A DNA stretch of 64,000 bases from an uncultured Acidimicrobiales bacterium (GTDB taxonomy: Bacteria > Actinomycetota > Acidimicrobiia > Acidimicrobiales > SZUA-35), in assembly GCA_937997485.1 (NCBI GenBank), contig CALKTH010000031.1:1-64000 (forward strand), in the 5' to 3' direction. The notes under the pieces are model-generated. The model did not search any database, was not told where the DNA came from, and was given only the letters and a program-made list of their open reading frames with translations. How positions within the stretch are numbered: position 1 is the stretch's first letter; every line of letters begins with the position of its first letter. Made by a program: the position numbers and the translations under genes. This document shows, piece by piece, positions 1 to 64,000 of the stretch.

Positions 1-42
1 CCCCGTTCCATGAAGTGAGCCCGCCCCTGGGTGGCCGTCGAC

Positions 43-795
43 TCAGTTGAGGGTGAGGCCGCCGTCGATCCGAATCACTTCTCCTGTGATCTGCGAGGCT
101 CGATCGGAACAGAGGAAGGCGACGGCGTCGGCGATGTTCTCTGGCGTCTGGTCCTGCTGCATCGGCATGATCTGTTTGATCATTGCGACGTAGTCGTCCT
201 CGCTGGGCTGCATGGCCTCCCACAACTGTGTGCGGATGATGCCGGGTGCGACGGCATTCACGCGGATCTTCTGAGGCGCAAGAGCCTTCGCCATCGAGGA
301 GGTCCAATTGATCAAGCCCGCCTTGGCGGCCCCGTAGGAGAAGAGCGAGCTTGCCATCTGCCCGGCGATGGAAGCGGTGTTGCAGATCACCGATCCAGCT
401 CCAAGGTCCGGACCGATCACGCTGGTAACAATGTGGGCCGAGGTCAAGTTCAGGTCGACCATGTCCCGGAAGCTCTGCACCGAGCCGAACGGATTGAAAG
501 CGTCGTTATCGCCGTCCGCGCCATCTTGCACGCGATCAAGTCGACCGCCGCCCGCGTTGTTGACGAGCACGGTCGGGACTTCGCCCACCGACGCGTAGGC
601 CGACCGGACCGAGGCTTCGTCCGTGACGTCGCAGGCGTAGATGGGGATCTCGGGCCACGAACCGTCGGCCGGAATCGCCCCAGCCTCGAGATCGAACACA
701 GCGACTCGCTCAACAACACCCTCCTCGAGGAGCGCCCGAACGATCGCCAGCCCAATGCCCCGGGCGCCTCCTGTGACAACTGCCAATCCGGTCAT
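43..795 (-). CDS. SDR family NAD(P)-dependent oxidoreductase
   Basis: A 250-residue classical short-chain dehydrogenase/reductase, the usual length for the family. The nucleotide-binding motif TGGARGIG lies at residues 8-15, NNAG at 79-82, the catalytic Ser near 142 and the YxxxK pair at Y154/K158. The C-terminal GGLTLN ending is also typical. It should be a soluble cytosolic enzyme interconverting an alcohol and a ketone, or reducing a 3-oxoacyl group; the substrate cannot be read from the sequence. It is divergent from the cytochrome peroxidase gene. A minus-strand ATG at positions 9-11 just downstream may begin a following gene outside the window. Confidence 0.9.
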   Translation of the reverse strand: MTGLAVVTGGARGIGLAIVRALLEEGVVERVAVFDLEAGAIPADGSWPEIPIYACDVTDEASVRSAYASVGEVPTVLVNNAGGGRLDRVQDGADGDNDAFNPFGSVQSFRDMVDLNLTSAHIVTSVIGPDLGAGSVICNTASIAGQMASSLFSYGAAKAGLINWTSSMAKALAPQKIRVNAVAPGIIRTQLWEAMQPSEDDYVAMIKQIMPMQQDQTPENIADAVAFLCSDRASQITGEVIRIDGGLTLN

Positions 796-891
796 GCCGC
801 GAGACCGTAGATCCCAGCGACGAAGCAGTCACAAAGGAAAAACCTCGAGATTCATCATCTTGCCCTAACAATCGTTGCCGATACATACGGG

Positions 892-2775
892 GTGGCTGCG
901 ACCTCACGTTCTCGATTTCGTTCTCTTTGGGCCATTCCGGTTGGACTGATTGGCCTCACCATCATGCTTACGGTGGCGTTCGGGCCAGCGAGCGCTCAGG
1001 CCGTGCCGGGGCCCGAACCGCTCCTTCCGGCAACGCCGTATGACTACACCGTTGGTGTTCCGGCGGGCCTGGCTGACTCCGACAACACTCCCGCCTCGAA
1101 CCCGACGACGGATGCCGGGGCGACGCTTGGCCGAGTCTTGTTCTACGATCGCTCGCTGTCGGCGAACGGGACCATCTCGTGTGCCAGCTGCCATGACCAG
1201 GCGGCTGGCTTCTCGGACCCGAACACGCTCAGCATTAGATTCGACGGCGAGACGACTCGACGCCATTCAATGTCACTGGCCAACGCCGCCTTTTTCGAGC
1301 CCGGCACCTTCTTTTGGGACACCCGAGCCGAAACCCTGGAGGTCCAGGTTCTTCAGCCGTTCGTCGATGAAGTCGAGATGGGGCTGACGCTGCCGGAACT
1401 TGTCTCGCTCGTCGAATCCCAGCCGTACTACGCGGAGCTGTTCGAGGATGCGTTCGGCTCCTCGGAGGTCTCGACCGACCGCATCTCACAGGCGCTGTCG
1501 CAGTTTGTTCGCAGCATCGTCAGTACCGATGCTCCGTACGACGAGGGTCGGGCACGCGTCGGACGGGCTCAGGATCCCTTCCCGAACTTCACGGCCTCAG
1601 AGAATCGAGGCAAAGCCCTCTTCTTCGGTGGTGGGCCCGGCTCGTGCGCTGGATGCCACACAACGGACGCCCAGATCAATGCGGACAATGGCCCGATGAA
1701 CAACGGGCTCGACCTAGTGTCCACCGTCGATCTGGGTGCGTTCGAAGTGACCGGACGAGTGCAGGACACCGGTGCCTTCAAGGTGCCTTCGCTCCGGAAC
1801 ATCGCCGAGTCCGGGCCGTACATGCACGACGGCCGCTTCGAGACGCTGCGAGAGGTCGTGGAGCACTACTCGAGTGGCGTGCAGGATCATCCGCAGCTCC
1901 ACCGGCGACTCCAAGGGGGAGATGGTCAGCCCATCAATCGCAACTTCTCCGAGGAGCAGATCGACGACATGGTGGCCTTCCTCGAGACCTTGAGCGATCC
2001 CACGTTGCTTACTGGTGAGCGGTTCAGCGATCCGTTCGTCGAATCGAACCAGTCGTGTGCGGCTGCCGGTGTCGACGACGATCAGCTGAGCGCACAAGTG
2101 GGCCGGCTGTACGAAGCGTTCTTCGGCCGGGCCCCAGACGCTGGCGGACTGCAGCACTGGATGTCGGAGCGAGCCAACGGTGCCTCGGTTGCCGATGTCG
2201 CCACCGCCTTCGCCGGTTCCGACGAATTCCGCAACGCCTATGGCGACCTCAGTGATGCCGCGTACATCGACCTGGTGTACCGCAACGTGCTCTTCCGACC
2301 AGCCGATGCTGGTGGCGCCTCCTTCTGGGCGACTCAGCTCGCGTCGGGGGCCAGCCGAGGCGATGTCATGACTGCCTTCTCCGAGTCGCCCGAGAACATC
2401 GAGCGGACCGGTGGGGACCCTGTGCGAGACCATGCCGCCTCGTCCGTTGTCCGCTTGTACGCCGCCGTGTTCCAGCGGGCGCCTGATGAGGCAGGTCTCG
2501 ACTTCTGGGCCAACCGGTACCGGTCTGGAGTGTCGCTCGATGACATCGCCAGCTCAATGATCACGGCGCCGGAGTTCGTAGAGCGGTACGGCTCACTCGG
2601 CGACTCGGCCTTCGTGAATCAGGTGTACTGCAACGTGCTCGGCCGCAGCGTTGACGCCGCAGGCGGTTCGTACTGGCTTGCCGAGCTCAGCACCGGCGTC
2701 ACCCGGGGCACGCTGATGACCGGCTTCTCCGAGTCCCCCGAATTCATCATCGCCACCGACTCTCTCCCCTCCTGA
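892..2775 (+). CDS. Di-haem cytochrome c peroxidase (CcpA/MauG family) fused to two DUF4214 domains
   Basis: A 627-residue exported protein starting at GTG. A signal peptide covers roughly residues 1-36. The peroxidase part carries two c-type haem motifs, CASCH at 97-101 and CAGCH at 252-256, and the late YMHDGRF motif typical of bacterial di-haem peroxidases, which reduce H2O2 or oxidise protein-bound groups outside the membrane. After about residue 385 come two tandem DUF4214 units, each with the recurring 'LY...GR..D..G..FW' pattern and a 'FSESPE' ending. DUF4214 is often found in surface or adhesion proteins. The fusion is unusual and suggests a peroxidase tethered at the cell surface or in the matrix. 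Confidence 0.9.
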   Translation: MAATSRSRFRSLWAIPVGLIGLTIMLTVAFGPASAQAVPGPEPLLPATPYDYTVGVPAGLADSDNTPASNPTTDAGATLGRVLFYDRSLSANGTISCASCHDQAAGFSDPNTLSIRFDGETTRRHSMSLANAAFFEPGTFFWDTRAETLEVQVLQPFVDEVEMGLTLPELVSLVESQPYYAELFEDAFGSSEVSTDRISQALSQFVRSIVSTDAPYDEGRARVGRAQDPFPNFTASENRGKALFFGGGPGSCAGCHTTDAQINADNGPMNNGLDLVSTVDLGAFEVTGRVQDTGAFKVPSLRNIAESGPYMHDGRFETLREVVEHYSSGVQDHPQLHRRLQGGDGQPINRNFSEEQIDDMVAFLETLSDPTLLTGERFSDPFVESNQSCAAAGVDDDQLSAQVGRLYEAFFGRAPDAGGLQHWMSERANGASVADVATAFAGSDEFRNAYGDLSDAAYIDLVYRNVLFRPADAGGASFWATQLASGASRGDVMTAFSESPENIERTGGDPVRDHAASSVVRLYAAVFQRAPDEAGLDFWANRYRSGVSLDDIASSMITAPEFVERYGSLGDSAFVNQVYCNVLGRSVDAAGGSYWLAELSTGVTRGTLMTGFSESPEFIIATDSLPS

Positions 2776-2790
2776 CCCTCCCCTCTGTTG

Positions 2791-2895
2791 GTGGCACCGT
2801 TCGTTGTCGCTGGCGCGTCACTTATCGGTGCCACGAGGGGATCTGGGTGTGGTGGCACCGTTAGTTGTCGCTGGGGCGTCACTTATCGGTGCCAC
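2791..2895. repeat. Tandem pair of 44-bp inverted-repeat units between convergent genes
   Basis: Two near-identical units lie at 2791-2834 and 2852-2895. Each has 9-bp perfect arms GTGGCACCG/CGGTGCCAC separated by 26 bases. Inside that spacer is a short CGC/GCG inner stem. The two copies differ at a few spacer positions only. They sit between the convergent peroxidase and nitronate monooxygenase genes, so a bidirectional terminator is the simplest role. The tandem duplication of the whole unit is odd for a terminator. Confidence 0.8.
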
Positions 2896-2903
2896 GGGGG
2901 TAG

Positions 2904-3962
2904 CTAGGCGCCGGAGGTGAGTTCTCGGAGGACGTCGGCGACGGAGCGGATCTCGGAGGCGTAGCCGATGCCCTGGCCAGCACCGGAGTGGAGCAGCGGC
3001 TCGATTTCGTGTTCATCGATGGCGCCGAGGAGATCACCCACCAGCACGTCTTGGTAGGGCATCTTGAGCGGGGCCGGCGCATCTTCGGCGGCCCACTCGT
3101 CGCTCCAAGCGGATCGAATCTGGCGGAAGGTCTTGCCACTCTCGCTGCGGGTGATCACGGTGTCGGTCGACTGCGCCCGCAGCAACTTCTCGACGAGCGC
3201 CGCAGGCATGTGGGCGGTGTGCTCCGTGGTGGTGAGCCACACGGTTCCCGTCCAGACACCCTGAGCACCGAGCTCCATCGAGGCCCGGACGTGGCGGTGG
3301 GTGGCAACTCCACCGGCAGCGAGCACGGGGACGTCGCCCGCAGCGTCAACGATCTGGGGGACAAGGGTGAACGTGCCGATGGTGCCGGTGTGCGCTCCGG
3401 CCTCGGCTCCCTGCGCCACGATGATCTCTACTCCCGCATCAAGCGCACTTCGCATGTGGCGCGGACTTCCGATGAGCGCTGCGGTGGTCTTGCCAAGCTC
3501 CTTGGCTTTCTCCACGGCGGGACGTGGCGCACCGATGCCACAGGCGAAAAGGTCAACGTCGGAAGCCATCACAGCTTCGAGCTGCTCTTCCTCGATTTCC
3601 TTGGACCGGATGAAACGAGTGCGCATGCCGGGTTCGCTGCCGGGAGGGACCTCGAAACGGTCGATGAGCCCCTGAACGAACTGCCGGTGCTCCTCAGGAA
3701 TGTGCTTCTCGATCTCTTCCCGGCTGTTGTGCTCGGGCATGCCAGGCGGAAGCACCAGATCGACGCCGAACGGCTTGTCGCCGACGAGGCGACGGATCTC
3801 CGCGAGCTCGTCTCGGATCTCGTGAGGGAACCGGCGGGTCGCGCCGTACACACCGAGGCCGCCAGCGTTGGTGATGGCGGCCACGGTGGCCACATCGTGG
3901 GCGAACCCGAACACGGGTGATGAGATGCCGAACCGCTGCATCACGGGGGTGTTGTACGTCAT
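2904..3962 (-). CDS. Nitronate monooxygenase-like (2-nitropropane dioxygenase family) flavoprotein
   Basis: 352 residues with the family's TIM-barrel signature: an N-terminal 'PVFGFAHDVATVAAITNAGG' segment, a central 'VAQGAEAGAHTG' FMN-binding loop, and 'PVLAAGGVA' followed by a Gly-rich phosphate-binding segment. Members oxidise nitronates or act as FMN-dependent oxidoreductases on enoyl-type substrates. The start codon overlaps the stop of the upstream acyl-CoA dehydrogenase by 4 bases (ATGA), so the two are translationally coupled. That context favours a role in a fatty, aromatic or steroid acyl-CoA catabolic step over general nitronate detoxification (inference). Confidence 0.85.
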   Translation of the reverse strand: MTYNTPVMQRFGISSPVFGFAHDVATVAAITNAGGLGVYGATRRFPHEIRDELAEIRRLVGDKPFGVDLVLPPGMPEHNSREEIEKHIPEEHRQFVQGLIDRFEVPPGSEPGMRTRFIRSKEIEEEQLEAVMASDVDLFACGIGAPRPAVEKAKELGKTTAALIGSPRHMRSALDAGVEIIVAQGAEAGAHTGTIGTFTLVPQIVDAAGDVPVLAAGGVATHRHVRASMELGAQGVWTGTVWLTTTEHTAHMPAALVEKLLRAQSTDTVITRSESGKTFRQIRSAWSDEWAAEDAPAPLKMPYQDVLVGDLLGAIDEHEIEPLLHSGAGQGIGYASEIRSVADVLRELTSGA

Positions 3963-5251
3963 GAGGTGTGCTCCCTGGTGATCCCGTTCTGGGCGTCTTG
4001 TTCGTTCTGTGCGCTGCTCGCATTCTGGGAGCGGAGCTCTCGGCGGGCGATGGCCATGAGGTGAACCTCGTCAGGCCCGTCGGCGATGCGGAGGGCTCGA
4101 AGGCTGGCGTAGTGGCGAGCAAGCGGTGTGTCATCGGAAACGCCGGCCGCCCCGAACACCTGAATCGCCCGGTCAACCACCGTGGTTGCCATGCGCATCA
4201 CCTGCACTTTGATGGCCGACATTTGTGGCGCGGCCGCCTTGTTGCCGTGCTCGTCCATGAGCCACGCCGTGCGCATGGTCATCAGACGGGCGGCGTCGAT
4301 CTCGATGCGGGCGTCGGCGATCCAATCCATCACGTTGGCGCGGCTCGACACGAGTTGGCCAAAGGTGGTGCGCTCGCCCGCTCGCTGACACATCAGCGTG
4401 AGCGCCGCCTCGGCCACTCCGATCGTGCGCATGCAGTGCTGAACTCGGGCCGAACCCAGGCGCGCTTGGCCGATGGCGAAACCGCCACCCTCCTCGCCCA
4501 GCAGCGCGTCGGCCGGCACCCGCACGTTCTCGAACAGCAGCTCGGTGTGCCCGTCGGCGTCGAGGTATCCGAACTTGGGCAGGTTGCGAACCACCGTCAA
4601 CCCCTCGGCATCACGAGGGACAATGAACTGACTGTGACGGCGATGCCGAGACGAGCTGACGTCGGTGTGTTCGGAAAGGGCCTCGGTATTGGCCACTGTC
4701 ATCAGGTAGGCACAGTTCGGGTGGAGCACTCCGCTGATCCACCACTTGCGTCCGTTGAGGATCCAGTCCGCACCCTCGCCACCGCCGTCTCGCTCGGCTG
4801 TCATCGTCATGTTGCTGGCATCCGAACTCGCCGTCTGCGGCTCCGTCATGGCGAATGCGGACCGAGTCAGTCCGGCGAGCTGCGGCTCGAGCCACTGCTC
4901 CTTCTGGGTGTCGGATCCGTAGATGATCATGGCGTCGCCGTTGACGCTGGATGGGGCGTCGCAGTTGGTTGCCTCTTGGGCGAGGCGGCTGGTGCCGAGT
5001 ATCTCGGCGAGCGGCGCGTACTCGGTCATCGAAAGACCCGGGCCGTACTGCGGATCACGAACGCAGAGGTTCCACAGGCCCTGCTTCTGGGCGGTGTCCT
5101 TCAAGCGCTCGACCTCGGCTGGTTGCTCCCCAGGGTGTGCGGCCCGGGCCTCGGCCACGGCAGCCTCGGCTGGCTCGACTTGCTCAGCGATGAAAGCGCG
5201 GAGTTGGGCGGCGAGCGCGTCGCTTCGCTCGGAATTGGAGAAGTTGATCAC
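3959..5251 (-). CDS. Acyl-CoA dehydrogenase (ACAD10/11-like)
   Basis: About 430 residues from the chosen GTG at 5251. The open frame runs further upstream but would overlap the preceding dehydrogenase gene. The 'FAMTEP' FAD-binding segment and 'NGRKWWISG' are clear. The C-terminal 'DGPDEVH' motif is characteristic of the ACAD10/11 branch. The enzyme should dehydrogenate an acyl-CoA at the alpha-beta bond and pass electrons to ETF. It is the second gene of a three-gene set with another dehydrogenase upstream and a nitronate monooxygenase-like gene downstream. Paired acyl-CoA dehydrogenase genes in actinobacteria often make heteromeric enzymes for sterol side chains; here that is only a possibility. 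Confidence 0.88.
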   Translation of the reverse strand: MINFSNSERSDALAAQLRAFIAEQVEPAEAAVAEARAAHPGEQPAEVERLKDTAQKQGLWNLCVRDPQYGPGLSMTEYAPLAEILGTSRLAQEATNCDAPSSVNGDAMIIYGSDTQKEQWLEPQLAGLTRSAFAMTEPQTASSDASNMTMTAERDGGGEGADWILNGRKWWISGVLHPNCAYLMTVANTEALSEHTDVSSSRHRRHSQFIVPRDAEGLTVVRNLPKFGYLDADGHTELLFENVRVPADALLGEEGGGFAIGQARLGSARVQHCMRTIGVAEAALTLMCQRAGERTTFGQLVSSRANVMDWIADARIEIDAARLMTMRTAWLMDEHGNKAAAPQMSAIKVQVMRMATTVVDRAIQVFGAAGVSDDTPLARHYASLRALRIADGPDEVHLMAIARRELRSQNASSAQNEQDAQNGITREHTS

Positions 5252-5306
5252 GACACGCTCGTTTCGCCCGTGGACTGTTTCGCTCTGCGGCTGATCACGC
5301 TCATCT

Positions 5307-6542
5307 TCAGTTCCGCAGCAGCTCGTTGTACGGCGTGTCCTTGTCGGGACCGGGTTCTCGGGGCAGACCGAGAGCTCGCTCACCCAAGGTGTTGCGCTGG
5401 ATCTCGTCGGTGCCTCCACCCAAGCTCATGCCCCGACAGTTGAGGATGTGATAGGCGAAGTAGTCCTCGTCCAGATTGCGGGGAACACTCAGATCCTCCT
5501 CCCATGCGGGCGACGCTGGAAAGGCGAGTGAGGCCGCGAGATCAGCGGCGGCCCGTCCTTGAATCGTGCGCCACAACTTGCCGATCGACGGACTCAGGCC
5601 GCTCCGCTCTTTCAGAAACGACACGATCTTCTCGCCCGAGTACAACCGAGCGAGTTCCTGCCGAACAACGGGATCCTTGGATCGTCCACGGGCCTCGGCC
5701 AGCTCGATGAGCTGAGCCACGGGAATGGGTACACGGCCCGCTTTCGAGCGCTGCTTGTCGTCGCCACCCATGGAGGCCACGCCCGTCTGCACTCGCTCGT
5801 GAGCGAGAAGCGCAACGGCGGTTCGCCAGCCCCCGTTGATCTCGCCGACAACGTAATCCTTGGGGATCCGGGCCTCATCCATGAAGACCTCGTTGAATTC
5901 CGCCTCGCCCGTCATCTGCACGAGCGGGCGCACCGTGACGCCCTCCTGCTTCATGGGGAGGATGAACATGGTGATGCCCCGGTGCTTCGGAAGGTTCGAG
6001 TCGGTCCGGGCCAGCAGAATGGCGAAGTCGCTGTGTTGTGCTCCGGAGGTCCAGACCTTCTGGCCGGTCACGACCCACTCGTCGCCATCCAACTCAGCCT
6101 TGGTGGCGAGTGAGGCGAGATCCGAACCTGAGCCCGGCTCGGAGTACATCTGACACCAGATCTCCTCGCCCCTCAGACCTGGCCGGAGGAAGCGCTCCTT
6201 CAGTTCGTCAGAGCCGAAGTCTCGAATCGTTGGCATGGCCATGCCAACTCCGATGCCGAAGACGTGGTCCTCACGGGGCACCCGTCCTCGTGTGATCTCG
6301 CCGAAGGCGGCGAGCGCATCAGGACCGAGGTCACGGCCACCGAAGTCGGTCGGGTAGTCCAGCGCTCCCAAGCCTGCGTCGAACAATGCAGCACGCCACG
6401 TTTGCGCTCGAGCGAGGTGGCCGACCACGCCCTCCATGGCCGTCGGAAGCGTCGTGTCGAGAAACGTGGTGACCTCGTTGCGGAAGTCGTCCAAGCCGTC
6501 GCTGGGCAAAGAGGTCTCGTCAAGTGGTGTGTCTGCGGTCAC
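5307..6542 (-). CDS. Acyl-CoA dehydrogenase
   Basis: About 411 residues from GTG at 6542. Visible motifs are 'QMYSEPGSGSDLA' (flavin and substrate binding), 'VTGQKVWTSGA' and the C-terminal 'GGTDEIQRN'. It heads a minus-strand group with a second dehydrogenase and a nitronate monooxygenase-like gene. Its start lies only 17 bases from the divergent acyl-CoA ligase start, so the two share a very compact control region. A longer open frame continues upstream inside the ligase gene, but it is not credible as coding because the ligase is strongly conserved there. Confidence 0.88.
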   Translation of the reverse strand: MTADTPLDETSLPSDGLDDFRNEVTTFLDTTLPTAMEGVVGHLARAQTWRAALFDAGLGALDYPTDFGGRDLGPDALAAFGEITRGRVPREDHVFGIGVGMAMPTIRDFGSDELKERFLRPGLRGEEIWCQMYSEPGSGSDLASLATKAELDGDEWVVTGQKVWTSGAQHSDFAILLARTDSNLPKHRGITMFILPMKQEGVTVRPLVQMTGEAEFNEVFMDEARIPKDYVVGEINGGWRTAVALLAHERVQTGVASMGGDDKQRSKAGRVPIPVAQLIELAEARGRSKDPVVRQELARLYSGEKIVSFLKERSGLSPSIGKLWRTIQGRAAADLAASLAFPASPAWEEDLSVPRNLDEDYFAYHILNCRGMSLGGGTDEIQRNTLGERALGLPREPGPDKDTPYNELLRN

Positions 6543-6559
6543 GTGGTGCAAGGTAGACC

Positions 6560-8086
6560 ATGGCTCTGCAACCGGAACATCTGCTGCCCCACAGCAAAGC
6601 GCACCCCGATCGACGCGCCGTGTGGACACCAGATGGCGAGCTGACGCTCGGTGCCTTGGAACCCCGGATCCGACAGCTGGCGAACGGCCTTCGAGCGCTG
6701 GGCGTATCCGCGGGCGATGCCTGGGGTGTGCTGTGCCACAACCGGCTCGAGTGGGCAGAGATGACGCTGGCATCGAGCACGTCGGGGACGAAGTACGTGC
6801 CGTTGAATTGGCACCTCACTCCGGCCGAGATCGCCGAGCTGCTGATCGACTCGGGCTCGAGGTTGCTCGTCACCGACGAAACGAACGAACTCGCTGCCCG
6901 CGCTGCGGCTGAACTGGCCGGAGTCGACAACGTGATCGTGCTCGGCGACGACTACGAGTGGTGGCTGGCGGAACAGTCTGACGCGCCGCTGCCTGACGGC
7001 CCGCTCGGCTCGCCGCTGCAATACACGGGCGGCACGACGGGTCGGTCGAAGGGTGTGATCCGCAGCGACTTCGGCGGCAACGCCAGCGACTTCGGGACGA
7101 TCGTCCCCCGCTGGGGCGACCTCACCGGCATGCCCCGCGACGGGCGATCAATGCTGTCGACCCCGGCCTATCACGCCCTCGGTGGCGCCCTGGTCCGAGT
7201 GACGCTCGCCCGCGGCCACGAACTGTCCATCCTCCCCCGAGGGACCCCCGAGGCCATGCTCGCCACTATCACCGACCATGCGATCGACACCACGGCCATG
7301 GTGCCAACACAATTCATCCGCCTTCTCAAACTCTCTGAAGAGGAGCGAGCGCGCTACGACGTGAGCAGTCTCAAGTGGGTGCTTCACTCGGCTGCGCCGT
7401 GTCCCCCGTGGGCGAAGCGGGCGATGATCGACTGGTTCGGTCCAGTGATCATCGAGCTCTACGGTTCCTCCGAGGGTGTGGGGCCGGTGATTTGCACCTC
7501 GGAGCAATGGCTCGAGAAGCCGGGAACCGTTGGCCGGGCAAGTGCGGCGCTCTCGCTCTCCATCGTGGACGACGACGGCAACGACCTGCCCCCTGGCGAA
7601 GTGGGCACCGTCTACGCCTTTCGCAAGGAGGGGCCGCCTCGCTACCACGGCGATGACGAGAAATCGGCCGCCATGCTTTTGCCCGACGGCCGCTTCACTG
7701 TTGGCGACGTCGGTTGGCTCGATGACGACGGCTTCCTGTTCCTGGCCGACCGTCGCGTCGATCTGATTCTGCGAGCCGGGACCAACATCTACCCGGCAGA
7801 GATCGAAGCGACCCTCAGCGAGCACCCCGACATCGCCGACGTCGCCGTCTTCGGAATTCCGGATGAGGACTGGGGGCAATCGATCAAGGCGGTTGTCGAA
7901 CCCACAGAAGCCGTGGGCGAAGCCCTCGACGTTGACGGAGTTCTGGCCTTCGCTCGAGAACGCCTCGCCAGTTTCAAGATTCCGCACTCGATCGATGTGT
8001 CGACATCGCTGCCCCGAGAGGCGAGCGGGAAGCTGAAGAAGCGATTGCTGAGAGATCCCTACTGGGAAGCCGCCGGTGGTTCGTGA
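6560..8086 (+). CDS. Acyl-CoA synthetase (AMP-binding, ANL superfamily)
   Basis: 508 residues. The P-loop-like AMP motif YTGGTTGRSKGV lies near residue 155 and 'ELYGSSEG' near residue 300. Further on are the 'GDVGWLDDDGFLFLADRR' hinge motif and the C-terminal catalytic lysine in 'EASGKLKK'. It activates a carboxylic acid to its CoA thioester via an acyl-adenylate. It is divergent from two acyl-CoA dehydrogenases, which fits a catabolic unit: activation followed by dehydrogenation. An AAGG ribosome-binding site sits just upstream of the ATG. Chain length or ring specificity cannot be inferred. Confidence 0.92.
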   Translation: MALQPEHLLPHSKAHPDRRAVWTPDGELTLGALEPRIRQLANGLRALGVSAGDAWGVLCHNRLEWAEMTLASSTSGTKYVPLNWHLTPAEIAELLIDSGSRLLVTDETNELAARAAAELAGVDNVIVLGDDYEWWLAEQSDAPLPDGPLGSPLQYTGGTTGRSKGVIRSDFGGNASDFGTIVPRWGDLTGMPRDGRSMLSTPAYHALGGALVRVTLARGHELSILPRGTPEAMLATITDHAIDTTAMVPTQFIRLLKLSEEERARYDVSSLKWVLHSAAPCPPWAKRAMIDWFGPVIIELYGSSEGVGPVICTSEQWLEKPGTVGRASAALSLSIVDDDGNDLPPGEVGTVYAFRKEGPPRYHGDDEKSAAMLLPDGRFTVGDVGWLDDDGFLFLADRRVDLILRAGTNIYPAEIEATLSEHPDIADVAVFGIPDEDWGQSIKAVVEPTEAVGEALDVDGVLAFARERLASFKIPHSIDVSTSLPREASGKLKKRLLRDPYWEAAGGS

Positions 8087-8168
8087 GGAGGTCGAACGAC
8101 CCTGCTTGTTGAGGCAAATCGTCCCGGAGGGTCGAGACCGACACATGGTTCGGGCACACTGCAGGGTG

Positions 8169-8948
8169 ATGTCTCTCCGTCCGAATGCTCGATCGATCTC
8201 ACTCATGGTGGCTGCAGCACTCCTGGCCGCTTCCTGTGGCAGCGAGGCCGGGCCCACTGTCCCGGATATCTCGCTGAACCCGACGACGACGGTCGCCGAC
8301 GATTCCGGCAATGCGATTGAGACAACGACAACGACGGAGATGCCGGGCGTTGAGCTCGAACTGACGGTTGCGGAAGGTACCGAGCTTCAGCCCTTCGGGC
8401 TCGAGGTTGGTGAGCTGATCGAGTTCCGCGAGCTTCCAGACGTTTCCTTTGACGTGGTCGAGACTGTTGAGATGGGGGCAGCAGAGCCGCCGCCGATCGT
8501 TGCCACTGGCGTGGCTCGCACCATTACCGGCGGCGTCTGGTGGGAAGTGACGGTCAATGGCACAACGGCGTGGGTCGAACGCTCGAACGTGGCCGTCTTC
8601 GGTGAGCCAACGGAAATTCTCGAAGAGGTGCTGGCTGTGCTCGACGTGCCGCCGCGTGACCTTGATGCGCTCGGCCGACTCATCGGTCGGACTCGCTTCG
8701 GTGAGGCACGGGCGCGAGTGACGCTGCCATCAGAGCCCGAAGGGCTGAGCCAGGTTGCTGGCACCGTCGTCGTTGATCTCATTGGGCTTCGAGACGAGGG
8801 TGTCCGCGGTGAGCGGCTTGTCATCCAGGCCGACATCTTCCGCAACAACGGTGGCGCCACCGTGAGTACTACGAACGTCAACTCGATCCAGCGCTTCCCG
8901 GTTTGCGAGACCGACGCCGTCGACGGCGTCTGCCTCACCGACCAGTAG
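8169..8948 (+). CDS. Putative SH3-like lipoprotein
   Basis: 259 residues from ATG 8169; the open frame extends upstream but overlaps the ligase gene. The N-terminus has a basic head, a hydrophobic stretch and the lipobox LAASC, then a Thr-rich linker. The residue 95-145 region ('GGVWWEVTVNGTTAWVERSNV') resembles a bacterial SH3-like domain. The last third is a predicted beta-rich domain that I do not recognise. It should be a lipid-anchored, outward-facing protein. Function unknown. Confidence 0.75.
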   Translation: MSLRPNARSISLMVAAALLAASCGSEAGPTVPDISLNPTTTVADDSGNAIETTTTTEMPGVELELTVAEGTELQPFGLEVGELIEFRELPDVSFDVVETVEMGAAEPPPIVATGVARTITGGVWWEVTVNGTTAWVERSNVAVFGEPTEILEEVLAVLDVPPRDLDALGRLIGRTRFGEARARVTLPSEPEGLSQVAGTVVVDLIGLRDEGVRGERLVIQADIFRNNGGATVSTTNVNSIQRFPVCETDAVDGVCLTDQ

Positions 8949-9071
8949 GTACGAAGGCCCGACCCGACGTCGGGGCACGCCGGGCCACATCCAAGGGACG
9001 GACGCCGAACCCGCTCCCGTCGAGGACAGTGTGGACGCGCAGAAACGACCCGAGTGGGCCGTTCCCGATCT
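8949..9071. terminator. Convergent intergenic region with GC-rich dyads
   Basis: Between the lipoprotein and the DUF222 gene. It holds an outer GGCCCG/CGGGCC pair around the 12-bp palindrome CCCGACGTCGGG (near 8955-8990), without a clear T-tract. A bidirectional terminator is the likeliest role; nothing else stands out. Confidence 0.4.
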
Positions 9072-10646
9072 TCAGTTGTTGACGGGTTCTCGTTCGTCGA
9101 AGAGCGCAGCTCGGTGCCCTGGCCCAGCACTCTCTGTTCGACGAGTTGCCCTGTCGGCATCACGTGGATGTTGAGCGGGCGGTCTTGGGCACGGTTCGCA
9201 GCCGTCGTTTGGTCTACGGATAGGCCCGTCGGGCGAACTGCGGGCGTGGAACGAGCCATCGGGTCGTAGGACGACCACGATGCGGCCCGGTTCCAAGCGA
9301 AGCGACCAACCGCCCTCGTGTACGAGGTGGTGGTGTCGTGAGCAGAGCGGCACGAGGTTGTCGAGATCAGTCGGGCCGCCTACTTCCCAGAAGTCGACGT
9401 GGTGCAGCTGGCACCAGTCGAACTGGCAGTCGCAGCCAGGGAAGGCACACGTGCGGTAGAGCGCACGCATGGCCAGGCGTTGGGCCGGCGTCGCCGTGCG
9501 GTAGCGACGGCCGACGTTGATGGGCTCGCCAGCATCGTTCACAACGACCCGCTGAAGATCGCAGTCGCAAAGCCAGCGCCGGCGCGTCGCTCCGTCAACC
9601 CAGTCTGCGGTGCCCATCATTTCAGACACGGACGCGTCGTGTTCGCCGTCTCGGAGGGTCTTGGCATCGACGAGGAGTCCGACGAGTGGGCGGGAGGCTT
9701 TGCGGTTCGGATCGAACGCTCGATCACAGATGCGGAAGAGGGCAGAGGCGGCGAGGTTGTCGTCGAAGGGCAGCGTGATCCCCTCGGCGTTGCTCGCCTG
9801 CTGGGCTTCTGTCTGCATCTCGCGGTCGATGGCCGAAGCGACGGTGCCGCCACGTTCCGGATCGAACTTGGCGAAGACGTTCAGCATGCCGTCTTTGTCT
9901 GTCCACTTCTTGAGGCTCGAGGCCTTCCGTTGGCGCTCCTTGATCGTGAGGCCGAGCTCGGACACCACGGCGAAGACGATCTTCTTGAGGCGGGCCGCGA
10001 AGTCCTTGACGGACAACGTTGCTGCCAACCGAGCGAGTTCTGGCTGGCGTTTGGCGAACGCTGCGCGCTCCTCATCGGTGTTGAACTGCGCAGCCGCTCG
10101 ACGGATCGCGTCCAGATTTTCTGGGTTGATTGGCGGTGGGCTTGGTCGATCGTGGTCGCTGCCCAAGTCGGTTGAGCCGTCATCTTCGCCTCCTGCACCG
10201 GCGCCCTCGCCGGATGCTGCTTCGAAGGGATCGGCCGGACCTCCTGCGCCGAATCCGAAGCTGCCGTAAGGGTCCTCTGGCCCGCCTGCGTGGGCGTCCC
10301 GGTCGCCATGGGCGTTGCCTGCCGTTTCGTTGCCTGCCGTTTCGTTGTTGTCCGTGTCGTTGTTGTCGAGCGACGCGTGGAGGTCGTTGAGAATCCGGGC
10401 TCGGGCGGCGGCAGCGCGGGCGGCGTGGGTGGAGCAACCCGTCGCAGCAAAGACCTCTTCGGGCGCCGGTCCGGTCCCGGCCTCGACATGTCGATCCAAG
10501 ATGGCGACCAGGCGTGCCTGGCTCGCTTCGATTTGGCGCCGTGCTTCTTCAGATTGCAGGAGGAGGCGTTCCGCCAGCGGCGACAGGACGGCCAGATCGT
10601 CGGTCAGGCCCGCCATCTCCATCTCGAAGTCCGCCAACGTCTGCAT
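9072..10646 (-). CDS. DUF222 / HNH endonuclease-domain protein (13E12 family), copy 1
   Basis: About 524 residues from ATG 10646, chosen because it aligns with the start of the second copy at 47905. An N-terminal DUF222 helical domain is followed by a low-complexity acidic/Gly linker (roughly residues 105-190), more DUF222, then a C-terminal HNH nuclease signature with 'CAFPGC', 'HHVDFW', 'NLVPLCSRHHHLVHEGGW'. This family occurs in many copies in actinobacterial genomes (REP13E12 in mycobacteria). Both copies here end in a near-identical 'LF(D/N)EREP(V/S)NN'. Metal-dependent DNA cleavage is expected from the HNH motif, but the biological role of the family is unknown. The start is overlapped by a conserved dyad shared with copy 2. 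Confidence 0.9.
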   Translation of the reverse strand: MQTLADFEMEMAGLTDDLAVLSPLAERLLLQSEEARRQIEASQARLVAILDRHVEAGTGPAPEEVFAATGCSTHAARAAAARARILNDLHASLDNNDTDNNETAGNETAGNAHGDRDAHAGGPEDPYGSFGFGAGGPADPFEAASGEGAGAGGEDDGSTDLGSDHDRPSPPPINPENLDAIRRAAAQFNTDEERAAFAKRQPELARLAATLSVKDFAARLKKIVFAVVSELGLTIKERQRKASSLKKWTDKDGMLNVFAKFDPERGGTVASAIDREMQTEAQQASNAEGITLPFDDNLAASALFRICDRAFDPNRKASRPLVGLLVDAKTLRDGEHDASVSEMMGTADWVDGATRRRWLCDCDLQRVVVNDAGEPINVGRRYRTATPAQRLAMRALYRTCAFPGCDCQFDWCQLHHVDFWEVGGPTDLDNLVPLCSRHHHLVHEGGWSLRLEPGRIVVVLRPDGSFHARSSPDGPIRRPNDGCEPCPRPPAQHPRDADRATRRTESAGPGHRAALFDEREPVNN

Positions 10647-10651
10647 ACACA

Positions 10652-10675
10652 CCATCATGACGATGGGGTGTGACA
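10652..10675 (-). promoter_or_regulatory. 24-bp element shared by both DUF222 genes, copy 1
   Basis: On the minus strand this 24-bp block is identical to 47877-47900 and ends 5 bases before the ATG. It contains the dyad CCATC-GTCAT-GATGG, extended here by ACAC/GTGT flanks. The hexamer CATGAT inside it lies 7 bases from the ATG and could be a -10 box. A repressor operator over a leaderless promoter is the best reading. In copy 1 the block could be translated in frame, in copy 2 it is in a different frame, so the conservation is at DNA level. Confidence 0.7.
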
Positions 10676-10753
10676 TTTTGAGCCGGTTTCGGGCCAGCGG
10701 AGAGAGAAATCCGAAGAACTTCTCGACGAAGAACGGACGTGCGAACAGCGCGC

Positions 10754-11080
10754 TCAACTGACCGTACGGACGTCGAGGACATGCTCGCCTCGGTAGAACA
10801 CCCACTTGGCAGGGCTCGGCAGCACGACGATCGATTCGTCGCCCGTCGGGCCGCTGAACACACGGACATGGATGCAGTTTCGTGTGTCTTCCTTGACCGC
10901 CGCTCGAAGCTCGCTCAGGGTCACCTCCGTCTGAGGCACGTCCACGAAGAAGTCGTCAGCGAGCCAACAATCAAGAGCCCGGACCGGACCTCGTTGGGCC
11001 GTCGCGTAAGCGACGACAGAAAGGAGCGGAACGCCGATGAAGAGTATGAGGGCGATGGAGAGGCGCTTGCGTGGCTGCAG
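10754..11080 (-). CDS. Small membrane-anchored protein, start codon unresolved
   Basis: The open frame encodes a basic head, one hydrophobic segment (LILFIGVPLLSVVAYATA) and a soluble tail of about 75 residues containing 'CWLADDFFVDVP' and 'WVFYRGEHVLDVRTVS'. No ATG, GTG or TTG lies between the upstream gene's stop (11155) and the hydrophobic segment in this frame; a CTG at 11080 is used as a placeholder. An ATG at 11133 opens a different frame that would need one frameshift to reach the membrane segment. Either a rare start, a frameshift in nature or an assembly error is involved. Family not recognised. Confidence 0.45.
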   Translation of the reverse strand: MQPRKRLSIALILFIGVPLLSVVAYATAQRGPVRALDCWLADDFFVDVPQTEVTLSELRAAVKEDTRNCIHVRVFSGPTGDESIVVLPSPAKWVFYRGEHVLDVRTVS

Positions 11081-11154
11081 CGCTGCAGCTCTGCATCCGG
11101 TGATGCGCCGCTGTCCCTGACCCGGTCGTTCATCGCGAGCGCCGCGCGTCGGGT

Positions 11155-12987
11155 CTACCAGTACTCCTCGAAATGAATGTTGCCGGGCTCGTTGCGATGG
11201 TCGACCGTGAATCCTCGCTCGACGAGCAACTCGACGACACCAGTTGTTTCCGGGAATACGGGGGGCGCTCCCTCGTCGGCGCCGTCGGCCTTCTCGGGAA
11301 TGCCGATCATGGCAGGGTTGCCGCACATGAACACGTGCGTGCTCGCCGGATCGAGATCCACGCCGAAGGGCTCGAACACGTTCTCCCGAACCAGATCTTG
11401 GATGTACTTCTTCGGTACGTCCGACTCGCGTGTCGGCATCGGAATGTAGTGATAGTTGGCGTGGCGCTCAGCCAGCGTCTCGTGTTGCGCCCGGTAGCCG
11501 AGATCAGCCCACTGCCGCACCGACACGGCGCTCACGATGGGGCCGGTGTGGCCCTTCCGGAGCAGTTCGACGACCATCGCGTTGTGCGGGGCCTCACCGG
11601 TTCCGGTGGAGAAGAACAGCACCGCATCGCTTGGGTTGGTGACCGGATTCAGCGTGTAGCGGCCGGCAACCTTGGGGCCGAGATAGATGCGATCTCCCGG
11701 ACGCTTCAGCGCGAGGCGAGGGGTGAGGCCAGGGACGTTGTCCGGCGTTGGCGGCACGAGCACGATGTAGAACTCGAGCTCGTTGAGCCCTCCCTCGTCG
11801 GTGAGGTAGCCGTGCTCGTCGAACATGCGGCTGGAGATCGAGTAGCTGCGACGAATCAGCTTTTCCCACTTGTCGTCGAGCCCGGGATCGACCGCATCAT
11901 CGATCCGCTCCTCCCAGTAGCCCAAGCCCAGCGATGCGTACTGGCCCGGAAGATGAGAGACATCACCGTGATCGGGCTTCACCCGCAGCACCCAGAGGTC
12001 GGAGTGGCTCGGCTCGAAGTGTGTGATCGTGGCGTTGTAGTGCTCTTCACGCAGCTCGTCGATTGCTGCTGTGTGGCGGCGACGTCGCTCCGCCGGCGAA
12101 GGGCGAGCCACCCGCTCGAGATCGGTGAAGATCGCGTTGGCCATGGCATCGGTGATGCTTGCGCCCGGCGCCGCCGTGGCTGGGCCGCCCTCTTCGGCCT
12201 CGCCAAGGAACCACACCAAACCGGAGGCGAGGGCAGCGTCGGACACGTTGGCATCGGCGGCCGATGGCGTGGTGCGCCCCGAGGCGAAGACCACGTGGTC
12301 GAACTGAAGGTCAGGCGTGCGGCGATCGTTGAAGAACGCCATCGGCAGGCCAGCCGCCTCACCGATCTGATCGGGGATCGAGCGGTAGAGGAGCGTAGCT
12401 TTGCGCTCACGCTCAAGACGTCGGAGCATGGCATCGGCGGCGGGGGAGAGCAGCGTGGCGTCCATGCCCTTGGCAGCAAGCACCGGCCGAGCACCGCGAG
12501 CAGCCAGGGTGGCCGTGAGTTCCACCGCATGGTCGGTGTGGCCGATCACCAGGACGTCGAGTTCGTCCACGTGCTCCGGCAGCGTGTCGACCACGATGCG
12601 GCCAGCAACGTCGGGCGTTCGGGCTTCGACAGGGACCGGCGGTTGCCACGAGGGGTTGTCGCCTCGGTTGGCGATGAGGCAGCTTCGCGAGCGGTAACTC
12701 TGCTTGTTCGTCGTCACGACTACGTGGTCACCGTCGAGCTCGACCGAGGAGATCGTCTCGCCGAAGCCGACATCGAGCATTCGCTCGCCGATGAGGTGAG
12801 GGAACGCCACGGTGGTTCGAGACTCGAGGATGCGAACCAGCGGCAGGCCGCCGTACTGGGCGTCGATGGCCAGGGAGAGCCCACCAGCGGTTCCTCCAAC
12901 GACCACCACGTCGTAAATCGTCTGCTCTGACTTGTCGCTCATGTTGTCCTGCGTCACGTTGCTCTGCGGTTCACCGTTCTCAGCCAT
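11155..12987 (-). CDS. Fusion flavoprotein: NAD(P)/FAD oxidoreductase domain plus ferredoxin-NADP reductase domain
   Basis: About 610 residues from ATG 12987 (AGAGGA ribosome-binding site 6 bases upstream). Residues from about 25 to 300 form a Rossmann-type FAD/NAD(P) oxidoreductase domain starting with 'DVVVVGGTAGG'. The second half is a ferredoxin-NADP reductase module: 'RRSYSISS' binds FAD, 'FFSTGTGEAPH' and 'VFMCGNPAMIG' bind NADP, and the protein ends in 'NIHFEEYW', matching the aromatic C-terminus of bacterial FNRs. The expected role is electron transfer between NAD(P)H and a ferredoxin or flavodoxin, with an extra redox site. The N-terminal domain shows no CxxC pair, so a thioredoxin-reductase activity is not supported. 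The fusion is unusual. Confidence 0.85.
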   Translation of the reverse strand: MAENGEPQSNVTQDNMSDKSEQTIYDVVVVGGTAGGLSLAIDAQYGGLPLVRILESRTTVAFPHLIGERMLDVGFGETISSVELDGDHVVVTTNKQSYRSRSCLIANRGDNPSWQPPVPVEARTPDVAGRIVVDTLPEHVDELDVLVIGHTDHAVELTATLAARGARPVLAAKGMDATLLSPAADAMLRRLERERKATLLYRSIPDQIGEAAGLPMAFFNDRRTPDLQFDHVVFASGRTTPSAADANVSDAALASGLVWFLGEAEEGGPATAAPGASITDAMANAIFTDLERVARPSPAERRRRHTAAIDELREEHYNATITHFEPSHSDLWVLRVKPDHGDVSHLPGQYASLGLGYWEERIDDAVDPGLDDKWEKLIRRSYSISSRMFDEHGYLTDEGGLNELEFYIVLVPPTPDNVPGLTPRLALKRPGDRIYLGPKVAGRYTLNPVTNPSDAVLFFSTGTGEAPHNAMVVELLRKGHTGPIVSAVSVRQWADLGYRAQHETLAERHANYHYIPMPTRESDVPKKYIQDLVRENVFEPFGVDLDPASTHVFMCGNPAMIGIPEKADGADEGAPPVFPETTGVVELLVERGFTVDHRNEPGNIHFEEYW

Positions 12988-13030
12988 ACCCGTCCTCTCA
13001 ACCCGTTCGCCGACACTTTTCTGCCCGCCG

Positions 13031-13036
13031 TAGTGT
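13031..13036 (+). promoter_or_regulatory. Putative -10 box of a leaderless promoter (zincin gene)
   Basis: TAGTGT is followed by six bases and then the GTG start at 13043. The only GGAG is too close to the start to act as a ribosome-binding site. This geometry fits a leaderless mRNA. No clear -35 was seen. Confidence 0.45.
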
Positions 13037-13042
13037 GGAGCA

Positions 13043-13384
13043 GTGCAACCGGTTGGTCCAGAAGCGTTCGAGAAGCTCGTGGGTGATGCCCTCGACGCAC
13101 TCCCCGATGCCATTGCCGAGATGCTCGACAATGTCGTCATCGTCGTCGAAGACGATAGTGAGGAGGACCTCCTCGGCCTCTACGAAGGCATCCCACTGAC
13201 CGAGCGGGACGAGTACGGCGGGCTGGAGTTGCCCGATCGGATCACGATCTTCCGCCTCCCGCTGTGCGACATGTGCGAGTCAGAAGATGAGCTGGTCGAA
13301 GAGGTGACCATCACCGTCGTGCATGAGCTCGCCCATCACCTTGGGATCGACGACGACCGCCTGCATGAGCTCGGCTGGGGCTGA
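13043..13384 (+). CDS. Metallopeptidase family protein (zincin-like, PF06262 type)
   Basis: 113 residues with a GTG start. The C-terminal 'VHELAHHLGIDD' contains the HExxH-type zinc motif as HELAH with a third ligand downstream, as in the small zincin family common in actinobacteria. It has no signal peptide, so it should be cytosolic. The substrate is unknown. It is divergent from the fusion flavoprotein (55 bp) and convergent with uppP (17 bp). Confidence 0.88.
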   Translation: MQPVGPEAFEKLVGDALDALPDAIAEMLDNVVIVVEDDSEEDLLGLYEGIPLTERDEYGGLELPDRITIFRLPLCDMCESEDELVEEVTITVVHELAHHLGIDDDRLHELGWG

Positions 13385-13401
13385 CAGAACGTGGTGGCGG
13401 C

Positions 13402-14367
13402 CTAGAGCCAGCCGAGGCCGATGGCCCCGAGCGCAATGATGCCGATGGCGATTCGGTACCAACCGAATACTTCGAAGCCCCGGTCGTTCAACCAGGCCAC
13501 CATCCAGCGGACCGCAGCCACGGCGGAGACGAACGCCACGACGAGGCCGATCAGAGGATTCACCCAACCGAACTGCTCCACGAGCCCAGATCCATCTTGC
13601 AGTCCGGCAAACGCCGTGGCCGCGGTGAGCGTGATGAGCCCAAGGAGGAACGAGAACTCGACGGCTGCTCGTAGGTTCAGCCCCACGAGGATGCCCGCGA
13701 TGATCGTGACCAATGAACGGCTGGTGCCCGGCCACACTGCCAGGGTCTGCATCAGACCGATGAGGAACGCCTGCTGCATCGAGATGTTGGCCAGTTCTCG
13801 GCCGGCCCGGTCGAAGTAGCCCTGACGGTGCAAGCCGATGATGCCCAGCCCGCCAACGAGCCACGCCACCGCGATGGGAAGAGCGCCGAACAGCTGCTCT
13901 CGGACAGCGTCGAACACGAGTCGGGCGATGATCGCTGTGGGAATGAACGCCACGATGATGGCGATGAGGACCCGGCGCCCCTCTTCGCTCCGGCCCAGAA
14001 GCCCATCGATCATCTGCCGAACACGCTCTTGGTACACCACGAGCACGGCCAGGATGGCGCCGGCCTGTATGCAGATGGCGTAGGTGTCGAGCGCAGCGTC
14101 AGACGCCGGAGTGCCACCCAGGTTCAAGATGTTGTTGGTGACGAGCAGGTGGCCGGTGCTGCTGACCGGCAGGAACTCCGTGATGCCCTCGACGAGGCCA
14201 AGGATGATCGCTGCCACGATGGAGAGCTCGATGACGCTGTCGTCGGCGCCGGCGTCGGTGCTGGTTTCGGCAGTTTGCGCCAGGGCGGGAAGCCCAAGAA
14301 GAAGTGCTGTCAGACCAACGCCGACAGCAGCAGTGAGGAGAGGAGTCCGGCGCCCAATTCTTGTCAC
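13402..14367 (-). CDS. uppP: Undecaprenyl-diphosphatase UppP (BacA)
   Basis: About 321 residues from GTG 14367. An N-terminal hydrophobic, signal-like segment precedes the diagnostic active-site motif 'EGITEFLPVSSTGHL' at residues 60-74. A later 'WPGTSRSLVTI' motif is also conserved, and there are about eight membrane segments. The enzyme dephosphorylates undecaprenyl diphosphate to recycle the lipid carrier for peptidoglycan and other envelope glycans. The signal-like extension before the first canonical helix is longer than in most UppP proteins. Confidence 0.95.
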   Translation of the reverse strand: MTRIGRRTPLLTAAVGVGLTALLLGLPALAQTAETSTDAGADDSVIELSIVAAIILGLVEGITEFLPVSSTGHLLVTNNILNLGGTPASDAALDTYAICIQAGAILAVLVVYQERVRQMIDGLLGRSEEGRRVLIAIIVAFIPTAIIARLVFDAVREQLFGALPIAVAWLVGGLGIIGLHRQGYFDRAGRELANISMQQAFLIGLMQTLAVWPGTSRSLVTIIAGILVGLNLRAAVEFSFLLGLITLTAATAFAGLQDGSGLVEQFGWVNPLIGLVVAFVSAVAAVRWMVAWLNDRGFEVFGWYRIAIGIIALGAIGLGWL

Positions 14368-14513
14368 CCAATGAGGATGGCACGTGCGAGCGAGTTTCCC
14401 TGCCTCTCTCGCCGTGAGAGCCGCTTGTTTCCTTGCGATGCGAGCACGACGATGCTGCACCCGGCACCCGCAGAGGACTGGTACCGTCGCCCGCTCACGA
14501 CCTCTCACGGAGC

Positions 14514-15416
14514 ATGACTGTGACAACCACACCAACCACTGCCACCCGCACCGACGGCGGCGCCGTCTTCATGAACGGCAACGCATTGCGGGACGAGATC
14601 CTCGCCGAGCTGAAGGCAAAGATCGACGCCGAGGGCAACCCAGAGATCTGCCTGGCGACGGTCTTGGTCGGCGACGACAAGCCCAGCCAGATCTACGTGA
14701 AGAGCAAGGGCAAGAAGGCGCTCGAAGCTGGCCTCCAGTCGCGTCATGTCGGCCTGCCTGGCGACATCGCCCAAGCCGATCTCGAAGCCGAGGTCCAGGC
14801 GTTGGTCGACGACCCGACGGTGCACGGCATCCTCGTGCAGCTCCCGCTGCCCGACGGCCTTGACGCTGAGCCCGTGCTTGATCTGCTCCCGCCAGAGAAG
14901 GACGTGGATGGACTGAACGAACGCTCGATGGGTCGCCTGGTCCGAGGCAAGGCGGGCCATGTGCCGTGCACCCCTCGTGGTGTGATGCGTCTTCTCGAAC
15001 GCTATGGCATCGAAACCAGCGGAAAGAAGGCAGTGGTCATCGGACGGTCCACCCTCGTGGGTCTACCCCAGGTGCTGTTGCTCGGGCGCAAGGGAGCCGA
15101 CGCCACGGTCACCCTCGCCCACTCTCGCACTGCTGATCTCGTCGAGACCTGCAAGGACGCAGACATCATCATCGGCGCCGCAGGCATCGCCCACCTGATC
15201 AAGGCCGAGCACGTGAAGGAGGGCGCCACCGTGATCGACGTGGGCGTTTCCCGCACTGCCGATGGCATTGTCGGCGATGTCGACTTCGATGCGGTGCAGG
15301 CCAAGGCCGCCGCCATCACCCCCATGCCGGGAGGCACCGGTCCGATGACCATCGCCTGCCTCATGGAGAACACCTACGACGCCTATCACATGATCAACGG
15401 GACCACGCCTGCATGA
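14514..15416 (+). CDS. folD: Bifunctional methylenetetrahydrofolate dehydrogenase/cyclohydrolase FolD
   Basis: About 300 residues. Motifs include 'VQLPLP', 'KDVDGL', the NADP-binding 'VVIGRSTLVGLP' and 'PMPGGTGPMT'. It converts 5,10-methylene-THF to 5,10-methenyl- and then 10-formyl-THF. A GTG at 14520 has a GGAG seven bases upstream and is an equally good start. It is followed at 27 bases by the mttB-like gene and then by a folate-linked dehydrogenase. That places it as the oxidative step for methyl groups released from methylated amines, beyond its housekeeping role (inference). Confidence 0.95.
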   Translation: MTVTTTPTTATRTDGGAVFMNGNALRDEILAELKAKIDAEGNPEICLATVLVGDDKPSQIYVKSKGKKALEAGLQSRHVGLPGDIAQADLEAEVQALVDDPTVHGILVQLPLPDGLDAEPVLDLLPPEKDVDGLNERSMGRLVRGKAGHVPCTPRGVMRLLERYGIETSGKKAVVIGRSTLVGLPQVLLLGRKGADATVTLAHSRTADLVETCKDADIIIGAAGIAHLIKAEHVKEGATVIDVGVSRTADGIVGDVDFDAVQAKAAAITPMPGGTGPMTIACLMENTYDAYHMINGTTPA

Positions 15417-15443
15417 TCCTCGAGAGAGCACGGTGAACGCTCG

Positions 15444-16994
15444 ATGAGCGGAACTCGACGCGGACGTTCCGGGGGCGGCCGACGGGCAAGAGCCGAAGCT
15501 GGCCCTCGGAATGTGCTCACCGAGCAGGCGCCGTTCGCCCAGCCGAGGATGTGGCTGGAGCCAACCAAGGCGGTTTCCGACGATGAGCTCGAGGCCATTC
15601 ACCACGCGTCCCTGCGGGTATTGGCCGAGACCGGCATCGACTTTCTGAACGCTGAGGCGCGTGCTCTCCTGGCGGCCAACGGGGCCGAGGTCGATGGAGA
15701 TCGTGTCCGATTCTCGGCCGAGCTCATCGAGCAGTTCGTTTCACTCGCTCCCTCGTCGTTCTCCATCCACGCCCTCAATCCGGCGCACGATCTACACATT
15801 GGCGATCAGAGCGTGGCGTTCTGTTCGGTGGCCTCGGCTCCGAACGTGGCCGGGTTTGGTGCTCCCCGCCGGGCCGGCAACCGTGAGGATTACCAGAACC
15901 TTTTGCGGCTCTGTCAGACCTTCACCAGCATCCATCTCGTACCGGGCTATCCGGTGGAACCGATTGACGTGCACGCCTCGGTCCGCCACCTGCACGCCAC
16001 GTTTGATGCCTACACGCTGACCGACAAGGTCAACCACGTCTACTCACTGGGCAAGCAGCGCAACCTCGACGTGCTCGAGATGACGCGCATCGCCCGGGGC
16101 ATCACCGAAGACGAACTGGCTGAGCAGCCGTCGCTCACCACGATCATCAATGCGTCATCCCCGCTTCGCTACGACGACGTCATGCTCCAGGGCATCATCG
16201 AGATGTCGTCTCGGAACCAAGTGGTCGTCATCACGCCCTTCACGCTGGCCGGAGCGATGGCGCCGATCACGCTGGCCGGCGCCCTCACGCTCCAGAATGC
16301 CGAAGCTCTCGCCGGGGTCGCCTTCACGCAGATGGTGCGGGCTGGCGCCCCGGTTGTCTATGGCGGGTTCACGTCCAATGTCGACATGCGCTCCGGCGCC
16401 CCAGCCTTCGGCACCCCGGAGTATTTGCGCACGGCGATGGTCGGAGGTCAGCTCGCTCGCCGCTACGGCCTGCCGTATCGCTCCTCCAACGTGAACGCCG
16501 CGAACGCCGTCGATGCTCAGTCCGCCTACGAGAGCGTCTTCGCTCTGTGGGGCGCCATCATGGGAGGCACCAACTTCCTGATGCACGGAGCGGGCTGGAT
16601 GGAAGGCGGCCTCCATGCTTCCTACGAGAAGATGGTGATCGATGCCGATCTGCTCCACATGGTGGCGCGCAGCCTGCAGCCGATCATCGTGGATGACGCC
16701 ACGCTTGCCGTTGAGGCCATCGCTGAGGTCGGCCCTGCTGGCCACTTCTTCGGAACTCAGCACACGCAAGATCGCTACAAGGAAGCTTTCTACGAGCCGC
16801 TCGTTTCTGACTGGCGCAACTTCGAAACCTGGGACGAGGCGGGCCAGCCCACCGCCTTTGAGAAGGCCAACAGCCTCGCCCACCTCGCCATCGACTCATT
16901 CACGCCACCCGCCCTCGACCCGAGCCGACGAGAAGAACTCGAGGCCTTCGTCGCTCGCCGCGTCGCCGAAGGCGGCGTCGAAACCGACTTCTGA
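15444..16994 (+). CDS. Trimethylamine methyltransferase (MttB) superfamily protein, non-pyrrolysine
   Basis: 516 residues matching the MttB superfamily along its length. The reading frame has no internal TAG, so it is a non-pyrrolysine member. Characterised relatives of this type demethylate quaternary amines such as glycine betaine, proline betaine or carnitine and pass the methyl group to a corrinoid protein. No corrinoid-binding partner or reactivating protein is encoded in this window. It sits between folD and a FAD/GcvT dehydrogenase, as in other aerobic marine bacteria where MttB-like genes neighbour folate-linked demethylases. The substrate is unknown. Confidence 0.88.
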   Translation: MSGTRRGRSGGGRRARAEAGPRNVLTEQAPFAQPRMWLEPTKAVSDDELEAIHHASLRVLAETGIDFLNAEARALLAANGAEVDGDRVRFSAELIEQFVSLAPSSFSIHALNPAHDLHIGDQSVAFCSVASAPNVAGFGAPRRAGNREDYQNLLRLCQTFTSIHLVPGYPVEPIDVHASVRHLHATFDAYTLTDKVNHVYSLGKQRNLDVLEMTRIARGITEDELAEQPSLTTIINASSPLRYDDVMLQGIIEMSSRNQVVVITPFTLAGAMAPITLAGALTLQNAEALAGVAFTQMVRAGAPVVYGGFTSNVDMRSGAPAFGTPEYLRTAMVGGQLARRYGLPYRSSNVNAANAVDAQSAYESVFALWGAIMGGTNFLMHGAGWMEGGLHASYEKMVIDADLLHMVARSLQPIIVDDATLAVEAIAEVGPAGHFFGTQHTQDRYKEAFYEPLVSDWRNFETWDEAGQPTAFEKANSLAHLAIDSFTPPALDPSRREELEAFVARRVAEGGVETDF

Positions 16995-17015
16995 CCCAAT
17001 CCGCCCTCCACCCCT

Positions 17016-17066
17016 CCGAATTGCCGCGCTGATGTACCTCTCCGGTACATGGGCGCGGCAATTCGG
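17016..17066 (+). terminator. Long hairpin between mttB-like and dehydrogenase genes
   Basis: Perfect 14-bp outer arms CCGAATTGCCGCGC/GCGCGGCAATTCGG, a 2x2 internal loop, a perfect 7-bp inner stem ATGTACC/GGTACAT and a 5-base loop. It lies 22 bases after one gene and 26 before the next on the same strand. With no T-tract it may be a partial terminator, an RNA-stability element or a processing site that sets different mRNA levels. Confidence 0.75.
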
Positions 17067-17092
17067 ACAGCAACGCACGAAAGAGACATGAG

Positions 17093-19702
17093 ATGAAGAC
17101 ACAGGCGCAGGTCGTGGTGATCGGCGGAGGCGTCATCGGCGCCTCGATCCTCTATCACCTCACGAAGGCTGGATGGAAGGACGTGGTGTTGCTCGAGCGC
17201 AGCGATCTCACCCACGGCTCCACGTGGCACTCCGCCGGCGGCATGCACACGCTCAACGGCGACCCGAACGTGGCCAAGCTCCAGCAATACACGATCGAGC
17301 TGTACAAGGAGATCGAGGAGATCTCGGGGCAGGACTGCGGCATCCACATCACCGGTGGTGTCATGCTGGCTGACACGCCCGAGCGCATGGACTGGCTGCG
17401 TATGTCTCATGCACGTGGTCGCTACCTCGGCATGGAGACCGAGCTCATCTCCGTCGCCGAGGCCAAGAAGCTTCTCCCCATCTTCGAGGAGGAGTACTTC
17501 GTTGGCGCCATGTGGGACGCCCACGAAGGCCACGTCGACCCCTCCGGCGTGACCAACGCCTACGCCAAGGCGGCACGCATGGCCGGGGCTGAGATCTATC
17601 GCAAGACCTGGGCTCGTGACATCACCAGGGCGGCCGATGGTGGCTGGGACGTTCACCTCATGAAGACCGAGGGAGAGAAGCTCGGCGAGCCCGGAGAAGA
17701 TCTGGGCACGATCCACTGCGAACACGTGGTGAACGCTGGCGGACTCTGGGCTCGTGAGGTCGGCCGGATGGTCGGCCTGGAGCTGCCGCTGCTCGGCATG
17801 GAGCACATGTATCTCCTCACCGAGGACATCCCGGCCGTCGCCGAATTCAACGCCGAGCACGGCGAGATGTTGCACGCCATCGACTTCGGCGGCGAGATCT
17901 ACATGCGCCAGGAAGCCGGCGGCCTTCTGCTCGGCACCTACGAGAAGTTGGGCAAGCCCTGGTCGCCTCGGGAAACCCCGTGGGACTTCGGCCAGCGCCT
18001 GCTCGCCCCCGACCTCGACCGCATCGCCGACTCCCTCGACGTCGGCTTCAAGCACTTCCCGATCTTTGCCGAGGCTGGCATCAAGTCGGTCATCAACGGT
18101 CCCTTCACCTTCGCCCCCGACGGGAACCCGCTCCTCGGCCCGGTTCGAGGCCTCCCTGGTTATTGGAGTGCGTGCGCCGTGATGGCGGGTCTGTCGCAGG
18201 GCGGCGGCGTGGGCCTCGCCCTGGCGAACTGGATGACCGAGGGAGACCCCGGCTTCGACATCTGGGCCATGGACATTGCTCGCTACGGCGACTTCGCCAC
18301 CCTTGCGTACACCGATGAAAAGGTGCGAGAGAACTACGGGCGCCGCTTCCGCATCACCTTCCCGAATGAGCAGCTCCCGGCGGCCCGCCCGCTCAAAACC
18401 TCGCCCATCTACGACCGTCTGGTCGACGCCAACGCCGTGTGGGGCTCCTCCTTCGCACTGGAGACTCCCCTGTGGTTCCAGGAAGCAGGCGAGGAGGCGG
18501 TCGAGGACATCACGTTCAAACGCTCCAACTCGTGGGATCAGGTACGAGCCGAGACGCTCGCCGTGCGCAACGGCGTTGGCCTCATGGAGACAACGGGCTT
18601 CGCCAAGTTCTCCTTCGATGGCCCTGGTGCCCGAGCGCTGCTCGACCGTCTCATCACGAACACGGTTCCCAAGCCTGGCCGCATGGCGATGGCACCGATG
18701 GTCAACGAAGCCGGAGGCCTCATCGGCGACCTCACCGTGGCCTGTCTCCCGGCCGCCACGGGCGAGGCTCTCGGTCCGTTCCGCACGATCGTCGGTGGCG
18801 CCACCTCGAACACCCGCGCCAATGAGACGTTCCTCGTGTTCGGATCCGGCATCGCTGAGCGCTACTACGAGCGCTGGTTCGAACAGCAACAGACCGCCCA
18901 CATCGCCGCTGGTGGGGAAGACGTCGCAGTTCGAGCACTCGGCTACGAGATGTGCGGCCTCTCCATCGCTGGCCCCGACAGCCGCAAGTTGCTGGAGAAG
19001 CTCACCAGCAGCGATGTCTCCGCCGAGGCGTTCCGCTTCATGCAGTTCCGAGAGATCGAAATCGGTCTGACCAAGGTGTTGTGCGGCAAGGTCACGTTCT
19101 CGGGCGATCTCGGCTTTGAATTCTGGATGCCGGCCAGTGACCAGCGCTACGTCTTCGAGCAACTCATCGAGGCAGGACAGGAATTCGATGTTCGCCTGTT
19201 CGGAAGCCAGGCGCTCAACTCGCTTCGGCTGGAGAAGGACTTCGGTTCCTGGGCTCGCGAATACCGGCCGCTCTACTCCCCGTTCGAGGCCGGCTTCGAA
19301 CGCTTCGTGAAACTCGACCCAGAGAAGAAGGGCGACTTCATCGGACGTGACGCACTCGTGGCCAAGGCCGCGGCCGGACCCGACAAGCTGCTGGTGACCT
19401 TCACGGTTAAGACTGGTGAGGGCGACGAGGCCGCCGACGTGATCGGCGACGAGCCCATATGGCATGCTCCGGCTGCATCAGGTTCATCGAGTGGCGGTGA
19501 TGACCAGGCCGACGTGGTCGGATGGGTCACCAGTGGTGGCTATGCCCACCACGCCGACGTCTCAGTGGCGATGGGTTACATCCCGGCCGCCTTGGCCAAC
19601 GCAGGCGGATCCTTCGAGATCGAGATTCTCGGCATCCGGCGAGCAGCCACGCTGCTCACCGCGCCGCTTCTCGACCCCGAAGGCTCGCGCATGCGCTCCT
19701 AG
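17093..19702 (+). CDS. FAD-dependent dehydrogenase with GcvT domain (dimethylglycine/sarcosine dehydrogenase family), paralog 1
   Basis: 869 residues. An N-terminal DAO-type FAD domain opens with 'VVVIGGGVIGASI', followed by 'STWHSAGG', where H46 matches the histidine that binds FAD covalently in this family. The C-terminal half has the GcvT (aminomethyltransferase-like) folate-binding domains. Such enzymes oxidise an N-methyl group and trap the formaldehyde as 5,10-methylene-THF, feeding FolD. Electrons usually go to ETF, whose genes lie 20 kb away beside paralog 2. The substrate is probably an N-methylated amine, perhaps the product of the neighbouring MttB-like protein (inference). Confidence 0.9.
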   Translation: MKTQAQVVVIGGGVIGASILYHLTKAGWKDVVLLERSDLTHGSTWHSAGGMHTLNGDPNVAKLQQYTIELYKEIEEISGQDCGIHITGGVMLADTPERMDWLRMSHARGRYLGMETELISVAEAKKLLPIFEEEYFVGAMWDAHEGHVDPSGVTNAYAKAARMAGAEIYRKTWARDITRAADGGWDVHLMKTEGEKLGEPGEDLGTIHCEHVVNAGGLWAREVGRMVGLELPLLGMEHMYLLTEDIPAVAEFNAEHGEMLHAIDFGGEIYMRQEAGGLLLGTYEKLGKPWSPRETPWDFGQRLLAPDLDRIADSLDVGFKHFPIFAEAGIKSVINGPFTFAPDGNPLLGPVRGLPGYWSACAVMAGLSQGGGVGLALANWMTEGDPGFDIWAMDIARYGDFATLAYTDEKVRENYGRRFRITFPNEQLPAARPLKTSPIYDRLVDANAVWGSSFALETPLWFQEAGEEAVEDITFKRSNSWDQVRAETLAVRNGVGLMETTGFAKFSFDGPGARALLDRLITNTVPKPGRMAMAPMVNEAGGLIGDLTVACLPAATGEALGPFRTIVGGATSNTRANETFLVFGSGIAERYYERWFEQQQTAHIAAGGEDVAVRALGYEMCGLSIAGPDSRKLLEKLTSSDVSAEAFRFMQFREIEIGLTKVLCGKVTFSGDLGFEFWMPASDQRYVFEQLIEAGQEFDVRLFGSQALNSLRLEKDFGSWAREYRPLYSPFEAGFERFVKLDPEKKGDFIGRDALVAKAAAGPDKLLVTFTVKTGEGDEAADVIGDEPIWHAPAASGSSSGGDDQADVVGWVTSGGYAHHADVSVAMGYIPAALANAGGSFEIEILGIRRAATLLTAPLLDPEGSRMRS

Positions 19703-19734
19703 CGACCCGACGAGAAGGGCCTGGACCGCAAGGT

Positions 19735-20229
19735 CTACGCCGACCAGGTCAGGAGATCACCGGTGCCCTGCAGCAGGAGGGTGCCGGGGAACACCCGAAG
19801 TCGTTCGGGCTCGAGATGTAGGAGCCCAAAGGCTTCCACGTCGGGTCCGGTCCAACCCGGAATGATGCTCGGGTCATAGCCCACCGGCTCAGGGGCGTTG
19901 GCGAAGCGATCCCATCCGGCGCGACGTTGCTCATCAGAGGTCTCCCAGGAGGTACGGCACTCTGCGGTGCACACGTCCTGTTCCGGACTCCAGTAGGTGA
20001 GCGAGATATGGGGCTGGTGCTCGAGGTGTTTGGCCTTGAGCGTCCGCGGTCCGGTGGCAATCCACCCGGTCAGCTTCGTGCCGTCCCACTCCCAGATCGG
20101 GTGAAGGACTCGGGTGCGAGGGCGGCCGTTGCGGTCCGTGGTGGCGACGGTTGCCCACACGATGCGGTGTGCCATGTCGACGAAGGCGGGAGCGACGTCG
20201 GCGAGCGTCTGGGTGGTTGATGCAGTCAT
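19735..20229 (-). CDS. Pyridoxamine 5'-phosphate oxidase family protein
   Basis: 164 residues with the split-barrel flavin-binding pattern ('ATVATTDRNGRPRTRVLHPIW', 'GWIATGPRTLKAKHLEHQP'). Members bind FMN, F420 or haem. In actinobacteria many are F420-dependent reductases, so true pyridoxal biosynthesis is unlikely. A good AAGGAG ribosome-binding site precedes the ATG. It is convergent with the dehydrogenase gene. Confidence 0.85.
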   Translation of the reverse strand: MTASTTQTLADVAPAFVDMAHRIVWATVATTDRNGRPRTRVLHPIWEWDGTKLTGWIATGPRTLKAKHLEHQPHISLTYWSPEQDVCTAECRTSWETSDEQRRAGWDRFANAPEPVGYDPSIIPGWTGPDVEAFGLLHLEPERLRVFPGTLLLQGTGDLLTWSA

Positions 20230-20390
20230 GGAGAGCTCCTTGTGAAGTGAACGACCGGTGTTGGCCGTTTCGGGTCTACGGACGAGTGCAGGTGCACGGG
20301 GGAGAGGGAGCTGCTCAGATCATGGCCTCGACGCTACGACAAGCTTCATGCGCTCGGCCATCGATTTCCTCCCGGCGATAGCGTGCGGCG

Positions 20391-20720
20391 ATGCAGTTCG
20401 TCCCGCCCCCGAATGTCACCGTGAAGCGAGACGAGGGCATTGAGCTCGAGTGGGAAGACGGCATGGTCGCCCAATTCGATCTCGTGACCGTGCGCAACCA
20501 GTGCCCCTGCGCTGAGTGCCGGGCCCTGCGAGCGAAGGACGAAGATGTGTGGCCACGGCCCCACAGCCCCCTCCCGCTGCGAATCGACGATGCCGAGCTT
20601 TCTGGATCGTTTGGCGTCTCTCTTCGCTGGAACGACGGTCATGGCACCGGCATCTTCGACTTTGTCGCCTTCCGACGCTGGGCCGAGCAGGGCTACACGG
20701 ATCCTCCACCCGTGGGGTGA
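20391..20720 (+). CDS. DUF971 domain protein (gamma-butyrobetaine hydroxylase-like N-terminal domain)
   Basis: 109 residues, essentially a single DUF971 domain, with the Cys cluster 'NQCPCAEC' near residue 42 that may bind zinc. The same domain forms the N-terminus of the hydroxylase encoded at 28313-29368 ('DNCPCEAC'). Stand-alone versions are linked in other bacteria to iron-sulfur or P-loop ATPase proteins. It is followed 39 bases later by an acyl-CoA ligase. Role unknown. Confidence 0.85.
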   Translation: MQFVPPPNVTVKRDEGIELEWEDGMVAQFDLVTVRNQCPCAECRALRAKDEDVWPRPHSPLPLRIDDAELSGSFGVSLRWNDGHGTGIFDFVAFRRWAEQGYTDPPPVG

Positions 20721-20759
20721 TGTTGGCGAAGGGCTGTGACCTCGGCCACCATGTGACGT

Positions 20760-22490
20760 GTGATCGATCAGCTGCAAGAAGCATGGACCCAATTGGCCGC
20801 CCCCGGAAGCGGGTTTGCCCTCGCTGATACCACCGTTCGTGGCGTCGAAATGCAAGTGTTCGAGCAGGCGCCACCGACGATGAGAGCGGTGTGGGAGCTG
20901 GCCACGTTGCACGGTGACAAGCCGTACATCGTCTACGAAGACGAGCGCTATACCTACGCCGAAATCGCCGCTGCGGTGCGAGCCACGGCTGCCCACCTGC
21001 ACGAGGTGCACGGTGTCGGCAATGGCGATCGCGTCGGCATTGCCATGCGTAACTATCCCGAGTGGGTCATCAGCTACTGGGCGATCGCCTCGCTCGGTGC
21101 TGCCGCCGTTGGCCTGAACGCATGGTGGACGGGCCCGGAGATGGAGTACGGACTCACCGACTCCCAGCCAAAGGTGCTCATCGCTGATGGCGAGCGGCTC
21201 GAACGCGTCGTGCCGCACCTCGATGCGATCCGAGCGGCGCAGCCGATGCACATCATCACGGTGCGGACCGATGCGGATCTGCCCGACGACGCAAGCCGCT
21301 GGGCCGACGTGATCGACCCGGCCAACGCCCCCGATGCGCTGCCCGCCATCGAGATCGACCCCGACGACGACGTCACCATCTTCTACACCTCCGGCACCAC
21401 GGGCTTCCCCAAGGGCGCCCAGCTCACCCATCGCGGCTCGGTCCACAACCTGATGAATCTGGCCTTCGTGCAGATGGCGATGGGCATGGCTGCAGCCATG
21501 GCCGACCCTGAAGCGGCTGCCGCTGCTCAGCCCGCAGAGGGCGAGGTCGCTCCCGACCCCTGCTTCATGGCGCCCACGCCGCTGTTCCACGTCACCGCTT
21601 GCAACTGCCTGCTCCATCCGGCCACGCTGCTCGGCGCCAAGCTGGTGCTCACCTACAAGTGGGACACCGCCCGGGCCATCGAGCTGATCGAGCGTGAGCA
21701 GGTCACCAACTTCTCCGGCGTGCCCACGATGAGCCGCGAGATGCTGCTGCATCCCGACTGGGAGACCCGCGACACGTCCAGCCTCCAAGGCCTCGGCGGC
21801 GGTGGCGCTCCGCTGCAGCCCGACCTCGTGAAGAAGATCGACGAGGCGCTGCCCAAGGGTGCACCGTCCACGGGTTACGGCCTCACCGAAACCCACGGCA
21901 TCCTCACCGCCAACTCGGCCAAGTTCTATCTCGACAAGCCCGAGTCGTGCGGCCCGCTCGTTCCCACCGTGGTCGGCAAGGTCGTCGACGACGAGGGCAA
22001 CGATCTCCCTGAGGGGTCCGTTGGTCAGCTCTGTGTGAAGGGCCCGATCGTGATCAAGGGCTACTTGAACAAGCCAGAGGCCACGGCCGAGGCCATCAAG
22101 GACGGCTGGTTCAACACCGGCGACATCGCTCGCATCGACGAAGACGGCTTCGTGTTCATCGTCGACCGGGCGAAGGACATGGTCCTGCGCGGTGGCGAGA
22201 ACGTGTACTGCTCCGAGGTCGAGGCTGCGATCTACGAGCATCCCGCCGTGGCCGAAGCGGCCGTGTTCGGCATCCCAGACGACCGCCTCGGCGAGAACGT
22301 GGCTGCCGCCATCGTGCTGCAGCCTGGTGCGTCGCTCGATGATGCTGCCCTGGCCGAGTTCCTCATCGAGCGCATCGCCAAGTTCAAGGTGCCAGCCAAG
22401 GTGTGGTGGCGCTCCGAGCCGCTGCCCCAGAACGCCAACGGCAAGTTCCTGAAGCGCCAGTTGCGCGACGAACTCGTCGCCGCCGACTGA
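20760..22490 (+). CDS. Long/medium-chain acyl-CoA ligase (FadD-like)
   Basis: 576 residues with GTG start. ATP/AMP motifs 'FYTSGTTGFPKG', 'GYGLTET' and 'GWFNTGDIARIDEDGF' are present, as is the C-terminal 'NANGKFLKR' lysine. It makes acyl-CoA from free acids with ATP. It could also act on carnitine-like substrates, since the window has a gamma-butyrobetaine hydroxylase, but the sequence does not decide this. It is convergent with the VOC gene, with a strong hairpin between them. Confidence 0.92.
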   Translation: MIDQLQEAWTQLAAPGSGFALADTTVRGVEMQVFEQAPPTMRAVWELATLHGDKPYIVYEDERYTYAEIAAAVRATAAHLHEVHGVGNGDRVGIAMRNYPEWVISYWAIASLGAAAVGLNAWWTGPEMEYGLTDSQPKVLIADGERLERVVPHLDAIRAAQPMHIITVRTDADLPDDASRWADVIDPANAPDALPAIEIDPDDDVTIFYTSGTTGFPKGAQLTHRGSVHNLMNLAFVQMAMGMAAAMADPEAAAAAQPAEGEVAPDPCFMAPTPLFHVTACNCLLHPATLLGAKLVLTYKWDTARAIELIEREQVTNFSGVPTMSREMLLHPDWETRDTSSLQGLGGGGAPLQPDLVKKIDEALPKGAPSTGYGLTETHGILTANSAKFYLDKPESCGPLVPTVVGKVVDDEGNDLPEGSVGQLCVKGPIVIKGYLNKPEATAEAIKDGWFNTGDIARIDEDGFVFIVDRAKDMVLRGGENVYCSEVEAAIYEHPAVAEAAVFGIPDDRLGENVAAAIVLQPGASLDDAALAEFLIERIAKFKVPAKVWWRSEPLPQNANGKFLKRQLRDELVAAD

Positions 22491-22512
22491 CGCCCACCAC
22501 GCACTCCCACCG

Positions 22513-22567
22513 CCCTTTCTGCAAGACGCTCAGTTGCGGATGCGCCACTGGCTGTCTTGCAGAAGGG
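22513..22567. terminator. Convergent-gene hairpin
   Basis: Perfect 11-bp arms TTCTGCAAGAC (22517-22527) and GTCTTGCAGAA (22554-22564), extended by CCC/GGG with one bulged T, enclose 26 bases. The spacer folds further: CAGT/ACTG and GCG/CGC around GATG. It lies between the convergent ligase and VOC genes and is a likely bidirectional terminator without a T-tract. Confidence 0.75.
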
Positions 22568-22586
22568 AAGGGCTGGAAAGGCGGGG

Positions 22587-22931
22587 TCAGGCGTGGGGAC
22601 CGGAGACGCAGAATTCGTTGCCTTCGGGATCCTGCAGCACCGCCCACTCGTGGCCCCACTCGGCCTTGTCGGCCATCTTCGACGCGCCGAGCGCGAGCAA
22701 CCGTTCCACGTCCGTCTCTGGGGTCTCAGTCTCCATGTCGATGTGGAGCCGGTTCTTGGCTGTCTTGCCCTCATCGACCATGAGGAACATGAAGTCGGGG
22801 CCATCGGCCCGACTGATGCGGGCGAAGAACTTGCTGGCGCCTTCGTCGACCTCGGCGCCCAGTGCTCCCGCCCAAAAGGCGGACAGGGCGAGCGGGTCGG
22901 CACAGTCGAAGGTGAGGTGTGCGAGTTTCAT
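22587..22931 (-). CDS. VOC family (glyoxalase-like) protein
   Basis: 114 residues from ATG 22931, the usual length of a single VOC/glyoxalase domain. It starts 'MKLAHLTFDCADP' and contains 'RLHIDMET' and 'DPEGNEFCV', the metal-ligand-bearing strands. Its start overlaps the stop of the MerR gene by 4 bases. Members act as dioxygenases, isomerases or resistance proteins that sequester small molecules; here the MerR partner favours response to a small ligand. Confidence 0.87.
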   Translation of the reverse strand: MKLAHLTFDCADPLALSAFWAGALGAEVDEGASKFFARISRADGPDFMFLMVDEGKTAKNRLHIDMETETPETDVERLLALGASKMADKAEWGHEWAVLQDPEGNEFCVSGPHA

Positions 22932-23767
22932 GGTTGCAGCTCCCATTGGATGTTGGTGATGTAGCGATCGGGGTCGTCGGTGTCGTTGACACTCACGAGA
23001 TAGTGCTCTCGAACGGGCCGCTCCGCTGGCTGTTCGTTCAACGCAACCCAGCGGCCGAGGTGGGTGTATGCCTCGTGGATCGTGTCGTACGAGCCATGGT
23101 GGGCGTGGGTCGCCACTCGGCACGCCGGGAGCTCGGCAATCCGAACGGGCGCCGACGCCGGAACGTCGAATGGCTCGGCCACTGGCACGAACGCCACCAC
23201 AGCCTCGCTCTCATCAACCCGCTCCGGGTAGAGCGCACCGCCTGCGCCGTGCGGGGCGATCCTGCGGTGCTCGAGTTCGAAGTACAGCGTGGTGAAGGCC
23301 TGATCGAGGAAGGATGCGTACTGGGCTTGGTCCACATTGCCATCGAAGGCCAACACGTGCTGGTGGTCGATGGTCTCGATGCGAGGCGGCGTGTGGCGAG
23401 TCGGTGCCTCAGTTGCGTCATGGAGATCGCTCACGATGCGCATCACCTCGTCGAGTCGGGCCTGCATTCGGATCGCGTGTTCGCCAAGAACCTTGCCGGT
23501 GATGTCGGGGTCCCGTGCGGTCAGCACCTCGTTGATGTCTTGGAGCGGCAGGTCGAGCGAACGCAGCTTGTAGATCGTGGCTGCCTCGACCAGCTGCCCG
23601 GGGTCGTAGATCCGATAGCCGGTGTCGGGATCGACAAGGGCAGGCACGAGCAGCCCGGCTTCGTGGTAGTTCCGGAGGGCCTTCACCGAGAGCAGGCTGG
23701 CTCGGGAGAACATGCCGATGGACATGCGTTCTGGCGGCGGTGGGGGAGTGATGTCGGCATCGGCCAT
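22928..23767 (-). CDS. MerR family transcriptional regulator with GyrI-like effector domain
   Basis: 279 residues. The winged-helix MerR domain covers about residues 15-85 ('FSRASLLSVKALRNYHEAGLL', 'YRIYDPGQL'), followed by a helical dimerisation segment. The C-terminal GyrI/BmrR-type effector-binding domain starts around residue 130. Such regulators bind small, often hydrophobic or cationic compounds and activate a neighbouring gene. It is translationally coupled to the VOC gene, which is likely its target. Confidence 0.9.
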   Translation of the reverse strand: MADADITPPPPPERMSIGMFSRASLLSVKALRNYHEAGLLVPALVDPDTGYRIYDPGQLVEAATIYKLRSLDLPLQDINEVLTARDPDITGKVLGEHAIRMQARLDEVMRIVSDLHDATEAPTRHTPPRIETIDHQHVLAFDGNVDQAQYASFLDQAFTTLYFELEHRRIAPHGAGGALYPERVDESEAVVAFVPVAEPFDVPASAPVRIAELPACRVATHAHHGSYDTIHEAYTHLGRWVALNEQPAERPVREHYLVSVNDTDDPDRYITNIQWELQP

Positions 23768-23789
23768 GCCCCAAGTGTGGTGTCTCCCC

Positions 23790-24353
23790 TCAGGGGAGGG
23801 TCAAGGCCTTCACGATCAGATCCACCATAGAGCGGATGTCGTCACCGGTCAGCGCTTGCTGACGGATCATCTTTCGGAAGAAGAACGGGCCCTCGATGAA
23901 GTCCATCACAAGGTCGAGATCGAGCTCTGGCAGGACTTCACCCCGCCCCTGAGCGAGCTCGACCATGGTGCGAATTGGCAGCATCCGTTCTTGCATCAAC
24001 TCGTGATGGACACGAGCGAGTTCGGGATCTGACGCAGCCGCGCTGAGCACGCTCATCATCGTCCGCTGCATGGAATGGTCATCCATGATCGGGATCACGA
24101 TTTCCATGAACGCTTCGAGATCGCTGGCAAGCGAGCCGGTGTTCGGAGTGGCGAACGGCTGCACCATGCAGTCGACCGCAGCGATCATGAGCTCGTTGCC
24201 GCTGGCAAAGTGGCGATAGATCGTTGTCTTCGCCACGCCCGACCTCTTGGCCACGGCATCGACCGTGAATCCATCGATTCCGAGCTCGCCAATGATCTCA
24301 AGCGCCGCATCGAGTGCCTTTTGGCGAGCTTCTTCACTGAGGGGTCGAGCCAT
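23790..24353 (-). CDS. TetR/AcrR family transcriptional repressor
   Basis: 187 residues with a clear N-terminal helix-turn-helix ('GIDGFTVDAVAKRSGVAKTTIYRHF', residues 27-51) and a helical ligand-binding C-terminus. It is divergent from the MMPL transporter gene. A perfect 8-bp inverted repeat in between (24444-24465) is its probable operator, so it likely represses the transporter and perhaps itself until a ligand binds. Confidence 0.93.
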   Translation of the reverse strand: MARPLSEEARQKALDAALEIIGELGIDGFTVDAVAKRSGVAKTTIYRHFASGNELMIAAVDCMVQPFATPNTGSLASDLEAFMEIVIPIMDDHSMQRTMMSVLSAAASDPELARVHHELMQERMLPIRTMVELAQGRGEVLPELDLDLVMDFIEGPFFFRKMIRQQALTGDDIRSMVDLIVKALTLP

Positions 24354-24443
24354 GACGCTTCGGAACCGTAGCGGAATGCACGATCTCCTACCCCATGTGA
24401 CATCGGGCTCAGAGGGTTGAACTCGGATCGGAGCGCGATTAGA

Positions 24444-24465
24444 AACGCTACTTGTGCGTAGCGTT
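24444..24465. promoter_or_regulatory. Probable TetR operator
   Basis: AACGCTAC-N6-GTAGCGTT, perfect 8-bp arms, lies in the 170-bp divergent space between the tetR and MMPL genes. Size and symmetry match TetR-family operators. It lies 58 bases upstream of the transporter start and could cover its promoter. Confidence 0.75.
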
Positions 24466-24523
24466 AACGCACTCGGCCTCCGATTCCCGCTCAGGTCGCT
24501 CCCTCTCCCCGCAGGAGTACGTC

Positions 24524-26929
24524 ATGTATGCAGCACTCGGTCGATGGTGTTTCGACAACTCGTGGAAGGTCATCGGTGGGTGGGTCGTCATCCTCATCGC
24601 CGCCGTTGGCAGCCTCGGCGCCCTGGGAGGGCCGGCCTTCGACAGCGGCTTCGAGATCCCGGCCTCCGAGTCGGCTTCCGGGTTCGATCTGCTCGAAGAA
24701 CACTTCCAGGGCTTCGGTAGCGGTCAGCCCGGCTCGATCGTCTTTGCGGCTGAGCAAGGAGTGACCGATCCGGAGATCCAGGCTGCGATGAGCACCTTCA
24801 TCGACACGATCCGCGCTGAGACCGGTCCTGACGGAGAATTCGCCACCCTGCAGGTGCAGTCTCCTTACGACGAAGGTGCCGCCCAGCGCCTCATCGCCAG
24901 CCAGGGCCCGCGAGCGGGTCAGATCGCGTTCGCCGACATCAACATTCCGATCGAAGTCGATCAGGTCGAGGCCGGTGAGATGGGTGCCCGGATGATGGAG
25001 CTCATCGAGGAGCAGGGCCTCAACGAGATCGATGGCCTGCAAGTGGAGATCGGTGGCGCCGTTCTTGGCGGCTTCGAGCCTCCAGAGTCTGAGCTGCTCG
25101 GTCTGGCGTTTGCCGTCTTCGTGCTGATCGTGGCCATGGGTTCCGTGGTCGCCATGGGCACCACAATCGGTGTCGCCGTGCTCGGAGTCGGGATCGGCGG
25201 CATGACGATCGCCCTCATCTCGCATCTCACCACCGTGCCAGAGTTCGCCACCTCGATCGGCCTCATGATCGGCCTCGGCGTGGGTATCGACTACGCCCTC
25301 TTCATCGTCACCCGCTACCGCGAGGCGCTGGCCCAAGGCTTCCCGCCCCGTGAAGCCACAGCAGTGGCAATCGACACGGCCGGCCGCTCTGTTGTCTTCG
25401 CCGGTGCGACCGTGGTGGTCTCGCTCCTCGGCCTACTCCTCATCGGATTGGCCTTCATCACCGGGCTTGGCCTCGCCGCTTCGGCCACCGTTGCCGTGGT
25501 GATGGCGGCCTCGGTCACCCTGCTTCCCGCCGCTCTCGGCATCGTCCGAGACCGGGTGAACCTGACTCGAGTCCGAGGAATGGCAGCGTCAGCGCTCATC
25601 GCATTCTCTCTCCTCGGTCTCGGCCTCGGGATTACACCGTTGCTCTTCGCTGCTCCTCTTGGCTTGGTGGTGCTGTTCCTGGGCATCAAGCCCCTCAACA
25701 TCTCCTTCCTCCGCAAGGCGCTGCCGCCTCGCAAGGAGGTCCCCATTCGGGAGACCATCTGGTACCGCTGGAGCCGCAAGATCCAGGCGCAGCCGTGGGC
25801 GTGGGCGCTCGGCGGTACGGCTCTGCTGCTGGTGCTGACCGCTCCGGTGCTTTCGCTTCGCATGGGCTTCTCCGACGAGGGCAACTATCCGGAGGAGACC
25901 ACCACTCGCCAGGCGTACGACCTGAAGGCCGAGGGCTTCGGTGCTGGTTCGAACGGCCCGCTTCTCCTGGTCAGCGAGATTGGCGGCCCTGAGGATGCGG
26001 CCACGCTGCAAGCTCTGTCCGGCGCCATCAATGCCACCGATGGTGTGGCGTTCGCCTCGCCGCCCTTCCCGAGCGACCAGGTGAATCCTGCTGCTTCGCA
26101 AGCGATGATCATTCAGATTCAGCCAACCACCTCACCTCAGGCTCTCGAGACCGAAGAACTGGTCAAGGCGCTGCGGGCCGACGTGATTCCGGCGGCCACT
26201 GCCGGCACCACACTCGAGCCGTTCCTTACCGGGGCCACGGCCGCGAACATCGACTTCACCAGCTTCCTCGGCGGACGCATCATCCTGTTCTTCAGCGTCG
26301 TGCTGCTCCTCAGCTTCCTGCTCCTGATGACGGTGTTCCGCTCAATCATGGTGCCGCTCAAGGCCGTGATCATGAACATGCTGTCCATCGGAGCCGCCTA
26401 CGGCATCGTGGTGGCGGTATTCCAATGGGGTTGGGGCGGCTCGTTGCTGGGCATCGAACCAGCGCCGATCGAACCGTTCATTCCGATGATGATGTTCGCC
26501 ATCGTCTTCGGACTCTCGATGGACTACGAGGTCTTCCTTCTCTCCCGAGTGAAAGAGGAGTACGAGCGCACCGGCGACCCGGTGAACTCTGTGGCTGATG
26601 GGTTGTCGATGACGGCTCGAGTGATCACGGCCGCTGCGGCGATCATGGTCGTGGTGTTCGGCAGCTTCATGTTCGAGGATGACCGGATCATCAAGCTGTT
26701 CGGTCTTGGCCTGGCGATGGCCGTCTTCATCGACGCCACGTTGGTTCGTATGTTGCTGGTTCCATCCACCATGCAGCTGCTTGGCGCTCGCAACTGGTGG
26801 CTTCCTGGCTGGCTCGATCGCTTGCTGCCCAACCTCAACGTTGAGGGTGAGCATCACGAGCCGCCGGTCTCTCTGTCCCCAGGGGATATGACGCAGGATG
26901 ACGATTCGCGAGAGCCAATCCTCACATAG
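24524..26929 (+). CDS. MMPL/RND family transporter
   Basis: About 801 residues from ATG 24524, with GGAG eight bases upstream. Two repeated halves each have a membrane segment, a large outward-facing loop and a cluster of five to six helices. The conserved 'GVGIDYALFIVTRYRE' and 'GLSMDYEVFLLSRVKEE' motifs carry the proton-relay Asp-Tyr pairs of MmpL proteins. It should export a lipid, or a drug-like or hydrophobic compound, using the proton gradient. Regulation by the divergent TetR is likely. A canonical terminator follows. Confidence 0.92.
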   Translation: MYAALGRWCFDNSWKVIGGWVVILIAAVGSLGALGGPAFDSGFEIPASESASGFDLLEEHFQGFGSGQPGSIVFAAEQGVTDPEIQAAMSTFIDTIRAETGPDGEFATLQVQSPYDEGAAQRLIASQGPRAGQIAFADINIPIEVDQVEAGEMGARMMELIEEQGLNEIDGLQVEIGGAVLGGFEPPESELLGLAFAVFVLIVAMGSVVAMGTTIGVAVLGVGIGGMTIALISHLTTVPEFATSIGLMIGLGVGIDYALFIVTRYREALAQGFPPREATAVAIDTAGRSVVFAGATVVVSLLGLLLIGLAFITGLGLAASATVAVVMAASVTLLPAALGIVRDRVNLTRVRGMAASALIAFSLLGLGLGITPLLFAAPLGLVVLFLGIKPLNISFLRKALPPRKEVPIRETIWYRWSRKIQAQPWAWALGGTALLLVLTAPVLSLRMGFSDEGNYPEETTTRQAYDLKAEGFGAGSNGPLLLVSEIGGPEDAATLQALSGAINATDGVAFASPPFPSDQVNPAASQAMIIQIQPTTSPQALETEELVKALRADVIPAATAGTTLEPFLTGATAANIDFTSFLGGRIILFFSVVLLLSFLLLMTVFRSIMVPLKAVIMNMLSIGAAYGIVVAVFQWGWGGSLLGIEPAPIEPFIPMMMFAIVFGLSMDYEVFLLSRVKEEYERTGDPVNSVADGLSMTARVITAAAAIMVVVFGSFMFEDDRIIKLFGLGLAMAVFIDATLVRMLLVPSTMQLLGARNWWLPGWLDRLLPNLNVEGEHHEPPVSLSPGDMTQDDDSREPILT

Positions 26930-26940
26930 AGTTCACACTC

Positions 26941-26985
26941 GGCAGATGGCGACATTCCCTCCGTCGCCATCTGCCACTGTTTTTC
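26941..26985. terminator. Rho-independent terminator
   Basis: Perfect 13-bp arms GGCAGATGGCGAC/GTCGCCATCTGCC with a 9-base loop, followed by ACTGTTTTTC. It is the only classic stem plus T-tract terminator I saw in the window. It ends the MMPL transcript and may also serve the convergent MFS gene. Confidence 0.92.
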
Positions 26986-26990
26986 TTGAA

Positions 26991-28316
26991 CTACGTCGAC
27001 TCCGCAGCGGGTTCTTGCACGGCCTCGTCAGATGAGTTGGGGTCCTGTGGAGCCCTCGTGCGGCGAGGGCGAGCGAGCACGCTGATGGCCGCGGTTGCTC
27101 GCGACGGCATCGGCACCCAAGCTCGCTGCCGCTCCATCGGCAACGGGTCGCGCACGACGACCCGATAGCCGACGTACGTCGCAATCGCCGCGTGAGTGCC
27201 GGCGAGGATCCAGAAGAACGCCTGCGTCCCGACGACCACGAATGCCCCGGCGGTGAGCAGCGGGCCCAGGACGGCGCCGAGGCCGTTGATGATCACGAGT
27301 GACGAGCTGGCCGCCACCATCTTCGAGCTGGGGATCCAGTCGTTCGTGTACGCAATGGAAAGGGAGTAGAGAGGGAACATCGTGCCGCCCAACAGCAGCA
27401 TGAGTCCGGTGGCCACTGCTGTGCCAGCATCGACGATGGTCAGGGTGAGGCTGATAGCGGAGGCGGTGGCCGCCACGATGCCGAGAAGGCCACGTCGAGG
27501 CACACGGTCGGAGAGAATGCCGATCGGCCACTGAAACACGACGGCGCCGACGATGGACGCCCCGATGAAGAGCGCCACCTCGTTTGACGAGAGTCCCACT
27601 CTTGTGGCGTAGACGGCGCCCATGCCGAGGAGCGTGCCTGCGCTCATACCGACGAAGAACATGCTCACGGTGCCGGTGGGCACGATGGCGATCAGCTCCC
27701 GCATGGAGAGCCGCTCAATCTCGTCAATCGGGGGTGCCGATGTGGTCGAGAGTGAGACCGGGACGAGCGACACCGAAACCAAGACTGACGCCACGATGAA
27801 GAGCGTGAACTCGCCCGGATCGGCCGTGGTGAGAAGCAGCTGGCCGACCGCGACGCCACCCATCGAGACCACCATGTACAGCGCCAGCAACCGACCCCTC
27901 GTCTGAGGCGTGGCAATGTCGTTCAGCCAGGACTCGGCCACCACGTACAGGCCGGCCATGCACAGTCCGGTCAGAAAGCGCATGGCGACCCACACAGCTG
28001 GGAAGACCGCGACTGCGTGCACGAGCGCCGCAGTGGAAGCGAGCGAGGCGAGGGCGGCGAACACTCGGATATGGCCCACCTGCGCCAGACTGCGCATTGC
28101 GAGGCGGGATCCCGCCAAGAAACCGGCGAAGTAGGCAGCCATGATCACGCCGGTCGCCACGGTGTCGAACGACTCGAGCTCGGCGCGGATGCCAACGACG
28201 CTGCCTCCTAGACCGTTGCCCACCATGAGAAAGGCGAAACCGGTGAGAAGGGCGGCGGCAGCCGAACTCGGGCGTGGCTCCGGAACGGGGATGACCGGGG
28301 TGCCGACAGCCGTCAC
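26991..28316 (-). CDS. Major facilitator superfamily transporter
   Basis: 441 residues with about 12 membrane helices. An MFS-type loop follows helix 2 ('GSRLAMRSLAQVGHIRVF') and 'ESWLNDIATPQTRGRLLALY' resembles the YcaD-like branch. Its start overlaps the stop of the gamma-butyrobetaine hydroxylase gene by 4 bases. Coupled expression suggests uptake or export of a compound related to that enzyme, such as a betaine or carnitine (inference). Confidence 0.88.
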   Translation of the reverse strand: MTAVGTPVIPVPEPRPSSAAAALLTGFAFLMVGNGLGGSVVGIRAELESFDTVATGVIMAAYFAGFLAGSRLAMRSLAQVGHIRVFAALASLASTAALVHAVAVFPAVWVAMRFLTGLCMAGLYVVAESWLNDIATPQTRGRLLALYMVVSMGGVAVGQLLLTTADPGEFTLFIVASVLVSVSLVPVSLSTTSAPPIDEIERLSMRELIAIVPTGTVSMFFVGMSAGTLLGMGAVYATRVGLSSNEVALFIGASIVGAVVFQWPIGILSDRVPRRGLLGIVAATASAISLTLTIVDAGTAVATGLMLLLGGTMFPLYSLSIAYTNDWIPSSKMVAASSSLVIINGLGAVLGPLLTAGAFVVVGTQAFFWILAGTHAAIATYVGYRVVVRDPLPMERQRAWVPMPSRATAAISVLARPRRTRAPQDPNSSDEAVQEPAAEST

Positions 28317-29368
28317 GTTCGTTGGCGCAATCGGAACGCTTCGTTCACCAGATCTTCGAACTCGAAATAGATGTCCTGGAGGTGTCGGCCGCCGGTCGAG
28401 GGGTCGAACATGGTCCGTCCATGGAGCACTCGGTGCCCGTGCAACAACATGAGATCGCCTGCGTCCATTCGGAATTGTGCCCGATTCGACGGATCGAGCA
28501 CCCGATCACACAGGCGCTGGTACGACTCGTAGAAGCACTCGGTGTTCGAATCGAAGGGATCCATCGGCTGCAGCAGCTGATTGGAGAAGCGGAGATGCTC
28601 CATGGTGCCGTCGGCAGCGCGACGAATCAGCGGCGCCCGGGTCCAGGTCTCGGCTCGATCGGAGAACTGCCGGAACGAGGCTCGCACCGTCGACAGCACG
28701 TGCAGGTCTGCCTCCGCCAGCTGCTCCGCGACGGCGAAACCGTCGACCACGATGGAATCGCCACCCGCGGCGTCGTTGACAAGCATGTGAATGATCTGGC
28801 CGGAAGGCGGCGTGGCGTAGCTTGCCATGTCGTTGTGCGGTGGGAGCGGCTCTGCGGTGTGCGCAATGTTGTAGCCCGCCGGGTCGACGAGTACGTCGTG
28901 CACCCGGCCCAAAGCGACCTCGTGTGGTGGGGCCCAGCGCTGGATGAACTGCTCGAGGTGGCCCGGTGTCGTGGGCACACCGTGAATCATCACCACGCCA
29001 GTGCGAGCAAATGCCTCGAAGCAGTCGGCGACGATTTCAGGATCGTCCATGTCTGTGTGCTCGAAGCGTGGCAAGTCAAATGTGGAGTTGGTCCAGGGCT
29101 CGGGCGTGGGACGGTCGCGACGGCTGGTCGCGACGGTGCCTCGGAACCACTCGGCGCTGTAGCGAGATGTGTGATCGCCCCAATCCACCACGAGATCATT
29201 GCCATCGATCGTGGCCACCGCATACTCGGTGCGCACCTGACTGATGACGACTCGGTGCTCGTCGGTTGCCACGACGCGGCACGCCTCGCATGGACAGTTG
29301 TCGCGAAGCCACAGAGCGGAGACGGATTTGCCGTTCGCCTCGGGCCAGGGCAGAGAGAGATGACGCAC
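28313..29368 (-). CDS. Gamma-butyrobetaine dioxygenase-like (TauD/TfdA) hydroxylase
   Basis: About 351 residues from GTG 29368; a GTG three codons upstream is also possible. An N-terminal DUF971-type domain carries the zinc-binding Cys cluster 'DNCPCEAC'. The C-terminal double-stranded helix has iron ligands in 'PPHNDM' (HxD) and a distal His in 'HGHRVLHGR', with a downstream Arg for 2-oxoglutarate. The family hydroxylates gamma-butyrobetaine to L-carnitine, or trimethyllysine. It is coupled to an MFS transporter and lies in a window rich in betaine and one-carbon genes. Confidence 0.88.
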   Translation of the reverse strand: MRHLSLPWPEANGKSVSALWLRDNCPCEACRVVATDEHRVVISQVRTEYAVATIDGNDLVVDWGDHTSRYSAEWFRGTVATSRRDRPTPEPWTNSTFDLPRFEHTDMDDPEIVADCFEAFARTGVVMIHGVPTTPGHLEQFIQRWAPPHEVALGRVHDVLVDPAGYNIAHTAEPLPPHNDMASYATPPSGQIIHMLVNDAAGGDSIVVDGFAVAEQLAEADLHVLSTVRASFRQFSDRAETWTRAPLIRRAADGTMEHLRFSNQLLQPMDPFDSNTECFYESYQRLCDRVLDPSNRAQFRMDAGDLMLLHGHRVLHGRTMFDPSTGGRHLQDIYFEFEDLVNEAFRLRQRT

Positions 29369-29462
29369 GCCGCGCACGATATTGATCGCCGGTGCTGCCG
29401 TCGAGAGTTTTCTGCTGTGATCACGGACCCTCTCACAGGGGACAACGACGTGCCGATGGGGG

Positions 29463-31085
29463 GTGGTCGTGTCTCCGTTCGTCGCGCTCTTCCGAGGTTC
29501 CCGCCCGCCGATCGCCCGCCTGATGGCTGGCCTCTTCGGCGCGCTGTTGCTCACTGCGGCTGCCGGTGTTGCCTCCGCGCCGGCGAATGCTCAGGATGAC
29601 TTCCTCGAAGGCCCCGAGGTGGACTTCGTGACGGACCCGGCGCTCGCCACCGTGTCGAGTGAATTGCCACTGAATGGAGCGACGGCCGAAGAGTGGGAGG
29701 CGATCGCTGAGAATGCGCTCGATGTGGACCTGTGGTTCCTCGAAGACGATGACATCACGTGGCGTCGTGAGGCCATGGATGCGAATCGAAACTTCCAGGT
29801 TGAGCAGGAGCGCCAATCAGAAGAGCGACGAGAACGAGCGGCCGCCGCCGCTGACCGAACTCGTGAGCGGCTCGACGATGCGTTGGCGGCCAGAAACGCC
29901 TTGGAAGTCCAGGTCGAGAAGTTCGCCATCCAGATGTTCATTCTGAGCGACGAAGGGCTCGCCGATCGGCTTGGCGGCGATCTCATTGCGGCCCGAAATA
30001 CTCAACCGATTCGCGATGCCGCCGACGCGGTTGAGGCAAACATCACCACGTCCGACATTGCGTTGGTGCGGGCTCGTGAGCTGCACTCGGTCAACGAGGC
30101 TCGCCTTGCCGAGGCTGAGAAGGAGCTCGCCGGCTTCCGAGCCTTCCGCAATCGAGCATTCCAGCTCGACCGAGATCTCGAGGCGCTGATTGACCGGCGC
30201 AATGAGGCCATTGCTGAGCGCACCGAGTTCGTGCTGGTCGCCGAGCGTCCCGATGTGGAACTCGTGCGCATCGTGTCGGTCATCGTTCGTCGGCCGATTC
30301 CCCAGCCCGAGTCCGAAGACGGGTCCGACGGCGACGCACCGGCTGATGGCGAAGTCGCCGGTCCAAACATCGACGAGTCCGCTGGCGACCCGACCACCGA
30401 CGCACCTGTCGTCGGTGAGGTGCCGCCGGCCGGGCCTGTTATCACCGACCCCACACCGGTCGTGCCGTCCACCGATGGCGATCCCGCCCCCGACCCTGAA
30501 CCGTCTGCGGACGAGCCCACCGCTGGTGACCCGGCAACTGGTGACGACTCGCCAAACGAACCGGCTCCCACCGATACGCCGACCGACGTCGACATTCCAC
30601 CCGAGCCGGCCACACCAGACTTCGTCCCGACGCCAAATCCACTCGGCCCCGATCTGCCGGATGAAGACGGCGATGGCATTCCCGATGTTCCCTTCACCGA
30701 GGAGCTGATCGAGATCCAGCCGATGATCGTGAACGCTGAGATCGCGGAGCAGGTGGCCCAGCTCATCGGTGATGCGCAGTCGGCCGGGATCGAGCTCCGA
30801 GGCTGGGGCTACCGTCCTCGCGAGCTACAGATCGAACTTCGGGTCGGGCATTGCGGAACGAGTGGCTACGCGATTTTCGACCGCCGAGCAGCGCTTTGCA
30901 GCCCGCCGACCGCCCGGCCCGGTGCTTCCCAGCACGAGCTCGGCCTCGCCATCGACTTCACTCAAGGTGGATCGATCCTCAACTCGTCGAGCTCTGGCTT
31001 CCAGTGGCTCCGGGCGAACGCGGCCAACTATGGCCTGCGGAACCTTCCAAGCGAGGCCTGGCACTGGTCCACCACCGGCCGCTGA
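29463..31085 (+). CDS. Exported M15-type D-alanyl-D-alanine carboxypeptidase family protein with coiled coil and acidic linker
   Basis: About 540 residues; the exact GTG among the first three codons is uncertain. A signal peptide ends near 'ASAPANAQ'. Residues about 75-270 are charged and helical, likely coiled coil. A long Pro/Asp/Thr-rich linker follows (about 280-400). The C-terminal catalytic domain has 'ASQHELGLAIDF' (zinc-binding HxxxxxxD) and 'EAWHWS', the VanY/M15 signature. It should trim peptidoglycan stem peptides outside the membrane. The coiled coil plus linker resembles NlpC/P60-type hydrolases that dock at the division machinery; that parallel is inference. Confidence 0.85.
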   Translation: MVVSPFVALFRGSRPPIARLMAGLFGALLLTAAAGVASAPANAQDDFLEGPEVDFVTDPALATVSSELPLNGATAEEWEAIAENALDVDLWFLEDDDITWRREAMDANRNFQVEQERQSEERRERAAAAADRTRERLDDALAARNALEVQVEKFAIQMFILSDEGLADRLGGDLIAARNTQPIRDAADAVEANITTSDIALVRARELHSVNEARLAEAEKELAGFRAFRNRAFQLDRDLEALIDRRNEAIAERTEFVLVAERPDVELVRIVSVIVRRPIPQPESEDGSDGDAPADGEVAGPNIDESAGDPTTDAPVVGEVPPAGPVITDPTPVVPSTDGDPAPDPEPSADEPTAGDPATGDDSPNEPAPTDTPTDVDIPPEPATPDFVPTPNPLGPDLPDEDGDGIPDVPFTEELIEIQPMIVNAEIAEQVAQLIGDAQSAGIELRGWGYRPRELQIELRVGHCGTSGYAIFDRRAALCSPPTARPGASQHELGLAIDFTQGGSILNSSSSGFQWLRANAANYGLRNLPSEAWHWSTTGR

Positions 31086-31130
31086 TCGCCAGGCATCACC
31101 CGCTGGCTGTTTGCCCGAGTCGTTACTTTC

Positions 31131-31170
31131 TGGGCGGAAAATGCACACACTGGTGTGCATTTTCCGCCCA
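31131..31170. repeat. 40-bp palindrome, copy E (downstream of the nuclease-like gene)
   Basis: Perfect 18-bp arms TGGGCGGAAAATGCACAC/GTGTGCATTTTCCGCCCA with a 4-base centre ACTG. It is flanked by TTTC on the left and AAGAAG on the right, as is its partner at 32289-32328. It lies between convergent genes and could terminate both, but the matching partner on the other side of the nuclease-like gene argues for a dispersed or cassette-flanking repeat. Confidence 0.85.
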
Positions 31171-31248
31171 AGAAGATTCGCTCGCGCCGCAATGAGGTGA
31201 TGCTGGCGCGATCGCTGGCTTCAGAATCGGGCGGTTGGCCGCAGAGGT

Positions 31249-32208
31249 TCAGGCGCTGGGGGCTGAGGTGCGGGGCAGCCGAGCGGCGAGCCTGCGGTCG
31301 ACATAGTCCGGACGATCGCGGACGTCCCGATAGGTCACCCGAACGGGATCCCATCCGGTGGCCTCGATGATGAGATTCTGGCGCTCGAGATCCGCTGCGA
31401 GGTTCTCTTGTGTGGAGTGGGCGAGCATCGAGTCACACTCGCCCCAGCACCCGAACTCGGGCCGGGCGAAGTCGAGATAGAAGGTGCGGCCGTTGTCGCA
31501 CACGACCTTGAGCTGTCGAACCGGTTGAGGAAAGCCACCTCGAAGCCGGATCCCGTCGAAGTCTCGCTCGAACGTGTTGGTCCCTTGATCCAGCAGACTA
31601 CCTCGGGTCGCGAGGCAGGCCCGGAGCGTCGTGCCGCCGGGCCGCCCCTGCTTTCCCAGCTCCAGCGCACGCAGGGCGAGCTGTTCTTCGGTGACAAGGC
31701 CAGCATCGACGGCCGCCGTGATGACGTCGTGCAGCTGACTCACGGTGAGATCGCGAGCAGCGTCGATGATGGAACGGAGTGGCGTGGTGACCGGAACCCG
31801 TCGGAGACGAGTCAGATCCAAGGAGGTCAGGTCCGTACTTCGAACGAGTCGCCGGCCATGAGCGGTGGGCCGGCAGTGGCGAGGAACGATCAACTCGATT
31901 CGATCGGGTGCCGGCCCCAGGCCGTGCCAGTGGAGAGCGCTCGAGAGTCCGATGGCTCCCTCCGGACCGGCGAGGAGGCCGGCCTGCTCGACGCGATCGT
32001 CATAGGTCCATGCAAGGCTGGTCGATCGGTACCAACCAGGCGCTACTCGCTCGATGAGTCGGCGTTCGAGCAGCATGGTGATGCCTCGTCGGCTGAAGCC
32101 GTGGCGATCCAGGTCGATGGGGCCGATGAACCCGCCTCGCCCCCTGACCGAGCGAGTGAGTGCACTGAATCGCTGATCCCAGCGAACGGCAGATAATGAG
32201 CGGGGCAT
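31249..32208 (-). CDS. AbiEi-like N-terminal / DUF559-type endonuclease-fold C-terminal protein
   Basis: About 319 residues from ATG 32208, chosen for the GAGGA site eight bases upstream; the open frame runs on through a palindrome and is not credible. The N-terminus has a winged-helix region ('ITMLLERRLIERVAPGWYR') as in AbiEi antitoxins and related proteins. The C-terminus matches the DUF559/Vsr-like restriction fold: 'FYLDFARPEFGCWGECDS' gives candidate Asp and Glu metal ligands, then 'TGWDPVRVTYRDV'. Such two-domain proteins are multicopy in actinobacteria and of unknown function. It stands between two matched 40-bp palindromes at 78 and 80 bases. Confidence 0.75.
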   Translation of the reverse strand: MPRSLSAVRWDQRFSALTRSVRGRGGFIGPIDLDRHGFSRRGITMLLERRLIERVAPGWYRSTSLAWTYDDRVEQAGLLAGPEGAIGLSSALHWHGLGPAPDRIELIVPRHCRPTAHGRRLVRSTDLTSLDLTRLRRVPVTTPLRSIIDAARDLTVSQLHDVITAAVDAGLVTEEQLALRALELGKQGRPGGTTLRACLATRGSLLDQGTNTFERDFDGIRLRGGFPQPVRQLKVVCDNGRTFYLDFARPEFGCWGECDSMLAHSTQENLAADLERQNLIIEATGWDPVRVTYRDVRDRPDYVDRRLAARLPRTSAPSA

Positions 32209-32288
32209 GTACGACTTCCTCATCCAGAAGGGGTGGAGGGGGAAGTTCGGTCGCCGAGAGTACGCCGAACGCTTCGGCACGCGTTTCC

Positions 32289-32328
32289 TGGGCGGAAAAC
32301 GCACACCCGGGTGTGCACTTTCCGCCCA
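32289..32328. repeat. 40-bp palindrome, copy F (upstream of the nuclease-like gene)
   Basis: Arms TGGGCGGAAA/TTTCCGCCCA, a 2x2 mismatch AC/AC, then GCACAC/GTGTGC around CCGG. Length, outer arms and flanking TTTC...AAGAAG match the copy at 31131-31170. It is not at a gene end that lacks a terminator, since another hairpin (32498-32535) already follows metF. Confidence 0.85.
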
Positions 32329-32497
32329 AGAAGTCAGCGAATGGGGTGGAGCGGGCAGCGAACTCGGGTGGTGAGCGCGGGCAGCGAACACGGTGGCATC
32401 GAGCATGGGCAATTGCGGGCGGCGGCGGGATCGTGGCGAGGTTGAGGCCGGCGCGAGCCTGTCAACCGAGCCGGCGGCGCGGGTGCAAAACGACGAA
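32329..32497. other. Non-coding stretch with a short direct repeat
   Basis: Part of a 354-bp gap. Two similar units beginning GCGGGCAGCGAAC start at 32351 and 32377, 26 bases apart. The rest is GC-rich with no credible reading frame or promoter that I can identify. Confidence 0.4.
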
Positions 32498-32535
32498 GAC
32501 CGGGCGATCGCTGCGTTGGCAGCGAGCACCCGGTC
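32498..32535 (-). terminator. Hairpin after metF
   Basis: Outer stem GACCGGG/CCCGGTC, 4x4 internal loop, inner stem CGCTGC/GCAGCG and tetraloop GTTG (plus-strand reading). In the metF direction it is followed by a T-rich run (TTCGTCGTTTT). It likely ends the fhs-metF transcript. Confidence 0.7.
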
Positions 32536-32562
32536 CTCGATCAGCCTCGAGAGGGCGGACGG

Positions 32563-33453
32563 TCAGGCGTTTGCGAGGGCCTCGGCCCGCCAGGCTTCGG
32601 TCGCCTCGACCTGGTTGAAGGTGTACATGTGCACGCCCTCGACGCCGAGATCGAGATTGGCCTCGCTCAGCGGCAGCAGCAGGTCGTTCGGGTCATATGC
32701 CGTGCTGGTCATCATCTTTGTGATGGCCGCCCGGTTCTTCTTCAGGTAGCCCAGCGACTGACCGAGTCCGATGCGGACACCCATGCTCATGAGCTTGGTC
32801 TTGTCGACAACGCCGGAGATGCCGAGATGGATGGGGAGCGTGAGGCCAGACGCCCGCTCGGCCCGAATCCAATCCTCGATCACCGCAGCGTCGAAGCACA
32901 TCTGTGTGCTGCACCAGCCGGGTACACCGGCCTCGGCCAGCAGCGCCTGCTTGGCGTGCAGTGCATCGTGCAACTTCTCGTCGGAGATGAAGGCGTGGTG
33001 ATCGGGGTAGGACGTGACGCCGATGGCGTCGAGCCCGTGATCGGTGTCGAGGAAGTCGCGAAGGAACTCCACTGCGTCGAAGTAGCCGCCGGGTGGGTCG
33101 GCGTCGCCACCCACGAGAAACATCTTTGACACACCGGCGGAACGGCACCAGGCGGCAAGCTCAGCGGTGTGAGCCTTGTCCCGAACCATGCGAGCGGAGA
33201 AGTGGGGAACCGGAGCGAAGCCCTCGGCGAGGAACTCTTCGGTGAGTCGCTGAGTCTCCTCGATCCCCTTGGCCGGTGAGCAGGTGACGGACAGCGGAGC
33301 GCCAGCGGGAAGGTGCGCTCGGGCCCCCTCCAGTGACTTCATCGGGACAAGCTCGATGGTGAAGTTCTCGGTCAATGCGATGCGGTGGGCACGAGCCTCG
33401 GCCGACTCCGGAAACTCGTCCGTTGCTGCGTCTTTCTTGCGGAACAGGACCAT
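32563..33453 (-). CDS. metF: Methylenetetrahydrofolate reductase (MetF family)
   Basis: 296 residues with the MetF TIM-barrel pattern: 'SVTCSPAKG', 'FLVGGDADPPGGYF', 'IGVTSYPDHH', 'TQMCFDAAVI', 'HLGISGVVDKTK'. It interconverts 5,10-methylene-THF and 5-methyl-THF with FAD. It directly follows fhs (2 bases apart). In a methyl-oxidising setting it could run in the oxidative direction to burn methyl-THF, as well as serving methionine synthesis. The sequence departs from E. coli MetF enough that direction and cofactor preference are open. Confidence 0.88.
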   Translation of the reverse strand: MVLFRKKDAATDEFPESAEARAHRIALTENFTIELVPMKSLEGARAHLPAGAPLSVTCSPAKGIEETQRLTEEFLAEGFAPVPHFSARMVRDKAHTAELAAWCRSAGVSKMFLVGGDADPPGGYFDAVEFLRDFLDTDHGLDAIGVTSYPDHHAFISDEKLHDALHAKQALLAEAGVPGWCSTQMCFDAAVIEDWIRAERASGLTLPIHLGISGVVDKTKLMSMGVRIGLGQSLGYLKKNRAAITKMMTSTAYDPNDLLLPLSEANLDLGVEGVHMYTFNQVEATEAWRAEALANA

Positions 33454-33455
33454 GG

Positions 33456-35165
33456 CTACGACAGGTTCACGATCTCGCCCGAGGCGGAGTTGGTGAAGTC
33501 GAGGTCGATCTTCTGGGCAGCGGGGGTCTTGCCCAGGCCGGGCATGGTGCGCATGTCACCACAGATGGGGTAGACGAAACCAGCGCCAACGGAGGCTCGA
33601 ACCTCACGCACGGGAAGCGTCCAGCCCTTGGGCGCACCCTTGAGCTTCGCATCGTGGCTGAGCGAGAGGTGCTGCTTTGCGATGCACACGGGTAGGTGGC
33701 CGAAGCCAGCGGCCTCGTAGGTGTCGATCTGCTTGTTGGCCGCGGGTGAGAATTCGACGCCGTCGGCGCCGTAGACCTTGGTCGCCACGGTCTCGATCTT
33801 CTGGCGGATCGGCATCTCGTCGGGGTAGAGCACCTCGAACTGGCTCTCTTCCTCGGCTGCTTCTTTGATCGCCTGCGCGAGCTCGGTAGCGCCGCGGCCG
33901 CCGTCGGAGAAGTGGGTGGACACCGCAGCCCGTGCGCCGTATTCGTCAGCGATCTCCTTGATGGCGTTGATGTCCTCGTCGTGATCGCCGGGGAACACGT
34001 TGATGGCGACCACCGGGGTGCATCCGTGGATCTGCATGTTCTCGAGCTGCTTGCGGAGGTTGTCGCCGCCCTGGTGCACTTCGTCGGGGTTGGCGTCGAG
34101 GATGGCCTGGGGGAGTGGTTTGCCGGGCACGATCTTGTGGTTGCCGGAGTGCGCCTTGAGGCCGCGCACGGTGGCCACCAACACGGCGGCGTCGGGGGCG
34201 AGGCCCGAGTAGCGGCACTTGATGTTGAAGAAGCGCTCGGCGCCCATGTCGGCACCGAAGCCAGCTTCGGTGAGGAGGAACTCGTTCATGTGGATGCCGA
34301 TGCGATCGGCCACGATCGAGGAGTTGCCGGTGGCGATGTTGCCGAAGGGGCCCGTATGCACGAGCGCTGGCGTGTTCTCCAGCGTCTGCATGAGGTTCGG
34401 CTTGATGGCTTCCATGAGGATGACAGCCATGGAACCGGCGGCGCCGATCTCCTCAGCAGTAATGGGGGTGCCGGCCTTGGAGTAGCCGAGCACGATGCGG
34501 CCGAGGCGCTCGCGCAGATCCTGCATGGACGTAGCCAGGGCAAGAGCGGCCATGACCTCGGAAGCTGCGGTGATGTCGAAGCCGGTCTCGCGAGGCACGC
34601 CGTCGAGACGCCCGCCAAGGCCGATGACGGCATTGCGGAGCGCCCGGTCGTTGACGTCGAGAACTCGGCGCCAGGTGATGTTGTGCATGTCGAAGCCGGC
34701 GTCGTTGCCGTGGTAGAGGTGGGCGTCGAGCATGGCCGAGCACAGGTTGTGGGCTGCGGTCACTGCGTGCATGTCGCCGGTGAGATGAAGGTTGAACAGC
34801 TCCATCGGGACGACCTGGGAGTAGCCGCCGCCGGCGGCGCCGCCCTTGATGCCGAAGGTCGGCCCCATGGAAGGCTGGCGAATGGCGATCGTGGCCGAGG
34901 ATCCGATGTGCTGGAACGCCTGACCCAGACCGACGGTGGTGGTCGTCTTGCCCTCACCCAAAGGAGTGGGCGTGATCGCCGAGACCACGACGTACTTGGC
35001 CCGGGGCCGGTCGGCCATGGCATCGATGGCGTCGAGCTTGATCTTGGCTGCGCCCGTGCCATACGGCTCGAGCATGTCGACCGGAATGCCGGAGGCCTCG
35101 GCCACCTCGGGCAGTGGCTTCAGTACTGCCTGCTTGGCAATCTCGAGATCAGAAGGAAAGGCCAT
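33456..35165 (-). CDS. fhs: Formate-tetrahydrofolate ligase
   Basis: 569 residues, the usual length. The ATP-binding P-loop 'PLGEGKTTTTVGL' lies near residue 68, with 'QPSMGPTFGIKGGAAGGGYSQV'-type conserved sequence following (split by the family's usual spacing). It couples formate and THF to 10-formyl-THF with ATP, and can run in reverse to conserve ATP during methyl oxidation. First gene of fhs-metF, with a GAGGAG ribosome-binding site 11 bases from the ATG. The 250 bp upstream is unusually rich in inverted repeats. Confidence 0.95.
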   Translation of the reverse strand: MAFPSDLEIAKQAVLKPLPEVAEASGIPVDMLEPYGTGAAKIKLDAIDAMADRPRAKYVVVSAITPTPLGEGKTTTTVGLGQAFQHIGSSATIAIRQPSMGPTFGIKGGAAGGGYSQVVPMELFNLHLTGDMHAVTAAHNLCSAMLDAHLYHGNDAGFDMHNITWRRVLDVNDRALRNAVIGLGGRLDGVPRETGFDITAASEVMAALALATSMQDLRERLGRIVLGYSKAGTPITAEEIGAAGSMAVILMEAIKPNLMQTLENTPALVHTGPFGNIATGNSSIVADRIGIHMNEFLLTEAGFGADMGAERFFNIKCRYSGLAPDAAVLVATVRGLKAHSGNHKIVPGKPLPQAILDANPDEVHQGGDNLRKQLENMQIHGCTPVVAINVFPGDHDEDINAIKEIADEYGARAAVSTHFSDGGRGATELAQAIKEAAEEESQFEVLYPDEMPIRQKIETVATKVYGADGVEFSPAANKQIDTYEAAGFGHLPVCIAKQHLSLSHDAKLKGAPKGWTLPVREVRASVGAGFVYPICGDMRTMPGLGKTPAAQKIDLDFTNSASGEIVNLS

Positions 35166-35416
35166 GAGCGATGAAGCTCCTCGTATCGAAGGTCAGGGTG
35201 CAGAGAACTCTGCGAGGAAGGTGCAAGTGTGCCGTAAGGCACACTCACTATTGCGTGAGGGAGCATAACTTGTGTCGCCCCAGCACTTCCATGATGTAGA
35301 AGCCTCCCACATGGTGGAAGTCTCGCACAACGGGTGTGTTGCCGAGTTGTGCTGGGTGAGAACGCGCTTCGGTCACTTCTTCTCAACTCGGTGGCAGCGG
35401 TGCCGTATTCTCTGGC
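35166..35416. promoter_or_regulatory. Divergent control region with several inverted repeats (fhs / DUF4214)
   Basis: Hairpins GCAGAG-AA-CTCTGC (35200-35213) and AGTGTGCC-GTAA-GGCACACT (35226-35245) lie in the likely fhs leader. Further away CCCAGCAC (35279-35286) pairs with GTGCTGGG (35349-35356), ACTTCCA (35285-35291) with TGGAAGT (35315-35321), GCACAAC (35325-35331) with GTTGTGC (35346-35352), and CCGAGTTG (from 35343) with CAACTCGG (to about 35391). The last three pairings that use 35343-35356 exclude each other. On the plus strand TATTCT (35406-35411) lies 5 bases from the DUF4214 start, a leaderless-type -10 box. A long fhs leader RNA or overlapping operators are both possible. Confidence 0.5.
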
Positions 35417-36004
35417 ATGGAGTCTCGTCAGGAACTCACGAGGAACCGCGTCGCGGTCGGTGTGGTGCTCGCCATCGTCGGTTTCGCTGCGGCAGTGGCT
35501 TTTGGCTATCTGATCGGCCAGACCCAGGCCGTTCCGCTCGCTGAAGCTGAGCAAGCCTCGGCTGTCCTCACCGCTCCTCCGCTCGACGAGACCGCTACCA
35601 CGCTGGCTCCGACCACAACGGTGTCAACAACGACAGCGCCAACCCCGCCGCCAGGGCCCGACGTCTCGGAGTTCTCGCCGTCTGAGCGGCAAGTGCATCG
35701 CCTCTACATCGGTGTGCTCGGTCGACCGTCGGACTCGCAAGGTCGAGTCTTCTGGGCTGAGGAGATCGATGCCGGCACGCCAGCTGAAGACGTTGTCAAT
35801 GCCCTCATCTCGTCTGACGAATTTGATCCGGACATCTCGGACTCCGAGCTCATCGAACTGCTCTACCGAAACCTGTTGGCTCGGCCGTCGGACAGTGCTG
35901 GGCGCGACTTCTGGCAGTCGCGTCTCGACGATGGCTTGTCGGCACAGGAACTGATCGTGGAGTTCGCCAACTCGTCCGAAGCGAGAGAAGCGACCGGCAC
36001 GTAG
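35417..36004 (+). CDS. Membrane-anchored DUF4214 protein
   Basis: 195 residues. A short cytoplasmic head is followed by one hydrophobic segment (about residues 13-33), a Thr/Pro-rich linker, then two DUF4214-type repeats with 'LGRPSDSQGRVFWAEEI' and 'LARPSDSAGRDFW'. These resemble the C-terminal repeats of the cytochrome peroxidase at 892-2775. It is probably displayed on the outer face of the membrane. No catalytic motif seen. Confidence 0.8.
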   Translation: MESRQELTRNRVAVGVVLAIVGFAAAVAFGYLIGQTQAVPLAEAEQASAVLTAPPLDETATTLAPTTTVSTTTAPTPPPGPDVSEFSPSERQVHRLYIGVLGRPSDSQGRVFWAEEIDAGTPAEDVVNALISSDEFDPDISDSELIELLYRNLLARPSDSAGRDFWQSRLDDGLSAQELIVEFANSSEAREATGT

Positions 36005-36041
36005 CTGCGCTGGCGCCGGGCTCGATCAGCCTCCGGCTCGT

Positions 36042-36713
36042 TCAGCCTCCAGCAAGGGGTGAAGCGAGGTGGCGGGTCACGGCTTCTCGAATGCGCTGAT
36101 CGAACGATTGTACGTGGCGTTCGACGAGCGAGGCCGCTGCAGCGCCGTCGCCGGCACGCAAGGCATCAAGGATCTCGATGTGCTCCTCGACGGCATGATC
36201 CATGTTGCTGACATCGGCCAGGTACAAGTGCCAGAGGCGATCGCTCTGGGCGTAGAGCATGTCGAGTGAGTCGAGCATGAAGCGATTGTCGGCCGCCTCC
36301 CACATGATCTCGTGACAGCGGCGGTCAACCCCGAGCATCTCGTGCGGCTCGAGATTGGCGATCTCCGAGGCCTGCAGCGTGGACTCCATCTCATCCCAGT
36401 GCTCTGCTGAGCCGCGGGCGGCGGCGAGGCGAGCGGCGTAGGGCTCCATGACAAAGCGAGTCTCGAGCAGTGTGGATAGTTCCGCGACGTCGAGCCCGCC
36501 AACCAACATGCCGCGCCGAGGGATCACCTGGACAAAGTGCTCGCGCGCGAGCCGCTGAAGTGCCTCGCGAAGTGGGGTGCGTCCGACGTCCAGACGTTCG
36601 CTGAGCTCGGTCTCCCGCAGCACGTCACCCGGGGCGAGTTCGAGCGTGATGATCAGCTGTCGAAGCTGTTGATACGCCTGCTCACTCAGGGAGGTGGTGG
36701 GTTCGGATGGCAT
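36042..36713 (-). CDS. GntR family regulator, FadR/FCD subfamily
   Basis: 223 residues. An N-terminal winged helix ('LRETELSERLDVGRTPLREALQRL', residues about 33-56) is followed by an all-helical FCD domain whose Asp/His residues usually bind a metal and a carboxylate ligand. It is divergent from the FAD/GcvT-etfBA operon and probably controls it by an amino-acid-like or betaine-derived ligand. Two dyads lie in the shared 141-bp region. Confidence 0.92.
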   Translation of the reverse strand: MPSEPTTSLSEQAYQQLRQLIITLELAPGDVLRETELSERLDVGRTPLREALQRLAREHFVQVIPRRGMLVGGLDVAELSTLLETRFVMEPYAARLAAARGSAEHWDEMESTLQASEIANLEPHEMLGVDRRCHEIMWEAADNRFMLDSLDMLYAQSDRLWHLYLADVSNMDHAVEEHIEILDALRAGDGAAAASLVERHVQSFDQRIREAVTRHLASPLAGG

Positions 36714-36761
36714 GTGACAGCTGACTCATTCGAGGGTTGCGGCGGGCCTTGGCCGGATCTA

Positions 36762-36792
36762 GTATCCGGTTGATACACCAGTGATATATCAC
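36762..36792. promoter_or_regulatory. Candidate GntR operator dyads
   Basis: GTATC-CGGTT-GATAC at 36762-36776 and the perfect 12-bp palindrome GTGATATATCAC at 36781-36792 lie side by side in an AT-rich patch between gntR and the dehydrogenase operon. Position fits promoter-overlapping operators of the FCD regulator. Confidence 0.6.
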
Positions 36793-36854
36793 GAGTTTCG
36801 GTGAACGTCCATCCCGCTTGTCCAGCTCGGACAGCGTCAGCAACGAGGTCAGAA

Positions 36855-39389
36855 GTGAGCGATTTCCCCACCAGTGCAAAGGTTGTCGTCATCGGCGCCG
36901 GCATCGTCGGCAACAGTTTGGTCGGCCATCTGTCCGAACTCGGTTGGACCGATCTCGTCCTGATTGACAAGGGCCCGCTGCCCAACCCTGGCGGCTCCAC
37001 CGGACACGCTTCCAACTTCATCTTCCCTGTTGACCACAACAAAGAAATGGCGCTGCTCGGCGTCCAGAGCGCCAACCAATATCGCGATCTCGGACTCAGT
37101 GTGGACAGCGGTGGTATCGAGGTCGCTCGCACCCAGGAGCGCATGAACGAGCTCGCTCGCCGCATGACGTCGGCCAAGAGCTGGGGCGTTCAGGCCGAGA
37201 TGCTCACGCCAGCCGAGGTGAAGGAGAAGGTCCCGTTCATCAACGAGAACGTGATCCTGGGCGGCTTCCACTGCCCCACGGTCTCTGTCGTGGATTCGCT
37301 CGAGACGGGCACGCAGATGCGCAAGAAGGCACTCGACAAGGGTGTTCTTCAGGTCTTCGCCAACACCGAGGTGCTGGACCTCGAGACCGAGGAGAGCCAC
37401 GTTCCCGGCCAGACCAAGATCAAGGCCGTCGTCACCGACAAGGGCACGATCGAGGCCGAGTACGTTGTCATCGCCTCCGGCGTGTGGAGTAACCGCGTGG
37501 CCAACATGGCCGGTGCGTACATCCCCCTCGTGCCTGCCGTGCACCAAATGGCCGACGTCGGCCCCATGGACATCCTGGCCGAGACCAACAACGAGATCGG
37601 CTACCCGATCGTTCGTGACATGGACACCTTCTGTTACGAGCGTCAGAGCTCGGGTTCCATGGAAGTCGGCTCCTACGGCCACCGGGCGATTCTCCATCAC
37701 CCGGACGACATCCCCTCGAACGAAGAAGCGGCGCTTTCCCCTACCGAGATGCCCTTCACGCCGGACGACTTCGATCAGCAGATGGAAGAAGCCATCGAAC
37801 TGATGGACTTCCTCGGCGACGCCGAGATCAAGTACGCCATCAACGGCCTGCTCTCCCTCACGCCAGACGCCATGCCGTGCCTCGGTGAGATCCCTGAGGT
37901 CCGCAACCTGTGGTCCGCCGCTGCCGTGTGGGTCAAGGAAGGCCCGGGCATGGCGCAGGTCGTGGCCGAGTGGATGACCTACGGCTACCCCCGAGTCATC
38001 GACTCGCACGTGTCTGACATCGCCCGCTTCTATGAGCAGGAGAAGTCAGACGAGCACATCTGGGCCCGGGCCGACGAGCACTTCATCAAGACCTACGGCA
38101 TCGTCCACCCGTCCGAGCAGTGGAACAGCCGCCGCAACCTCCAGGTGAGCCCCTACTTCTCCCGGCAGGAAGCGCTCGAAGCCATGTTCTTCAGCGCTCG
38201 CACCTGGGAGCGTCCGCAGTGGTACGGCTCCAACGCCGACCTCGTCGAGCGTTACGGCCTCGAAGAGCGCGAGGTCGAGTGGGACAACCGCTGGTGGAGT
38301 CCGATCACCGTTGGTGAGCACCTCAACCTGCGTGAGAACTGCGGCATGGTCGACCTCAGCGCCTTCCAGGTCTTCGAGCTCGAGGGTCCCGGTGCGGTTG
38401 CGTTCGCCGAGTACCTCGCTGTGAACAAGGTCGACAAGCCGGTCGGCTCCAGCGTGTACACCCCCTGGCTCACCCCCGATGGTGGCTTCCACTCCGACCT
38501 CACGATGATGCGGGTGGCTGAGGACAAGATCCGTGTGGTCACCGGCGTCTTCGATGGTGGTCGCGACAGCTTCTGGATCAAGAAGTACCTGCCCGAAGAC
38601 GGTTCGGTCACCTTCACCGACATCACCCTGCAGACCACCACGCTCGGCGTGTGGGGCCCGAACGCTCCGGCCGTTGTTGGCAAGCTGACCGACGCCGACC
38701 TCAGCCAGGAAGGCAGCCCCTACGGCAGCCTCCGCAACGTCACACTTCAGACCGCCAGCGGCCCAATCGAGGCGACCCTGTTCCGTATCTCCTACGTCGG
38801 TGACACCGGCTGGGAGATCTACACCTCGTGGGACAACGGTCCGGCATTGTGGGATGCCCTCATGGAAGCTGGCGAGGAGCACGGGCTCCGCCCCACGGGC
38901 GGCGGTGTCTACGGCACCTCTGGCCGTCTCGAAAAGGGCTACCGCCTCATGGGTGCCGAGCTCGAGAGCGAGTACACCCCGGTGGAGGCCGGCCTCGCTC
39001 GCCCGAAGGTCAAGGCCGCCGACTTCATCGGCAAGGAGGCGTACCTCAAGGCTCGTGAAGAAGCTCCCATTGCCAAGATGTGCACCTTCACGGTGGAGAG
39101 CAACGTGGACTCCCAGGGTCGCAAGCGGTTCATGCAGGGTGGCAACGAGCCCATCTGCACGGTGGATGGCGAGCGCATTGTCGACTCGCACGGTCGTGTC
39201 TCACGTGTTTGCACGGCTGGCCCCGGCCCGTCGGTCGGCAAGCACCTGCTGCTCGGCTACCTCCCAACAGAAATGGCTGAGATCGGCAACGAGTTCACCG
39301 TGATGTACATGAACGAGCTGTTCCCGATCAAGGTTGCAGCCATCGAGGGCAGCGTCTTCGATCCCGAAGACGCCCGTCTCAAGGGCTGA
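36855..39389 (+). CDS. FAD-dependent dehydrogenase with GcvT domain (dimethylglycine/sarcosine dehydrogenase family), paralog 2
   Basis: About 844 residues from GTG 36855, with GAGG upstream. The FAD domain opens 'KVVVIGAGIVGNSL', and 'STGHASNF' places H51 at the family's covalent-flavin histidine, although the following residues differ from paralog 1. The GcvT-type folate-binding half follows. Two bases after its stop comes etfB, then etfA, so its electron acceptor is effectively encoded in the operon. It should demethylate an N-methyl amino acid or related amine to give 5,10-methylene-THF. Control by the divergent GntR is likely. Confidence 0.9.
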   Translation: MSDFPTSAKVVVIGAGIVGNSLVGHLSELGWTDLVLIDKGPLPNPGGSTGHASNFIFPVDHNKEMALLGVQSANQYRDLGLSVDSGGIEVARTQERMNELARRMTSAKSWGVQAEMLTPAEVKEKVPFINENVILGGFHCPTVSVVDSLETGTQMRKKALDKGVLQVFANTEVLDLETEESHVPGQTKIKAVVTDKGTIEAEYVVIASGVWSNRVANMAGAYIPLVPAVHQMADVGPMDILAETNNEIGYPIVRDMDTFCYERQSSGSMEVGSYGHRAILHHPDDIPSNEEAALSPTEMPFTPDDFDQQMEEAIELMDFLGDAEIKYAINGLLSLTPDAMPCLGEIPEVRNLWSAAAVWVKEGPGMAQVVAEWMTYGYPRVIDSHVSDIARFYEQEKSDEHIWARADEHFIKTYGIVHPSEQWNSRRNLQVSPYFSRQEALEAMFFSARTWERPQWYGSNADLVERYGLEEREVEWDNRWWSPITVGEHLNLRENCGMVDLSAFQVFELEGPGAVAFAEYLAVNKVDKPVGSSVYTPWLTPDGGFHSDLTMMRVAEDKIRVVTGVFDGGRDSFWIKKYLPEDGSVTFTDITLQTTTLGVWGPNAPAVVGKLTDADLSQEGSPYGSLRNVTLQTASGPIEATLFRISYVGDTGWEIYTSWDNGPALWDALMEAGEEHGLRPTGGGVYGTSGRLEKGYRLMGAELESEYTPVEAGLARPKVKAADFIGKEAYLKAREEAPIAKMCTFTVESNVDSQGRKRFMQGGNEPICTVDGERIVDSHGRVSRVCTAGPGPSVGKHLLLGYLPTEMAEIGNEFTVMYMNELFPIKVAAIEGSVFDPEDARLKG

Positions 39390-39391
39390 TC

Positions 39392-40186
39392 GTGCGCATC
39401 CTCGTTTGCGTGAAGCGCGTGCCCGCCCCGGGCGCCAAGATCAACATCACCGCCGACGCACAGGACGTCGATACCGCACACCTCGGGTTCGCCATGAGCC
39501 CCCACGAGGAGTGCGCGGTTGAGGAAGCCGTGCAGCTGATCGAGGCCAATGGCGGCCCCGATGCCGGTCACTCGGCCACCGTCCTCACCCTCGGCCCGGC
39601 CGAAGCGGAGGAGCAGCTTCGTTACTCCGCTTCGCTTGGTATCCAGCACGCCGTGTTGCTGAAGACCGACGGTTCGCCGTGGGATCCGCAGCGCACGGCC
39701 CAAGCGATTGCCTCAGCCGTCGAGACGCTCGAATCTGAGGGTGGGGCGTTCGATCTCATCCTGTTCGGCAACGAGAGTGCCGACTCTGGCGGCTTCCAGG
39801 TCGGCATTCGTGTGGCTCACGCCATCGGTCGCCCCATCGTCAACGCCATCAAGGGCATCGAGCCCGACTTCGAGTCTGGCGAGGTCACCGCCAAGCGCGA
39901 CATCGACGGTGGTTTCGAGGTGTATGGCATGCAGATGCCTGCGGTCTTCGGAGTGAAGGAGGGGTTGAACCTTCCCCGCTATCCGACGATGCGAGGCCGT
40001 TTGGCGTCGAAGAAGATCGAAGTCACGGTGCTCGATGCCGAGGGCGACGAGGGCGGGCAGCAACGGGTACGCCTGCAAGAGCCGCCGCAGCAAGAAAGCA
40101 CCACCGTTCACCTCGGCGAAGGCACCGCTGCTGTGCCGGCCATCGTCGATCTTCTCGACGAGTTGGGAGTTCTTCACCATGCCTGA
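39392..40186 (+). CDS. etfB: Electron transfer flavoprotein beta subunit
   Basis: 264 residues beginning 'MRILVCVKRVPAPG' (GTG start), with 'FGNESADSGGFQVG' and the conserved 'KEGLNLPRYPTMRGR' segment. It forms the AMP-binding subunit of the ETF heterodimer, which accepts electrons from flavin dehydrogenases and passes them to ETF-quinone oxidoreductase. It overlaps etfA by 8 bases. Confidence 0.96.
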   Translation: MRILVCVKRVPAPGAKINITADAQDVDTAHLGFAMSPHEECAVEEAVQLIEANGGPDAGHSATVLTLGPAEAEEQLRYSASLGIQHAVLLKTDGSPWDPQRTAQAIASAVETLESEGGAFDLILFGNESADSGGFQVGIRVAHAIGRPIVNAIKGIEPDFESGEVTAKRDIDGGFEVYGMQMPAVFGVKEGLNLPRYPTMRGRLASKKIEVTVLDAEGDEGGQQRVRLQEPPQQESTTVHLGEGTAAVPAIVDLLDELGVLHHA

Positions 40187-41141
40187 GATTCTCGTATTGG
40201 CTGAACACGACCGCGGCGTGCTCGACGGTGCCACGTTCGAGGCGCTCACGTTTGCTCGTGGCCTGGCCGACGGCGATGACATTGCCGTGCTTGTCTGCGG
40301 TGACCACGACCTCACCGAGGAACTCGGTGCATACGGCGCCACCAAGGTGCACGTGGCAAGCCACGACCTCTTGAACGACGATTTCGGCCCGGAAGCGTGG
40401 GGTCAGACTCTCGCTGAGCTGGTGGAATCGGAGTCTCCCGACATCGTCTTGGCCTGCGGCACATCCAAGGGCAACGAGGTCATGGCCCAAGCCGCTGCCC
40501 GACTGGATGTCCCCTTCGTTGCCAACTGCACTGAGGTGGAAGGTGACGGTGAAGAAATGACGCGAGTGCAGTGGGGCGGGTCGCTCTTGGAGCGCTCGTC
40601 GCTCGATGCCGACGTCCGCCTACTCTCCGTGGCGCATCATTCTGTTGAATCTGAGTTGAATGATGGCCAAGCAGCTCCAGATGTGGCACAGTTTGATCCG
40701 GATCTTGATGAGTCTTTGTCACGCACGGTGGTAAAGGGTCGAGAGATCGCAGAGGCTGGCGTGACGTTGTCCACCGCACCGGTGGTGGTCGGCGGAGGTA
40801 GGGGAGTTGGGGGACCGGACGGGTTCGCTCCACTCGAAGAGCTTGCTCTTTTGCTGGGCGGCCGAGTGGGTTGTTCTCGTGCGGTCACCAACAATGGTTG
40901 GCGACCGCACTCGGACCAGGTCGGGCAGACCGGTACTCGGATTGCTCCCGAGATCTACATCGCCAACGGCATCTCCGGTGCGATCCAGCACTGGGTGGGG
41001 GCCATGGCGTCAAAGAAGATCCTGGCCATCAACACTGACGCCGACGCAAACATGGTGGTGAAAGCGGACTACGCCGTGATCGGTGATCTGCACCAGATCA
41101 TCCCGGCCATCATCGACGAAGTGAAAGCCCGGCAAGGCTGA
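40179..41141 (+). CDS. etfA: Electron transfer flavoprotein alpha subunit
   Basis: About 320 residues from ATG 40179. The C-terminal FAD-binding domain has 'VVVGGGRGVGG', 'SRAVTNNGWRPHSDQVGQTG', 'ISGAIQHWVG' and 'INTDADANM', all diagnostic. It partners EtfB. Between roughly residues 153 and 187 the codons change abruptly to A/T-ending ones (12 of 35 end in G or C), unlike the rest of the gene. That stretch is about where the N-terminal and FAD-binding domains join. Confidence 0.96.
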   Translation: MPEILVLAEHDRGVLDGATFEALTFARGLADGDDIAVLVCGDHDLTEELGAYGATKVHVASHDLLNDDFGPEAWGQTLAELVESESPDIVLACGTSKGNEVMAQAAARLDVPFVANCTEVEGDGEEMTRVQWGGSLLERSSLDADVRLLSVAHHSVESELNDGQAAPDVAQFDPDLDESLSRTVVKGREIAEAGVTLSTAPVVVGGGRGVGGPDGFAPLEELALLLGGRVGCSRAVTNNGWRPHSDQVGQTGTRIAPEIYIANGISGAIQHWVGAMASKKILAINTDADANMVVKADYAVIGDLHQIIPAIIDEVKARQG

Positions 41142-41181
41142 CGCCTTCCCAATCGGCGCTTCCCGCTCCCTGAGCTTCTGC

Positions 41182-41231
41182 CAACTGCCACCTCGGAATC
41201 CGGTTCTGACCGGACGTCCAGGTGGCAGTTG
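41182..41231. terminator. Convergent-gene hairpin after etfA
   Basis: Perfect 12-bp arms CAACTGCCACCT/AGGTGGCAGTTG enclose 26 bases that themselves contain TCCGGT-TCTG-ACCGGA flanked by a 5x5 internal loop. It lies between etfA and the convergent surface-protein gene; probable bidirectional terminator. Confidence 0.8.
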
Positions 41232-41278
41232 CGCGTTTGGGCTCGGGTTCGTCAGCGAGGAGTGACGGTCGCGTTCGC

Positions 41279-42799
41279 TCAGGTGATGCGCGAGCGCCAG
41301 GCGGCGGAGGCGAGAGCGAGACCTGCGGCGAGGAGGGTGAGTCCGGCCAGCAAGAGCGGGAGCGGGTTGCTGCCGGTGTTGGGAAGCGAGCCATCATCGA
41401 CGGCCGGCGGACGAGCCTCCGAGGTTGGGGCCGCGGTCGTCGCGACCCCTGTCGTCGGGGTCGTTGGTGCTGCCGTGGTTGACGGTGCCGTCGTTGACGG
41501 TGTTGATGTCTCTGCCGTCGTCGGGGCGGCGCTCGTGCTGGTTGTGCTTGGAGCGGTTGTGGTGGTCGTAGGTGCTGGCTGCACGGGGAGTGAGAACGAG
41601 GTCCCGGGAGCGAGCGTGGTTTGGTCGCTGGCGACGGTGGGAGCGTTGGCGAACGGTGACCCGACGACGGGCAGGTCGATGGTGAGCGTGTAGCCCACGT
41701 TCACCGGCGGGTCGGTCGCATCGAGAGCACCAACCGTCCACTCGATCGCCACGACGGACGCCGGATCGGCGGGGCAGGGGCCGAAGCTAGCGCCGTCGCC
41801 GCTGCACTGGATGGGGAAGCCACTGTTGTTGATGGCGGTGAGCGTCGTGCCGGTGGGAATGGTGTCGACGACGACCCCTCCTGTCGCCATCGCTGTGCCC
41901 GCGTTCGACAGTGTGAGCGTCGCCGTTGCCGTGTTGATGTCGCTGCCGAGGTCGAGGCTCCCTGGCGAGATCGCAGACGTGAGTGAGAGCTCGGGCCGGT
42001 CGGGCTCGAAGTCCCACGTGGTGGGCTCGGCACCGTTGAAGCCGAGGGTGATGAGGTCGGCGGCTCCCTCGTAGGAGCCGGCCCAGCCGGAGCCGAGGCC
42101 AACCTCGACACCAAACACCTGTGTATTCGGGCCGTACCCCCACTCGGTCAGATCGCGATCGAACACGAAGCACTCGATCGGGCCGCCGCAGCCGCCGATG
42201 CCGCTGAACGAGCCGTCGATGAACTGTGGGATCTGCCAGAAGTTGTCGCCGTTGAGGTCCTCGGCCGTCCAGACATCAGTTGGCACCGGACCACCGCTCG
42301 TCGGGTAGCCGTTGTAGATGCCTTCCCAGATCGCGAGTGTGCTCGTCCCATTGGTGCCGACGTCAGGATCCCAGAGCCAGAGTCGCAGGGCGGGCGTCAG
42401 GTGGGCGGGCGCAGTAGACGATGACGCTCGAAGCCAATCGAAGTGGATGGTGTCGAGTTCTGAGAGCAGGCCGAAACCACCGGCGGTGGTCGAGAAGCCG
42501 GCTCCGGCAGCGAAGACGGTGTCCGGCGAGAAGATCTGGGCGTCGGTCTTGGGTGAGTTCGCCGCCGGGGCGGGGAGGCGCTGATCGAGCGAACCGTCGC
42601 CACCGAGGCGATCGTCCCGCACATCGCTGACCACGCTGACGCCGCCATCTCGGGCGTTCGCTTCGTGCCACTCGCCTGGGGCGGGACCCCAGTCGGTCGG
42701 CCGGATGATCAGCGTGGCTGCACTTGCGGCCAGTCCTGAGAGCGTGAGGGCAGAGGCGAGAACCAACAGCGATGCGATGGCGAGGAGCAGGCGGCGCAT
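41279..42799 (-). CDS. LPxTG-anchored surface protein with DUF11-like repeat
   Basis: About 506 residues from ATG 42799. A signal peptide (residues 1-28) is followed by a large domain I do not recognise (about 30-230) and a DUF11-type beta-sandwich ('TLSNAGTAMATGGVVVDTIP'). Next come a Thr/Ala/Ser/Pro-rich stalk and a cell-wall sorting signal: LPNTG, a hydrophobic segment and a basic tail (RSRIT). It should be linked to peptidoglycan by a class of sortase not encoded in this window. Possibly a structural or adhesive surface protein. Confidence 0.85.
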   Translation of the reverse strand: MRRLLLAIASLLVLASALTLSGLAASAATLIIRPTDWGPAPGEWHEANARDGGVSVVSDVRDDRLGGDGSLDQRLPAPAANSPKTDAQIFSPDTVFAAGAGFSTTAGGFGLLSELDTIHFDWLRASSSTAPAHLTPALRLWLWDPDVGTNGTSTLAIWEGIYNGYPTSGGPVPTDVWTAEDLNGDNFWQIPQFIDGSFSGIGGCGGPIECFVFDRDLTEWGYGPNTQVFGVEVGLGSGWAGSYEGAADLITLGFNGAEPTTWDFEPDRPELSLTSAISPGSLDLGSDINTATATLTLSNAGTAMATGGVVVDTIPTGTTLTAINNSGFPIQCSGDGASFGPCPADPASVVAIEWTVGALDATDPPVNVGYTLTIDLPVVGSPFANAPTVASDQTTLAPGTSFSLPVQPAPTTTTTAPSTTSTSAAPTTAETSTPSTTAPSTTAAPTTPTTGVATTAAPTSEARPPAVDDGSLPNTGSNPLPLLLAGLTLLAAGLALASAAWRSRIT

Positions 42800-42825
42800 G
42801 TCCTCGAACCTATCGATTCCGAGTG

Positions 42826-43596
42826 TCAGGCGACAGCGGGCGTCGCGACGGCGACCCGGCGAGTGAGGACCACATCCACCCCGGCCTGTCGCATCGAACG
42901 GCGGAACCACCACAGGCCTGCCACGAGCGTGATGCTCGTCGTGACCGGCCCGAGTGCTGCCTTGTAGAGAACAAATGACGTGATCGATTGTGTCAGCAGC
43001 AGGTACAGCGTGACGGCGCCGTTAAGGAGCGAGGTCGCAGCCCACAAGAGCGAGAGCTTCGGGAAGAAGGCCTTGAACGCCGGTTCATTTGCGGTCTGCT
43101 CGTCGAAGGGGCAGAAGTCGTGCACGAGGCGTTCGGCGAGCGGCAGCCCCATCGGAACCGAGATCAGGAAGGCCGTGCCGATGAGCGTGGTGCTGATCGT
43201 TGGCTGGATGAAGTACGCGAGGACGCTGCCGGTGAGGACCGCGACGATCGTCTTGGCCGTGTTGCCAACGATGGAGAGGATGACGAGGCCAGCGATGCGG
43301 TGGCCCTTGGCCCGCTGGTATGCGACCACGCCGAGCGACCATGCGAGACCGGCGAGCACCGCCGGAGTGAGGCCGGCGATCGAGTACCCAACGAGGAAGA
43401 GAACGAGCGGAACGATCTTCCCGATCACGATGTTCAGCCACGAGTGGCGAGCGATGGCTCCAAGGCCCGGGATGGTGACGCGGCGTTCCACACCTGTTCT
43501 GTCGTCGCGGACGGCGAGGAAGTTTCGTTCAATCTTGGGAATTGACACGTTTGACCTAGGTCGTGCGACAGAAGGCCGTCGGACGTGTGACGACAA
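42826..43596 (-). CDS. VC0807-like integral membrane protein
   Basis: 256 residues with about six hydrophobic helices ('IVPLVLFLVGYSIAGLTPAVLAGLAW' region onward) and the polar loop 'HDFCPFDEQTANEP' typical of the VC0807 family. No transport or catalytic motif is known for this family. It is on the same strand as, and 26 bases upstream of, the LPxTG protein gene, so the two may be cotranscribed. Confidence 0.75.
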   Translation of the reverse strand: MSSHVRRPSVARPRSNVSIPKIERNFLAVRDDRTGVERRVTIPGLGAIARHSWLNIVIGKIVPLVLFLVGYSIAGLTPAVLAGLAWSLGVVAYQRAKGHRIAGLVILSIVGNTAKTIVAVLTGSVLAYFIQPTISTTLIGTAFLISVPMGLPLAERLVHDFCPFDEQTANEPAFKAFFPKLSLLWAATSLLNGAVTLYLLLTQSITSFVLYKAALGPVTTSITLVAGLWWFRRSMRQAGVDVVLTRRVAVATPAVA

Positions 43597-43714
43597 GCAT
43601 CAAGCTTCGTCATCATCGTCGCCGTTCTCTCGGCTAGCGCCTCGTTCACTTACCGAGTTGTTCGCTGGGGCTCCCGACTCGCGCCAGGAGTGCACCAACG
43701 ATTGGCGTGTTGGG

Positions 43715-45085
43715 CTATTCGAGTTCGCGGATGATGAGTGCGATCTCGTCGGAGGTGGTGCGGGGGTTGACGAAGCAGAAGCGGTAGACGGGCTCGCCGT
43801 CGTGCCGGCTGGGAACGACGAAGGCGGTCTGCTCATGCATCATCTTCTCGGTCCGAGCCTGGTACTGGGCGGCGTCCCAACCGATGCGTTCGAACACCAC
43901 GATGCTCAGTCCCGGCTCCCACACCATACGCAGGTGCGGCGCTGCCTCGATCTGACGGACCGCTTCGTGAGCGAGATCGATGGTGGATTGCACGGCGGCG
44001 CCGTACGCGTCCGTGCCGTAGGTAGCGAGGGAGAACCAGAAGGGGAGGCCCCGCACACGACGCGTCAGATGGATGGCGAAGTCCGACGGGTTCCAGTCAC
44101 CGTAGGCCTCGAGGAACTCGAGGTATCCCGCATGTTGCGCATGGGCGGCCCGACCCTGATCGGGATTCCGCCAGATCAGGGCGCAGCAATCGAACGGAGC
44201 GAAGAGCCACTTGTGGGGATCGATGATGAGCGAGTCGGCGTGCTCGATGCCATCGAACTGCGGACGCACCTCGGGAGCGGCGAGACCGGCGCCGCCGTAG
44301 GCGGCATCCACGTGGAACCATACGTCTCGCTCACGACAGACCTCGCCAACCGAGGCCAGATCGTCGATGACTCCCAGGTTGGTTGAGCCGGCCGTGGCGA
44401 CGACGCCGCAAACCCGGTCGCCGTGCTCCTCGAGCGCGGCCTGCACGCCATCGCCCGTCAGGCGTCGGCGCGCATCAGTATCGATGGCAATCACGTCGAC
44501 ACCCATGACTTCGGCTGCCGATGGGATCGATGAGTGCGCCGTCTTCGACACAATGAACGCCCACTTGTCGGGCTCGGGGCGACCCTCGTCGAGGCATCGT
44601 TGCACGGCGGCCTTGCGGGCGCCGACCATGGCGGAGAGATTGCCGATCGTCCCACCGGGTACGAAGACGCCGCCAGCTTCCGCTGGCAGCCCAGCCAGGT
44701 CGCTCAGCCAGCGAAGCGCTTCGTTCTCGGCATACACCGCACCGGAACCTTCGAGCCACGAGCCGCCGTAGGTGGACATCGCACCTACCACCAGGTCAAA
44801 CAGCACGGCCGCTTCGGTCGGAGCGGCAGGAACGAACGAGAGATACCGGGTGAAGTCGACGGAGAGGCATGCGGGCGCGAGGACGTGCTCGAACAGATCC
44901 AGCGCCTTGTCGCCGCCGATTCCCTCAGCCGTGATCGTCGGCCCGCAATCTGCCGCCAGCTCCTCGGCCGTCCGGGCCGTGTCGAGCGGGATGGGATCGA
45001 GACGCGTGCGGGCTCGGGCGTAGGCCACGATCTTGTCGGCAAGAGCGTCGGTCTCGGGGTTGTAGTCGTGCATCGAGCGAGGCAT
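43715..45085 (-). CDS. PLP-dependent group II amino-acid decarboxylase
   Basis: 456 residues with the fold-type I signature: 'GGTIGNLSAM', 'HVDAAYGG' (pyridine-N Asp) and 'DPHKWLFAPFDCC', where the Lys forms the Schiff base. Relatives decarboxylate aromatic amino acids, glutamate or 2,4-diaminobutyrate. It lies 56 bases downstream of the PotD-like binding-protein gene and the GlnX-like gene on the same strand, so it may be part of the same transcript. An amine or amino-acid signal for the sensor pair is one possible link (inference). Confidence 0.9.
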   Translation of the reverse strand: MPRSMHDYNPETDALADKIVAYARARTRLDPIPLDTARTAEELAADCGPTITAEGIGGDKALDLFEHVLAPACLSVDFTRYLSFVPAAPTEAAVLFDLVVGAMSTYGGSWLEGSGAVYAENEALRWLSDLAGLPAEAGGVFVPGGTIGNLSAMVGARKAAVQRCLDEGRPEPDKWAFIVSKTAHSSIPSAAEVMGVDVIAIDTDARRRLTGDGVQAALEEHGDRVCGVVATAGSTNLGVIDDLASVGEVCRERDVWFHVDAAYGGAGLAAPEVRPQFDGIEHADSLIIDPHKWLFAPFDCCALIWRNPDQGRAAHAQHAGYLEFLEAYGDWNPSDFAIHLTRRVRGLPFWFSLATYGTDAYGAAVQSTIDLAHEAVRQIEAAPHLRMVWEPGLSIVVFERIGWDAAQYQARTEKMMHEQTAFVVPSRHDGEPVYRFCFVNPRTTSDEIALIIRELE

Positions 45086-45141
45086 GTCGGCTCCTTTGGA
45101 GAAGCGGTGGTTCGCCGCGGTCAGCGCCTCTGCTGGGATCG

Positions 45142-46275
45142 TCAGAAGACGAGAGCGTTGAACTCGTCATCAAGACGAGCCTCGTCGGCAGCTGTGAGGC
45201 CGCCCCAGGTGAAGAGCCGATTGCGTGTGTCGTTGTCGGGGAAGAGCAGGGGGTTGTCAGCGAGCTCGGGCAGCCCATCAGCACGCAGCTGATCGGCGGT
45301 GCCGAGCACCGGTGAAACGTAGCCCACCCACGCGGTGATGGCAGCAGCGTTGACCGGGTCGTACACGTAGTCCATGAACTGGCCGATGGCCCCGAGGTTC
45401 GCCGCGCCCTTCGGGATCACCATCGTGTCGAACCACTGCACGGCACCCTCGTCGGGAATGACGAATTGCACGTCGGGTCGCGGTGGAGAGTCCTCCTTCA
45501 AGCCCTGCTGGAGAAGGAACGTGTCGCCGCTCCAGGCCATGGCCAGCCAGAGCTCGCCGCTGTCGATCCTGCTGGTGAAATCGCCCGCGGTGAAGGCGCC
45601 GAACTGGCCAGCCTCGACGGCGTCGCGGATACGAGCCAGACCGGCATCGGCAGTGGCCACCGTCGGTCGGGACGGGTCGTCGCCGTTGAGCAACATGCCC
45701 AGGCCAACGGCCTCACGCATCTCGATGATGCAGCCCACGCGACCGCGGAACGCCGGGTCGAACAGATCGGCGATCGAGGTGATCGCGCGGCCCGTGAGCG
45801 CCTCGTCGTAAGCGATGCCCGTGATGCCTGACTGCCAGGGCATTTGGAGTCGGCAGCCTCGGTCCCACGCGTTCGTGAGAAAGAGCGGGTCGATGTTGGC
45901 ATGGTTTGGGATGACCTCGATCGGCAGCGGCTCGACGAGCCCGTCGGCGATCAGCTGGGCAGCGAGCCAGTTGGACGGCACCACGACGTCGTATGGCACG
46001 ATCTCGCTGGAGAACAGCGCCTGCCCGACGCTGTTGTCTTCGTAGCTCTCGTCGTAGTCGACGTCGATGCCTCGATCCCGGCGCAGGCGCGTGAGCGTTC
46101 CCTCGAGACCGCCGTCGTCAGGATCGATGTAGTCGCTCCAGTTCAGCATGCGGAACGACGAGCCATCGCCCAACGCCACGTCCCGGTTCGGCACACCGCC
46201 AGCGCAGGCGGAGAGTCCGAGAGCGCTGAGGGCCAGGAGAGTTTCCCGACGTGACCACAAGCGGCGCCCGGTCAT
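45142..46275 (-). CDS. PotD-like extracellular solute-binding lipoprotein (GlnH position)
   Basis: About 377 residues from ATG 46275. A twin-arginine-like head 'GRRLWSRRETLL' and lipobox LSAC are followed by a mature protein starting 'FRMLNWSDYIDP', characteristic of spermidine/putrescine-binding proteins. No permease or ATPase gene lies nearby. It overlaps the stop of the GlnX-like gene by 4 bases. In mycobacteria and corynebacteria the lipoprotein GlnH and membrane protein GlnX signal to kinase PknG. Here the same layout has a PotD-type binding protein, so the ligand could be a polyamine or other compound, not aspartate/glutamate. Confidence 0.87.
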   Translation of the reverse strand: MTGRRLWSRRETLLALSALGLSACAGGVPNRDVALGDGSSFRMLNWSDYIDPDDGGLEGTLTRLRRDRGIDVDYDESYEDNSVGQALFSSEIVPYDVVVPSNWLAAQLIADGLVEPLPIEVIPNHANIDPLFLTNAWDRGCRLQMPWQSGITGIAYDEALTGRAITSIADLFDPAFRGRVGCIIEMREAVGLGMLLNGDDPSRPTVATADAGLARIRDAVEAGQFGAFTAGDFTSRIDSGELWLAMAWSGDTFLLQQGLKEDSPPRPDVQFVIPDEGAVQWFDTMVIPKGAANLGAIGQFMDYVYDPVNAAAITAWVGYVSPVLGTADQLRADGLPELADNPLLFPDNDTRNRLFTWGGLTAADEARLDDEFNALVF

Positions 46276-47681
46276 CGGTACTCCCGTAAGCGCCGACTCA
46301 CTCCGGCAAACACGCACAGGGCGCTCAGCAGACTGAGGAGAACAGTGGAGGCAGGAAGCCAGCGAACGGCGGCGGTGGCTCCCGCTGCCCCGTCGAGGAA
46401 CTGCGTGCGGTTGTCGGAAAGCACGCTCTCAATGCTCGTATTGAAACCGTTGAAGGCGGAGAGGCCCTCGCCCTGAAGACGGTCGAGCGCTGCAGGCGAA
46501 CCGTCCGATGCGATGGCTTCGACCTCGGCTCGGTAACGATCCCAACGAATGCGCAACGTGTCGACGGCGGCCCGTTCCCTCGTCGAGTCGGCGAGCAGCT
46601 CGGCTTTCTGGATGCCCTGCTCGACTTGGGCGAAGGCTGCTCCGGTGTCGATCGTCTCTTGCCGCAACGTGGCGAAGGCCAGATCCGTTTGGAGGTCGTA
46701 GGCCGCGGCCTGAATGTCGGCGGTTGAGGTGATCGAGTCGAAGCCACCGGCCTCCGCCTCCTCCAACGCAGTCTGGCTGCGGGACAGCGAAGAGGTATGC
46801 ACGACCATGGCGGCGAGCAGCAGAAGGCTTGCGAGGATCAGCCATGGGTGCAGGAGGCGGTTGGTTCGAGACGTGAGAAGTACTTGGAAGACCAGCAGCG
46901 CGACGAGCGTGACGGCGCCCACAAGCAAGGTGAGGATCGTGCCGCCGCCGACTCGCGCCTGCTGCTCGTCGAGTTCGGCCTGGCCGCTCGCCGTGACGGT
47001 GTCGACAGCAGTTGCGACATCCGTACGAGCGATGGCGAACGCCGAGGCCAGTCCGTCGGTCGCCACCTGGCTGGCAGCGCCCGGTGTGGTCTCGGCGTCC
47101 TCGGCCGCCTCGCCTTCGGCTGTCTCGTCTTCGTCCGTGGCTGGGTCCGTCGCGTCGAGGCCACTGATGGCTCGGCTCGCCTCGATCTCGCCCGAATAGC
47201 GAACGAGCCCGGCGTTGAGGTCTTGCAGGGCGGCATGGGCGTCTGGGGCGTCGCCGACGAGGCTCGACACCCGCTCGGATTGGCGAGCCGCTCTCGAGAT
47301 GGCATCGAGATAGAGATTGCGCTGAGCCCGGCTTTCGGTGAGTACCGCCCCCGTGGCCGAGGCATTGGCCTCCGCCACGCTGGCGAAGACTCCCTGCACT
47401 TCGACGAGGGCGGGAGCGGTGTTGTTCTCGATCGTTGCAGTGGCGTCCTGCCCCTGGAGAGCCGACTGCACCCCCACAACGGTGAAGATCAGAAGCCCGA
47501 GGATGATCCCGCCGCCAATGGAACGCAACCAGCCGGGTGTGCTCGACACTCGAAGCAGTCGGGTGAGGACGGCAAGCCCAGACGCCTGGCCGCTTCCCTC
47601 TGCTCCTCGAGGCGCAGGCGACGCACCAACCGGTGGGCTCGGGGGAGAAGACCCTGGCGGGTTGGGTGCAACGACGGCCAT
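46272..47681 (-). CDS. GlnX-like membrane sensor protein
   Basis: 469 residues with four hydrophobic segments (near residues 55-72, 245-265, 278-296 and 445-465). They enclose two long helical extracytoplasmic regions with recurring Ala/Glu/Asp patterns like chemoreceptor sensing bundles. No kinase, HAMP or enzyme domain is present. The architecture and its coupling to a solute-binding lipoprotein match GlnX of the PknG pathway. It probably senses the loaded binding protein and signals inward to the PknG-type kinase encoded from 51347. Assignment is by architecture and context, since sequence similarity in this family is low. Confidence 0.7.
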   Translation of the reverse strand: MAVVAPNPPGSSPPSPPVGASPAPRGAEGSGQASGLAVLTRLLRVSSTPGWLRSIGGGIILGLLIFTVVGVQSALQGQDATATIENNTAPALVEVQGVFASVAEANASATGAVLTESRAQRNLYLDAISRAARQSERVSSLVGDAPDAHAALQDLNAGLVRYSGEIEASRAISGLDATDPATDEDETAEGEAAEDAETTPGAASQVATDGLASAFAIARTDVATAVDTVTASGQAELDEQQARVGGGTILTLLVGAVTLVALLVFQVLLTSRTNRLLHPWLILASLLLLAAMVVHTSSLSRSQTALEEAEAGGFDSITSTADIQAAAYDLQTDLAFATLRQETIDTGAAFAQVEQGIQKAELLADSTRERAAVDTLRIRWDRYRAEVEAIASDGSPAALDRLQGEGLSAFNGFNTSIESVLSDNRTQFLDGAAGATAAVRWLPASTVLLSLLSALCVFAGVSRRLREYR

Positions 47682-47904
47682 GCGGGTACGACGTTAGTTG
47701 CTCCGGGCTATGAGGAGGACGTGGTCCTGCTCAATCGATGGGCTGCGCCTTGGTGCAGTCCAGATGACCTGCGAGCCAAAGAACTTCTGCCGAGAATCTT
47801 CTTGTGTCCCTGACCAGGAGCGACGCACGTTCGAGGCCTCAATTCGACCACTGATGGGCCCGGACTGGGCGTTCGCTGTCACACCCCATCGTCATGATGG
47901 AGGC
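47682..47904. other. Divergent region between the GlnX-like and DUF222 genes
   Basis: It holds the DUF222 control element at its right end. The rest has no clear promoter, repeat or reading frame that I would support; an open frame from 47698 merges with the DUF222 gene but lacks conservation with copy 1. Confidence 0.4.
47877..47900 (+). promoter_or_regulatory. 24-bp element shared by both DUF222 genes, copy 2
   Basis: Identical to the block upstream of copy 1 (10652-10675, minus strand) and 4 bases from the ATG here. Dyad CCATC-GTCAT-GATGG; CATGAT lies 6 bases before the ATG as a possible leaderless -10 box. GGAGG (47899-47903) is too close to the ATG to be a normal ribosome-binding site. 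Confidence 0.7.
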
Positions 47905-49404
47905 ATGTTCTCACTCGCAGCTTTCGAGACGGAGATGTCGGCGCTCGCCGGTCAAACTGTGTCCGCTGCAAAGGCTGAGGCCCTGCTGCTGGACGCGCGA
48001 GCGGCGCGGCTGGCACTGAACGATCACGAGGCGCACATCGTGGCGCTGATCGATGAGCATGTCGAGGCGGGCAATGGCCGCACGCCAGAGGAGATCCTCA
48101 TTGGTGCCGGACTGTCCAGCTTCGAAGCACGAGCCTCTACCGCCCGTGCTCGCACGCTGAACGATCTTGCCGAGACACTTCCGGTCCATCCTCTCGACAC
48201 GACGGGTCCGATTGATGAAGAAGTGACGGACCACGACGACTCTGATCACTCTGATCACGATGGCACGGGTGGCGGGTCGCGTGAGGGTGGAACGGACGAA
48301 GACAGCTCCTGGTCAAAGAGCGCGTCTTCAGGAGCCGACGGTGACGATCGGGCCCGTCGTGGTTTTCGGGCCGAGGTGAACCCGGAGAACGTCGACGCGA
48401 TCCGGCGGGCCGAGAAGTCCCTGAAGACCGAGGCTGAGCGGGCGGCCTTCGCCGTTCGGAAGCCCGAAATCGCCACGCTTGCGCTCGAGCTCGCTCCGCC
48501 GCAGTTCGCTCGACGGTTGAAGCAGATCGTGTCCAGCATCATCGCCGAGTGCGGCACAACGCTGAAAGAGCGGCAACGCAGAGCCTCGAAGCTCTCGTGG
48601 TGGACCAAGGCCGATGGCATGGTGGGCTTCGCTGGAGAGCTCGATCCCGAGCGTGGTCACAAGTTCATCAACGCCGTTGATCGCGAGATGAAGACCGAAG
48701 CACGGCAGGCCAAGAGTGCCGAGGGCCTGCTTCTCCCGCTCGATGCAAACCTGGCCGCGTCGGCACTGGATCGGTTGTGCGAACGGGCGAACAACCCCGA
48801 GGCTCGGGTCGCTCGGCCGATGGTCGGGCTCATCGTCGACCTGGAAACAGTCCTGACGGGCGTTCACGAGGATTCGGTCTCGTTCAGCACCCAAGGGCCC
48901 GGGGAGTGGGTCGATGACGCCACACGTCGCAGGCTGTTGTGCGACTGCGATCTGCAACGGATCATCACCGATGAGGACGGCGAACCGATCAACGTTGGGC
49001 GGAGGTATCGGACGGCCACGCCAGCCCAGCGCCTCGCGCTTCGGGCCGTGTACAGCTCATGTGCGTTCCCGGGCTGCGATCAATGCTTCGACTGGTGCCA
49101 GGTCCATCACGTCACGTTCTGGGAACACGACGGCACGACCGACCTCGAGAACCTGGTGCCACTCTGCAGCCGACACCACCATTTGGTGCATGAGGGCGGG
49201 TGGCGCCTCGCGATTGACGAGCTTCGGGTGGTGCGAGTGTGGCTTCCGAATGGAAGATTGCACGCCGCCGCACAACCTGACGGCCCCATTCGCCGGTCAG
49301 CTCGCCAAGGGCCATCAGCGACGGTCGGAGGCCGTGGGCCAACCCTGGTCGGTGTGTTGGACCGTCCCTCGTTGTTCAACGAACGAGAACCCAGCAACAA
49401 CTGA
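47905..49404 (+). CDS. DUF222 / HNH endonuclease-domain protein (13E12 family), copy 2
   Basis: About 499 residues from ATG 47905. Same order as copy 1: DUF222, acidic Ser/Gly-rich linker (about residues 108-150), DUF222 and HNH ('CAFPGC', 'HHVTFW', 'NLVPLCSRHHHLVHEGGW'). The C-terminal third is highly similar to copy 1, the linker is not. It stands between the two arms of the PknG-type signalling island, which suggests insertion or at least that the locus tolerates such elements. Confidence 0.9.
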   Translation: MFSLAAFETEMSALAGQTVSAAKAEALLLDARAARLALNDHEAHIVALIDEHVEAGNGRTPEEILIGAGLSSFEARASTARARTLNDLAETLPVHPLDTTGPIDEEVTDHDDSDHSDHDGTGGGSREGGTDEDSSWSKSASSGADGDDRARRGFRAEVNPENVDAIRRAEKSLKTEAERAAFAVRKPEIATLALELAPPQFARRLKQIVSSIIAECGTTLKERQRRASKLSWWTKADGMVGFAGELDPERGHKFINAVDREMKTEARQAKSAEGLLLPLDANLAASALDRLCERANNPEARVARPMVGLIVDLETVLTGVHEDSVSFSTQGPGEWVDDATRRRLLCDCDLQRIITDEDGEPINVGRRYRTATPAQRLALRAVYSSCAFPGCDQCFDWCQVHHVTFWEHDGTTDLENLVPLCSRHHHLVHEGGWRLAIDELRVVRVWLPNGRLHAAAQPDGPIRRSARQGPSATVGGRGPTLVGVLDRPSLFNEREPSNN

Positions 49405-49422
49405 AGCATCGGACCGGCCGCC

Positions 49423-50016
49423 TCAGCGCGGTCGATCTGTCGCGTCTGGTCTCAGTGAGCCTTCGCGACGGGTGTGAGTGCGATCACGGCGATACCGAGC
49501 GAGATCGACCCCCATCTGTGACCGGCGAAATCCTCGACCGGCCAGCAGGCGCTGGAAGTCCGGCCTGTGGTCGAAATGCTGGAGTTGCCGGTGGTAGTAG
49601 TTCACGTACTCGAGCGCGGCCAGCACAGCCGCAACGGTTGCCATCACCCGATCAGCCAGTCCGGCCGAAAGATCCGTGGTCACCCACCCAGCGGTGACCG
49701 CGATGAGTGCCGCCACGGTGAGAACGAGAAGTGGGAACTGCCACCGATCGAGATGTGGGAGGACGACTCGCATGGTGTCGGGGCGACCGGTGATCCGCAA
49801 GAGCTTTGCCCGCCAGTACGAACCGCCGGCGGCGAGAAGGCCGCATGTCGGGATCAGAGCGAAGAGCGTGAGCCACCCTGGTCGAGCCCCGAAGAAGAAC
49901 CCGCTTCCGATGATCGCGACGGGAACCAGACCAACGTTCAACAGCTCGAGCTTCCAGTACGAGTCGAGCCGCTGCACCAGCGCTTCCCGGTCGGTCGAAT
50001 TCGGCGGCAGCTTCAT
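49423..50016 (-). CDS. Small integral membrane protein
   Basis: About 197 residues from ATG 50016. Four hydrophobic segments lie between residues about 25 and 140, with a conserved-looking loop 'YVNYYHRQLQHFDHRPDFQRLL' and a basic C-terminus. It resembles uncharacterised actinobacterial membrane proteins; no function can be assigned. It is divergent from the kinase operon with about 68 bp between starts. Confidence 0.7.
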   Translation of the reverse strand: MKLPPNSTDREALVQRLDSYWKLELLNVGLVPVAIIGSGFFFGARPGWLTLFALIPTCGLLAAGGSYWRAKLLRITGRPDTMRVVLPHLDRWQFPLLVLTVAALIAVTAGWVTTDLSAGLADRVMATVAAVLAALEYVNYYHRQLQHFDHRPDFQRLLAGRGFRRSQMGVDLARYRRDRTHTRREGSLRPDATDRPR

Positions 50017-50084
50017 GGCGAGGCGAGCATAGAAACCGCTGCACGTCGATGTCGGACTCGGCGGATCTGGAGGGAGAACCGACG

Positions 50085-51347
50085 GTGCCCCGGCAGTCTC
50101 GTAGAGTCTCGACCGTGGTCTACCCACCTCCCCCCGGCCCTCCACGTCCTGGCGCTCAGCCGCGCGCACCCCGGAACCGATCGACTGCCGCGTCCCCCGT
50201 GGATGGACAACGTGATCCGCTCGTCGAACGGCGGCGGCTCCGCAGCGTCCTCGAAGCACTCCAGGCCGAGCTGGTCGAGATGGAAACGTCGCCGTCGTTC
50301 CTGATGCTCACCTCCGGCTCGCTCGGAATGGAAACGGAGCGAGCGGTCGGTTCGACGATGGCCGAGGTGAATGTCCTCTGGCCGCTCCTGCACGGGGCTC
50401 GGTCTGAGCTCACCCTCCTTGACGAACTCGGCGACGGTCGCACTGTCGGTCGAGAGATTCAGGAGCGTCTCACCCAACCCATGGTGACGGTCGCGGCCGG
50501 GCCGAACACTCCGGCCCGCCAGATGCTGCTCGGTGATGCCCTTGATCGTGCTCGCGCGTTGCTCGTGCCGATCGAAGAAGCTGTGGCCCGCGTCGACACC
50601 ATGTGGCTGGAGTTGCTGCCCCGCCTCGACGGGTCGAAGCGGACCCTCGCTCGCCTTCGAGACGAGGCAGCAAGGCTGGGCGTAACCGAACCTCTCATTG
50701 GGCGAGCGCAGGCGCTGGCCACCGACCTCGAGGAACGCCTTGTGTCGGATCCGTTCGGGATCCACCCGAACGATCCCGCCAACCTCGATGAGCAAGTGGC
50801 CCTCGCTGCCGAGCAGATCGCCTCGTTGCGGTCCGGTCACGACGGGCTCGAGACAGACATGGCCTCCACGGAGGCGCTCTTGGCTGAGCTTCGGGGATTG
50901 CGGGCCGCTGCTGATGCCGCTCGCCTGGCATCGTTGGAGAAGATCAAGGAACCGGCTGGCCTGGTGCGGATCCCTGCCCCATCCGTCATCGATGGCACGC
51001 GCGGTCTGGCCGACAGACTCGATGACTTGTTCGATGACGCCGTGCCGTGGATGCATCGGCGAACCATGCTGGACCAAGTCCGCAGCTCGGCCGATCGGCT
51101 TCACCGACAGCTGGAGCGAGCCGAGGCTGCGAATCGAGGGCCGATCGACAAGCGAAACGAACTGCGTGGGCGGCTCACGGCCTTTCAGGCCAAGATGGCG
51201 GCCGTGGGTCAAGGAGAAAACCAAGAGTTGACCGAATTGGCCGATCTGGCTCGAGCCGAGCTGTACACCTCGCCCGTCGACCTCGACATTGCCGAAGCGC
51301 TCGTCGACGATCTCGCCCAAGGCATTCGTAGAGAGGCCACGGCCTGA
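50085..51347 (+). CDS. Coiled-coil protein heading the PknG-type operon
   Basis: About 420 residues from GTG 50085, which has GGAGGGAG eight bases upstream. ATG 50049 (longer) and GTG 50115 (with TAGAGT seven bases upstream, leaderless style) are alternatives. A Pro-rich head ('YPPPPGPPRP') precedes a mostly helical, Glu/Arg/Leu-rich body with several heptad-like stretches. No signal peptide, membrane segment or catalytic motif is seen. Its stop overlaps the kinase start (TGATG), so expression is coupled. Probably a scaffold or regulator of the kinase; function unknown. Confidence 0.75.
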   Translation: MPRQSRRVSTVVYPPPPGPPRPGAQPRAPRNRSTAASPVDGQRDPLVERRRLRSVLEALQAELVEMETSPSFLMLTSGSLGMETERAVGSTMAEVNVLWPLLHGARSELTLLDELGDGRTVGREIQERLTQPMVTVAAGPNTPARQMLLGDALDRARALLVPIEEAVARVDTMWLELLPRLDGSKRTLARLRDEAARLGVTEPLIGRAQALATDLEERLVSDPFGIHPNDPANLDEQVALAAEQIASLRSGHDGLETDMASTEALLAELRGLRAAADAARLASLEKIKEPAGLVRIPAPSVIDGTRGLADRLDDLFDDAVPWMHRRTMLDQVRSSADRLHRQLERAEAANRGPIDKRNELRGRLTAFQAKMAAVGQGENQELTELADLARAELYTSPVDLDIAEALVDDLAQGIRREATA

Positions 51348-53869
51348 TGACTGCCTGTACCGAACTCGACTGCGGAGGGACCGTTGCCGCCGACGGCTAT
51401 TGCGACACCTGTGGCATGAAGCCATCGGCCTCCCGGTCAGTTGCTTCCGGCCAAGCCGCTCCCTCAGCGAGCCCGGCCTCAGCCGTCCAGGCTGTGCCCG
51501 TCGCCGCTGGCGCTGCCTGCTCGAGCGGTTGTGGTGGCGCCATTGCGACCGACGGCTATTGCGACACGTGTGGTTTGGCTGCGGTCCCAGCCGCAGCTCC
51601 CGCTTCCGTGACTCCGAGCGTCACTGGCTCGAGCGCCCCAACGGCGAACTCGGCTGCTGCTCTGCCGTCGTTCACAGGCCCGGGAGTAGAGACCTCGACT
51701 GGCTGGGCACCCACGATCGCCGCTCCCCAGGCCCCGGCCACGGCAGCAAGTGTCGCCTCCCGCACCGGTACGGCAGCGGGCCAGAGTCGGCGAACAGCAC
51801 GTTCTGGTCGCACCGCCACGAACCGCTCAGCGATTGGTGCTGGGCTCATCACGGTCGCGTCGACCCCTGTGGGCGACCCCGCTCAGGCGGTGATGTCAGA
51901 ATCCAAGATCCGGTCGGTTCTCGGCGAGGTCCCCGAAGACGAGCGAGTCTGTTCCAACTGCGGTCGACCCGTCGGCCGGGCCACCGATGACCGGCCGGGT
52001 CGGGTGAAGGGTTTCTGTGGCACGTGCCGCACCGCCTTCGACTTCGTAACGAACGAGCCGGCCCTCACCGCAGGCGAGATGGTGGCCGGTCAGTATCAGA
52101 TCCTCGGACCGCTCGCCCATGGTGGCATGGGTTGGATCTACCTCGGTCGGGACAAGGCAGTATCCGATCGTTGGGTCGTGCTCAAGGGCCTTCTGAACGA
52201 CGACGATCCCGATGCCGCGATCGCCGCTGTGGCTGAGCGTCAGTTCCTGGCGCAGATCGAGCATCCGAACATCGTCAACATCTACAACTTCGTGACGCAT
52301 CGCGGGGCTGGCTACATCGTCATGGAGATGGTCGGCGGCGAGTCTCTGAACAGCAAGCTGAAGGATCGACGCAAGGCCAACGGTGGCGTGTCTGATCCGC
52401 TTCCGCCGGCCGAAGCCATCGCCTATGTCCTGGGCATCCTGCCCGCCTTCGGCTACCTGCATTCCTTGGGGCTCGTCTACAACGATCTCAAGCCCGCCAA
52501 CATCATGGCGGTCGGCGATGACGTGAAGCTCATCGACGTCGGCGCGGTCATGAAGGCCGACGACGTCACCGCGGCGATCTTCGGCACGCAAGGGTTCCAG
52601 GCCCCTGAGGTGGCCAAGGACGGACCATCGGTTGCGTCCGACCTGTTCACCGTTGGCCGCACGCTTGCGGTGCTGATGATCCGGTTCGTCTTCCACGACG
52701 GCCCCTATCTCTATGCCGTGCCGCCGCCCCAGGAAGAGCCGCTGTTCGCTCAGTGGGAAGCGCTCTACCGATTCCTGCTTCGGGCCTGCGCCTTCCACCC
52801 AGACGATCGGTTCCTGTCGGCAGCCGACATGGCCGAGCAACTGACGGGCGTGTTGCGCGAGGTCGTCGCCGTGACCGAGGGATCACCTCGCTCGGCGCCC
52901 TCGGAGATGTTCGACGCTGACCAGCTCACCACCATGCTGGTCTCGGGCATCGACCAGTTCGATCCGTCCGAGCCGGACGCCCGAGTTCTCCCTCGGCCTC
53001 GGGTCGACCCGGAGGACCCGGCGGCCGGTTTCTTGGCCTCTCTGCCCGAACTCGATCCGAAGGTGACGCTCGAATTGATCTCGGCCGCCGCAGATGAGGG
53101 TCGAGTGGAGCGGAGTGTCGAGCTTCGGTTCCGCTCGGTTCGAGAGGTCATCGACGCCGGGGGCGATGGCGAACGCCTCCTGCAGGCGATGGCCTCGGAG
53201 TTTCCCTTCGACTGGCGCATCCCGTGGTACCGAGGTGTACTGCAGCTCCGAGACGGCAACCCGACTGCAGCGGCGGAGAACTTCAGCCGAGTGTGGACCG
53301 AACTCCCCGGCGAGATCGCGCCTCGCCTCGCAGCGGCGCTCGCCGCCGAGCTGGCGGGCGAGTTCTCTCGGGCAGCGCAGCTCTATGAAAATGTCGCCCG
53401 GGTCGATGCGAGCCACGTGTCGGCCGCCTTCGGGCTTGCTCGATGCCGACGAGCCATGAACGATCCGGATGGCGTGGTCGACGCCTTCGGCCTCGTGCCA
53501 CCCAGCTCGGCTGCTCACTACGACGCTCAGGTGGCTGCTGCCCGCGCTTTGGTCGGAGGTGGATCAGCTGGTGCTCCGACACTGGTGGATCTCACGGCAG
53601 CGGCGGAAACGATTGATCGCCTCCAGCTCGACGCCGAGGAGCGAACTCGGCTGAGTGCCGAGGTCTACGAGCGGGCCCTGGCCGGCCTTCAGGAAGGTCG
53701 CATTCAAGAGGGATCGGTGGTGCTCATCGATCGTCCGCTGACAGAGCGTTCGATTCGAGAAGGTTTGGAGCAGACGTATCGAGAGCAGGCGCGGATGAGC
53801 ACGGACGACGACGAGCGGGTTCGTCTCGTCGATGCGGCGAATCACGTGCGACCTCGGACGCTGTTCTGA
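51347..53869 (+). CDS. pknG: PknG-type serine/threonine protein kinase with extra zinc ribbons and TPR region
   Basis: 840 residues. The N-terminus has two Cys-rich ribbons ending 'DGYCDTCG' (near residues 16-23 and 68-75), an Ala/Ser/Thr linker, and a rubredoxin-like pair 'CSNCG...GFCGTC' (about 203-230). The kinase domain follows: 'GPLAHGGMGWIYLG' loop, VAIK-type Lys K280, 'YNDLKPANIM' with D380 and K382 (HRD replaced by YND, as in PknG), D397 in 'IDVGA', and 'GTQGFQAPEV'. The C-terminal part is TPR-like helical repeats. In known bacteria PknG phosphorylates an FHA protein (GarA/OdhI) to control 2-oxoglutarate metabolism. The two extra ribbons are beyond the usual single rubredoxin. Confidence 0.93.
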   Translation: MTACTELDCGGTVAADGYCDTCGMKPSASRSVASGQAAPSASPASAVQAVPVAAGAACSSGCGGAIATDGYCDTCGLAAVPAAAPASVTPSVTGSSAPTANSAAALPSFTGPGVETSTGWAPTIAAPQAPATAASVASRTGTAAGQSRRTARSGRTATNRSAIGAGLITVASTPVGDPAQAVMSESKIRSVLGEVPEDERVCSNCGRPVGRATDDRPGRVKGFCGTCRTAFDFVTNEPALTAGEMVAGQYQILGPLAHGGMGWIYLGRDKAVSDRWVVLKGLLNDDDPDAAIAAVAERQFLAQIEHPNIVNIYNFVTHRGAGYIVMEMVGGESLNSKLKDRRKANGGVSDPLPPAEAIAYVLGILPAFGYLHSLGLVYNDLKPANIMAVGDDVKLIDVGAVMKADDVTAAIFGTQGFQAPEVAKDGPSVASDLFTVGRTLAVLMIRFVFHDGPYLYAVPPPQEEPLFAQWEALYRFLLRACAFHPDDRFLSAADMAEQLTGVLREVVAVTEGSPRSAPSEMFDADQLTTMLVSGIDQFDPSEPDARVLPRPRVDPEDPAAGFLASLPELDPKVTLELISAAADEGRVERSVELRFRSVREVIDAGGDGERLLQAMASEFPFDWRIPWYRGVLQLRDGNPTAAAENFSRVWTELPGEIAPRLAAALAAELAGEFSRAAQLYENVARVDASHVSAAFGLARCRRAMNDPDGVVDAFGLVPPSSAAHYDAQVAAARALVGGGSAGAPTLVDLTAAAETIDRLQLDAEERTRLSAEVYERALAGLQEGRIQEGSVVLIDRPLTERSIREGLEQTYREQARMSTDDDERVRLVDAANHVRPRTLF

Positions 53870-54915
53870 TGACGATGTGTCCCGCCTGCGGCGAGTCGGC
53901 ACCGGAAGACGCATCGTGGTGTGAGGCCTGCGGAAGCGACCTCGCCGCGGCTCCTGCGGCTGGAGCGATTCCCGATGTGGCCGCCAAGCCCTGCGTGGCC
54001 TGCGCTGCGATCGAGATCTCCACCGACGGCTACTGCATGGAATGCGGACGCAAACAGCCAGGCGAGCGAGACCACTTCTCGGTCGAGTCGGGGCCGCTGG
54101 TCGGCCGGTCCGACGTCGGCCGACGGCACCACGAGAACGAAGATGCTGTGGCCATCGGTGCCGAACGCAACGTGCTGGCTCTGGTGGTGTGTGACGGTGT
54201 CTCGAGCACGCCGGGCTCGGCCGCGGCCAGCGCTGCGGCGGCCGACGCTGCAGTAGCAATCCTGATCGAGTCGGCTGCCGATGACAACGCCGGTCTGAAC
54301 GCCGAGGAACGGAACGCAAGCGGAACCGAACGCATGCTGGCGGCGGCAGCGGCGGCCCAAGCCGAGGCGACTGCAGTGGCGAGCGAGGCCACCCCATCGA
54401 AGGATGGCCCGCCCTCATCAACCTTCGTTGCCGTGCTGGCCGAGGCGGCAACGGGAACAACCAACGGCTCGACTGCGGACCGCGCCATTGGCTTGGCCAC
54501 CGAGTTGACGGTTGGCTGGATCGGAGATTCTCGGGCCTACTGGATCGGCGAGACCGACGCCGCCCTGCTCACCGTCGACCACGAGGTGAACGGCAGCCTC
54601 ACTCGCTGGATCGGGGCCGACGCCCATGACCCGACACCCGAGATCGCCCACGTCTCTGCCGATGGCCCGGGCACGCTTGTCGTCTGCTCCGATGGACTCT
54701 GGCGCTATGCGGAAACACCGGAAGCCATGAGTGACCTCGTCCGCCACCTGCGGACCGAACACGGGAACCACGACGTGGCGCTCAGCGTTCTGGCTGAGGC
54801 GATGGTGGATTTCGCCAACGCCAGTGGCGGGCATGACAACATCTCGGTGGCACTCTGCTCGTTCCCCATCTCGACCACCGAACACACCGAAGGCAAGGAG
54901 CCATCCGCACAATGA
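53869..54915 (+). CDS. PP2C-type protein phosphatase with N-terminal zinc ribbons
   Basis: 348 residues; start overlaps the kinase stop by 1 base. Residues 4-60 form two Cys pairs-of-pairs, the second ending 'DGYCMECGRK', closely resembling the ribbons of the kinase. The PP2C domain has 'VGRRHHENEDA', 'VCDGVSS', 'WIGDSRAYWI', 'CSDGLWRY' and 'GGHDNIS', which contain the metal-binding Asp residues. It should reverse phosphorylation by the neighbouring kinase. Cytosolic; no membrane segment. Confidence 0.93.
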   Translation: MTMCPACGESAPEDASWCEACGSDLAAAPAAGAIPDVAAKPCVACAAIEISTDGYCMECGRKQPGERDHFSVESGPLVGRSDVGRRHHENEDAVAIGAERNVLALVVCDGVSSTPGSAAASAAAADAAVAILIESAADDNAGLNAEERNASGTERMLAAAAAAQAEATAVASEATPSKDGPPSSTFVAVLAEAATGTTNGSTADRAIGLATELTVGWIGDSRAYWIGETDAALLTVDHEVNGSLTRWIGADAHDPTPEIAHVSADGPGTLVVCSDGLWRYAETPEAMSDLVRHLRTEHGNHDVALSVLAEAMVDFANASGGHDNISVALCSFPISTTEHTEGKEPSAQ

Positions 54916-56186
54916 GCGACTTCACCGCTGAGGTCTTCCAAAACGAATATCTCCCGGCTGGCTCGGACACCGTCGACGCGGTCGTCACCGTGCGAGCCGC
55001 CGATGACATCGGCACGAATGCGCAGCCGGATTCGGTTGAGGTCCTGGTGATCGACACGTCGGGATCGATGCTCGAAGAACGCGGCGCCAAGATGCATGCG
55101 GCTCGCATAGCAACGCAGGCGGCGATCGACGTGCTCCGAGACGGGGTGCATTTCGCCGTGATCGGCGGCGCCGGGTCGGCGTACATGATTTATCCCCGAG
55201 AGGGTCTTGCCGTCGCCGACGAACGAACGCGGCAGGAAGCCAAGAGTGCAGTGGCCCGGACTCACGCCACCGGCGGCACCGCCATCGGTTCATGGCTCGA
55301 AGCCACGGCCTACGTGGCTCGGCAGCGTCCCAACGCCATCGCCCACGCACTGTTGCTGACCGACGGCAAGAACCAGCACGAGTCCGATGCCCAGCTCAAC
55401 CGAGCCATCGAGAAGTGCTCGGGCATCTTCCAGTGCGACGCCCGAGGTTTGGGTGCGGACTGGAACATCGACGAGCTTCGGCGAGTCGCCTCCGGCTTGC
55501 TCGGCACGGTCGACATCATTCCCCGCCCCGAGGACATGGAGGCCGAGTTCACGGCGTTGACCCAGCAGGCGATGGGAAAGCAGGTGGGCTCGGTTGCCCT
55601 TCGCCTCTGGACACCCAAGGGCTCCCAGATCGAATTCATCAAGCAGGTCGCCCCGGCGCTGGAGGATCTGTCCGCCGATCCCACGCCAGTCAACGCACTG
55701 ACGAACGACTACGCCCTTGGATCATGGGCTGGCGGCGAAGAGCGTGACTATCACGTGAGAGTGCGCATCCCGACCGGTGCGGTGGGCGAGGAACGCCTGG
55801 CCGCCCGAGTGATGCTAGCCATCGATGGCGAGGCCGAACCGGCGGCGCTTGTCCGTGCGGTGTGGACGGATGACAACGCGCTGTCAACTCGCATCAACCG
55901 CGAAGTTGCCCACTACACCGGGCAGGCGGAACTGGCCGATGCCATCGCCGCTGGTTTGGCCGCACGCGATGCGGGGGACCAAGCCACGGCCACCGTCCGT
56001 TTGGGCCGGGCTGTGCAGATCGCGCACGAAGCCGGGAACAGCGACACAGTGAAGCTGCTGCGCAACGTGGTCGAGATCGATGATCCGGCCACTGGCACGG
56101 TGCGGATCAAGCGCAATGTCGACAAGACGGATGAAATGGCGCTCGACGTTCGATCCACACGCACTGTGCGTGTGAGCCGGGGCTGA
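54912..56186 (+). CDS. von Willebrand factor A domain protein
   Basis: 424 residues; overlaps the phosphatase gene by 4 bases. The VWA domain shows a full MIDAS: 'DTSGSM' (about residues 49-54), the Thr in 'TGGTAIG' and the Asp in 'LLTDGKNQ'. A beta-rich segment and a helical tail follow. No signal peptide, so it should act in the cytosol as a metal-dependent binding platform. Thr/Ser-rich stretches near the C-terminus ('RSTRTVRVSRG') could be kinase targets; this is a guess. Confidence 0.92.
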   Translation: MSDFTAEVFQNEYLPAGSDTVDAVVTVRAADDIGTNAQPDSVEVLVIDTSGSMLEERGAKMHAARIATQAAIDVLRDGVHFAVIGGAGSAYMIYPREGLAVADERTRQEAKSAVARTHATGGTAIGSWLEATAYVARQRPNAIAHALLLTDGKNQHESDAQLNRAIEKCSGIFQCDARGLGADWNIDELRRVASGLLGTVDIIPRPEDMEAEFTALTQQAMGKQVGSVALRLWTPKGSQIEFIKQVAPALEDLSADPTPVNALTNDYALGSWAGGEERDYHVRVRIPTGAVGEERLAARVMLAIDGEAEPAALVRAVWTDDNALSTRINREVAHYTGQAELADAIAAGLAARDAGDQATATVRLGRAVQIAHEAGNSDTVKLLRNVVEIDDPATGTVRIKRNVDKTDEMALDVRSTRTVRVSRG

Positions 56187-56187
56187 T

Positions 56188-56817
56188 ATGGCCGCCGACG
56201 TCTGCTCGAACTGCGCCACCGAGCACCATCCGGACGACGTGTTCTGCGAGAACTGTGGCTACGACTTCTTGACCGGTTCGTTGCCTGACGAACTGGCACC
56301 TCTCGTCGTTTCACCGACCTCATCCTCCACCCCAACCCCCGTCTCCGGATCCAGTTCCGCCGCCGGATCGAACGAGACGGGCGCCGACGCGGCAGGACCA
56401 GATCCTGCTGCCGGCACAGGGTTGTTCGTGACGATCTCGGTCGACCTCGACTATTTCGCCGCCGCCGTCGAGGCAGGGCAGCTCGACCCACCCGACCCGC
56501 TGCCCGCACCCAGCACGATCGAACTGCGGACCGATGAGGTGCACATTGGTCGCACGAGCGCCAGCCGGAACATCCATCCCGACCTCGATGTCGCCGCCCT
56601 CACCGCTGATCCAGCCGCCTCGAGTCGCCATGCCGTGATCCGAGTGTCGCCCGAAGGCGCCATCTCGCTGACCGACGTGGGCTCGACGAACGGCACCGTG
56701 ATCGGCTCGCCCTCCGGGACGGTGGTGACAGCACACACGCCGCACCCCATCGCACCCGGCCAGCCCATCTTCATCGGCGCCTGGACACGGCTGGAATTCC
56801 GGGCCAGCGCCGCGTGA
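56188..56817 (+). CDS. FHA-domain protein with N-terminal zinc ribbon
   Basis: 209 residues; follows the VWA gene by 1 base. The N-terminal ribbon 'CSNCA...FCENCG' (about 5-29) and a low-complexity linker precede an FHA domain with 'HIGRTSASR', 'SSRHAVI' and 'DVGSTNGT', the phosphothreonine-binding signature. It takes the place of GarA/OdhI, the FHA substrate of PknG in other actinobacteria. The threonine-containing ETTS/ETVT-type motif phosphorylated in GarA is not seen, so it may read phosphorylation by the kinase without being its switch. Confidence 0.9.
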   Translation: MAADVCSNCATEHHPDDVFCENCGYDFLTGSLPDELAPLVVSPTSSSTPTPVSGSSSAAGSNETGADAAGPDPAAGTGLFVTISVDLDYFAAAVEAGQLDPPDPLPAPSTIELRTDEVHIGRTSASRNIHPDLDVAALTADPAASSRHAVIRVSPEGAISLTDVGSTNGTVIGSPSGTVVTAHTPHPIAPGQPIFIGAWTRLEFRASAA

Positions 56818-56843
56818 CCGGCGAGTCCTGAGTCAGGCTCCGG
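56818..56843. terminator. Dyad between convergent genes after the FHA gene
   Basis: CCGG, then CCTGA-G-TCAGG, then CCGG form a symmetric GC-rich dyad in the 29-bp gap. As RNA it would fold with a GAGTC loop. No T-tract. Probable bidirectional terminator. Confidence 0.45.
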
Positions 56844-56846
56844 CCT

Positions 56847-57443
56847 TTACGACGCGGCGCGTTCCTGCTCGTCTCGGTACCAGTCGAAGCTGTCAGGCAT
56901 CGGCGGCGGGTTCTCTTCCAGGCCGAGTTCGAGCTGGCGACGGGTGGGCCAATAGCAACGGCACTGCTGGATCGATTGAGCGGTTCCTGGCCGTCCGTTC
57001 TCATCGAGTTGCCCGTAGCAACGCAAGGGTTCGCGCAGTTCTTCGATGGTGTCGGAGTCGAAGTGCAGGATGCCGGTGTCGTGCAACATGTCGAGAAGTA
57101 ACCACACCTGCTCGCATGCGCTCTCGGGCCAGAGCAAGCCGTGACGTGAGCACCAGTTGGGGATGCCGATCGAGATCAGCCGGTTGACCTGGAGGCGGGT
57201 CCAATAGTTGCCGCGGGTGGCCATGTGTGGGAACCAACGCTCCGACGCGGCACGGGCCTCGAGCACGACGATCATCACCGCCGGATCCAGCGCTATCGAA
57301 TCCTCAGACCGGGTGGAAGGATGCGCCCGCTTGGCCAGGGAGTGCAGGTTTGTCTCGTGGCGTCTGCGCAGCGGATCGGTGATCTTCTCCATCAGTACTC
57401 GGTTGCTGCGTTCGAAGTCGTTGGGATCGATGCCTGAAGTCAT
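56847..57443 (-). CDS. Hypothetical protein
   Basis: 198 residues, mostly helical, with several Trp and Cys residues ('PNWCSRHG', 'CRCYWPTRRQ'). No known domain recognised. The upstream leader is AT-rich, unlike its surroundings, with a repeated GTAAAAGA (57458-57475 region) and a -10-like TTAAAT six bases from the ATG on the minus strand. Convergent with the kinase operon. The odd leader may indicate more recent arrival. Confidence 0.65.
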   Translation of the reverse strand: MTSGIDPNDFERSNRVLMEKITDPLRRRHETNLHSLAKRAHPSTRSEDSIALDPAVMIVVLEARAASERWFPHMATRGNYWTRLQVNRLISIGIPNWCSRHGLLWPESACEQVWLLLDMLHDTGILHFDSDTIEELREPLRCYGQLDENGRPGTAQSIQQCRCYWPTRRQLELGLEENPPPMPDSFDWYRDEQERAAS

Positions 57444-57449
57444 GAACGT

Positions 57450-57455
57450 ATTTAA
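57450..57455 (-). promoter_or_regulatory. Putative leaderless -10 box of the hypothetical gene
   Basis: TTAAAT on the minus strand, six bases before the ATG at 57443, in an AT-rich patch. No ribosome-binding site lies between. Confidence 0.4.
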
Positions 57456-57501
57456 GAGTAAAAGAAGGTAAAAGACAACACGAGACGTCGAGCTGTGTTT
57501 G

Positions 57502-58212
57502 CTAGGTCAGATGTTCGACCAACCAGCGGTGCACCGGGCCGGCCTTCTGGAGTTCAGTTGCGCACCAAGCGACGAACGCCTCAGACGTGATGTCGGACGG
57601 CACGGGGCGGATCCAACGAATCTGCAATCCCTTGTGGCGGAGAAGGTCGCCCCGTGGATGATCGGAAGCGAATGGCTTGGGAACCTTCTTCAAGCCCTCC
57701 CCGACGAGATCGGCGCCGGTCTCGGCCACGAGGGCGGACATCAATTCCGCCCCCTCCACCCCGGTCGACTCGTCGTCGATGACTGATCGCCAGCGCTCGA
57801 GATCGCTCAACACCATGCCGGTGGCGAATCCGATGCCTCCGCTCCCGATGCCGCCCCCGCTCCCTACACCCTCGCCCGGCTCGACACGGACCCACAATGT
57901 TGGGGCTGTCTTCTTGTTCGGACCCTCCCAGAACTTGACCATGACGTGGTCTTTGTAGGGGGATGCGTCGGGCGAGAATCGCAAATCGTTGTTGATCGGA
58001 GCGATCGAGCCGTTCGTCTTCGGCTGCCCCTCGATCCCGCCACTCACCCGATCGGCGAGGAGCTCAGCGAGGTCGGACACCAGCGCCTTTGTCGGCTCGG
58101 CAACCAGCGCGTTGTATTGCTTCTTGTTCGCGGCGAACCATTCCTTGTCCTTCGTGGCCAACCCCGTGAGGAACTGCATTGCCTCCGGGCTGAAGCCGTT
58201 GAAGCCGCTCAT
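57502..58212 (-). CDS. DUF2461 family protein
   Basis: 236 residues from ATG 58212. It matches the DUF2461/TIGR02453 pattern: 'FLTGLATKDKEWFAANKKQY', 'RFSPDASPYKDH', 'WVRVEPGEGV', 'GFATGM'. A Gly-rich insert ('GSGGGIGSGG', near residue 118) lies in a loop. Function of the family is unknown. Its start overlaps the stop of the TfoX-like gene by 4 bases. Confidence 0.85.
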   Translation of the reverse strand: MSGFNGFSPEAMQFLTGLATKDKEWFAANKKQYNALVAEPTKALVSDLAELLADRVSGGIEGQPKTNGSIAPINNDLRFSPDASPYKDHVMVKFWEGPNKKTAPTLWVRVEPGEGVGSGGGIGSGGIGFATGMVLSDLERWRSVIDDESTGVEGAELMSALVAETGADLVGEGLKKVPKPFASDHPRGDLLRHKGLQIRWIRPVPSDITSEAFVAWCATELQKAGPVHRWLVEHLT

Positions 58213-58637
58213 GAGGTTGCCCGTCCGGTCCGCTTCGATGCTGGTTTCATGCCGGCCTTCTTTGCCGCCTTCTTGGCTGAGGTGGCTTCGGCAAAGTGGA
58301 TGCTCTCGTCGAGCAGCTCGGCCCACAGTGCTTCGTTGCGAGCGGGAACTTGCACCCACTCCGAGAAAACCTTCGTGGCTGGAGCGAACGGCAGCCCATC
58401 GCCCGCTTCGATGAGTCCGGCAACCCGAGCCTTTGGCAGCTTCACCACGAGGTCGCCGTCTCGATACTCCGGGAGGGCCACGAACTCACCGTTGGCCCGT
58501 ACACACCGGCTGCTCATCAACGTGCCTTCCTCTACCCGACCCTCAGCGATGAGAGGGAGGGCAAGGTCCCAAAACAGTGCATCGTCTCGACTCGCTTGGC
58601 TCTCGTCGGGTTGGGGCTCGGGGTTATTGGCTGGCAT
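58209..58637 (-). CDS. TfoX N-terminal-like / MmcQ-YjbR-like small protein
   Basis: 142 residues from ATG 58637 with AAGGAG six bases upstream. The central pattern 'GDLVVKLPKARV' and 'FAPATKVFSEWVQVP' fits TfoX_N-like proteins. A Lys-rich tail ('SAKKAAKKAG') could bind nucleic acid. Coupled to the DUF2461 gene; function unknown. Confidence 0.75.
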   Translation of the reverse strand: MPANNPEPQPDESQASRDDALFWDLALPLIAEGRVEEGTLMSSRCVRANGEFVALPEYRDGDLVVKLPKARVAGLIEAGDGLPFAPATKVFSEWVQVPARNEALWAELLDESIHFAEATSAKKAAKKAGMKPASKRTGRATS

Positions 58638-58846
58638 GGGGCGCTCCTTCTTGATGGTGAGAATGTTGCCACGGTTGCCCTTGTCGATCTCGGGGTCGTC
58701 GGCGTGACGGCTCACTGGTCTCGCAGGGCATCCGTCTCGCAGGGGGTCCGTCCCGCACGTACTCCGGGCGCAGGAACGACGAACCAGATGGCCGGAGCGA
58801 GACACGTGGTTGCACATTTTCCTCGAACGGGTGAAAGGCTCCCTCG

Positions 58847-60268
58847 GTGACAGCAGCCGCACAGCCCGACGTTGCCCCGATTCCGAAGTCCGCGTGGCGG
58901 ACGCTCGGTGTGACCTCACTCGTTGGCTTCATGGTCAGCCTGGAGATCACGATCATCGCGCTCGCGCTGCCGGAGATTCGCGAAGCGTTCCCTGGCACGT
59001 CGGAAGGCACGCTCTCCTGGATCATCACGGCGTACAACATCGGCGTCGCATCACTTCTCCTCGTGTCCGGTTGGGCGGCTGACCGGTTCGGGCGCAAGAG
59101 AGTCTTCCTCGCTGGGCTGGTGATCTTCGGCCTCGGCTCCCTCGGTTCGGGCTTGGCGAACTCGGCGACGACGCTGATCATCGCCCGAGGCGTTCAGTCC
59201 GTCGGCGGCGCCCTGCAATTTCCGGCTGGTCTGGCCTTGCTCCTACCGGCCTTTCCCTTCGAGCGCCGGGGCATGGCGATCGGGGTCTGGGGTGCGATGG
59301 GCGGCCTCGCGGCTGCGCTCGGGCCGCCCATCGGTGGCGTGCTGGTCGGGCTCTTCGGCTGGCGAGCCGTGTTTCTCATCAACGTCCCCACCGTGCTCGG
59401 TGCGATCGTTTTTGGACGCCTGTGGCTGGCGGAGAGCACAGCGGACGATGTCCCCGAGCAGGTCGACGTGCTGTCGGTTCCGATGGCTTCGCTTGGCGTG
59501 GGCGCCATCATCCTCGGCGTTGTCCAGAGTGAGGAATGGGGAGTCTTCGCCGCCCCCACGATCAGCGCCTTCGCCGTTGGCCTTGCCCTGATCGCCGCGT
59601 TCGTTGTTCGCTCCCGGTCACACCCCACGCCATTGTTCGACCTGGATCTCTTCACGCTGAGGAGCTACACGCTCGGCTGCCTCGGCACCGTTTTCTTCGT
59701 CACGGCATTCTTCGCGTTCTTTGTGCCGTTCCCATCGTTCATCCAGGAAACGTGGGAGTGGTCGGCCATCAAGACGGGGCTTGCGATCGTGCCCGGCCCG
59801 TTCCTTGCTGCGGTGCTCTCGCCCATCACGGGGCGCTGGGCCGATCGCGTCGGACCGGGTCCGATCCTGGCGCTCGGCGGTGTTGCCGGCGTGATCTCGA
59901 TGGCGCTGACGCTCTGGCTCACCGGAAATGAGCCTCGCCTGTTTCTCGGCATCGTGCTCCCCGGACTCTTTCTGGGCGTGGCGGCAGGCTGCAGCTTCGC
60001 CATGTCCGTCGGCGCGGCAATGCGGGACGTGCCCCCGCAACGATTCGGCATGGCGGGAGCGGGCCGGACCACGGTGTTCCAGTTGGCCATCGCCGTGGCG
60101 ATCGCCCTCTCGGTCGCCGTCGTTGGTCGAACAGCCACTGGAGGGGCATCGCTTGGGGGCATGCAGCGAGGTTGGACCGCAAGCCTCATTCTCTTCGCTC
60201 TGCAGGCCATCGTGTTCGGCGTGTTCTTCCCCCGAGGCAATCGGGCGACCGAGGCTCGCTCCATCTAG
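58847..60268 (+). CDS. MFS transporter, DHA2-like (EmrB/QacA) family
   Basis: 473 residues, GTG start, with about 14 hydrophobic segments. Motif A-like 'GWAADRFGRKRVF' follows the second helix, and the 'LALLLPAFPFERRGMAIGVWGAMGG' region resembles the drug/H+ antiporter motif C area. It probably exports a drug-like compound by proton exchange. Convergent with the ferric-reductase-like gene at a distance of 3 bases. Confidence 0.9.
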   Translation: MTAAAQPDVAPIPKSAWRTLGVTSLVGFMVSLEITIIALALPEIREAFPGTSEGTLSWIITAYNIGVASLLLVSGWAADRFGRKRVFLAGLVIFGLGSLGSGLANSATTLIIARGVQSVGGALQFPAGLALLLPAFPFERRGMAIGVWGAMGGLAAALGPPIGGVLVGLFGWRAVFLINVPTVLGAIVFGRLWLAESTADDVPEQVDVLSVPMASLGVGAIILGVVQSEEWGVFAAPTISAFAVGLALIAAFVVRSRSHPTPLFDLDLFTLRSYTLGCLGTVFFVTAFFAFFVPFPSFIQETWEWSAIKTGLAIVPGPFLAAVLSPITGRWADRVGPGPILALGGVAGVISMALTLWLTGNEPRLFLGIVLPGLFLGVAAGCSFAMSVGAAMRDVPPQRFGMAGAGRTTVFQLAIAVAIALSVAVVGRTATGGASLGGMQRGWTASLILFALQAIVFGVFFPRGNRATEARSI

Positions 60269-60271
60269 CTG

Positions 60272-60940
60272 CTACCGGTGTGCGTCGGCCTTCGCTTCGC
60301 TCCACCGGTCAGCGAGTGAGGCGGATTCGGCAGGAGGATCAGTGGCTCGACGACCGCCAACGCGAGCCTCCTCCAACATCGCCTTTCGACGGTCGACCGC
60401 CCGCTCGTTGGTGCCAGACCGCAGGATGACCACCCGTAGGACCGTCAGTGACACGATGGCTCCCAGCAGGACAAGTCCCGCGATCAGGATGAAAGGGTTG
60501 CGGACGTCGCTGCCCGCCTGCCACGCATGAATCGTGCCAGTGATCACGACCAGGTACGAGCTCAGATGGATGCCCATCCACCACTTCTGGGGCAGGCGAT
60601 CCTTGATGAGGGAGGAAAGCTCGATGGCGGCGAGCAAGTACATGGAGAGAATGCCCCAGGCGACAGCGCCAGCTCGCCAAGTCGAGGCGAACGGAACGAA
60701 CAGTTCGGCCCAACCGAAGGTGACGAAGCTGTCCGCCCACAGGGTGGTGAGGTGCAGGGCGATGAAGGCAAACGTCAGCCCACCCATGTGCCGGTGGAGA
60801 TCGACGAGCCACGGCTTCGATGGTTTGAACCCGAGCACACGAGTTGACGCCAGCAGGCCGAGAATGACTGAGCTGCAGGCCACGGCCCAGGCCATGAGAC
60901 CGGCACCGCGGGTGGCGAACCACCAGATCTGATCAGTCAT
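60272..60940 (-). CDS. Ferric-reductase-like haem membrane protein
   Basis: 222 residues with about six membrane helices. Histidines in 'LHRHMGG', 'IALHLTTLW', 'GIHLSSYL' and 'TGTIHAW' are placed as b-haem ligands of the ferric reductase-like transmembrane domain. No flavin or NAD domain is attached. It overlaps apbE by 4 bases and would move electrons across the membrane, probably to a flavinylated partner outside. Confidence 0.85.
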   Translation of the reverse strand: MTDQIWWFATRGAGLMAWAVACSSVILGLLASTRVLGFKPSKPWLVDLHRHMGGLTFAFIALHLTTLWADSFVTFGWAELFVPFASTWRAGAVAWGILSMYLLAAIELSSLIKDRLPQKWWMGIHLSSYLVVITGTIHAWQAGSDVRNPFILIAGLVLLGAIVSLTVLRVVILRSGTNERAVDRRKAMLEEARVGGRRATDPPAESASLADRWSEAKADAHR

Positions 60941-61914
60941 GCGGCGCGTCCTTGGTGATCGATCCGACTCTCGAGGAAGCGATCGGAGCCGTCGAGCTCG
61001 ATCACCGTTCCTTGGTCATCGACGAGAACACCTGTCGCCTTGATCGAAGAGAGCCAGGCGCTGGCTTTCGCTCGGCCCCTGTTGACAGTGACGGTGGCAG
61101 CGACGTCGCAGGTCATCGCCGACGCTCCGATGATCGATGCCGAGATCAGGCCGCTCTCACTCGGCCGTTGTGTCCTGGGATCGATGAGGTGATGCCGTCG
61201 ATCGCCGCTGGGGCCAAGCCAGCGCCGCACGGCGGTGGACGACGTGCAGACGGCGCCGCGAGCGAGGCGGAGGTGGCGAGTCTCGCCACTGCCGGGCAGG
61301 GTGAGGCGGACTCGCCAGGCCAGGTCATCCGGCGGCGTCCCATCAGCTCGGAGATCTCCGCCCAGACTCACGAGCGCACCGGAGATACCCGACCCGAGTT
61401 CTCCCGCTAGCAGCTGCATGCACATCAGATCGGCGGTGGCCCCCTTGCCGATGCCACCAAGGTCCAGAACCATGCCGGGCGGGATCTCCACAATGGAGGC
61501 CGTGTGGTGAACCGCGATGGCGGCCGGGTTCGCCGAGGTGGAGGAGTTGGCGTGCTCGATCGTTGCAGTCTCGATGGACCCCGCAGTTGGAGTCATGCGG
61601 GCAAAGCTTTGGTCGTAGCCCAGGGCTTCGAGCGGCGAACCGAGCGTTGCGTCAAAGGCGCCGTCTGTCTCGTGGTGGGCGTCGAGTGCGGCGCTGATGA
61701 GCTCGACGGTCTCACGAGACACCATCACGGGTCGGCCCGCGTGCCGATTGATTCGTCCGACGTCCGAGTCGGCAATGAATCGTGACCAAAGGCGCTCCAA
61801 GCGATCGATCTCGCGCCGAGCTGCATCGAGGGCTGCCTGAAGATCAGCATCCCCGACCAGCACGAGGTGCACGTCGGTCCCCATGGCGCGAAACCGAACC
61901 TCGGCCGAGTGCAT
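60937..61914 (-). CDS. apbE: FAD:protein FMN transferase (ApbE)
   Basis: 325 residues with 'RFRAMGTDVHLV' at the start, 'SDVGRINRHAG', 'DLGGIGKGATAD' and the C-terminal 'HHLIDPRTQRP'/'CDVAATV' metal- and FAD-binding segments. It attaches FMN by a phosphoester bond to Thr/Ser of extracytoplasmic targets. No clear signal peptide is visible from this start, which is unusual for ApbE. The usual FMN-bind target domain is not encoded nearby. Confidence 0.93.
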   Translation of the reverse strand: MHSAEVRFRAMGTDVHLVLVGDADLQAALDAARREIDRLERLWSRFIADSDVGRINRHAGRPVMVSRETVELISAALDAHHETDGAFDATLGSPLEALGYDQSFARMTPTAGSIETATIEHANSSTSANPAAIAVHHTASIVEIPPGMVLDLGGIGKGATADLMCMQLLAGELGSGISGALVSLGGDLRADGTPPDDLAWRVRLTLPGSGETRHLRLARGAVCTSSTAVRRWLGPSGDRRHHLIDPRTQRPSESGLISASIIGASAMTCDVAATVTVNRGRAKASAWLSSIKATGVLVDDQGTVIELDGSDRFLESRIDHQGRAA

Positions 61915-61916
61915 GG

Positions 61917-62639
61917 TCAGGAGGCGCCGCTGTCGACGGTCGTGGTTGAGCTCGGGGGCGGAGGTTGTGTGCTGGGAGGAGCGGTGGTTGGGGCCGCCGT
62001 GGTTGGGGCCGCGGTGGTTGGCGCTGCTGTCGTTGGGGCCGCCGTTGTCGGCGCGGAGGTCGCGGCCGCGGTGGTCGGGGGTGCCGACACGGCGCCGGCC
62101 GTCGTGGGCGCAGCCTGAGCTGACGCGGTGGTTGGTGCTGCGGTCGTGGGAGGAGCCGTGGCTGGTGCAGCGGTCGTTGGCGCCGCGGTTGCTGCCGGAG
62201 TGCTGGTCGTGGTCCCGCCGCCTGAAGCGGGAGCTGCCGTCGTTGCCGTGCCGCCAGCCGACGTCGTGGTGGAGCCGCTCGCTCCTACCGCGGTGGTGGA
62301 GGTCGGCCCCGTGGAGGTCGGCGTTGTGGTGGGAGCGTCGAGGCCGGTGGCCCCGATGCCAGCAAGTGCACCGTCAACCGAGTTGGTCGCCGCCTGCGCC
62401 TCGTTGTCGATGCCCAATGCCATCGCGGGTCCCAGGGTCGTTGGGGCAGGCTCAGCGCTGCCCTCGGCGACGAAAGGAAGCGACGTTGGCGCTGCCTGGT
62501 CGACCGTGACCGCCGCATCGTCCTGCTCTTCGACGACAGTGGCCACGGCGATCGTCGACGTCACGCCCAGATAACCGGCACCGGCCACCCAGAACGTGAG
62601 TTGTCGGGCGCGACGGGCAGGTTTGGGACGCGACGGCAT
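61917..62639 (-). CDS. Exported Thr/Ala/Pro-rich low-complexity protein
   Basis: 240 residues. A basic head and one hydrophobic segment (about residues 14-34, 'FWAVAGAGYLGVTSTIAVATV'-like) precede about 75 ordinary residues, then a long Thr/Ala/Pro tract to the C-terminus, including five 15-bp tandem repeats. First gene of the operon with apbE (2 bases) and the ferric-reductase-like gene. It may be a flavinylation target or a wall-spanning stalk, but no FMN-bind domain is visible. Confidence 0.75.
   Translation of the reverse strand: MPSRPKPARRARQLTFWVAGAGYLGVTSTIAVATVVEEQDDAAVTVDQAAPTSLPFVAEGSAEPAPTTLGPAMALGIDNEAQAATNSVDGALAGIGATGLDAPTTTPTSTGPTSTTAVGASGSTTTSAGGTATTAAPASGGGTTTSTPAATAAPTTAAPATAPPTTAAPTTASAQAAPTTAGAVSAPPTTAAATSAPTTAAPTTAAPTTAAPTTAAPTTAPPSTQPPPPSSTTTVDSGAS
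61984..62058 (-). repeat. 15-bp tandem repeat encoding Ala-Pro-Thr-Thr-Ala units
   Basis: Five consecutive degenerate 15-bp units (61984, 61999, 62014, 62029, 62044) based on GTGGTTGGGGCCGCC in the plus-strand reading. In protein they give a repeating PTTAA pattern. Likely length-variable by slippage. Confidence 0.85.
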
Positions 62640-62711
62640 GCGTTCTACATCGGCGCGATCCGTCGATTCCTGTAACGAGTTCGCGGCTCGTTCAGGCCCG
62701 CGAACCTGACC

Positions 62712-63755
62712 TCAGGAGATCGGCTGGTTCTCCGTCGCGTCTTCTCTGCGACCGTCCGCATGGATGGCGAAGCGTCGGGCTGTGGCGCCATGGTTCGGCT
62801 CTGGTGAGTCCCAGGGCCAGCCGCCGAACTGGGTGGTCCGGTAGTCGGTGAATGCTTGCTGGATCTCGGCCTCAGTGTTCATGACGAACGGCCCGTAGCG
62901 GGCCACGGGCTCGGCGATCGGACGGCCCTGCAGAATCATGCATTCCACGGGTCCCTCGACCGATGCCGTGAGTGCCAGGTCTTGGCCTGCATCGATGAGT
63001 GCGCCGTTGTGGGCCTCGAGTGCTTCGCCAGCGATATCGAGTGTGGAACCCTCGAAGGCGTAGAGCACTCGCATGGTTTCACCATGCTGCGAAGCGGGGA
63101 GCGTAAACGAGGCGCCAGCTTCGAGAGTCAAGTGGAACACGCCAACCTCGGCCTCAGCCCGGGCCGCCCACGAATTCGGAGGAGTGCGAGGACCCGTCCG
63201 ATCATTGAGTGAGCCGGTGATCACGGTGATCTCCGTTGCGTTGCCTTGCTCGTCGGTCTCGGTGAACGTGGGCGTCTCGTCGTCCCACAGCATTGTGAAG
63301 TAGGGATCGGCCATCTTGTCGCTGGCGGGGAGGTTCAGCCAGATCTGGAACAGCTCGAGAGGGTTGTCCGCGTTCTGATCGATGAGGGGAAACATCTCGG
63401 CGTGCTGGATACCGGCGCCGGCCGTGAGCCACTGGGTGTCTCCCTTGCCGAAGCGGGCGGTGGCGCCCATCGAGTCGGCGTGGTCGATGATCCCTTGCCG
63501 CACGTAGGTGATGGTCTCGAAGCCTCGATGTGGGTGCTGGGGGAACCCGGGAACTTGAGCGCCGTGGTACATGTTCCAGCCGTCTTTGCCCCCGAAGTCC
63601 TGGCCGATGTCGCGGCCGTCGAGCGGTGCGTCGGGCCCGAGGTCGGGAAGGGCCTTTGGGTAGTGATCGAGGTGATGAGCCACGAAGAGGAACGGGTCGA
63701 TCGTGGGCCACTGCGGACCGAGGGGGAAGCGTTGCTTCACGACAGGATCAGACAT
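62712..63755 (-). CDS. Pirin family protein
   Basis: 347 residues with the double cupin pattern. 'HPHRGFETITYVRQG' carries the metal-binding His residues, then 'GDTQWLTAGAGIQHAEMF'. The N-terminal half is most conserved. Pirins act as metal-dependent quercetinase-like dioxygenases or stress-linked regulators. An upstream -10-like TACAAT six bases from the ATG suggests a leaderless message. Confidence 0.92.
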   Translation of the reverse strand: MSDPVVKQRFPLGPQWPTIDPFLFVAHHLDHYPKALPDLGPDAPLDGRDIGQDFGGKDGWNMYHGAQVPGFPQHPHRGFETITYVRQGIIDHADSMGATARFGKGDTQWLTAGAGIQHAEMFPLIDQNADNPLELFQIWLNLPASDKMADPYFTMLWDDETPTFTETDEQGNATEITVITGSLNDRTGPRTPPNSWAARAEAEVGVFHLTLEAGASFTLPASQHGETMRVLYAFEGSTLDIAGEALEAHNGALIDAGQDLALTASVEGPVECMILQGRPIAEPVARYGPFVMNTEAEIQQAFTDYRTTQFGGWPWDSPEPNHGATARRFAIHADGRREDATENQPIS

Positions 63756-63761
63756 TTCAAT

Positions 63762-63767
63762 ATTGTA
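63762..63767 (-). promoter_or_regulatory. Leaderless-type -10 box of the pirin gene
   Basis: TACAAT on the minus strand, six bases before the ATG, within an AT-rich patch that also holds the 8-bp palindrome CAATATTG. No ribosome-binding site is present. No good -35 seen. Confidence 0.55.
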
Positions 63768-64000
63768 CTACTTTTCGAATCGTCCCTCCCGTGCGCTCCG
63801 TCACGTGCCAAGCGCGCGTTCAGCAACGGGAGTGTCATGCCTTTTCCCGTAGTCAGAATGTGAGATGAGTTCGCCGACCGCTTGCCCCCTGTAGGGCTGC
63901 GGTTTCGCTGCCGAAGGCAGCGACCGGAGCGTGGATTCGGACGGCCATGTCAAACGTATGTCAAACGAGACGCCGATGCACGGCGCACGATTCCTGCGAT
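63768..64000. other. Window-end intergenic stretch
   Basis: No credible gene. It contains the hairpin TCGCTGCC-GAA-GGCAGCGA (63905-63923), possibly a terminator of a gene beyond the window. A direct repeat on the minus strand, GTTTGACAT twice near 63950-63972, holds two TTGACA-like hexamers. Confidence 0.35.

Follow-up and report, generated by a model that had tools for sequence, protein, structure and literature searches.

The window, meaning the whole 64,000-nucleotide stretch of DNA analysed, carries a signalling island made up of a kinase core and a sensor cassette, which here lie in divergent orientation. The five genes of the core are intact and closely spaced on the forward strand, and encode an all-helical soluble conserved protein (50049–51347), PknG (51347–53869), a PP2C-type phosphatase with an N-terminal double zinc ribbon (53869–54915; PF00481/PF13672 and DZR), a VWA protein with a MIDAS, a VWA_3_C domain and a C-terminal ST(K/R)T tail (54912–56186; VWA and VWA_3_C domain matches), and an FHA protein with an N-terminal zinc ribbon (56188–56817; PF00498, 34.8 bits). 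The cassette lies on the reverse strand and comprises a GlnX-family signal-transducing membrane protein (46272–47681; NF058618), a solute-binding lipoprotein of the PotD/PotF type, the polyamine-binding family (45142–46275; PF13416), and, as its third gene, a PLP-dependent group II amino-acid decarboxylase (43715–45085; PF00282). The coordinates originally given for seven of these genes were confirmed, and the claim that the five core genes overlap or abut by 1–4 bases was borne out: the helical protein and PknG genes overlap by one base (TGATG), PknG and PP2C by one base, and PP2C and VWA by four bases, while a single base separates VWA from FHA. The GlnX and binding-protein genes overlap by four bases (ATGA) when the start of the latter is taken at 46275, the longest-ORF start being 46317.

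The island looks split because two genes sit between GlnX and the helical-protein gene, namely a DUF222/HNH endonuclease-type gene (47698–49404, forward strand; PF02720 and PF01844) and a gene for a small membrane protein with two transmembrane segments by TM scan (49423–50022, reverse strand), for which a Pfam search gave no confident match. In related loci the same gap is mostly shorter than 120 bp. The DUF222/HNH gene does not occur in locus L089 or in most relatives, and the genome holds four DUF222 copies. As most relatives have neither gene, both were ruled out as pathway parts; the DUF222/HNH gene stands outside the pathway and the two-segment gene is an insertion alongside it.

The same gene block recurs at about 50 loci, a co-conservation check named in advance, which excludes a chance overlap of open reading frames and supports the predicted single signalling unit with a GlnX/PknG axis, phosphatase, FHA and VWA proteins. 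The five-gene block, usually together with GlnX and a solute-binding protein, keeps its gene order in Acidimicrobiia, Streptomycetaceae, Nocardioides, Nocardia, Catenulispora and Pseudofrankia. The original prediction had regarded the locus as two known systems newly joined; the seven-gene layout is no local join but the arrangement usually met beyond the mycobacterial group. The three-gene GlnX-GlnH-PknG operon of mycobacteria and corynebacteria looks like a reduced form of it. No description of the long form was found in the literature searched, a set that excludes subscription journals; a 2005 domain survey mentioned the clustering of PknG with glnH, and not the PP2C, VWA and FHA neighbours (PMC1262709).

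The predicted pairing of a GlnX-like protein with a solute-binding lipoprotein held for GlnX and for the coupling of the two genes, but not for the family of the lipoprotein. The window GlnX matched NF058618 over its full length (159 bits, 1.7e-46), a score lower than the curated cut-off of 250 bits. Four transmembrane segments were located by TM scan (57–75, 249–267, 276–294 and 439–457), and the AlphaFold model (pLDDT 88.6) contains two extracytoplasmic four-helix bundles, of a kind resembling the histidine-kinase sensor domain 3va9 (TM-score 0.83 of the target). The binding protein, judged by its sequence, is of the PotD/PotF type and outside the GlnH family, and the reading of the sensor as GlnH-like found no support: it matched PF13416 with 71.5 bits and gave no PF00497 (GlnH-type) match in the Pfam search. 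Every other island tested outside the clade of the window protein carries a PF00497 binding protein.

The best PDB matches of the binding protein are polyamine binders. With the pocket residue set of PotF/PotD taken from PMC8666671, W37, the acid at 39, Y40, E185, W244, W276, D278 and Y314 (PotF numbering) were found in 17/17 sensors, and the pocket is retained despite only 25% identity to PotF/PotD. D247 is replaced by Q or N in about 30%, and S87 by W in 16 of the 17. Since the PotD family binds other amines too and the pocket is partly variable, the ligand may be something other than a classical polyamine. PotD-type proteins usually work for ABC transporters, and a relative of the binding protein with 39–42% identity is followed by a permease-like gene in two genomes, as would be expected if the binding protein and decarboxylase formed an amine uptake or degradation unit that merely neighbours the kinase operon. 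This arrangement is nevertheless very unlikely. No permease or ATPase gene stands beside the window binding protein, and a separate PotABCD operon is present elsewhere in the same genome, which makes the window protein an orphan. GlnX moreover always accompanies the binding protein, including the two genomes in which the GlnX-PotD-decarboxylase cassette is intact but away from the kinase core.

GlnX co-diversifies with the sensor. The GlnX tree divides by sensor type with a support of 100/100, and the PotD-partnered GlnX proteins, including that of the window, form their own clade. In two relatives, GlnX-GlnH stands in place of the GlnX-PotD-decarboxylase cassette. This exchange suggests that different outside sensors are plugged into one kinase core.

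The decarboxylase gene belongs to the unit, as it adjoins the PotD-type sensor in 18/18 loci with enough sequence and lies beside GlnH in 0/37. The original prediction had omitted this gene, as well as the two inserted genes and the non-GlnH family of the binding protein. The enzyme is a clear PF00282 member (5.9e-61). Its best NCBIfam model is L-2,4-diaminobutyrate decarboxylase, at 173 bits against a cut-off of 900, and its PDB neighbours are DOPA, aromatic, desferrioxamine-pathway and diaminobutyrate decarboxylases; as several group II families score alike, no single substrate is named. Because the decarboxylase is cytoplasmic, it can be connected only indirectly with a ligand outside the cell.

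The proteins of the kinase core retain their catalytic and binding residues. PknG, which scored 442 bits against M. tuberculosis PknG (2pzi), follows two N-terminal zinc ribbons with the standard layout of rubredoxin (PF16919), kinase (PF00069) and PknG_TPR (PF16918) domains, and keeps K280, E297, D380, K382, N385 and D397. The metal-binding aspartates of the PP2C are present in 54/54 proteins and its ribbon cysteines in 51–54 of the 54. In the VWA protein, the MIDAS residues are found in 52/52, and the ST(K/R)T tail is near-invariant (S415 and T416 in 51/52, T418 in 52/52). The phosphothreonine-binding residues of the FHA protein are equally well kept (R122 and H148 in 50/51, N168 in 51/51), as are its four cysteines (51/51). 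Zinc ribbons are common to the kinase, the phosphatase and the FHA protein. The helical protein has no family match in Pfam or NCBIfam; its orthologues occur in the long operons, including those of Nocardioides. Its AlphaFold model (pLDDT 89.7) gave no significant match in Foldseek, and the nearest fold was that of the EzrA spectrin-like repeats (Z 11.3, poor rmsd); no function was deduced from EzrA, as a Z of 11.3 falls inside the range obtained with unrelated helical models.

The combination of kinase, PP2C and VWA domains had led to a proposed kinship with TerY-P triads. That the island is a stress or defence module of the TerY-P type is extremely improbable: the three domain types are the same and PADLOC matched the kinase to defence kinases, but these matches are generic kinase matches only. 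The VWA protein has no TerY match among the models of NCBIfam and PADLOC, the kinase is a full PknG, and GlnX and a binding protein are constantly alongside.

The island FHA protein had also been proposed as a reader steering 2-oxoglutarate metabolism in the manner of GarA/OdhI. Its identity with GarA is ruled out by the zinc ribbon, the absence of an ETTS motif and a score of 17 bits against the OdhI model NF041660 (cut-off 200). GarA/OdhI homologues were found in all 25 PknG genomes searched, and in the window genome the homologue lies on another contig. In one alternative, that of the original prediction, an amino-acid sensor of the GlnH type feeds through GlnX into PknG, with the island FHA protein taking the part that GarA/OdhI plays in 2-oxoglutarate metabolism. 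The island does encode a true GlnX and a true PknG, and the unlinked homologue is still a possible PknG target; this alternative is unlikely, however, given the PF13416 sensor, the features of the FHA protein just described, and an unlinked GarA homologue with TEMLDPTLST where ETTS would stand. In another, PknG governs central metabolism through that unlinked homologue, as it does in mycobacteria, with the amine sensor changing the input only and the VWA, FHA and helical proteins forming an accessory scaffold. The general presence of GarA/OdhI homologues and the standard PknG domain layout fit this account, which keeps a minor but appreciable probability; against it, the phosphorylation motif has diverged in the acidimicrobial homologues, and PP2C, VWA and FHA proteins with intact active sites stay in tight operons over large distances.

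The reading we favour, at a probability of roughly 55%, is a form of the GlnH-GlnX-PknG pathway that senses amines and has a dedicated phosphatase and an FHA/VWA output. Experiments in other organisms have established GlnX-PknG signalling (PMC6069109, PMC9769921), and in NspS-MbaA a PotD-like protein is established to serve for sensing and not for transport (PMC9993111). The lipoprotein would bind a polyamine or related amine outside the cell, possibly the product of the cassette decarboxylase or a relative of that product. The loaded binding protein may then engage GlnX, whose two four-helix bundles would carry the change through the membrane to the cell interior. There, PknG may be recruited via its TPR domain, perhaps through the helical protein, and phosphorylate its targets, which the dedicated PP2C would reverse. 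The likeliest substrate within the operon is the VWA protein, through its ST(K/R)T tail, and the FHA protein would be the reader of the resulting phosphothreonine, roles suggested by sequence conservation. The zinc ribbons may hold kinase, phosphatase and FHA protein together. The kinase core would accept exchangeable inputs, GlnX-GlnH for amino acids or GlnX-PotD-decarboxylase for amines. A wider reading is possible at a little under even odds, in which PknG would be the constant centre of a receptor system that actinobacteria build from modules. Its five-protein kinase/phosphatase/FHA/VWA core would be linked by zinc ribbons, would read an ST(K/R)T phospho-switch carried by the VWA protein, and would take interchangeable amino-acid or polyamine/related-amine cassettes; the mycobacterial operon would be a stripped-down remnant of this system.

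The PknG operon has so far been studied only as its three-gene form, and PknG is required for the virulence of M. tuberculosis (PMC6069109). The long form supplies a dedicated phosphatase, where PstP is often the sole annotated Ser/Thr phosphatase elsewhere (PMC6554272), together with genes for a candidate substrate and a candidate reader. The natural cassette exchange provides matched sets of GlnX and binding protein for studying GlnX partner recognition and signal relay.

Among known systems, the GlnH-GlnX-PknG pathway of Mycobacterium and Corynebacterium (PMC6069109, PMC9769921, PMC8546545) shares with the window a lipoprotein binding protein, GlnX, a PknG that combines a rubredoxin, a kinase and a TPR domain, and the translational coupling of GlnX and binding protein. 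The window differs in a binding protein from another family, the added helical protein, PP2C, VWA, FHA and decarboxylase genes, the zinc ribbons on PknG, and the divergent cassette and core. Polyamine sensing by NspS-MbaA in Vibrio and Sinorhizobium (PMC9993111) likewise pairs a PotD-like protein lacking its own transporter with a membrane signal protein; MbaA, however, works on c-di-GMP as a GGDEF-EAL enzyme, whereas GlnX is here combined with a separate Ser/Thr kinase. The PotABCD/PotFGHI transporters have the same binding-protein family and most of the pocket residues, while the window protein is paired with GlnX and without permease or ATPase genes. GarA/OdhI resembles the island FHA protein in its FHA domain with an intact phosphothreonine site and its link to PknG, and differs from it in the zinc ribbon, the motif and the family score. 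TerY-P triads, as generally described, likewise bring kinase, PP2C and VWA together; in the window, the kinase is a TPR-bearing PknG, the VWA protein includes a VWA_3_C domain, and GlnX and a binding protein are present in addition.

The genes named in the original prediction are all present in the window, and domain searches upheld their assignments. Five core genes, encoding a helical protein, a PknG-type kinase, a PP2C phosphatase, a VWA protein, and an FHA protein, are tightly packed on the + strand (50049–56817; junctions of -1, -1, -4, and +1 bases), and the GlnX gene is coupled to a solute-binding lipoprotein gene by an ATGA overlap, with the binding-protein start at 46275. Between the sensor cassette (GlnX, binding protein, and decarboxylase) and the kinase core lie two further genes, one of DUF222/HNH type and one for a 2-TM protein (47698–50022). 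A weakly related HNH-type ORF occupies the same gap on the opposite strand in L095 (L095:7244–8530), so the intergenic region may be a site attracting insertions. Downstream of the decarboxylase, a VC0807-family membrane protein (NF041646, 84.6 bits against a cut-off of 65) is encoded at 42826–43596. The gene at 41279–42913 specifies a secreted repeat-rich protein with a C-terminal LPNTG and membrane anchor, a sortase-type signal.

The sensor has been exchanged and is not of GlnH type: the window binding protein belongs to PF13416, and the solved structures nearest to it are polyamine binders, whereas nine such proteins sampled from other islands belong to PF00497. Despite only ~25% identity to PotF and PotD, the pocket residues W37, acid39, Y40, acid182, E185, W244, W276, D278, and Y314 (PotF numbering), whose roles are taken from PMC8666671, are kept in 17 PotD-type sensors, which argues for a cationic amine as ligand, with no particular one singled out. 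Position 182 is as in PotD; since position 87 is W in 16/17, the distal pocket end differs from both PotF and PotD. The window's genome carries its own complete PotABCD operon on contig C93 (G000:C93:8039–12063; L181:2039–6063), which can serve as a control for transport when the orphan sensor is studied. Near the window binding protein there is neither a permease nor an ATPase gene, and it is very unlikely to be a transporter component. PotD-like NspS, acting with MbaA, is a precedent for such a sensor role (PMC9993111). In two genomes, G451 and G562, a relative 39–42% identical is followed by a permease-like gene; a transporter-linked protein of this type is a plausible source of the sensor.

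GlnX, the PotD-type sensor, and a PF00282 decarboxylase occur together on one strand in 18/18 loci (the window, 15 others with enough sequence, L177, and L178, with near-copies L093/L096 and L101/L129 among them), while the decarboxylase was found in 0/37 GlnH loci. In L177 and L178, from two genomes, the cassette is intact yet apart from the kinase core; in L108 it lies downstream of FHA and co-directional. In the tree of 54 GlnX proteins, PotD-type and GlnH-type sequences split at 100/100, the lone 'none' row on the PotD side being a truncated contig. The PknG tree agrees, excepting L108, whose placement is not firmly supported. Genomes G489 and G620 have kinases in the PotD clade, yet carry a GlnX-GlnH pair elsewhere; neither yielded a PotD-type sensor of the cassette kind, and the cassette decarboxylase is absent from G489 and represented in G620 only by a 46% homologue.

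The core is intact, with PknG catalytic residues kept in 61–62/62, PP2C catalytic residues in 54/54, the VWA MIDAS in 52/52, and the FHA phosphothreonine-site residues R122, H148, and N168 in 50–51/51. The helical protein is well modelled (pLDDT 89.7), with no TM segment and no telling structural match. The GlnX model shows two bundles of four helices each, and there are four TM segments; so little of the protein remains inside the cell that an adaptor could fit between it and PknG. In the VWA tail, S415 (51/52), T416 (51/52), and T418 (52/52) are kept, and the third residue after T418 is V or I in 47/52; this tail might be a phospho-switch read by FHA. In Streptomyces-like genomes, a second, distant PknG-like kinase lies beside a VWA gene (L079:7975–11662; L080:8523–12182) whose product, itself a distant Streptomyces-type VWA, has an STRT/STKT motif followed by its own C-terminal zinc ribbon; neither PP2C nor FHA was detected next to this pair.

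One to three N-terminal C..C...DGYC..C ribbons occur in all 57 aligned PknG kinases outside the mycobacterial-type family f34 and in none of its five, although the named loci had been found by means of this motif itself; when only the window and the unbiased Pfam set are counted, it is 18/18. A double ribbon in PP2C and a single one in the FHA protein are nearly invariant; neither the VWA nor the helical protein carries one. The ribbons may provide a common docking tag. A GarA/OdhI homologue was found in all 25 PknG genomes; that of the window's genome carries a zinc ribbon, has TEMLDPTLST in place of ETTS, and may be a remaining PknG target. Acidimicrobiia homologues (L153; L144–L155) likewise have an N-terminal ribbon and no ETTS phosphorylation motif.

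The comparison covered the surroundings of the PknG genes that a Pfam search had yielded and of 43 named loci, and the core genes are conserved together in other Actinomycetota loci. The island is real and well conserved, and the system is more general than originally conceived. Three things are new: the PknG operon in its long form, a sensor that has been exchanged and comes with a decarboxylase, and zinc ribbons shared between proteins; any mechanism beyond GlnX-PknG is what we infer. The nearest named relatives of the window are Acidimicrobiales/Acidimicrobiia metagenome genomes, which makes an origin in this class very likely, and PknG is patchy in Acidimicrobiia (PknG_TPR match above the curated cut-off in 16/395 genomes). 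The long order, GlnX, binding protein, helical protein, PknG, PP2C, VWA, and FHA, also occurs in other Acidimicrobiia, Nocardioides, Nocardia jejuensis, Catenulispora, Kitasatospora, and f29, a family grouping with Kitasatospora; a partial Pseudofrankia locus holds the last five genes. No description of the long form was found in a literature search, most subscription papers being outside its reach. PP2C, VWA, and FHA are present in 31 GlnH-type loci, the remainder being f34 or contigs ending early. Since the PknG tree places the long-form N. jejuensis with f34 (support 98), gene loss in f34 seems the simpler reading. The f34 genomes have GlnX-GlnH-PknG only, matching the three-gene operon published for mycobacteria and corynebacteria (PMC6069109).
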